Shown here: in pieces, positions 1 through 34,692 of the stretch
Layout: the number at the start of each line of letters is the position of its first letter
How positions within the stretch are numbered: the first letter of the stretch is position 1
Made by a program: the position numbers and the translations under genes
From: a virus
Length of the DNA stretch: 34,692 bases
IMG/VR virus record: IMGVR_UViG_3300010379_000024
Span: 1-34,692 of that record
Strand: one strand, 5' to 3'
Notes under the pieces: generated by a model
Databases searched by the model: none
What the model was told of the DNA's origin: nothing
Seen by the model: only the letters and a program-made list of their open reading frames with translations

Positions 1-41
1 ATGATTCCTGGGGTAACTCCTACACTTGTCCTAGATCTCTC

Positions 42-54
42 AGGCAATTTGCCC
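42..54. repeat. Dispersed near-palindrome, copy 1
   Basis: AGGCAATTTGCCC. It contains the invariant 11-bp core shared by nine sites in the window (GGCAAATTGCC or its complement). Intergenic. Confidence 0.8.
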
Positions 55-378
55 AGCTCGACGCCATGCCAACCTGCCAGCAACCCGAATCGCCAGAGCA
101 TATCTAGAATCGTCTAGGAACCCAGTGGTGAAGCGTTTGGGGACCAGCCTGATAGATTCTACCTTCTCGAGTAAGCGTGCGTCCTGGGGCATCCTAGGAG
201 CTGACCTGCTCTTGGCGGTCTTCTGGCGAAACCCGCCCTCTTCTCTTCCACCTCCGGGCATCTTTCGATCCGGTGTACCGGTCCAGAGCGTAACCGCCTA
301 CATCCGCCACTCCCCCCTTCGTTCCCCCACACCCCCTTACTACCCCTCTAGCTAATATGGGGGATAGCTTGTAGTAAG

Positions 379-427
379 TGAATCTAGTGTTACTCGTATC
401 TGAGTACAGATACTCGTACTAGATTCA
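379..427. repeat. Large interrupted inverted repeat (hairpin)
   Basis: Outer arms TGAATCTAGT (379-388) and ACTAGATTCA (418-427) are a perfect 10-bp match. Inner arms GTATCTG (396-402) and CAGATAC (407-413) are a perfect 7-bp match around the loop AGTA. The spacers between inner and outer arms differ in length (7 and 4 bases). The direct repeat TACTCGTA occurs at 391-398 and 411-418. No T-run follows, so it does not look like a terminator. A protein-binding site, origin element or structured RNA is possible. Confidence 0.75.
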
Positions 428-612
428 ATACTTCAGGCGGGCACGCATGGGCGTCCTATGGAAGACCCGCGCGATTGAAGGTTTTCTGCTACACGTTGTT
501 TGGATACCAGAAAGCAAATGTTTGGGCAACCAAAATTTCTTGTTTGGAAGCATTGGATATGATATGCGTGCGCCATTATGCGTGCGTGCCCATACACACG
601 TGACATTGATGG

Positions 613-629
613 CTGGGCAAATTGCCCAG
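613..629. repeat. Dispersed near-palindrome, copy 2 (17-bp form)
   Basis: CTGGGCAAATTGCCCAG, a 17-bp palindrome apart from the central base. It sits about 50 bp upstream of the -10 element of the promoter at 678-690, where an operator could act. Confidence 0.85.
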
Positions 630-677
630 ATCCTTCGAATCAAATCTGACTGATGCCCTGCTTAGAACGCACGTAAT

Positions 678-690
678 TTGCTATACTTCT
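678..690 (+). promoter_or_regulatory. Extended -10 promoter for capsid block
   Basis: TTTGCTATACTTC contains TGCTATACT, an extended -10 (TGnTATAAT), about 48 bp before the start codon at 735. No good -35 box is visible. The same core and the following TTC...ATAG recur at 26268 and 34312, and more loosely at 31512, each just upstream of a rightward gene. Confidence 0.6.
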
Positions 691-734
691 TGATAGCGGA
701 ATGTCGTGCGTGAACTTCTTAACCCGAGGTAGAT

Positions 735-1898
735 ATGGAATTGTGGCGATTGATGCATCTCGACCCCGAGTCTGAACCTGGCATGGGTGGAGAAATCCAC
801 GGCGAGGAAGACTCAGACTTCCAAGTCTCCGCAGACGACCGACCCGACTTCAACGGCGGGTCAGACTCCCCGGACGTGAGCAATGTCGCAGCCGCCGCTG
901 CTGCCCCAGCTCGCCCGGCCGATCCAAACCAGCGTGTTTCTCACTCCGCCCCCGCCCAGTCGGCCGAAGAGTGGACCTCGATCCGCGACGCCGCCAAGCA
1001 GGCTGGCTTTGACTTCGGCCATGGCGTGGATGACGACGCCGCGGCCATGAAGCTTCTGCTCCAGCGGGCCCAAGCCAGCAAACAGCAGAGCATGTACGAA
1101 CAGCTCGGCCGTCAGCTCGCCCCCCGAGCCGAGGAACTTCAGCGGTTCCTCCAGGGTGGCCAGGCCGCTGCTGCCCCGCAAGCTGCTCCAACACGCAAGC
1201 CATGGGAAGCCCCCGAGTTCGACCGCCGCTGGGCGTCGCTCGTGGAACGCGATCCCAACACTGGGCTGTTCTTCGCCAAGCAGGGTACCCCGCCCGAGAT
1301 CGCCCAGAAGGTCAATGCCTACGTGGAATGGAAGGACCGCTTCGACTCGAACCCAGCCTCCGTGCTGAACGAGATGGTACAGGCCCAGGCCCAAGAAATC
1401 GCCGCTAAGACCTTCGAATCTCAGTTCGCTGAGCATCAGCGGAAGTACGAGATTAGCCGCATCGTGCAGGACAACCGGAGCTGGATGTACCAGCAGGACC
1501 CTAACGGCCAGGTTGCTCGTGATTTCGATGGCCAGCCGGTTATGACTCCGCACGGTTCGCGCTATGTTTACCACGTCCAGAACCTCGTGCGTGCTGGCGT
1601 GACCGACCCATCGGCCCAGGACCGCCTCGCCAAAGAACTGGTCCGCGGCGAATGGACCACACAGTGGTATCAGAGTCAGCAGTCCCAGCAGGCAGCCGCC
1701 GAGCCGAGGCAGCGCGCTACCAGCATGGGTCAGCCAACCAACCCGGCCCAGACCAGGCCGCCGTCGACGCGCAGGGCCCGGAACATCCCCGAACCCACCA
1801 CCACTGGAATGTCATTGCAGGAAGCACTGGCACGAGCTTTCAAGGAAGAGAACATCACCGAGGAAGACATCCGTCGTTCCGTCAACAACGGCGACTGA
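735..1898 (+). CDS. Putative capsid scaffolding/assembly protein
   Basis: The 387-residue product is hydrophilic and rich in Ala, Gln, Asp and Glu. The N-terminal 75 residues are acidic and low in complexity. The middle (about 80-230) looks helical with Ala/Gln-rich stretches, and the C-terminal tail (about 325-387) is basic and Pro-rich, ending in a short charged helix (EENITEEDIRRS). This composition and the position two genes before the major capsid protein fit a scaffold, which is usually a helical protein with a charged C-terminal capsid-binding end. No enzyme motif is visible. GAGGTAGAT lies 6-7 bases before the ATG. The function is inferred from composition and order, not from a recognised family. 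Confidence 0.55.
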   Translation: MELWRLMHLDPESEPGMGGEIHGEEDSDFQVSADDRPDFNGGSDSPDVSNVAAAAAAPARPADPNQRVSHSAPAQSAEEWTSIRDAAKQAGFDFGHGVDDDAAAMKLLLQRAQASKQQSMYEQLGRQLAPRAEELQRFLQGGQAAAAPQAAPTRKPWEAPEFDRRWASLVERDPNTGLFFAKQGTPPEIAQKVNAYVEWKDRFDSNPASVLNEMVQAQAQEIAAKTFESQFAEHQRKYEISRIVQDNRSWMYQQDPNGQVARDFDGQPVMTPHGSRYVYHVQNLVRAGVTDPSAQDRLAKELVRGEWTTQWYQSQQSQQAAAEPRQRATSMGQPTNPAQTRPPSTRRARNIPEPTTTGMSLQEALARAFKEENITEEDIRRSVNNGD

Positions 1899-1929
1899 TC
1901 CCAGTTCCATCCTTAGAAAGAAGTGATAC

Positions 1930-2529
1930 ATGAGCACACGCTATAAGGGCAGTATGCACGAATGGCTCGCTATGAACCCGGAAAAGGCCGCAGCCTTTAA
2001 GGCGGCCTGCGAGGAGTGGACCAAGGCTGACCAGTCGTGGTCGCGGTGGACCGCCATCAAGGAGTTCGTCGCCGGACGCATCCTGATCCCGTTCTTCGAG
2101 ACAATCGGGGCCCACGGCATGGCGTACAAGCTCGGTGGATTCCACAACTCCCGCAGCAAGCCGGCCTATCTTTGCAGTAGGTGGCGTACATTCGGCAGCA
2201 TCCTCGGTGCACCCGCCCGGGGAGCCCGTCTCCTAAAGAGGTGGGCGTTAGCGCTAATCAAGCTTCGCAAGCCCCGTGAGCCCTGGGAGAAGATTGTCCA
2301 GCAGGCGATCCAGGCGTACATCCGCTCCCAGGAAGTCAAGATCGTCCGCAACGCAAAGATCCTGGCCATGCTCAAAGAGCAGGCCGAGCTGGGCACCCAT
2401 GTTGAAATGCCTGGGCTGGATCATGACACGGCGGAATCACTAAACAGCGACCTACAGTACTTTGGGCAGCTTGTTGTGAAGCCGTCCAAGACGCAAATTG
2501 ACTACTCGGACCCCATGTACGACGAGTAA
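1930..2529 (+). CDS. Capsid-associated protein carrying a second copy of the capsid N-arm
   Basis: The 199-residue product lies between the scaffold-like protein and the major capsid protein. Residues 119-149 align without gaps to residues 5-35 of the capsid protein at 2716-3846. Sixteen of 31 positions are identical, including W, IV, Y.R, EV.I, RN.K and LA.LK. The first 118 residues are unrelated to the capsid protein and are basic with hydrophobic stretches (about 45-65 and 80-115). The last 45 residues are acidic. A strong terminator follows directly, separating its transcript from that of the capsid gene. It may bind the same partner as the capsid N-arm, for example the scaffold. I do not recognise a family. 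GAAGTGATAC precedes the ATG. Confidence 0.7.
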   Translation: MSTRYKGSMHEWLAMNPEKAAAFKAACEEWTKADQSWSRWTAIKEFVAGRILIPFFETIGAHGMAYKLGGFHNSRSKPAYLCSRWRTFGSILGAPARGARLLKRWALALIKLRKPREPWEKIVQQAIQAYIRSQEVKIVRNAKILAMLKEQAELGTHVEMPGLDHDTAESLNSDLQYFGQLVVKPSKTQIDYSDPMYDE

Positions 2530-2567
2530 CCTGAAGAGCGATCCAGCGATAAAAATTTGAATTCATG

Positions 2568-2600
2568 AAAATACCCGCGCACAAACGCGGGTATTTTTGT
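2568..2600 (+). terminator. Rho-independent terminator
   Basis: Stem ATACCCGCG (2571-2579) with CGCGGGTAT (2586-2594), loop CACAAA, extended by A-T pairs and followed by TTTTG. It lies between the gene ending at 2529 and the capsid gene. Confidence 0.9.
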
Positions 2601-2617
2601 TAGATATCAGATAGACG

Positions 2618-2634
2618 ATCGATTACATATCGAT
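2618..2634. repeat. ATCGAT repeat in capsid-gene leader
   Basis: ATCGAT at 2618-2623 and 2629-2634, separated by TACAT. Because ATCGAT is itself palindromic, this is both a direct and an inverted repeat. It lies after the terminator and about 80 bp before the capsid start, where a separate promoter or leader element would be expected. Confidence 0.4.
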
Positions 2635-2715
2635 TGATGGATACACCAGCTTCGGATGGGCGTGCCGGACGAAGCAGGGACGCTTGGTCCGTTTACAACA
2701 TCAAAGGGGTTCTGC

Positions 2716-3846
2716 ATGGGCGCAGCCTGGAGCCGGATCGTCAACTCGACGATCAAAAACTACGTGCGGGATCGCGAAGTGAACATTCTTCGCAACCGCA
2801 AGTTGCTTGCCCTTCTGAAGAACAAAGACCGCATCACCTTCAACTGGAGCGGCCGTAGCCTCAACTGGCGCGTGAAGTACAAGCGGGTTCGCATGACTCC
2901 CTACGCGGACGGCGACACCCAAGAGTTCTCGCGGAAAGACCGCAACAAGACCGCCAACCTCAATTGGCGTGGCTACGCTGCTACCGACTCGATGACCAAG
3001 GGCGAGTTCTTGATGAACCGCTCGACCGAGGCCATCATCCGGCTGTACAGCGAAATCGCCACCGACCTGTCCGACGACATGGAAGAGGCTTTTGGCGAGG
3101 AAATGTACATCAATGGATACGCTCCTGGCAACAGTAAGCGCATCCATGGCATCGAGTCCTTCATGGGCGCTACCGTCCTGCAGGGCAACGGTGCTGGCAC
3201 GCCGACCTCGACCTACGCCGGCTTGAGCTGCGTTCCCGGTGCCTACAACGGCCAGTGGGACAGCGGAAACCTGCCTGCTTGGCCGAATGGTAGGGGTGAT
3301 GCACAGTATGATTACTGGTCCCCTATAGTCGTAGACTATGGCGACACCCTATTTAACCCAGGTACCGCAACTTCCGGCACGACCACAACCGGCACGTGGG
3401 CAGTGGGTTGCGTCGAGGCGATTTCCTTCGGCATCATTAAGAGCAAGAAGAGCAAGTCCAGCCGAGGCCACCTCGACCTGATCATGGTCGACGACGAGAT
3501 GTACCGCACCTACCTCGCCCTCATGCGGACCAAGGAGCGTATCCTGGTCGAGCGGAGTGCCGAGAAGTCCCCACTGATCGCCCTCGGGTTCTCCGATGTG
3601 ATCAACCAGGACGGCGTGGACATCACGACTGAGTTCGGTATCCCCAACGGCGTTGGATATGGTTTCAACGTTGATATGATGGAGCTTCGGAGCCAGCAGG
3701 CGCAGATCTTTGTTCCGGAAGGTCCTGACCAGGACATCGCCAGCAAGTCGTGGCGGTTCTCGGTCGACTTCTTCGGCAACATGACCTTCAACCCCAAGTT
3801 CCAGATCAAGTTCGCCAACCTCAGCAACGTCTCGGACGCTGTCTGA
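2716..3846 (+). CDS. Major capsid protein (HK97-fold candidate)
   Basis: The 376-residue product follows a scaffold-like gene and precedes a decoration-like gene, the standard place for the major capsid protein. The N-terminus (5-35) is an amphipathic charged arm. A long segment (about 50-140) with alternating strands and charged helices resembles the E-loop and spine-helix region of HK97-type capsid proteins. The C-terminal half contains a run ending in helical ISFGIIKSKKSK and a beta-rich tail. No catalytic motif is present. The start at 2716 is preceded by AAGGGG at 6 bases; the frame is open further upstream but lacks a ribosome site there. It has its own leader after a terminator, as expected for a highly expressed gene. 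The assignment rests on order, size and composition. Confidence 0.75.
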   Translation: MGAAWSRIVNSTIKNYVRDREVNILRNRKLLALLKNKDRITFNWSGRSLNWRVKYKRVRMTPYADGDTQEFSRKDRNKTANLNWRGYAATDSMTKGEFLMNRSTEAIIRLYSEIATDLSDDMEEAFGEEMYINGYAPGNSKRIHGIESFMGATVLQGNGAGTPTSTYAGLSCVPGAYNGQWDSGNLPAWPNGRGDAQYDYWSPIVVDYGDTLFNPGTATSGTTTTGTWAVGCVEAISFGIIKSKKSKSSRGHLDLIMVDDEMYRTYLALMRTKERILVERSAEKSPLIALGFSDVINQDGVDITTEFGIPNGVGYGFNVDMMELRSQQAQIFVPEGPDQDIASKSWRFSVDFFGNMTFNPKFQIKFANLSNVSDAV

Positions 3847-3863
3847 TCTAACAGGGATGTGAG

Positions 3864-3907
3864 ACCGGGGGTGGTCAGGGAAGACTTTGTAAGCCCCCGG
3901 TTTATTT
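3864..3907 (+). terminator. Hairpin terminator after capsid gene
   Basis: ACCGGGGG (3864-3871) pairs with CCCCCGGT (3894-3901) around a 22-base loop, followed by TTATTT. The stem is strong but the T-run is interrupted, so termination may be partial. Confidence 0.7.
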
Positions 3908-3929
3908 GTACGGAGTTCTACCCCAAGCC

Positions 3930-4118
3930 ATGCCCTACAAGATTTCCAAGTCTGGTTCAGGCTTCAAGGTTACTACTCCGAATCATCCACAGGGTTTTTC
4001 CAAGCATCCCCAAACAGAGAAGCAAGCCGCGATCCAGAAATGGATCATTGAGAAGCGTACAGGCGAAACAGACAGTGGCGCGAAGATAGGTATTCGTCGC
4101 GATCAAAAGACCAAGTAA
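3930..4118 (+). CDS. Small MPYKI-type phage protein
   Basis: The 62-residue basic protein begins MPYKISKSGSGFKV and continues with a Lys/Gln-rich helix (TEKQAAIQKWIIEKR). It resembles the many tiny phage proteins that begin MPYKI and have a short beta-hairpin followed by a charged helix; their function is unknown. The ribosome site is weak (CGGAG about 14 bases upstream). An in-frame TTG at 3906 is an alternative start. It lies between the capsid protein and the decoration-like protein. Confidence 0.65.
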   Translation: MPYKISKSGSGFKVTTPNHPQGFSKHPQTEKQAAIQKWIIEKRTGETDSGAKIGIRRDQKTK

Positions 4119-4131
4119 GGATTTATGACCA

Positions 4132-4845
4132 ATGGGACGTTTTGATTCTCCTCCTTTCGGTCGTGGCGAAGGCTACTACAACGACGCCACGCGAGCCCTG
4201 AAGGACCTTGTTGCGAACACCGGGAACCCGACCCAACTGGGCGGGACCAACCTGGAGGGCAAAGAGTACACCTTCGAGCCCAATTCGCAAGACTACGAGC
4301 AGGGCATTTACTCGGCCACTGCGATCGCCTCGCAGGACCCGAACGGCCGCCCGGTCCACTGCAAAGTGCTCCGGAACCGGACCAACGTCAACCTGCTGCC
4401 CGGTCGACTGATTCACTTCGACGAGTCTGGCCAGGGCAACAACGGCACCTACTACAACTCGAGCTACGCCCTCAAGAACGAGACCGGCACTGACGGCTAC
4501 TGCTATCAGCTTTCGGATCGTCCCGCCGGGATCGTAGACGAGTTCCTTCCTCCCGCTGGCGTCGCCCCGAACGAGCTGTTCTGGTGTGTGATCGACGGCC
4601 CGTCCGTCTTCACCCAGGGTGCGACGACTGCCGCGACCTTCACGCAGGGACTCGCCGTTGTGCCGGCCGTGTTCGGTTCTAGCCGGACCGACACCCTGGG
4701 TGGCCGCGTCGCCCTTCAGGTCCTCACCGGTGCCACCACTCCGCTGGCCCAGAATCTCCTCAACGCGGTTGGCGTCTGCGAGACAGCCAACAGCACCGCC
4801 GGCCAGACCTTCTCCGGCGTTGTGAAGCGGTTCAGCAAGTCTTGA
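4132..4845 (+). CDS. Putative capsid decoration/head protein
   Basis: The 237-residue product is rich in Gly, Thr, Asn and Ala with short beta-strand-like stretches, and no catalytic motif or membrane segment is visible. The N-terminus (FGRGEGYYNDATRALKD) and the segment LLPGRLIHFDESG look like a virion beta-barrel protein. Phages often encode a capsid-stabilising decoration protein directly after the major capsid gene, which is the main reason for the call. AAGGA lies 10 bases before the ATG. A UUCG-tetraloop terminator follows the gene. Confidence 0.5.
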   Translation: MGRFDSPPFGRGEGYYNDATRALKDLVANTGNPTQLGGTNLEGKEYTFEPNSQDYEQGIYSATAIASQDPNGRPVHCKVLRNRTNVNLLPGRLIHFDESGQGNNGTYYNSSYALKNETGTDGYCYQLSDRPAGIVDEFLPPAGVAPNELFWCVIDGPSVFTQGATTAATFTQGLAVVPAVFGSSRTDTLGGRVALQVLTGATTPLAQNLLNAVGVCETANSTAGQTFSGVVKRFSKS

Positions 4846-4894
4846 TCAGGGACGATCAAGAGCCACGGAGGGCTGTAGATCACGGACGACGGGG

Positions 4895-4925
4895 AAGCCA
4901 GGTCTTCGGGCCTGGCTTTCTTTTC
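4895..4925 (+). terminator. Rho-independent terminator with TTCG tetraloop
   Basis: AAGCCAGGTC (4895-4904) pairs with GGCCTGGCTT (4909-4918) around a TTCG loop, with one T-G pair, followed by TCTTTTC. A very stable terminator. Confidence 0.9.
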
Positions 4926-4951
4926 ACTCCTATCTCCGTTTGGAGCCATCG

Positions 4952-6088
4952 ATGAACGACCCGCGCAACACGCTCGTCCCTATTCCTCATGGCGGGGGGC
5001 TTCATAACGTCCACCGTCCCATCCATAACATCCCGGCCGTACTCGACGTCGTTGCCGTGATCAGTAATCCAGTCAGATTCAAGATCCGGTACAGCCTGTA
5101 TCGGGCTTTCGAGAGGCACATGGCCAATTCCGGCGTGCGTCTCACCACGGTCGAGCTAGCCCATGGCGATCGACCCTTTGAAATCACCCACGAAGACAAC
5201 CCCCGTCACGTCCAGCTCCGTACAAACAGCGAATTGTGGCACAAAGAGAACTTAGTGAACCTCGGAGTCCAGCGATTGCCGGCCGATTGGCAGTATGTCG
5301 CTTGGATTGATGCCGATGTGACCTTTTCTCGGCCGGATTGGGCCCAAGAGACCCTCCACCAGCTCCAACACCACCCCGTAGTGCAGCTTTTCAGCCAAAT
5401 CATCGAGCTGGGACCCAATCACGAGCCCTATGACTCCGAAAAAGGGCTAGTTCAGCAGTCATTCGCCTCCTGCTACCGCCGCGCACTCGACTCTGGCTAC
5501 CTGGAGTCGGCCGTTTGGCCGTGCTACGGTGCCCGGAAGCAGGCCCCGGCGTCCCCCGATACCGCCCAGCCAGCCCCTCACAGCGTGTACTCGCTCTCTC
5601 CGCTGGCCGCCGCGGCCGGCAAGACCCCGCCGACCACAACGGAGTACTGGCACACCGGCTACGCGTGGGCCATGACCCGCGAGGCGTTCGAGGGCGTGGG
5701 CGGCCTGATCGAAAAGGCCATCCTGGGAGCCGCCGATCACCACATGGCGTGGGCCATGATCGGGTATGGCCTTCCTAGTGTCCACGGCAACGCTACAGCG
5801 GCCTACCATGACATGGTGATGCACTGGCAGTCCCTCGCCGACGAGCACGTGCGGGGCAACGTGGGCTGCGTGGACGGCCTTATCATCCACCACTTCCATG
5901 GGCCGAAGGCATGCCGGAGGTATGTGGGGAGATGGGACGTCATCGTCAACAACCACTACGATCCAAACGTGGATCTAAAGAAGGATTGGCAGGGTCTTGT
6001 AGCGCTGACTGGCCGCAACCCCGGGCTGCGTGACGGGATCATGGCCTACTTCCGCGGGCGAGACGAAGACAGTACCTCGATCAAATAA
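4952..6088 (+). CDS. GT-A-type glycosyltransferase
   Basis: The 378-residue product has a DxD motif (W-I-D120-A-D122) after a hydrophobic strand, the metal- and nucleotide-sugar-binding site of GT-A glycosyltransferases. The N-terminal part (about 30-120) looks like a Rossmann-type nucleotide-binding half. The segment EYWHTGYAWAMTREAFEGVGGL, followed by a run containing ADHHMAWAM, matches the acceptor half in which a conserved acidic/His motif follows a Trp-rich strand. A Pro/Ala-rich insert lies at about 200-225. Its place in the virion block suggests it may glycosylate a virion protein, though DNA or host glycans remain possible. GGAG lies 6 bases before the ATG at 4952. Confidence 0.75.
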   Translation: MNDPRNTLVPIPHGGGLHNVHRPIHNIPAVLDVVAVISNPVRFKIRYSLYRAFERHMANSGVRLTTVELAHGDRPFEITHEDNPRHVQLRTNSELWHKENLVNLGVQRLPADWQYVAWIDADVTFSRPDWAQETLHQLQHHPVVQLFSQIIELGPNHEPYDSEKGLVQQSFASCYRRALDSGYLESAVWPCYGARKQAPASPDTAQPAPHSVYSLSPLAAAAGKTPPTTTEYWHTGYAWAMTREAFEGVGGLIEKAILGAADHHMAWAMIGYGLPSVHGNATAAYHDMVMHWQSLADEHVRGNVGCVDGLIIHHFHGPKACRRYVGRWDVIVNNHYDPNVDLKKDWQGLVALTGRNPGLRDGIMAYFRGRDEDSTSIK

Positions 6089-6098
6089 GGAGTGCATC

Positions 6099-7148
6099 GT
6101 GTCCACACTGAAGGCGCATTTCATCCCAAGCCTCGGACATTACGTCCACCTCCACCATCGAGACTCTATGCGTGGGGTAAGGCCCGAGGGGGTGCTTGAG
6201 CTGAATGGCTGCATGGCCCTGGCAAGCGTCCTACCTATTGACTGGACCAAGGACAACACCCTGTCGTTCCCGATCGACGGCAACGACCAGTACGGTGACT
6301 GCATGTACGCCGCAGCCTGTCACGCCGATAATACCTGGACCGGCAACGTGGGGGTTGAGTCGGTGTTTGACACCAACACCATCATCTCCGACTACGAGAA
6401 TCTGTCCGGTGGTGATAATGGGCTGGACGACCAGGAGCTGATCCCTGCCTGGCAGAATGGCATTGCGTCGACGCCCGCTGCAACCATAATCAACGCAGCG
6501 GACTTTGATCCAACGACCGTCGCTCTCTCCCAGACCGTAATCCAGACTTTTGGCGGCATGTTCTTTGAACTGTCAGTGCCGACCATGTGGATCAACGACT
6601 TCGCCACTGGCTGTCTATGGGATGTCCCGTGTACGCCCAATCCAGAAAACGGCCACGGAGTGTGGATCAACGGAGTGGACGCCAACGGAAACTACAAGGT
6701 TCAGACTTGGGGCTCCTACTGCTGGATGACCCCGGCCGGCCTAGCCGCGGTTGACCCCGAGGCATTCGCGGCTCTGTCAACGCGCTGGTTCAACTCCGCC
6801 GGGGTCTCCCCTAACGGAATGACCTACGACCAGGTCGCTCAAGTGTGGTCGACCATGGGAGGCCCCATCCTTCCGCCATCTCCATTCCCGGCCCCAACGC
6901 CCACGCCGACGCCTACTCCAGTGCCTCCGCCAACACCAGTTCCTGTTCCGCCTCCTCCAACCCCAACACCCGTACCTACGCCGACTCCAGTGCCGGCCGG
7001 CCCATCCTACTTCCAGTATCACACTGGATTCAGGCTGGTGTCCGTGTGGATTGTTGGAACTTCGACGCCCCCGGGAGTCAACAGTGCTCCGACCGTAGTG
7101 CAGCTTGGCCCGCTCAATCTGAATGTGGCAAGCTCTCTCAGCCTGTGA
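6099..7148 (+). CDS. Papain-fold cysteine peptidase with Pro/Thr linker
   Basis: The 349-residue product has the papain-type arrangement: GDC68 at the start of a helix (GNDQYGDCMYAA), His186 in NGHGVWINGVD, and a following strand with a WG pair (VQTWGSYC), where the third active-site residue would sit. Residues 257-300 are almost pure Pro/Thr/Val repeats, a flexible linker. The last 50 residues form a small beta-rich domain that could bind a surface. No signal peptide is visible. The GTG start at 6099 is preceded by AAGGAG at 6 bases, which decides it over in-frame upstream codons. It is the penultimate gene of the rightward block, so cell-wall entry or lysis is plausible. A non-enzymatic adhesin is the alternative. 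Confidence 0.7.
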   Translation: MSTLKAHFIPSLGHYVHLHHRDSMRGVRPEGVLELNGCMALASVLPIDWTKDNTLSFPIDGNDQYGDCMYAAACHADNTWTGNVGVESVFDTNTIISDYENLSGGDNGLDDQELIPAWQNGIASTPAATIINAADFDPTTVALSQTVIQTFGGMFFELSVPTMWINDFATGCLWDVPCTPNPENGHGVWINGVDANGNYKVQTWGSYCWMTPAGLAAVDPEAFAALSTRWFNSAGVSPNGMTYDQVAQVWSTMGGPILPPSPFPAPTPTPTPTPVPPPTPVPVPPPPTPTPVPTPTPVPAGPSYFQYHTGFRLVSVWIVGTSTPPGVNSAPTVVQLGPLNLNVASSLSL

Positions 7149-7171
7149 TCCATTTTTCGAAAGGTGATCCA

Positions 7172-7306
7172 ATGCCTAACAAAGTGACCATCAATCTGCC
7201 GGCCCTGCTGGCCGCCCTTGTTGCCGCTGCCCCTTACCTGCTGGCAGTGCTCGAGGCGTTTGAGTCCACCCCGTCCCCGGCCCCCACGCCGGCACCCACA
7301 AGCTGA
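7172..7306 (+). CDS. Tiny membrane protein
   Basis: The 44-residue peptide has a short polar N-terminus, one hydrophobic Ala/Leu-rich segment (about 8-30) and a Pro/Ala/Thr tail. AAGGTG precedes the ATG. It is the last gene before the convergent terminator and directly follows a peptidase gene, so a holin or spanin-like role is possible but not shown. Confidence 0.6.
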   Translation: MPNKVTINLPALLAALVAAAPYLLAVLEAFESTPSPAPTPAPTS

Positions 7307-7338
7307 ACCTTGACTCAAGAAATCTGATCAAATGAGAG

Positions 7339-7370
7339 GAGCCGGGCAAATTGCCCGGCTCTTTTTTGTT
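7339..7370 (+). terminator. Terminator built around the dispersed palindrome
   Basis: GAGCCGGGC (7339-7347) pairs with GCCCGGCTC (7353-7361) around AAATT, followed by TTTTTTGTT. It ends the rightward block at the convergence with the leftward block. The stem contains copy 3 of the repeat. Confidence 0.9.
7344..7356. repeat. Dispersed near-palindrome, copy 3
   Basis: GGGCAAATTGCCC, here extended to a longer stem and used as a terminator. Confidence 0.85.
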
Positions 7371-7387
7371 GCATATAGAGTTGCGAT

Positions 7388-8950
7388 TCAGGAGTGATTA
7401 ATGCTGAATTGCAACTGGCCGGCCGGAGACCCTAAGAATGTCGAACTTGCGAAAGTCAATTCAAGTTGCGAAGACGAGATGTAAATCCCGTAGCCAGGGG
7501 CGAGAATGAGATTGGTGTAGGAGTCGCCGCTGTAGTGCCCTGTGGTGTACTGTGCCGTGCAGCTTACTAGAGAACCATTAGAGACAACTCCCTGGACATT
7601 CAGGTTTCCTTGATATCCATTGAGAGTAACTGTATAGTTAACACTGAAGGAATACGTTGTGCCATCATCAACAACAAAGGACCCACCGCTAATCGACCCT
7701 TGGGCCTTAGTAGTTCCATTTAGCACGGTCTCAAAAGATCCACCTGTAATGGATGGCGAAGTTGCCTGGTAGGCACCAATATCATATGGGCCAACTGACG
7801 GCCGAGCAACACCAAGAAAATCAGTGGTTGGCATATCAGTGCTGGTGCCGACGCCAATACACGAAGTGCCGGCGGAAAGCTGATAATTGCCAGTGCCATC
7901 TGATTTATAGTTCACGAACATTGGATTGCCGGTAACTGTTCCTGACACAGTACCGTATGGTGCAACGATATCACCATATGAATCCGCAATGGTGCCATCA
8001 GTGTTGCCGTAGACACAATTGTTGAGATACTGGTTGTGGGAACCAAAGACTCCCCCGTCGCCAGGATCTGTGTCTTCGTATATGCCATTCCCACCGTTGT
8101 TGGCACAGATGTTATTTGCTATAACATCGTAATCTTCTGGGCCGACGTTGTCGCCGCCAATCCAGATGCCGCCGTTGCCGTTGCCGAGACAGGTATTGTC
8201 AACGATGGTTTCGTTGGTGGAGTAGTAACCATCGGTGATGCCGATGGACATATTGCCAACGCAGACATTGTTGCTGATCACGTCATAAGGCAGCTCTGCA
8301 TAGATGCCGTGCCAGAGATTTCCACCCCCTGGCGTGCCGATTCTCGTGCAGTAATTGCCAGAGATGAGGTTGTGACCAGCAACTGGGGTTTCCGTGTATT
8401 CGGCAATTCCGCCCAAACCACCTGAGGTTAGGTTGTTTGGAAGGGCGATGTCATGAACGTAATTGTTTATGAACTGGCAATGCGAACCGCCCATATCCAA
8501 AATGCCACACCATACATCTTCGTTGGCGCCATTGCCACTGATGTCGAATCCGTTGATGATGTTGTAATCACCAGAATTCGTCCAGACATCCTGCTGATTG
8601 TCGTTGTCATTCCCGGGGTTGTACAGTTGTGCTCCCCATTTGGTTTGCGACTCAAAAGTGATTGGCGCTGCGGCGGTGCCAGATGTTGTTGTGCTTATGC
8701 CGGTGTACGACACCGTGTACTTGCCCGGTTCAACGATGACGGTGTCGCCAGGCTTCACAGTATTGGCGGCCTGCTGAATAGTAGCCCATGGCGCCTGGGA
8801 CGTGCCACCGTTTGAGTCTTTGCCGGTAGTTGCAACGTAGTACGTGCTCATCAACAGCTTGCCCTCAAGGGCTTCGAGAATTGGCCTCCGAGCACGCGGC
8901 TTGCGTCGTACATCCTGAAACAAAGTGCGAATTCGATCAACGATGGTCAT
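7388..8950 (-). CDS. Secreted LEPR-XLL-type parallel beta-helix protein
   Basis: The 520-residue product starts with a basic segment and then LEALEGKLLMS (25-35), which matches the LEPR-XLL-type N-terminal motif of planctomycete exported proteins. Residues about 37-400 carry the repeated Asn/Gly-rich strands of a right-handed parallel beta-helix (NIINGFDISGNGA, NYVHDI, ISNNVC, IVDNTC, IANNIC, YLNNCVYGN), as in pectate-lyase-like and choice-of-anchor Q proteins. The last 120 residues are a Ser/Thr/Gly-rich beta domain. AAGGAG lies 6 bases before the ATG at 8950. Its codons are visibly more AT-rich than those of its neighbours, which suggests recent acquisition, probably from the host. It could be a surface glycan-binding or glycan-cleaving protein, or a lysogenic-conversion gene. 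Confidence 0.85.
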   Translation of the reverse strand: MTIVDRIRTLFQDVRRKPRARRPILEALEGKLLMSTYYVATTGKDSNGGTSQAPWATIQQAANTVKPGDTVIVEPGKYTVSYTGISTTTSGTAAAPITFESQTKWGAQLYNPGNDNDNQQDVWTNSGDYNIINGFDISGNGANEDVWCGILDMGGSHCQFINNYVHDIALPNNLTSGGLGGIAEYTETPVAGHNLISGNYCTRIGTPGGGNLWHGIYAELPYDVISNNVCVGNMSIGITDGYYSTNETIVDNTCLGNGNGGIWIGGDNVGPEDYDVIANNICANNGGNGIYEDTDPGDGGVFGSHNQYLNNCVYGNTDGTIADSYGDIVAPYGTVSGTVTGNPMFVNYKSDGTGNYQLSAGTSCIGVGTSTDMPTTDFLGVARPSVGPYDIGAYQATSPSITGGSFETVLNGTTKAQGSISGGSFVVDDGTTYSFSVNYTVTLNGYQGNLNVQGVVSNGSLVSCTAQYTTGHYSGDSYTNLILAPGYGIYISSSQLELTFASSTFLGSPAGQLQFSINHS

Positions 8951-8966
8951 GTAAAACTCCTTCGTG

Positions 8967-9200
8967 TTAGTGACTAGAGTTGCGGGCAACGTTAGATGCA
9001 ATCTGTCCGTAAAAGAACTCCCATCCCTTCATGTTACCGGAGGTGGTATCTGCCGGCGGGGGTCCGCCGAACGCCTTGGCCCCGTCTTGGGTGATGTCGG
9101 GGTCTCGCGCCGCGATGCACGCCTTGCACGGCGCGACCTGCCCTTGGTGCTTCCGGCACCCATGCAGCCAGCTCCAGTGGGGAGCGTCAAATCCAGGCAT
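8967..9200 (-). CDS. Small Cys/His protein
   Basis: The 77-residue product has a possible metal-binding cluster near the N-terminus (H.C..H......C..C in the segment WLHGCRKHQGQVAPCKAC). Similar short Cys/His proteins are common in phages and have no known role. It ends 16 bp before the LEPR protein and begins 4 bp after the stop of the gene at 9204, so it fits tightly in the operon. GGGGGTGAT precedes the ATG. Confidence 0.6.
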   Translation of the reverse strand: MPGFDAPHWSWLHGCRKHQGQVAPCKACIAARDPDITQDGAKAFGGPPPADTTSGNMKGWEFFYGQIASNVARNSSH

Positions 9201-9203
9201 TGA

Positions 9204-9416
9204 TCACCCCCGGTCTTTCAGGTAACGATCGGGCCCCAGGTCAATGAGAGAGAACGACGTGAGTGACTGGTCGAGATTGCGTATGAGTTGACTGACGCGG
9301 TGAGCACGGACGCATGCCCGAGCGAAGGCGCGGCCGAAGTTCGGTGGGATGACCACAATTTTTTCGCTCGTGGTGGTCACGACTGGCATGTGCAGTTCAG
9401 GCATAGACTTTTGCAT
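9204..9416 (-). CDS. Small hypothetical protein
   Basis: The 70-residue product starts by TAATG overlap with the glycosyltransferase gene stop, with GGAG 6 bases before the ATG, so it is probably translated by coupling. It has a short beta-like N-terminus (IVVIPP) and a basic helical middle (GRAFARACVRAHRVSQLIRNL). No family was recognised. Confidence 0.6.
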   Translation of the reverse strand: MQKSMPELHMPVVTTTSEKIVVIPPNFGRAFARACVRAHRVSQLIRNLDQSLTSFSLIDLGPDRYLKDRG

Positions 9417-10282
9417 TACACACTCCTCTCGTTGTTGCGAATAGGATTAGATATAGAGAAGCCAGCTCCGCGCAGCACGCCCATGGCGAACTCCTTACGG
9501 AGAACCTTGAGCGTGAATGGCTTGGGCTTTGGTACAAACTTCGGCTTAATGTGCGCTGCCCAGCAGTCCCAGGCCACTAACTGTGGCATGCCTTGCATCG
9601 AGGCGTTCCTGGTCTGGAAGATATCCTCGGTGCTAGCCTTCCTGGTGTTGAACGGGCGGTCTTCCCACTCGTAGTCGAACCAAGGAGGAGTCAGGTGATC
9701 GAACACGCGGGCGTCATAGAGTATCAGTCCCGTCGGCAGGGCAGCTACCTCTTCGATGCCGCGGCGGTCAGCCGCGCAGTCACGGTCCATCGGGGCTAGC
9801 CAGGTGTTTAGGTTCTGCGAGTCACTCTCGTTGCTGTGCCACTGCATGATGTAGCACTCCTCGCGGGGAGGGGGGCCACAGTATGGAGCAGCGATTGTAA
9901 TCGGCGGGTGAGCCCGGAACAGTTGGTAGGGGGTTAAGGCGGATTCGCCAAGACTAGGATCAGTGGCGATCTCCTCGCGAAGACGACACTGCATGGCGAA
10001 CTCCCACGCAGTCGGCCAGAACTCTGGGTGGCCCGGTTCGCAGTCAGGCTGCATATCAGAGTCAATCATCAAGATGTAGTCAATCCCACGCTCTTTCGCT
10101 TCCTTGACACACAGGTTTCTAACCATCGTGATAGGCGTGTCAGACTTGTACCAGCTATCGATGTCCGAGATCCGGTCGTCCTGAACCAGATAGGGCATCA
10201 AGTTTATGACGTACTGAGCACTGGCTGGATGCTCTTGGTTATTTCCCGGAAACCTCGCAACCATCAATTTGAACTTTCCCAC
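9416..10282 (-). CDS. Second GT-A-type glycosyltransferase
   Basis: The 288-residue product has an N-terminal Rossmann-like half ending in YILMID74-S-D76, the DxD metal/nucleotide-sugar site of GT-A enzymes. The segments ALPTGLILYDARVFDHL, TEDIFQTRN and AWDCWAAHIKPK fit the acceptor half, where a conserved ED pair and a late His are typical. It is not closely similar to the enzyme at 4952-6088. The GTG start at 10282 is preceded by GGGAGAG. It lies just downstream of a P-loop kinase gene. The substrate is unknown; DNA, virion protein and host surface sugar are all possible. Confidence 0.75.
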   Translation of the reverse strand: MGKFKLMVARFPGNNQEHPASAQYVINLMPYLVQDDRISDIDSWYKSDTPITMVRNLCVKEAKERGIDYILMIDSDMQPDCEPGHPEFWPTAWEFAMQCRLREEIATDPSLGESALTPYQLFRAHPPITIAAPYCGPPPREECYIMQWHSNESDSQNLNTWLAPMDRDCAADRRGIEEVAALPTGLILYDARVFDHLTPPWFDYEWEDRPFNTRKASTEDIFQTRNASMQGMPQLVAWDCWAAHIKPKFVPKPKPFTLKVLRKEFAMGVLRGAGFSISNPIRNNERSV

Positions 10283-10294
10283 TTACTCTCTCCC

Positions 10295-10828
10295 TTATAG
10301 GTCGGTTCCACTGTGTGGCCAGCCGCGGTGGCACTCGGCGATTTTTCGCCCCTTCGACTCGTCGACAGTGTCGAGGGCGTCGTAGATGCCTGCGCACTCT
10401 ACCTCACTATCGTCTAGCTTCTCGAACTCCATCGCCTTGCGCCAGATCACAGGAAACAGGTACTCTTCCTTGGTGGCTTGGGCGCGGTTCAGGCACACCT
10501 CGATCGGGGTGTTGAACACCTTCCAGACCGTCTCCCACAGCGCCGACTTCCACATGACACGCTGTGCCAGAGTGTTGTTGCATTCGTCGACTACAACGAG
10601 AGTGTGGCCGGCCAGGAACAACGAGTGGATCATCTGTTGAGCAAACGACCACACCTTCTCCTCGTCGAGTAACTGGTCGATTCTACCCGTCACAGCCATC
10701 CTGACGGCGTCGAGACTCACGACTGGCAATCCATGACGGGTGGCACACTGATACGCCCATGTACTCTTCCCAGACCTTGGCAGGCCAACCGTGCCGACCA
10801 AGGTCCACTTCCCAGTAAACACACTCAT
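10295..10828 (-). CDS. P-loop kinase (polynucleotide-kinase-like)
   Basis: The 177-residue product has a Walker A motif GLPRSGKST (15-23) and a Walker B-like strand ending in VVVD81-E-C-N. The size and layout match the small AAA_33/zeta-toxin/polynucleotide 5'-kinase group, which phosphorylates nucleic-acid ends, nucleotides or sugars. AAGG lies 8 bases before the ATG at 10828. The frame extends upstream without a better start. Position next to a glycosyltransferase and a metallophosphoesterase suggests an end-repair or nucleic-acid-modification set. The exact substrate cannot be read from sequence. Confidence 0.75.
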   Translation of the reverse strand: MSVFTGKWTLVGTVGLPRSGKSTWAYQCATRHGLPVVSLDAVRMAVTGRIDQLLDEEKVWSFAQQMIHSLFLAGHTLVVVDECNNTLAQRVMWKSALWETVWKVFNTPIEVCLNRAQATKEEYLFPVIWRKAMEFEKLDDSEVECAGIYDALDTVDESKGRKIAECHRGWPHSGTDL

Positions 10829-10842
10829 CCAGATCGCCTTTC

Positions 10843-11211
10843 TCAAGGAGCAACGTAGATCACGCCGTCGACACCCATGAAGCACTTCGACTCAGGATAC
10901 GATTGCGCGATGATGGTGAGCTGCGCGGACACTGCATCAGACCACACGGACGCGAAGTAATTCGACCCGAAGTGGTTTCTGGTGTACCAGAAGTAGGCAC
11001 CCGCGTTGTCCAGGTTTACGCCCTGGTTGAGCAGCGTTGATGTTGCTGCCAGAAACCCCGTGCAGTCCGTCTGCATCCTCGCGAGGTCACTGGGGTTGAC
11101 GTCCTGGACGCCGAAGGTCGTGAAGAACGACTGGCAGTCGGCGTTCATGATGTTGTTCAGCGCCGCAGTGCAGTAGGAGTTGAAGAACAGCACGGGATTC
11201 ACGGTAGGCAC
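10843..11211 (-). CDS. Hypothetical protein
   Basis: The 122-residue product has no recognised family. It is rich in aromatic and small residues, has four Cys (14, 26, 50 and about 110) and no membrane segment. Its GTG start directly abuts the TGA of the metallophosphoesterase gene, with AAAAAGG about 8 bases upstream, so it is probably co-translated. Confidence 0.6.
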   Translation of the reverse strand: MPTVNPVLFFNSYCTAALNNIMNADCQSFFTTFGVQDVNPSDLARMQTDCTGFLAATSTLLNQGVNLDNAGAYFWYTRNHFGSNYFASVWSDAVSAQLTIIAQSYPESKCFMGVDGVIYVAP

Positions 11212-12108
11212 TCAGATAACCTTTTTTGTTGGAATCCATGGCAAAACCAAATCAGACATAAAGTCCTGGTGAACGAACAGGGTCTTTGTGGTCACGTTGT
11301 ACATTGGTCGCATGCACAGCAGGACGCCACCAAGTGGCTTCGGGGAGTTGGTCCGGGAGGTAGCGTAGCTGTAGTCCAGGGCGGTCTCGTCGGTTAGCTC
11401 TTGGTAGTTCGAGTAGTACGCTGAGGTCTGCAGACAGAGCTGCCGGCGCTCCACATACCGACCGGCCGAGTTGACATCGGCGATCTGGTCGACCGACGCG
11501 AACATGTTGTGACGGTGACCGATGGTCACGCAGTCGAAGCTGAAATTGCGACCCTTCCGGTTGAAGTCAATCGTGCCCTTCGTCACCGGCGAGTCGCCCC
11601 CCGAGCCGTGCATGTACAAAAGCTTGTGCACCGCTTGCTGGCGATAGCCATCAACACGGAACACACTCTGAATATAGCCAGTGAACGACCCATGACCAAC
11701 CTTGCAATCCTTCTCGGTGTTCAAAGAAGCGAGCAGGTGTCGGACTGGGTCGAAGTTGCCGTGCTTGATCCACGACTCCTCGTGGTTACCGATGCCGATG
11801 ACGTCGATCTGAGAGCGGTACGGCCACAGGATCTCTTTGGCCATGTCGACCACCGCGGTGGCCAGGTCCTTCTTGCGGGCGATGTCAGGGTGCAGTGTGC
11901 CGAGGTCGAACCGTGGGTCCTTCGCGGTGACTGCGTCGAAGACGTCACCGTTGATCAACACTCGGGCTCCAGCCCTCTTGGCTTTCTCTAGGTCGGCTAC
12001 AATGGCGTTGTGGTCCACGTGAGGGCTGCCGATATGCAAGTCGGACATCAGGAATCGGAAGAATGGTTGTCCAAGTTCGGCCCTCTCGAAAACTTTAGTG
12101 ACAAGCAC
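11212..12108 (-). CDS. Calcineurin-like metallophosphoesterase
   Basis: The 298-residue product carries the metallophosphoesterase motifs in order: SDLH (22-25), GDVFD (54-58), GNHE (107-110), MHG (166-168) and GHRHN (197-201). These bind two metal ions and hydrolyse phosphomono- or diesters. It lacks the long capping domain of SbcD/Mre11 nucleases, so a stand-alone phosphatase or phosphodiesterase is likely. The GTG start at 12108 has GGAGC 6-7 bases upstream. In phages such enzymes occur near kinases and ligases for end repair or counter-defence; here a P-loop kinase lies two genes downstream. Confidence 0.88.
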   Translation of the reverse strand: MLVTKVFERAELGQPFFRFLMSDLHIGSPHVDHNAIVADLEKAKRAGARVLINGDVFDAVTAKDPRFDLGTLHPDIARKKDLATAVVDMAKEILWPYRSQIDVIGIGNHEESWIKHGNFDPVRHLLASLNTEKDCKVGHGSFTGYIQSVFRVDGYRQQAVHKLLYMHGSGGDSPVTKGTIDFNRKGRNFSFDCVTIGHRHNMFASVDQIADVNSAGRYVERRQLCLQTSAYYSNYQELTDETALDYSYATSRTNSPKPLGGVLLCMRPMYNVTTKTLFVHQDFMSDLVLPWIPTKKVI

Positions 12109-12162
12109 AGCGTAGCTCCAGGTGGATTGGCGTCAAAATGTGATTTCGTCTTGATCCCAATG

Positions 12163-12208
12163 GAAAGAAAAAGGGCCACACACAGACACTCCATGTCTAT
12201 ATGTGGCC
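12163..12208 (-). terminator. Leftward rho-independent terminator
   Basis: Read leftwards, GGCCACA (12202-12208) pairs with TGTGGCC (12174-12180), with an inner AGACA/TGTCT pairing, and is followed by CTTTTTCTTT. It lies downstream of the gene at 12221 and splits the leftward block. Confidence 0.75.
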
Positions 12209-12220
12209 AATTTCTACTGA

Positions 12221-12637
12221 TTACGCCGAAAATTCCACAACGGTTTGAATGAAGTGGGGCTTGAGGCTAGGCTTTACGTTCGGGATCGTAATCGTGAACT
12301 GTCCCTTTTCATCGGCCTCGCCGATGCGGGCGGACGAAGACGGGTGCCCGGAGGTGAAGAACCACTCGGGCTTCCGGTCTGGCTGATCCGGAACCTTGGG
12401 CCCGAAGTCCTCATGGCAAGCAAAGGCGTACACCACAATCGGCATGGCGTCTTCTGGGTGAACCGGCGGGAGCAGCGCGAGATGCACGTGCCCGCCAGGC
12501 GAAGTCGGCGTGTCCTGGAACGTCAGTTGACGCCGGCCGGGTCCAGCCACTGGAGACGGCGATGTCACGTCTACCGGCATGGGCTCCATGTGATTGTCAA
12601 ACGAGGGACCAAGAACAAGGACGGTTTTCCGAGACAT
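12221..12637 (-). CDS. Hypothetical protein, possible beta-sandwich
   Basis: The 138-residue product has alternating beta-like strands (GGHVHLALLPP, PIVVYAFACHEDFG, GQFTITIPN, PHFIQTVVEF) with Pro/Gly-rich turns, like a small immunoglobulin-type or carbohydrate-binding fold. No catalytic motif was seen. AGGAG lies 6 bases before the ATG at 12637; an upstream in-frame ATG at 12661 also has an acceptable site (AAGGGA), so the start is uncertain by 8 residues. It is the last gene before the leftward terminator. Confidence 0.6.
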   Translation of the reverse strand: MSRKTVLVLGPSFDNHMEPMPVDVTSPSPVAGPGRRQLTFQDTPTSPGGHVHLALLPPVHPEDAMPIVVYAFACHEDFGPKVPDQPDRKPEWFFTSGHPSSSARIGEADEKGQFTITIPNVKPSLKPHFIQTVVEFSA

Positions 12638-12673
12638 ATCAGCTCCTGTTGCGTCGGGCATTGGCTTCCCTTC

Positions 12674-13057
12674 TTAAGAGGCACTCTTCGATGTCGCAGG
12701 GTTCGTAGTGGAGGACTGAGCTGCTGAGGCAGCGGGAGGGGGGCTTGCCGGGGTCGCCGCCGGTGCTACCCCCGCAGGGGCGGCTGCGGAGAAAGGGCCG
12801 GTGAACTTGGTGGTCAAGTTCGATACGGCTTCCTGGGCAAATTGCCTGGCTAGCACCCTCTCAGATTCGGCTTTCACCGCGAGGGCGAACGCCTGACCCA
12901 AGGCTTCCAGATCACTGGTCACCGGGGAGGCGGCGGGGGACGACGGGGCGGCGGTCGGATTCCCGCCGAAATGAGGGAGGTGGAGGTAGCCCTTGTGAGC
13001 CAAGACGGCGATTACCGCGCCGGCAAGGCCCAGCCAGGCATAAGGGTTGCCCGACAT
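12674..13057 (-). CDS. Membrane-anchored Ala/Pro-rich protein
   Basis: The 127-residue product has one N-terminal hydrophobic segment (about 6-21), a Pro/Ala/Ser-rich linker, a helical middle (about 48-82) and a low-complexity Ala/Pro/Ser/Thr tail. It is probably anchored in the membrane with the rest exposed. Its ATG overlaps the stop of the upstream gene as TAATG, so expression is coupled. The gene contains repeat copy 4. Function unknown. Confidence 0.65.
   Translation of the reverse strand: MSGNPYAWLGLAGAVIAVLAHKGYLHLPHFGGNPTAAPSSPAASPVTSDLEALGQAFALAVKAESERVLARQFAQEAVSNLTTKFTGPFSAAAPAGVAPAATPASPPPAASAAQSSTTNPATSKSAS
12835..12847. repeat. Dispersed near-palindrome, copy 4
   Basis: GGGCAAATTGCCT inside the gene at 12674-13057. 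Confidence 0.8.
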
Positions 13058-13902
13058 TACTGACTCGCTTTCTTGGGTAGGAATAGCAGAACTGCTGCGC
13101 TGCCAAGGAGAAGTGCGACGAGCTGTGGGTCCATTGACAACCAGGGCAATCCAAGATTTCCACCCCCGTTCGCTGGCCCTGGATCGTCCTGCGGTCGGTA
13201 GTTAGGGTCAGCCTTGCGGATCGCTGACGCAAGCCCTTCTGCGCCCATGGAGTAATCGTTCGATCGGTAGATCACCCGGCCGCCCCTGGGGTCTTGGAAG
13301 CCCTTGGCTTGCTGCACAAGGATCGTGGGCTTGCCATCGGCATGAAACCCAAGGGATGGGTGAACGGCCCAGTCACCATTCTTGTACTGCTGCACCAAAA
13401 GACGATCACGCATCATCGAAAACTCAGGTGAATTCTCGATGTCGTCAACAACCTTCTTGGTGTCCGCGGGGTCGCCAATGACCGTGACGTGCAGCCGGTT
13501 GCTGTTCTCTCGCGTGTCGTGGATTCCCTCTACGAACCGCTTGGCGTCGCCACTCTTGGCCTCGTAGTGAGGTGATTTTCCGAGGTGGCTAGGGTCAACT
13601 CCGGTCGTGATCCATGAGTCATCCACTGCATGCTTGGATGTATTTGGATTGACAAGGGGATATGCGTTGTCGGGAGCCGGAGCGTCCTGACCTCTTGACT
13701 TCCTTTTGTCCTCGGCAGCCTTTTTGGCAGCGAGGTTTTCGGGGATCGGCCACCACTCTACCTGACCGTCTGGGTACTTCCGCCCCCATACGGTGTAGCA
13801 GACCCCGTGATCGCAGATCGGCCACCAGCCTCGCTGGAAGTCGTTTCCTGCGGCCTGGCCAACAATGGCCAATGAGAGGATCAAACCCAGCATCACGTGC
13901 AT
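13057..13902 (-). CDS. Exported protein with C-terminal membrane segment
   Basis: The 281-residue product has an N-terminal signal-peptide-like segment (about 2-19, ending QAAG), a soluble middle, and a C-terminal hydrophobic segment followed by KKASQ, the layout of an exported membrane-anchored protein. The middle contains LHVTVIGDPADTKKVVDDIE and a following IL-rich strand, and looks alpha/beta. No catalytic motif was recognised. The start is uncertain: TTG at 13914 overlaps the previous stop, ATG at 13902 lies right after GGAAAGG, and GTG at 13896 or ATG at 13893 have better spacing. It belongs to a run of four membrane or exported proteins. Confidence 0.65.
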   Translation of the reverse strand: MHVMLGLILSLAIVGQAAGNDFQRGWWPICDHGVCYTVWGRKYPDGQVEWWPIPENLAAKKAAEDKRKSRGQDAPAPDNAYPLVNPNTSKHAVDDSWITTGVDPSHLGKSPHYEAKSGDAKRFVEGIHDTRENSNRLHVTVIGDPADTKKVVDDIENSPEFSMMRDRLLVQQYKNGDWAVHPSLGFHADGKPTILVQQAKGFQDPRGGRVIYRSNDYSMGAEGLASAIRKADPNYRPQDDPGPANGGGNLGLPWLSMDPQLVALLLGSAAVLLFLPKKASQ

Positions 13903-13910
13903 CCTTTCCG

Positions 13911-14579
13911 TCAATTATGCGGGATAGGGGGAGGGGGTGGGGAGAGGATCACGTACGCCCAGCCTTGGCCAGATGGGTGCACCCACCGCTTTAGAAATTC
14001 ATCCCTGGACATCCATTCGTATGTTCCAGGAAAGTTGTTGTCGAGAATAGCGGCTCTCTTGGCGTCGATGTGAACCAAGAGGACCATGTGGTAGATTGTC
14101 TTCATGTCGTACCGCTCGCCATAGCCGTACGTTACGCACGCTGGACGCTCCTCCGAGCAAGCCTTATCCAGGATCGCCGGGTCGGTTCCCTCGTACTGCA
14201 CGTACTTCAGGTGGGGCGCAAACTTCTTGAAGACCTCGTCAACTTTCTCTGGCCAGCCGCCTCCCTCGTTGATCTGGTGGATAACGTCGGACAGTTCCCG
14301 AATGTTATGCCAACGCGCTGCCATCGTCATGCTTGCAAACACACAGAGCCCCTTGCCGTCGGCTGGGGCTCCGATGTTCTTTACGTGTTGATCAGTAGGA
14401 AGATCCACTTCTATCTCAGTGCCTTCGTGCACTGGGCCGTTCGCGATCGCCCGGTCTCCCATCGGTGTGACATCCATGATGACGATTGGCGCGGGAGATG
14501 GCAGGGTCTCGCGCATGGAGATCGCGATAATGCCAGCAGCAAAAACAACGAAAATCAATTTAAATGTTGTCGATGACAC
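13911..14579 (-). CDS. Membrane-anchored papain-fold (C39-like) peptidase
   Basis: The 222-residue product has an N-terminal membrane or signal segment (about 7-21) and then a papain-like arrangement: Cys79 in GLCVFASMTMAARW, His164 in YHMVLLVHID, and D180-N181-N182 in AILDNNFPGTYEWM. This is the C/H/D-N order of C39-like peptidases. The tail is Pro-rich. The GTG start at 14579 has AAGGGG 8 bases upstream and overlaps the preceding gene by 20 bp. The N-terminal anchor places the enzyme at or outside the membrane, which fits lysis, host-protein processing or superinfection exclusion. Confidence 0.72.
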   Translation of the reverse strand: MSSTTFKLIFVVFAAGIIAISMRETLPSPAPIVIMDVTPMGDRAIANGPVHEGTEIEVDLPTDQHVKNIGAPADGKGLCVFASMTMAARWHNIRELSDVIHQINEGGGWPEKVDEVFKKFAPHLKYVQYEGTDPAILDKACSEERPACVTYGYGERYDMKTIYHMVLLVHIDAKRAAILDNNFPGTYEWMSRDEFLKRWVHPSGQGWAYVILSPPPPPIPHN

Positions 14580-14796
14580 TTCCGGTACCCCTTATGAGTC
14601 GTCTTTTGATAGATGGCACAAGAAGCAGGGCGACCAGGATGCCGCCAACAAAACCATCGTAGACGCCTCGATAGTAGGCCAGCTCGAAGGCTTGCTTGAT
14701 CAACATTTTGACGCCAGGGACCAGATGCGCAGCGATTGGTAGATCAATTTCCGGCATTGGTGGCGGACTAAACAGAATGTTGATCAAGTGCCCCAT
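14560..14796 (-). CDS. Small membrane protein
   Basis: The 78-residue product has one clear C-terminal membrane helix (about 46-62) followed by basic KRRLIRG. An amphipathic N-terminal stretch precedes it. AGGAG lies about 9 bases before the ATG. It is the first gene after a probable promoter at 14827-14836 and overlaps the peptidase gene, so a holin-like or anchor partner role is possible. Confidence 0.65.
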   Translation of the reverse strand: MGHLINILFSPPPMPEIDLPIAAHLVPGVKMLIKQAFELAYYRGVYDGFVGGILVALLLVPSIKRRLIRGTGSVIDNI

Positions 14797-14826
14797 TCGT
14801 TGTCTCTCCTACTGATATGTAACAAA

Positions 14827-14836
14827 CTTATAGCGT
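14827..14836 (-). promoter_or_regulatory. Leftward promoter (-10) for membrane-protein cluster
   Basis: Read leftwards, ACGCTATAAG gives a -10 TATAAG about 31 bp upstream of the start at 14796. It overlaps the stop codon of the gene at 14828-15247. It shares GCTATAA with the rightward promoters but has no TG extension. Confidence 0.45.
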
Positions 14837-15247
14837 TTGCTTGTGGTCCAAAACCGCTAACTTCAAATACTGGTCCACAATCCGTCGAGGCTCCGAGCAT
14901 CCGTTTTCAGGAAGTCCCAAGAAATACCCCAAATCCCACATGGGGTAGCCAAGTCCTTCGGCTAGGTCAGTCTCAATAGTGGCTCCACTCGACTGTTGCC
15001 ACCCAGGCAGCCGGATGACTCCAGTACACTCAAGCAGAATGCGCACGTCGCGTTTCAGGTAGTCCGCCCAGCACGCATCCTCAATCTTGCCCATCTCAGC
15101 AGGGTTCACAATGTAGAACCCCCGCATCCGCAAGACCTGCGCCACGTAGTTGAACGCAGCAAAGTTGTCGTCGATGTAGCCAGTCATGGGGCCGGACAGG
15201 TAGATCGGGCCCACATGACGCTTCGCTTGGCATGTCGCGTAGATCAC
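14828..15247 (-). CDS. Nucleoside 2-deoxyribosyltransferase-like protein (DUF4406 type)
   Basis: The 139-residue product has YLSGPMTGY (16-24) followed by N..AF, and LPGWQQSSGATIE (81-93), the two signature regions of the DUF4406/nucleoside 2-deoxyribosyltransferase-like family. The second carries the Glu that serves as nucleophile in true transferases. These enzymes move deoxyribose between bases; in phages they may salvage or alter nucleotides. The GTG start overlaps the previous stop (GTGA), with GGAG 11 bases upstream. It sits with other nucleotide-metabolism genes. Confidence 0.85.
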   Translation of the reverse strand: MIYATCQAKRHVGPIYLSGPMTGYIDDNFAAFNYVAQVLRMRGFYIVNPAEMGKIEDACWADYLKRDVRILLECTGVIRLPGWQQSSGATIETDLAEGLGYPMWDLGYFLGLPENGCSEPRRIVDQYLKLAVLDHKQTL

Positions 15248-22157: not shown

Positions 22158-23141
22158 CTACTTCATAGATACCACGAAATGCTCTCCACACCAGTCGAGT
22201 GCTTCGAGCCAAGAATTGAAAACTCCAAGGGCCACGCCAATGTCAAGCAAGCTCATGGTGACCCCCGTGGAGTGGTCGTTAAGGACACCGCTCTCAACAT
22301 GGAAGGACCCACTCGGAGTCCGTGAGCGGCCCCTCAACTCCCGACCCGGAACGAAGACTGGCAACCACCCAGTCGATGTCTCCAGGGTCACAAAATCCAG
22401 GCCCCAGCTCTTGACCAGGCTCACCTTGTCGGGAATACTTCTTAGCACCGAGTTTCGTTCGTACTTGATTGATCGCCCAGCAGATGCGATCACAGATGCC
22501 GTGCCAACGCTGGCGGTCACCGGTTCTTTCGAACTCAAGGTAGATAGCCGGGGGGATTCCAATAGCCACGTCGGCGCTACCTCTGGTAGCTCCACTCTCT
22601 CCGGGGAATCTAGTCCCACGTATTCGTAGTGTTTTCCACTGCGGGGATGTAGACTCGGGGGAGCCACCACCAGTGATTTGTCCCCCAAGATTTTGATCTC
22701 TTCGTGAGTACTCCAGCCTCCCGTCCCAGATGCCCCCCAGGTATCCCATAATCCCCAGATCATACCTGTCCGGACTGACTGCGTCCCGGACGGCACGCGA
22801 AAATAGAAATGGAGACCACCACCGCCGGTCCGAACACTCCACGATGGAGAACTCAACCACTGGTGAAACGCGCACATTTTCTGCCATGTAGCTATCGCCC
22901 TCTCGCCATCGCAGTCGACCACGATGATCTTGATCGGTGTCGGAGACAGGACTCCGGTGACAAGTTGTATGTTTGGTGCAAACCACTGGTCGTACACCCA
23001 CTCTGGCACTGCCTCGAGATTGTAGGCACCGCGGTAAGCTGAGAGCTGGGGTGCTTTGGCGTCACCGCGTGACGGCAGCGGACAAAGCCCCAACTCTCTG
23101 TACCTGGCCACCCACCGCTTTGTGGAGTCGGCGTCATCCAT
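22158..23141 (-). CDS. Prim-pol-type primase/polymerase
   Basis: The 327-residue product has the archaeo-eukaryotic primase (bifunctional primase/polymerase N-terminal) motifs: VVDCD (74-78) for metal binding, SVRTGGGGLHFYFRVP (102-117), and EIKILGD.SLVVAPPSLHPRSGKHYEYV (148-175), including the conserved His and strand. The last 90 residues (from about 240) are a separate alpha/beta region that may be a primase C-terminal domain. It would start DNA synthesis at the phage origin. ATG at 23141 lies 4 bases after the previous stop; the ribosome site is weak, so coupling is likely. Confidence 0.8.
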   Translation of the reverse strand: MDDADSTKRWVARYRELGLCPLPSRGDAKAPQLSAYRGAYNLEAVPEWVYDQWFAPNIQLVTGVLSPTPIKIIVVDCDGERAIATWQKMCAFHQWLSSPSWSVRTGGGGLHFYFRVPSGTQSVRTGMIWGLWDTWGASGTGGWSTHEEIKILGDKSLVVAPPSLHPRSGKHYEYVGLDSPERVELPEVAPTWLLESPRLSTLSSKEPVTASVGTASVIASAGRSIKYERNSVLRSIPDKVSLVKSWGLDFVTLETSTGWLPVFVPGRELRGRSRTPSGSFHVESGVLNDHSTGVTMSLLDIGVALGVFNSWLEALDWCGEHFVVSMK

Positions 23142-23145
23142 TCGA

Positions 23146-23523
23146 TCAATACCGACCCTTGGGCCTTGCGGACGCGGCGACCGCAACAGCAGTCTCCATG
23201 TCAGACTTCACCTGGGGATGACCAAGGAAAGTAGTGAGCGCTGCGACCATCGGCGGCCATTGGTCGCCCTCGCGAGTGCTCAGCCAGTGAAGGTAGGTCA
23301 GACCAACCTGCAGGCCGTTCTCCTCGACTGAGGCAATCTCATTCAGAGACAATCCCTTGTATTTGCCGAAGTTAAGCTTGAAGCCCTTCCGGTAATCGAA
23401 CAACTCCTCGGGTGTCATGTTCGAGGTGTCAACCGGGGGCTTTGGCTCCCGGACTGGCCGGCTCTGTGCAGCCGCCTTGTTTCCGTAGGTCGTAGCCGAA
23501 GGAGCACTGTCGTAATAGCTCAC
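23146..23523 (-). CDS. Small protein with FGKYKG domain (ExoX C-terminal/DUF3820 type)
   Basis: The 125-residue product has a disordered N-terminus and then KLNFGKYKGLSLNEIA...GLTYLHWLS, which matches the small F.FGK.KG...I....YL.WL domain found alone in phages and at the end of exonuclease X-like proteins. It probably aids DNA binding. GTG start at 23523 with GGAG 8 bases upstream. It lies between the Rad52-like and primase genes. Confidence 0.75.
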   Translation of the reverse strand: MSYYDSAPSATTYGNKAAAQSRPVREPKPPVDTSNMTPEELFDYRKGFKLNFGKYKGLSLNEIASVEENGLQVGLTYLHWLSTREGDQWPPMVAALTTFLGHPQVKSDMETAVAVAASARPKGRY

Positions 23524-23644
23524 TCTTACATCTCCATCTCAATGAAAACTGGTTGAACCTGAAACTCTGCTAGTGTGTCAAACGGAAGGTCGCTGGGGCG
23601 GCATGCCAAGACTGACAAATCCCGTGCATCCCGTCCCCAGTAAG

Positions 23645-25027
23645 TCAGAAAGGGCTGGTAGCTGCTTCCTCGGTTGCCATGTTGCTGCGGGCGTGCGAGA
23701 TCTGCTCATCCAGGAACTTCTGGATATTGCCAAGCCACACACTGTCTGCAAGGCCGTGCAGGCGGTCTGGGACCTCGCCGGTGACTCCCGCGCAGTTCTT
23801 GCACTGCGGGGCGACCTCCTGGAACAACTCCTTGACCTGGTCGGCGGTTGAATCCGCGCCGGTCTGATACTTGATCAGCGCCTCCATTGAGGTCACGATC
23901 TTCTTGCGAACGTCAGCCAGATTGACCCCGGTGGTGGAAGGGGCGGTCGGCTGTGGGGTCGGCTTGTCGGAGTGCTCGGAGACGGCGGAAGCTAGATGGT
24001 CAAACTCGCCGTTGTACTTCGGCGACTTGATCAAGTGACACACTACACTCAGGCAGATGTCCTCGAGCTGAGCCGGGGTCCAGTCGGCCATCCCGCGGGG
24101 ATACCCCTTGTCGATGGCTTCCTTGGTCATGCCCTGCACGAGCCGCTGGTCAAAGATGCCTTCCATCCGCTTGGCCCAATTGAAGACACTCCGGGCGTCG
24201 CGGGGCAGGTTAATCGGGCTGGCGGCTGGCTTGCCGCCGGGGCCCAGGGCTGCTGCGTGGGCCGCTTGGGCGGCTTTTGCCTGCTCTTCACCCTTTACCG
24301 GACCTGCCGGCTTGATGGTTCCTCCAGGAACCACTGGGTCGGGGGTTACGGGAACATCGCGTGGACGTGTCTCGAGTACATTGACGACATCGCTGACCTG
24401 CAGGGGTCTGGGCAAATTGCCCGCGGCGACGTGCTCTTTAATCGCGGTCTTTACTCGGGACTCTGGGCTGAAGTCGACGACTATTCCATGCTCGTTGACA
24501 TCATGACGGATCGGGGTGACGATCCTGACGGGAGTCCGCTCGAGCGGCCTGTTGTCCAGGTTGAGCCAGAGAGGAGTGCCTTTCTTGTACAAATATCGCC
24601 CTATGCCCCACGAATCCTGAGCAGCTCTTCTGAGGGAGTTCGTGAATAAACTCTTGGCCGAATTGTCGTCGTCGCGGATCAGCTCACCGCCGGACTTCTT
24701 GACCATGTCCTCTTTGCCACCGCCGTCTTCCTTGGTCAGCCAGTGCCAGCCGTTTCCGAGGATCGCCGGCTGTTTGGCTTCTGGGCCAGGAACTAGGATG
24801 GACAAGGCACAGACCATAACCCCGCCGTCGCCAACCGAGTAGGTGGGATACCAGCCTGTCGGGCCGCACACCGTGTCGAGCCGATTCTCAATGGCACGCT
24901 TGTCCAAATATGTGAGCACGCTGGTTCCGCGGCCAGGAACTTCTGATAGCTCGTGGGGGTGGAACGGAGCCCACAGGGCGTTCCAAAACGCCAACTGCAA
25001 ATCCGTCAGCTCAAGCACATAGCTCAT
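23645..25027 (-). CDS. Rad52/22-like single-strand annealing protein
   Basis: The 460-residue product has the Rad52/22 pattern at about 20-157: YLDKRAIENRLDTVCGPTGW, VMVCALSILV, KSGGE....DDNSAKSLFTNSLRRAAQDSWGIGRYLYKKGTPLWLNL. The NSAK/RRAA.. .GIGRYLY segment is the most characteristic. It anneals complementary strands during recombination and concatemer formation. The C-terminal 300 residues contain a Pro/Ala-rich linker and a helical region with a CKNC pair, not part of the core. The ATG at 25027 is preceded by AGAGAGAG only. It is the first gene of the leftward block, about 44 bp after a promoter. Repeat copy 6 lies inside. Confidence 0.85.
   Translation of the reverse strand: MSYVLELTDLQLAFWNALWAPFHPHELSEVPGRGTSVLTYLDKRAIENRLDTVCGPTGWYPTYSVGDGGVMVCALSILVPGPEAKQPAILGNGWHWLTKEDGGGKEDMVKKSGGELIRDDDNSAKSLFTNSLRRAAQDSWGIGRYLYKKGTPLWLNLDNRPLERTPVRIVTPIRHDVNEHGIVVDFSPESRVKTAIKEHVAAGNLPRPLQVSDVVNVLETRPRDVPVTPDPVVPGGTIKPAGPVKGEEQAKAAQAAHAAALGPGGKPAASPINLPRDARSVFNWAKRMEGIFDQRLVQGMTKEAIDKGYPRGMADWTPAQLEDICLSVVCHLIKSPKYNGEFDHLASAVSEHSDKPTPQPTAPSTTGVNLADVRKKIVTSMEALIKYQTGADSTADQVKELFQEVAPQCKNCAGVTGEVPDRLHGLADSVWLGNIQKFLDEQISHARSNMATEEAATSPF
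24410..24422. repeat. Dispersed near-palindrome, copy 6
   Basis: GGGCAAATTGCCC inside the Rad52-like gene, encoding GNLP. Confidence 0.8.
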
Positions 25028-25067
25028 GAAGGTTTCTCTCTCTTGGGTCTCTGGCGAACGACACATT

Positions 25068-25080
25068 AGAATCTTAGCAA
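25068..25080 (-). promoter_or_regulatory. Leftward promoter of the replication block
   Basis: Read leftwards, TTGCTAAGATTCT contains TGCTAAGAT, an extended -10, about 44 bp before the start at 25027. It resembles the rightward TTTGCTATAATTC elements. No clear -35 box. Confidence 0.5.
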
Positions 25081-25263
25081 ACCAAAATGTGGCCGTTCTG
25101 TCGTGCTCTCGTCCCAAAGAATATCGGCAAACCAACCGTCCTATAACCTACGCCCGAAAAAGAATTTGGATGGTTGGTGGTACCGTTCACTCCGGATATA
25201 TTCTGTCACAGGGTAGCAATCAGACGTTCACCATCACCGTCCGAAGGTTCCTTAGTCATTGAG

Positions 25264-25280
25264 CTGGGCAAATTGCCCAG
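25264..25280. repeat. Dispersed near-palindrome, copy 7 (17-bp form)
   Basis: CTGGGCAAATTGCCCAG, identical to copy 2. It lies in the intergenic space between the divergent blocks, immediately upstream of the ribosome site of the gene at 25293, where a bound protein could control that gene. Confidence 0.85.
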
Positions 25281-25292
25281 GAGACCTCCGAC

Positions 25293-25502
25293 ATGCCTGA
25301 TGAGCCAGAGATCCAGCCAACCGTGATCATGCGATTGACCTTCTTTGAGAATTTCGTACGGCGGTTCGAGGACCACCAGGTCTATCCGGTGATTGCGATG
25401 CGGCCAGCCGCCGAGATCGCGCTCACCTGGGTTGACTTCGTGGGCCGATACGCCGACGACCCGCAGTCAAAAATTGTGCGCCTGCCTCAAGACCAAGAGT
25501 GA
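25293..25502 (+). CDS. Small hypothetical protein
   Basis: The 69-residue product has a helical first half (TVIMRLTFFENFVRRFEDHQ) and a second short hydrophobic stretch (EIALTWVDFVGRYA). AGGAG lies 9-10 bases before the ATG and directly follows the 17-bp palindrome. No family recognised. It is the first rightward gene after the divergence point. Confidence 0.6.
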   Translation: MPDEPEIQPTVIMRLTFFENFVRRFEDHQVYPVIAMRPAAEIALTWVDFVGRYADDPQSKIVRLPQDQE

Positions 25503-25841
25503 TGGTTTGCCATACTTTTATAGCAGACACAACTCGACGCAGTCCGGGTAAAGCCGGTGCAGACAGCAAACAGCATGCTTTGAGGGCAGCCCAGCACGGG
25601 ATGCTGGGAGACTTGGTAAAACACAGGCCCCATCACATAACACCAACCCAGCCCCTTCGAGGGGCAAACCCCGGCAAGCCGAAGCACGACGCGACACGGC
25701 GGTCAGGGCGGAGAGGATGGGTTCAAGACCCGGTTGGCATGCACCTATCAGCATCTTTTGATGCGATGGGGGTAGGGGGGTTATTTCTACTATCCTTCCA
25801 AGGGAGCACCGCACCGCGGTTGCGACATTGAGAGACTTAGC
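25503..25841. other. Non-coding, hairpin-rich region
   Basis: No convincing gene. Stable hairpins are seen at 25590-25608 (CCCAGCA/TGCTGGG), 25651-25665 (GCCCC TTCGA GGGGC) and about 25747-25767 (GCATC TTTT GATGC). GGTGCA at 25556-25561 can pair with TGCACC at 25740-25745, which could close a domain of about 190 bases. It may encode a structured RNA or long leader; this is inference. Confidence 0.4.
25517..25525 (-). promoter_or_regulatory. Possible leftward extended -10 element
   Basis: Read leftwards, TGCTATAAA fits an extended -10 with no -35 box. Transcription from it would run antisense to the small gene at 25293 and then into the replication block. Confidence 0.3.
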
Positions 25842-26102
25842 ATGCTCTATGTGATCACAGAGCTGACCTGCTCTGAACCAAGCGGCAAAGAGTTGTACAC
25901 GATTTACAGTATCACGCCTAAACAGTTCTTGAAATGCCCGGAGGTTGAAGAAGAAGATGGAAATCAAGACCAATCAGCCGACCAACTACGAACGACTGCT
26001 GATCAAGAAAGAGATGGAACGACAGGAGTTGCAAGTTCGCAATCATCATTTGCAAGTTTGCAACCTGGCTTCCTTCCACCTCCGGCATCCCCATCCAACT
26101 GA
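25842..26102 (+). CDS. Doubtful small ORF, possibly frameshifted
   Basis: The 86-codon ORF has a protein-like first 36 residues (MLYVITELTCSEPSGKELYTIYSIT) and then turns polar and low in complexity exactly where another frame (25957-26178) becomes the better coding frame. GAGAG lies 8 bases before the ATG. It may be a short real gene, or the N-terminal half of one gene whose second half is in the next frame. Confidence 0.4.
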   Translation: MLYVITELTCSEPSGKELYTIYSITPKQFLKCPEVEEEDGNQDQSADQLRTTADQERDGTTGVASSQSSFASLQPGFLPPPASPSN

Positions 26103-26178
26103 AGCTGATCAGAGAGTCACTATCTATGTTTCAGCTCCCTGGAAAGCTGCAAACGATGAACCATACCTGCCGATCTGA
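25957..26178 (+). CDS. Small hypothetical protein
   Basis: The 73-residue product begins with a charged helix (NYERLLIKKEMERQELQVRNHHLQV) and ends IYVSAPWKAANDEPYLPI. G/C-ending codons are frequent in this frame across the overlap with the ORF at 25842. GGAGG lies 12 bases before the ATG; an in-frame TTG at 25945 is an alternative. No family recognised. Confidence 0.5.
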   Translation: MEIKTNQPTNYERLLIKKEMERQELQVRNHHLQVCNLASFHLRHPHPTEADQRVTIYVSAPWKAANDEPYLPI

Positions 26179-26245
26179 CGAAGTTCGCAAGCCTGCTGCG
26201 CCAGTGGTTAGCAACCCATTGCCAGGAACTAAAGGCCCCAAGAAG

Positions 26246-26282
26246 TAGACACTGGAACAAAGTGTGCTATAATTCTGATAGG
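26246..26282 (+). promoter_or_regulatory. Promoter of the packaging block
   Basis: TAGACA (26246-26251) as -35, a 16-base spacer, and TGCTATAAT with TATAAT at 26268-26273 as extended -10, followed by TCTGATAG. It lies 21 bp before the start at 26294. It is the most complete of the four related rightward promoters. Confidence 0.75.
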
Positions 26283-26293
26283 AGGACATCTGA

Positions 26294-26752
26294 ATGGCTT
26301 CACGTGCAGCAACTAACGCCAAAGCGAAGATGAAAGCCGCGGCCGGCGAAAGCAAGCTGCAGGGTGCCCTCAAGTCGGCGCTGTCGGATCGAGATAACTC
26401 GGTCGACATCGGCGGTTTTCTTGCGGATCTGATCGAGATCTGGGGCGGCCCCCGCCGCCTGGCAGAAGACATGCACCGGGAGTTCCAGGAAGCCGCTGTG
26501 GGCGGCATGACGCGGCAGCGCATCCTGGAGCAGATCGGTCGGTACATCACCTATGCCACGGATCGCCAAATCACCAAGACGGTCAAGCCATCGGAGATGA
26601 GCGACGCCGAACTTGAAGAGCTGGCGATGACCTACATGCAGAAGCTGAATGGTGGAGCGCCAGGCAATTTGCCCAGCGACCCTCTACCAGACCCCACTCG
26701 CAAGGATGCGACAGATGGCGGGCAGGAAGCACACCAGGCAGAAAGCCGCTGA
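26294..26752 (+). CDS. Putative terminase small subunit
   Basis: The 152-residue product is mostly helical with a basic N-terminus. The core DIGGFLADLIEIWGGPRRLAEDMHREF and MTRQRILEQIGRYIT, followed by EMSDAELEELA, resembles proteins commonly encoded directly before large terminases. The C-terminal tail is Pro/Asp-rich. AGGAGG lies 8 bases before the ATG. It overlaps the large terminase gene by 38 bp. It would recognise the packaging site and recruit TerL. The call rests mainly on position. Repeat copy 8 lies in its tail. Confidence 0.55.
   Translation: MASRAATNAKAKMKAAAGESKLQGALKSALSDRDNSVDIGGFLADLIEIWGGPRRLAEDMHREFQEAAVGGMTRQRILEQIGRYITYATDRQITKTVKPSEMSDAELEELAMTYMQKLNGGAPGNLPSDPLPDPTRKDATDGGQEAHQAESR
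26662..26674. repeat. Dispersed near-palindrome, copy 8
   Basis: AGGCAATTTGCCC inside the gene before TerL, encoding GNLP. Confidence 0.8.
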
Positions 26753-28601
26753 CAACCAGCCAATCGAACCGTTAGCCGACCCGACTCCCAAGCGGCGCTC
26801 AGGCAAGCGGTACATGACCGGCGGTCCGACTCCCATCTTGTCCCCCGAGATGTATGAGCGGATTGCGACACCGCCGGTTGAAGAGGAGGTTATCCCAGAC
26901 ATCGCGTCTGAGATGCCTCCTCCCCCTCCTCTGGACAATACTCGCCTGACAGACGCCCAGGCCGAGGAGTTCCGGTCAATCCTGTTCGAGGTCTACGCCA
27001 GACGCAATGAGGCGTTGAGGCTGTTCGACCCACTGGAGGAGCAGGAGCGCGGATTCGCGTCCCATGCGTCTGAGCGGATCGCCATCGGTGGAAACCGAGG
27101 GGGGAAGACCACGTTCACTGTGGTCGAGATCGCTCGCGCGGTCACGAACCAGGACCCCTACAACAAGTACCCCGCCGAGGGCGGTAAGTGCATCCTGGTA
27201 GGCCAGGACCTGACGCATTGCAGCAAGGTGTTCTACGCCAAGCTGTTCAAGCCGGGCGCGTTCAAGATCATCAGGGACCTCCAGACTGGCAAGTGGCGGA
27301 CCTACAGACCAAATGATCCGTCCGACGCCTTGCGCATCAACGAAGTGCGCAAGGCCCCACCTCTGATACCATCCCGCTTCTACAACTACGACCAGATTAG
27401 CTGGGAAGACAAGAAAGCCGAGATTCCAAAGTCGATTCCACTGTCGACCGGCTGGACCCTCTACTTTTTCAGTGGCCTGGCTGCTCCGCCCCAAGGGTGG
27501 AATGTTGAGATTGTCGTGTTCGACGAGGAAATCACTCACGAGCAGTGGTATCCGGAGATGTCGGCCCGGTTGCTCGACGACACGAACATCGATCCGCTGA
27601 CCGGTCGGCAGAAGGGTGGCAAGTTCCTTTGGTCAGCCACTCCACAGGCCGGCACACAGCAGCTCTACGATCTCAAGATCCGCGCGGACGACGACGCAGA
27701 GATTGGCAGAACGGACGACATCCAGCTCTTCCAGTTCGGCATGCTCGACAACCAGTTCGTCGGCGACAGGGCCAAGCAGCAATTCATCCAGAAGTTCGCA
27801 CATCGAGAGGACGAGATAGCCGTCCGAGTCCACGGAGAGTTCGCCCTGCTGGGCACCCGGGTCTACCCCGAGTTCGCCCCGAAGGGCGTCCATGGCATCG
27901 AGCCGTTCCCGATCCCGCACGACTGGACCCGCTACACGATCACCGACCCTGGACGGAACGTGTGCGCCACGCTGTTCTTCGCCGTCCCGCCGAAAAACCA
28001 CCCAATGAATGGACGCATCGTCATCTACGACGAGCTGTACATCCGCCGGTGCGACGCCAAGACCTTCGCGGAGCAGTTCGTGGCCAGGTGCCGCGGTGAC
28101 GTGATCGAGGCTGGCATCATCGACCATCGCGCCGGCCAGATCCATGACATGGGATCAGGCGCCACAGTTGAAAATCAGTACACGCGAGAACTAAAGAAGT
28201 TGGGCTTCAGGTTCGCGCACGGGAGCTGTGCTTTTCGGTGGGGCTCTGACGATGTCAAGGCCGGAATCGAAGCAGTGCATAATGCATTGCACATCAATGC
28301 TGATGGTTTCAGCGAATTCGTGTTCATGAAGGACAAGCTCAAGAATCTCTGCGGGGAAATGATGAAGTATTGCTATCGTCGTTTGCCGTCAGGGGTTGTG
28401 ACCGACGAGCCGATCAAGCAGAACGACCACGGGGTCGACGACCTGCGGTATGCGGCCCTCGCCAAGTTGGTTTGGAAGAAGCAGCGCAAAGCGAAACCAC
28501 AGAAGGGGTACACGATTCTGGCTATGGAAGCCAAGAAAGAAAGAGCCCGCCAGAAGAATATCAGCAAGAATCCTTTCGGTGCATCGATTTTGGTTGGGTA
28601 A
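26715..28601 (+). CDS. terL: Terminase large subunit
   Basis: The 628-residue product has an ATPase domain with Walker A GGNRGGKT (125-132), Walker B VEIVVFDEE (264-272) and coupling motif SAT (306-308). The nuclease domain follows, with acidic residues D410 (TITDPGRN), D469 (IIDHRAGQ) and D574/D575 (HGVDDLRYAA). This is the standard two-domain motor that translocates DNA into the capsid and cuts it. The first 75 residues are basic and Pro-rich. AAGG lies about 9-10 bases before the ATG at 26715. The frame is open further upstream without a ribosome site. Confidence 0.95.
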   Translation: MAGRKHTRQKAADNQPIEPLADPTPKRRSGKRYMTGGPTPILSPEMYERIATPPVEEEVIPDIASEMPPPPPLDNTRLTDAQAEEFRSILFEVYARRNEALRLFDPLEEQERGFASHASERIAIGGNRGGKTTFTVVEIARAVTNQDPYNKYPAEGGKCILVGQDLTHCSKVFYAKLFKPGAFKIIRDLQTGKWRTYRPNDPSDALRINEVRKAPPLIPSRFYNYDQISWEDKKAEIPKSIPLSTGWTLYFFSGLAAPPQGWNVEIVVFDEEITHEQWYPEMSARLLDDTNIDPLTGRQKGGKFLWSATPQAGTQQLYDLKIRADDDAEIGRTDDIQLFQFGMLDNQFVGDRAKQQFIQKFAHREDEIAVRVHGEFALLGTRVYPEFAPKGVHGIEPFPIPHDWTRYTITDPGRNVCATLFFAVPPKNHPMNGRIVIYDELYIRRCDAKTFAEQFVARCRGDVIEAGIIDHRAGQIHDMGSGATVENQYTRELKKLGFRFAHGSCAFRWGSDDVKAGIEAVHNALHINADGFSEFVFMKDKLKNLCGEMMKYCYRRLPSGVVTDEPIKQNDHGVDDLRYAALAKLVWKKQRKAKPQKGYTILAMEAKKERARQKNISKNPFGASILVG

Positions 28602-28646
28602 ATATAGGTAGCCGGATGAGAGTGTTTTGACGTCAAGGGGATTCAC

Positions 28647-28901
28647 ATGTCGTCGATTGAGAAGCTGGTTGCTGTGATTCTCGTGGTTTGCTGCCTGGCC
28701 ACTATGGCTTTTGTGGCGAATATCTCGTTGAACGCAGGACGCCAGCCAGAGTACCTGCCGGCGGCACAGCCCGTTCCCCGCGCCAACACCAAGTACGCCG
28801 TCACGTGCCCGAACTGCCGGTGTTTGTTCTACGTGTACGCACCGGGAACCGGTGCTACTGGCGATCTGAGGGTTGGTGAGATTGGAGAGGTGAAGAAATG
28901 A
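28647..28901 (+). CDS. Small membrane protein with CPNC motif
   Basis: The 84-residue product has an N-terminal membrane helix (about 7-26), then a short linker and YAVTCPNCRCLFYVYAP, a half zinc ribbon with three Cys. AAGGGG lies 6 bases before the ATG. Its stop overlaps the next gene (ATGA). Function unknown. Confidence 0.65.
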   Translation: MSSIEKLVAVILVVCCLATMAFVANISLNAGRQPEYLPAAQPVPRANTKYAVTCPNCRCLFYVYAPGTGATGDLRVGEIGEVKK

Positions 28902-29128
28902 GCGAACTATCCGAGGAGCTGGATAGCACCGTTGTCGGCGTGCTCTTGGTTCTGGTCCTTGCCGCCATGGTCTACCTTGCCTCGCAGAGTTCGTCAATCC
29001 GTCGCACGGTGCCCTCGCCCGAGCCGTCCCCTGTGCCTGGACCGGACTGTCCTGGGCCAGTGTGTCCCAAGAGTGGCGTCCGTCACCCAGCGTTTCCTTG
29101 GTTTCACCCATTCAAACGAGGTATTTGA
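28898..29128 (+). CDS. Small membrane protein
   Basis: The 76-residue product has one membrane helix (about 12-29) and a Pro-rich, Cys-containing exposed tail. It starts by ATGA overlap, with GGAGAGG upstream. Like its neighbour it lies between TerL and portal, an unusual place for membrane proteins. Confidence 0.65.
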   Translation: MSELSEELDSTVVGVLLVLVLAAMVYLASQSSSIRRTVPSPEPSPVPGPDCPGPVCPKSGVRHPAFPWFHPFKRGI

Positions 29129-29427
29129 TGTCAGTACCAGTGAAGTACGCTCCCCCGAAGCCGCCCCAGGTTGTCGTGTGGTTCCCCTCGCCGGGAATGA
29201 CGCCGACCACTGCGATCGTGACCAGGACTGGTCGCGACGCCATCGACGTGGCCGTTGTTGTTCCTGACTCGCGGTCCGTTCTTCCCAAGGATGGGGTGAA
29301 GTACGTTGGAGATCCTCGGATCATCACAAATGGATATGACCCGGAGGTTGGGCTGTGGGACTACACTCAGGAATCGAAGCAACTAAGGGAGCTGGTTCAG
29401 GAATTTCTGACACCCAGCGAAAAGTAA
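29128..29427 (+). CDS. Hypothetical protein
   Basis: The 99-residue product is beta-rich at first (QVVVWFP, TAIVTRTGRDAIDVAVVVP) and ends with a helix (ESKQLRELVQEFL). Its ATG shares the A of the previous TGA, with GAGG upstream. No family recognised. Confidence 0.6.
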   Translation: MSVPVKYAPPKPPQVVVWFPSPGMTPTTAIVTRTGRDAIDVAVVVPDSRSVLPKDGVKYVGDPRIITNGYDPEVGLWDYTQESKQLRELVQEFLTPSEK

Positions 29428-29594
29428 AGCAGTGCTACACATGTGGATACAGCGAGGTTCCCTACATCCTGATTGCTGTGGACACTCGCTATCTGTGTCC
29501 CAACTGTCGGGCTGAAAATCTCTGGCTGGATTCACTGTTGGAAGGACCCGCACGCAATGAGCACATTTGTAAATTACTCAGATCAAGAGATTGA
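29355..29594 (+). CDS. Small zinc-ribbon protein
   Basis: The 79-residue product contains QCYTCGYSEVPYILIAVDTRYLCPNCRAENLW, a CxxC...CxxC zinc ribbon. GGAGG lies 7 bases before the GTG start at 29355, giving a 73-bp out-of-frame overlap with the previous gene; no later start codon precedes the ribbon. It overlaps the portal gene by 38 bp. Function unknown. Confidence 0.6.
   Translation: MGLHSGIEATKGAGSGISDTQRKVKQCYTCGYSEVPYILIAVDTRYLCPNCRAENLWLDSLLEGPARNEHICKLLRSRD

Positions 29595-34692: not shown

Follow-up and report, generated by a model that had tools for sequence, protein, structure and literature searches.

In phage T4, the capsid targeting sequence (CTS) is a conserved tag by which diverse internal proteins join the scaffolding core and so reach the head (PMC3012670). 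The SaPI1 protein CpmB shares an RIIK motif and a helix, the coat-binding end, with the scaffold of 80alpha, in which the scaffold C-terminal helix contacts mainly the N-arm helix of the CP (PMC5644958). The C-terminus of gp8 similarly binds the N-arm of gp5 by charge pairs in P22 (PMC9965877), and the SPP1 scaffold binds the N-terminal helix of the major capsid protein (MCP) (PMC6813328). Capsid-protein sequence is also present in Ccm of SaPIbov5, which is homologous to the capsid protein of phi12 and has a part in assembly (PMC8569155). Here we describe a locus in which a homologue of the coat N-arm lies within an otherwise unrelated protein, U, encoded between the MCP and a scaffolding-protein candidate, S.

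The window, by which we mean the whole stretch of DNA analysed, is the 34,692-base virus record IMGVR_UViG_3300010379_000024 in IMG/VR, and its features are collected in Table 1. The virus probably infects planctomycete bacteria. The N-terminal part of the DUF1565 protein contains RPILEALEGKLLMS, which resembles the LExLExRxLLS signal of planctomycete surface proteins and fits such a host. From the place of its gene, protein D is a possible head decoration protein.

Table 1. Positions of features in the window
Feature	Position	Strand	Basis or remark
S, scaffolding-protein candidate, 387 aa, net acidic, C-terminal amphipathic helix-like segment (SLQEALARAFKEENITEEDI)	735..1898	+	place and make-up
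U, orphan protein with arm copy, 199 aa	1930..2529	+	ORF, charges, codon-position GC
Front part of U, residues 1-116, Trp/aromatic-rich, basic	1930..2277	+	without known relatives
Arm copy in U, residues 117-154 (profile match 117-151)	2278..2391	+	BLASTP and profiles
Acidic C-terminal tail of U, residues 155-199	2392..2526	+	net charge -7
Intrinsic terminator-like hairpin between U and MCP, 13 bp stem and T-run	2567..2598	+	folding
Major capsid protein (MCP), predicted HK97 fold, 376 aa	2716..3846	+	PHROG 9953, AlphaFold, PDB match
N-arm of MCP, residues 5-37	2728..2826	+	model helices 4-27, 29-36
Small conserved protein, 62 aa, after MCP	3930..4118	+	53% identical relative, same place in L002
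Conserved protein D, 237 aa	4132..4845	+	relatives in L002 and L003, downstream of MCP, at 36-41% identity
382 aa protein, directly behind head genes	4940-6088		sub-threshold glycosyl transferase family 2 match, E=0.0039
537 aa protein with DUF1565 (E=3.9e-5)	7388-9001	-	
Replication block: helicase, ParB-like protein, primase-polymerase, weak Rad52-like protein	19115-25135	-	
Large terminase	26649-28601		
676 aa protein where the portal usually lies; no family match	29473-31503		

The start of the MCP was placed at 2716 (MGAAWSR...) and not at 2656, where the longest ORF begins, because the numbering of the arm as residues 5-35 in a preliminary description of this DNA fits the later start and the MCPs of relatives begin at the same place. 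The protein belongs to PHROG 9953, major head protein (E=6.5e-19). Its AlphaFold model, made with 36 aligned relatives (pLDDT 81, pTM 0.78), has a best Foldseek E-value of 2e-9, with many phage capsids below 1e-6, and the best PDB match is the cyanophage A-1(L) capsid (7f38, Z 18.9, rmsd 4.3 over 293 residues). The predicted structure, with N-arm, E-loop, spine helix and P and A domains, and the sequence family agree that this is an HK97-fold major capsid protein. The segment common to U and the MCP corresponds to the first two helices of the model (residues 4-27 and 29-36), and the similarity ends where the E-loop region begins; the long helix 104-131 comes after the N-arm. As predicted by the model, the shared segment is therefore the capsid N-arm, as had been claimed. 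All 20 relatives carry one N-arm per record, in the MCP.

The preliminary description had reported an ungapped alignment of U residues 119-149 to MCP residues 5-35 with 16 of 31 identities, which we reproduced, and which BLASTP extends to U119-154 and MCP 5-40 (E=4e-9 in a single-pair comparison); the homologous stretch as a whole pairs U 117-154 with MCP 3-40. Amphipathic Lys/Arg/Leu-rich helices often look alike, but the similarity far exceeds that of shuffled sequences. The Smith-Waterman score of U against the MCP is 91, whereas shuffling U gives 31.7 +/- 4.7, with 91 reached in none of 2000 shuffles, and shuffles of the arm only reach at most 48 in 20000; even when the hydrophobic/polar pattern is kept, the maximum is 64 and all 20000 trials fall short. 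Profile searches, suggested earlier as a check, also found the similarity significant. A profile of the MCP N-terminus from 20 relatives, with the window MCP excluded, matches U 117-151 (E=5e-7 for a search space of 40000 proteins), and the full-length 21-row MCP profile, run against all six frames of the window, finds only the MCP (2716-3822) and the U arm (2278-2388, E=2.4e-7). Against 8626 six-frame ORFs of 52 loci, the N-terminus profile matched the MCPs and U and nothing else, and with U as the query the best matches in the records of relatives are their MCP arms (E 1.6e-7 to 2.9e-4). With independent profiles at E about 1e-7 to 5e-7, chance helix resemblance is extremely improbable and was ruled out by the shuffles and profile tests together. 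We regard the homology of the U arm to the MCP N-arm as settled. Of the residues that hardly vary among MCP arms, the U arm retains I13, R26 and A32 of the MCP and has Ala at the T12 and R28 positions; it carries a lower net charge (+2) than MCP residues 1-40 of the window and close relatives (+7 to +10).

The arm had been described as duplicated, and this holds in the sense of a homologous copy; a fresh copy of this phage's own MCP, however, is not supported. The U arm scores 105 against the MCP of a relative, L030, and 91 against that of the window, and in the arm tree U falls outside the window-MCP clade (100/94 support). A recent tandem duplication of the end of the window MCP gene finds no support in the 58% DNA identity of the two arms and the better L030 score, although AU tests, on 38 columns and with a long U branch, do not reject trees in which U is forced together with the window MCP or its clade (p 0.12 and 0.15). 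The higher L030 score and the tree position suggest either that the U arm is an old copy or that it was taken from another MCP lineage. Synonymous divergence of the arm pair is near saturation (pS 0.68 versus pN 0.37) and the protein signal is still clear at 48% identity, which fits selection keeping the arm, with the constraint on the MCP itself contributing to this signal. In L030 (2986-3717; L092), the MCP ORF nearest to U in arm sequence ends after 243 aa, the result of either a sequencing error or a frameshift in the record.

Outside the arm, U shows no similarity to the MCP, S or anything searched, in agreement with the earlier statement that the rest of the two proteins is unrelated. 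The similarity to the MCP ends at or before the start of the acidic tail. U consists of a front part (residues 1-116) that is strongly basic (+13 over residues 1-114), the arm and the tail. No relatives of U were found in IMG/VR (two pattern sets), INPHARED, Pfam, PHROGs or the PDB except for MCP arms, and none in genomes from the surroundings of Singulisphaera (45 of its family, 392 of its phylum), in which every remaining match is either an MCP arm or a weak stretch interrupted by stops. Patterns from residues 1-116 alone likewise matched nothing in IMG/VR, and this part has no match in Pfam or the PDB. U and S share no scaffold coat-binding segment, their score being 32 against 33.8 +/- 5.0 for shuffles. 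Read-through of U into the MCP was considered and rejected: the frame is shared, but stops intervene at 2527 (TAA), 2566 (TGA) and 2635 (TGA).

These features bear on whether U could be a minor capsid protein, with its arm inserted in the lattice like the MCP arm and the rest decorating or lining particular capsid positions. N-arms make inter-capsomere contacts in the mature SPP1 capsid (PMC6813328), and the U arm is flanked on both sides by other sequence. However, an MCP arm sits at the N-terminus and passes between subunits; threading would be hard for the U copy, which lies inside the protein (117-151), and U is without an E-loop, P or A domain, the full MCP profile matching only MCP positions 3-39 in it. 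Since everything past the arm is missing, U is not a capsid paralogue of the Ccm or T4 gp24 kind, and we consider a place for it in the capsid lattice quite improbable.

To place U in its genomic context, 52 MCP loci were surveyed; several records are near-duplicates, so the independent lineages are fewer than 52, and in a few S is missing from the sequence covered or cut off. In nearly all of them S lies upstream of the MCP, as a rule immediately. The gap between the two is 12-260 bases with no gene in between, except in the window, in L003 (identical to L021, the prophage of Singulisphaera sp. GP187), where the junction holds a 146 aa ORF (4383-4823), and in L088, where it holds ORFs of 61 and 96 aa (3475-3660 and 3664-3954). 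The 146 aa ORF is unrelated to U (score 28, shuffles 29.8) and has no significant arm-like match, and the window is the sole surveyed locus with a second arm, located between S and the MCP. With its inserts in the window, L003/L021 and L088, the S-MCP junction thus takes in unrelated genes and is an entry place for accessory ones. S itself has no Pfam or PHROG match and is a scaffolding-protein candidate by its place and make-up. The net charge is negative in 18 of 18 S proteins examined and the C-terminal block is alike in close relatives; the C-terminal segment is amphipathic and acidic in the close clade, but the tail is neutral or basic in some relatives, which limits any argument from charge to that clade.

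A junction that accepts unrelated inserts, together with the occurrence of U in one record only and the lack of relatives for the rest of the protein, is also what would be expected if illegitimate recombination had carried a piece of an MCP gene into or next to an unrelated small ORF, giving a chance chimera that is functionless or unrelated to the capsid. A functionless insert is, however, expected to decay, whereas the 199-codon frame of U is intact, its GC by codon position (0.57/0.44/0.77) resembles that of neighbour genes, and the arm has kept its protein identity with synonymous sites near saturation. Such a chimera is, in our view, distinctly unlikely.

A terminator had been proposed between U and the MCP gene, as a means of lowering the amount of U relative to the MCP or of separating their control. 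A hairpin is indeed present at 2567-2598 (GAAAATACCCGCG-CACAAA-CGCGGGTATTTTT, -18.6 kcal/mol), with a 13 bp stem ending in a T-run, and the whole U-MCP interval folds at z=-5.0; a consensus terminator scanner missed this hairpin, since the stem takes up the T-run. The idea of a control device specific to U did not hold up and was dropped, because L003 and L004, both without U, also have a T-run hairpin in front of the MCP gene, and L020, likewise lacking U, has one whose tail is weaker. In this clade the terminator thus belongs to the junction of S and the MCP gene, which it separates. U starts 31 bases behind S and before the terminator, and from this position is most simply read as co-transcribed with S; a search of 1800-2800 for a sigma-70-like promoter gave none. 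Separately, a near-identical stretch (TTGGGCCATAACTAGGCCCCA or close forms) lies just before the MCP start in L003 (about 4945-5000), L004 (about 4965-5000) and L020 (about 2800-2843). It is an imperfect inverted repeat that follows the terminator, was not seen in the window, and could be a promoter or leader element.

We tentatively favour, at nearly an even chance, the reading that U is an accessory protein inserted at the S-MCP junction and directed to the head during assembly by its copy of the arm. The preliminary description had suggested a scaffold partner, an assembly timer or a minor capsid component. By analogy, 'scaffold partner / minor capsid component' is a reasonable designation, since the C-terminus of the scaffold is what coat N-arms bind in 80alpha, P22 and SPP1. 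Given this binding, together with the acidic tail of S and the basic MCP arms in the close clade, the simplest use of the U arm would be to bind S and hence to enter the procapsid. The arm in U would fold as the same amphipathic helices as the MCP N-arm and would bind the procapsid partner of that arm, for which the C-terminal helix of S (or the P domain of the capsid, on its inner face) is the likeliest candidate. U molecules may then enter the procapsid in modest number, their basic front part toward the lumen and possibly contacting DNA, and U transcribed together with S would be at hand during procapsid formation. As a guess, the basic front and acidic tail would suit a DNA-facing internal protein. 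The Ala residues at the T12 and R28 positions and the lower net charge of the U arm are points against an address function.

Alternatively, U may be an assembly regulator, whose arm competes for the scaffold C-terminus or a groove of the neighbouring subunit and thereby slows or times assembly or sets head size. The same anatomy would serve this role, U would be made with S and ahead of the MCP, and competing scaffold-like proteins set capsid size in SaPI1 (PMC5644958). However, all relatives assemble without such a protein, and the large basic front and acidic tail would be superfluous for a simple competitor; regulation of this kind is therefore unlikely.

The reading of U as a protein addressed by its arm can be carried a step further, with greater doubt although it is a possibility worth stating: the coat N-arm may have been turned into a detachable address tag, so that the scaffold takes an unrelated arm-bearing protein into the procapsid as it would a coat subunit. 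If so, the N-arm alone would be a sufficient address, U would provide a natural probe for the procapsid surface to which the arm binds, and a means of loading HK97-fold shells with cargo would be suggested. The locus also marks the junction between scaffold and MCP genes as an entry point for accessory genes.

How does U compare with the known systems? Within the PHROG 9953 family with an upstream scaffold candidate, which includes the Singulisphaera sp. GP187 prophage and relatives in IMG/VR, the S-MCP pair of the window is an ordinary member, but no surveyed member other than the window has an arm-bearing protein between the two. Ccm, like U, is a second protein with capsid-protein sequence, but it has the complete HK97 capsid fold and assembles into pentamers, whereas U has the arm only. 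The T4 CTS resembles the U arm in being a short segment common to otherwise different proteins, and in U the segment is shared with a head-assembly protein, the MCP. However, the U segment is internal and homologous to the coat N-arm and not to the T4 CTS, packaging of U is putative, and the segment does not recur on several cargo proteins, as the window has it in the MCP and U only and the relatives have one arm per record. In the case of CpmB, two otherwise different proteins likewise have a common short helical element for capsid interaction, but there the shared element is the coat-binding end of the scaffold, whereas in U it is the arm of the coat, the opposite side of the interface, and CpmB is encoded by a satellite (SaPI1) while U is encoded by the phage. 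The known short head-steering segments examined here are scaffold-side or dedicated tags, from which reuse of a coat N-arm would differ. We infer by analogy that U would work most like the T4 CTS proteins and CpmB, while being a member of neither group.
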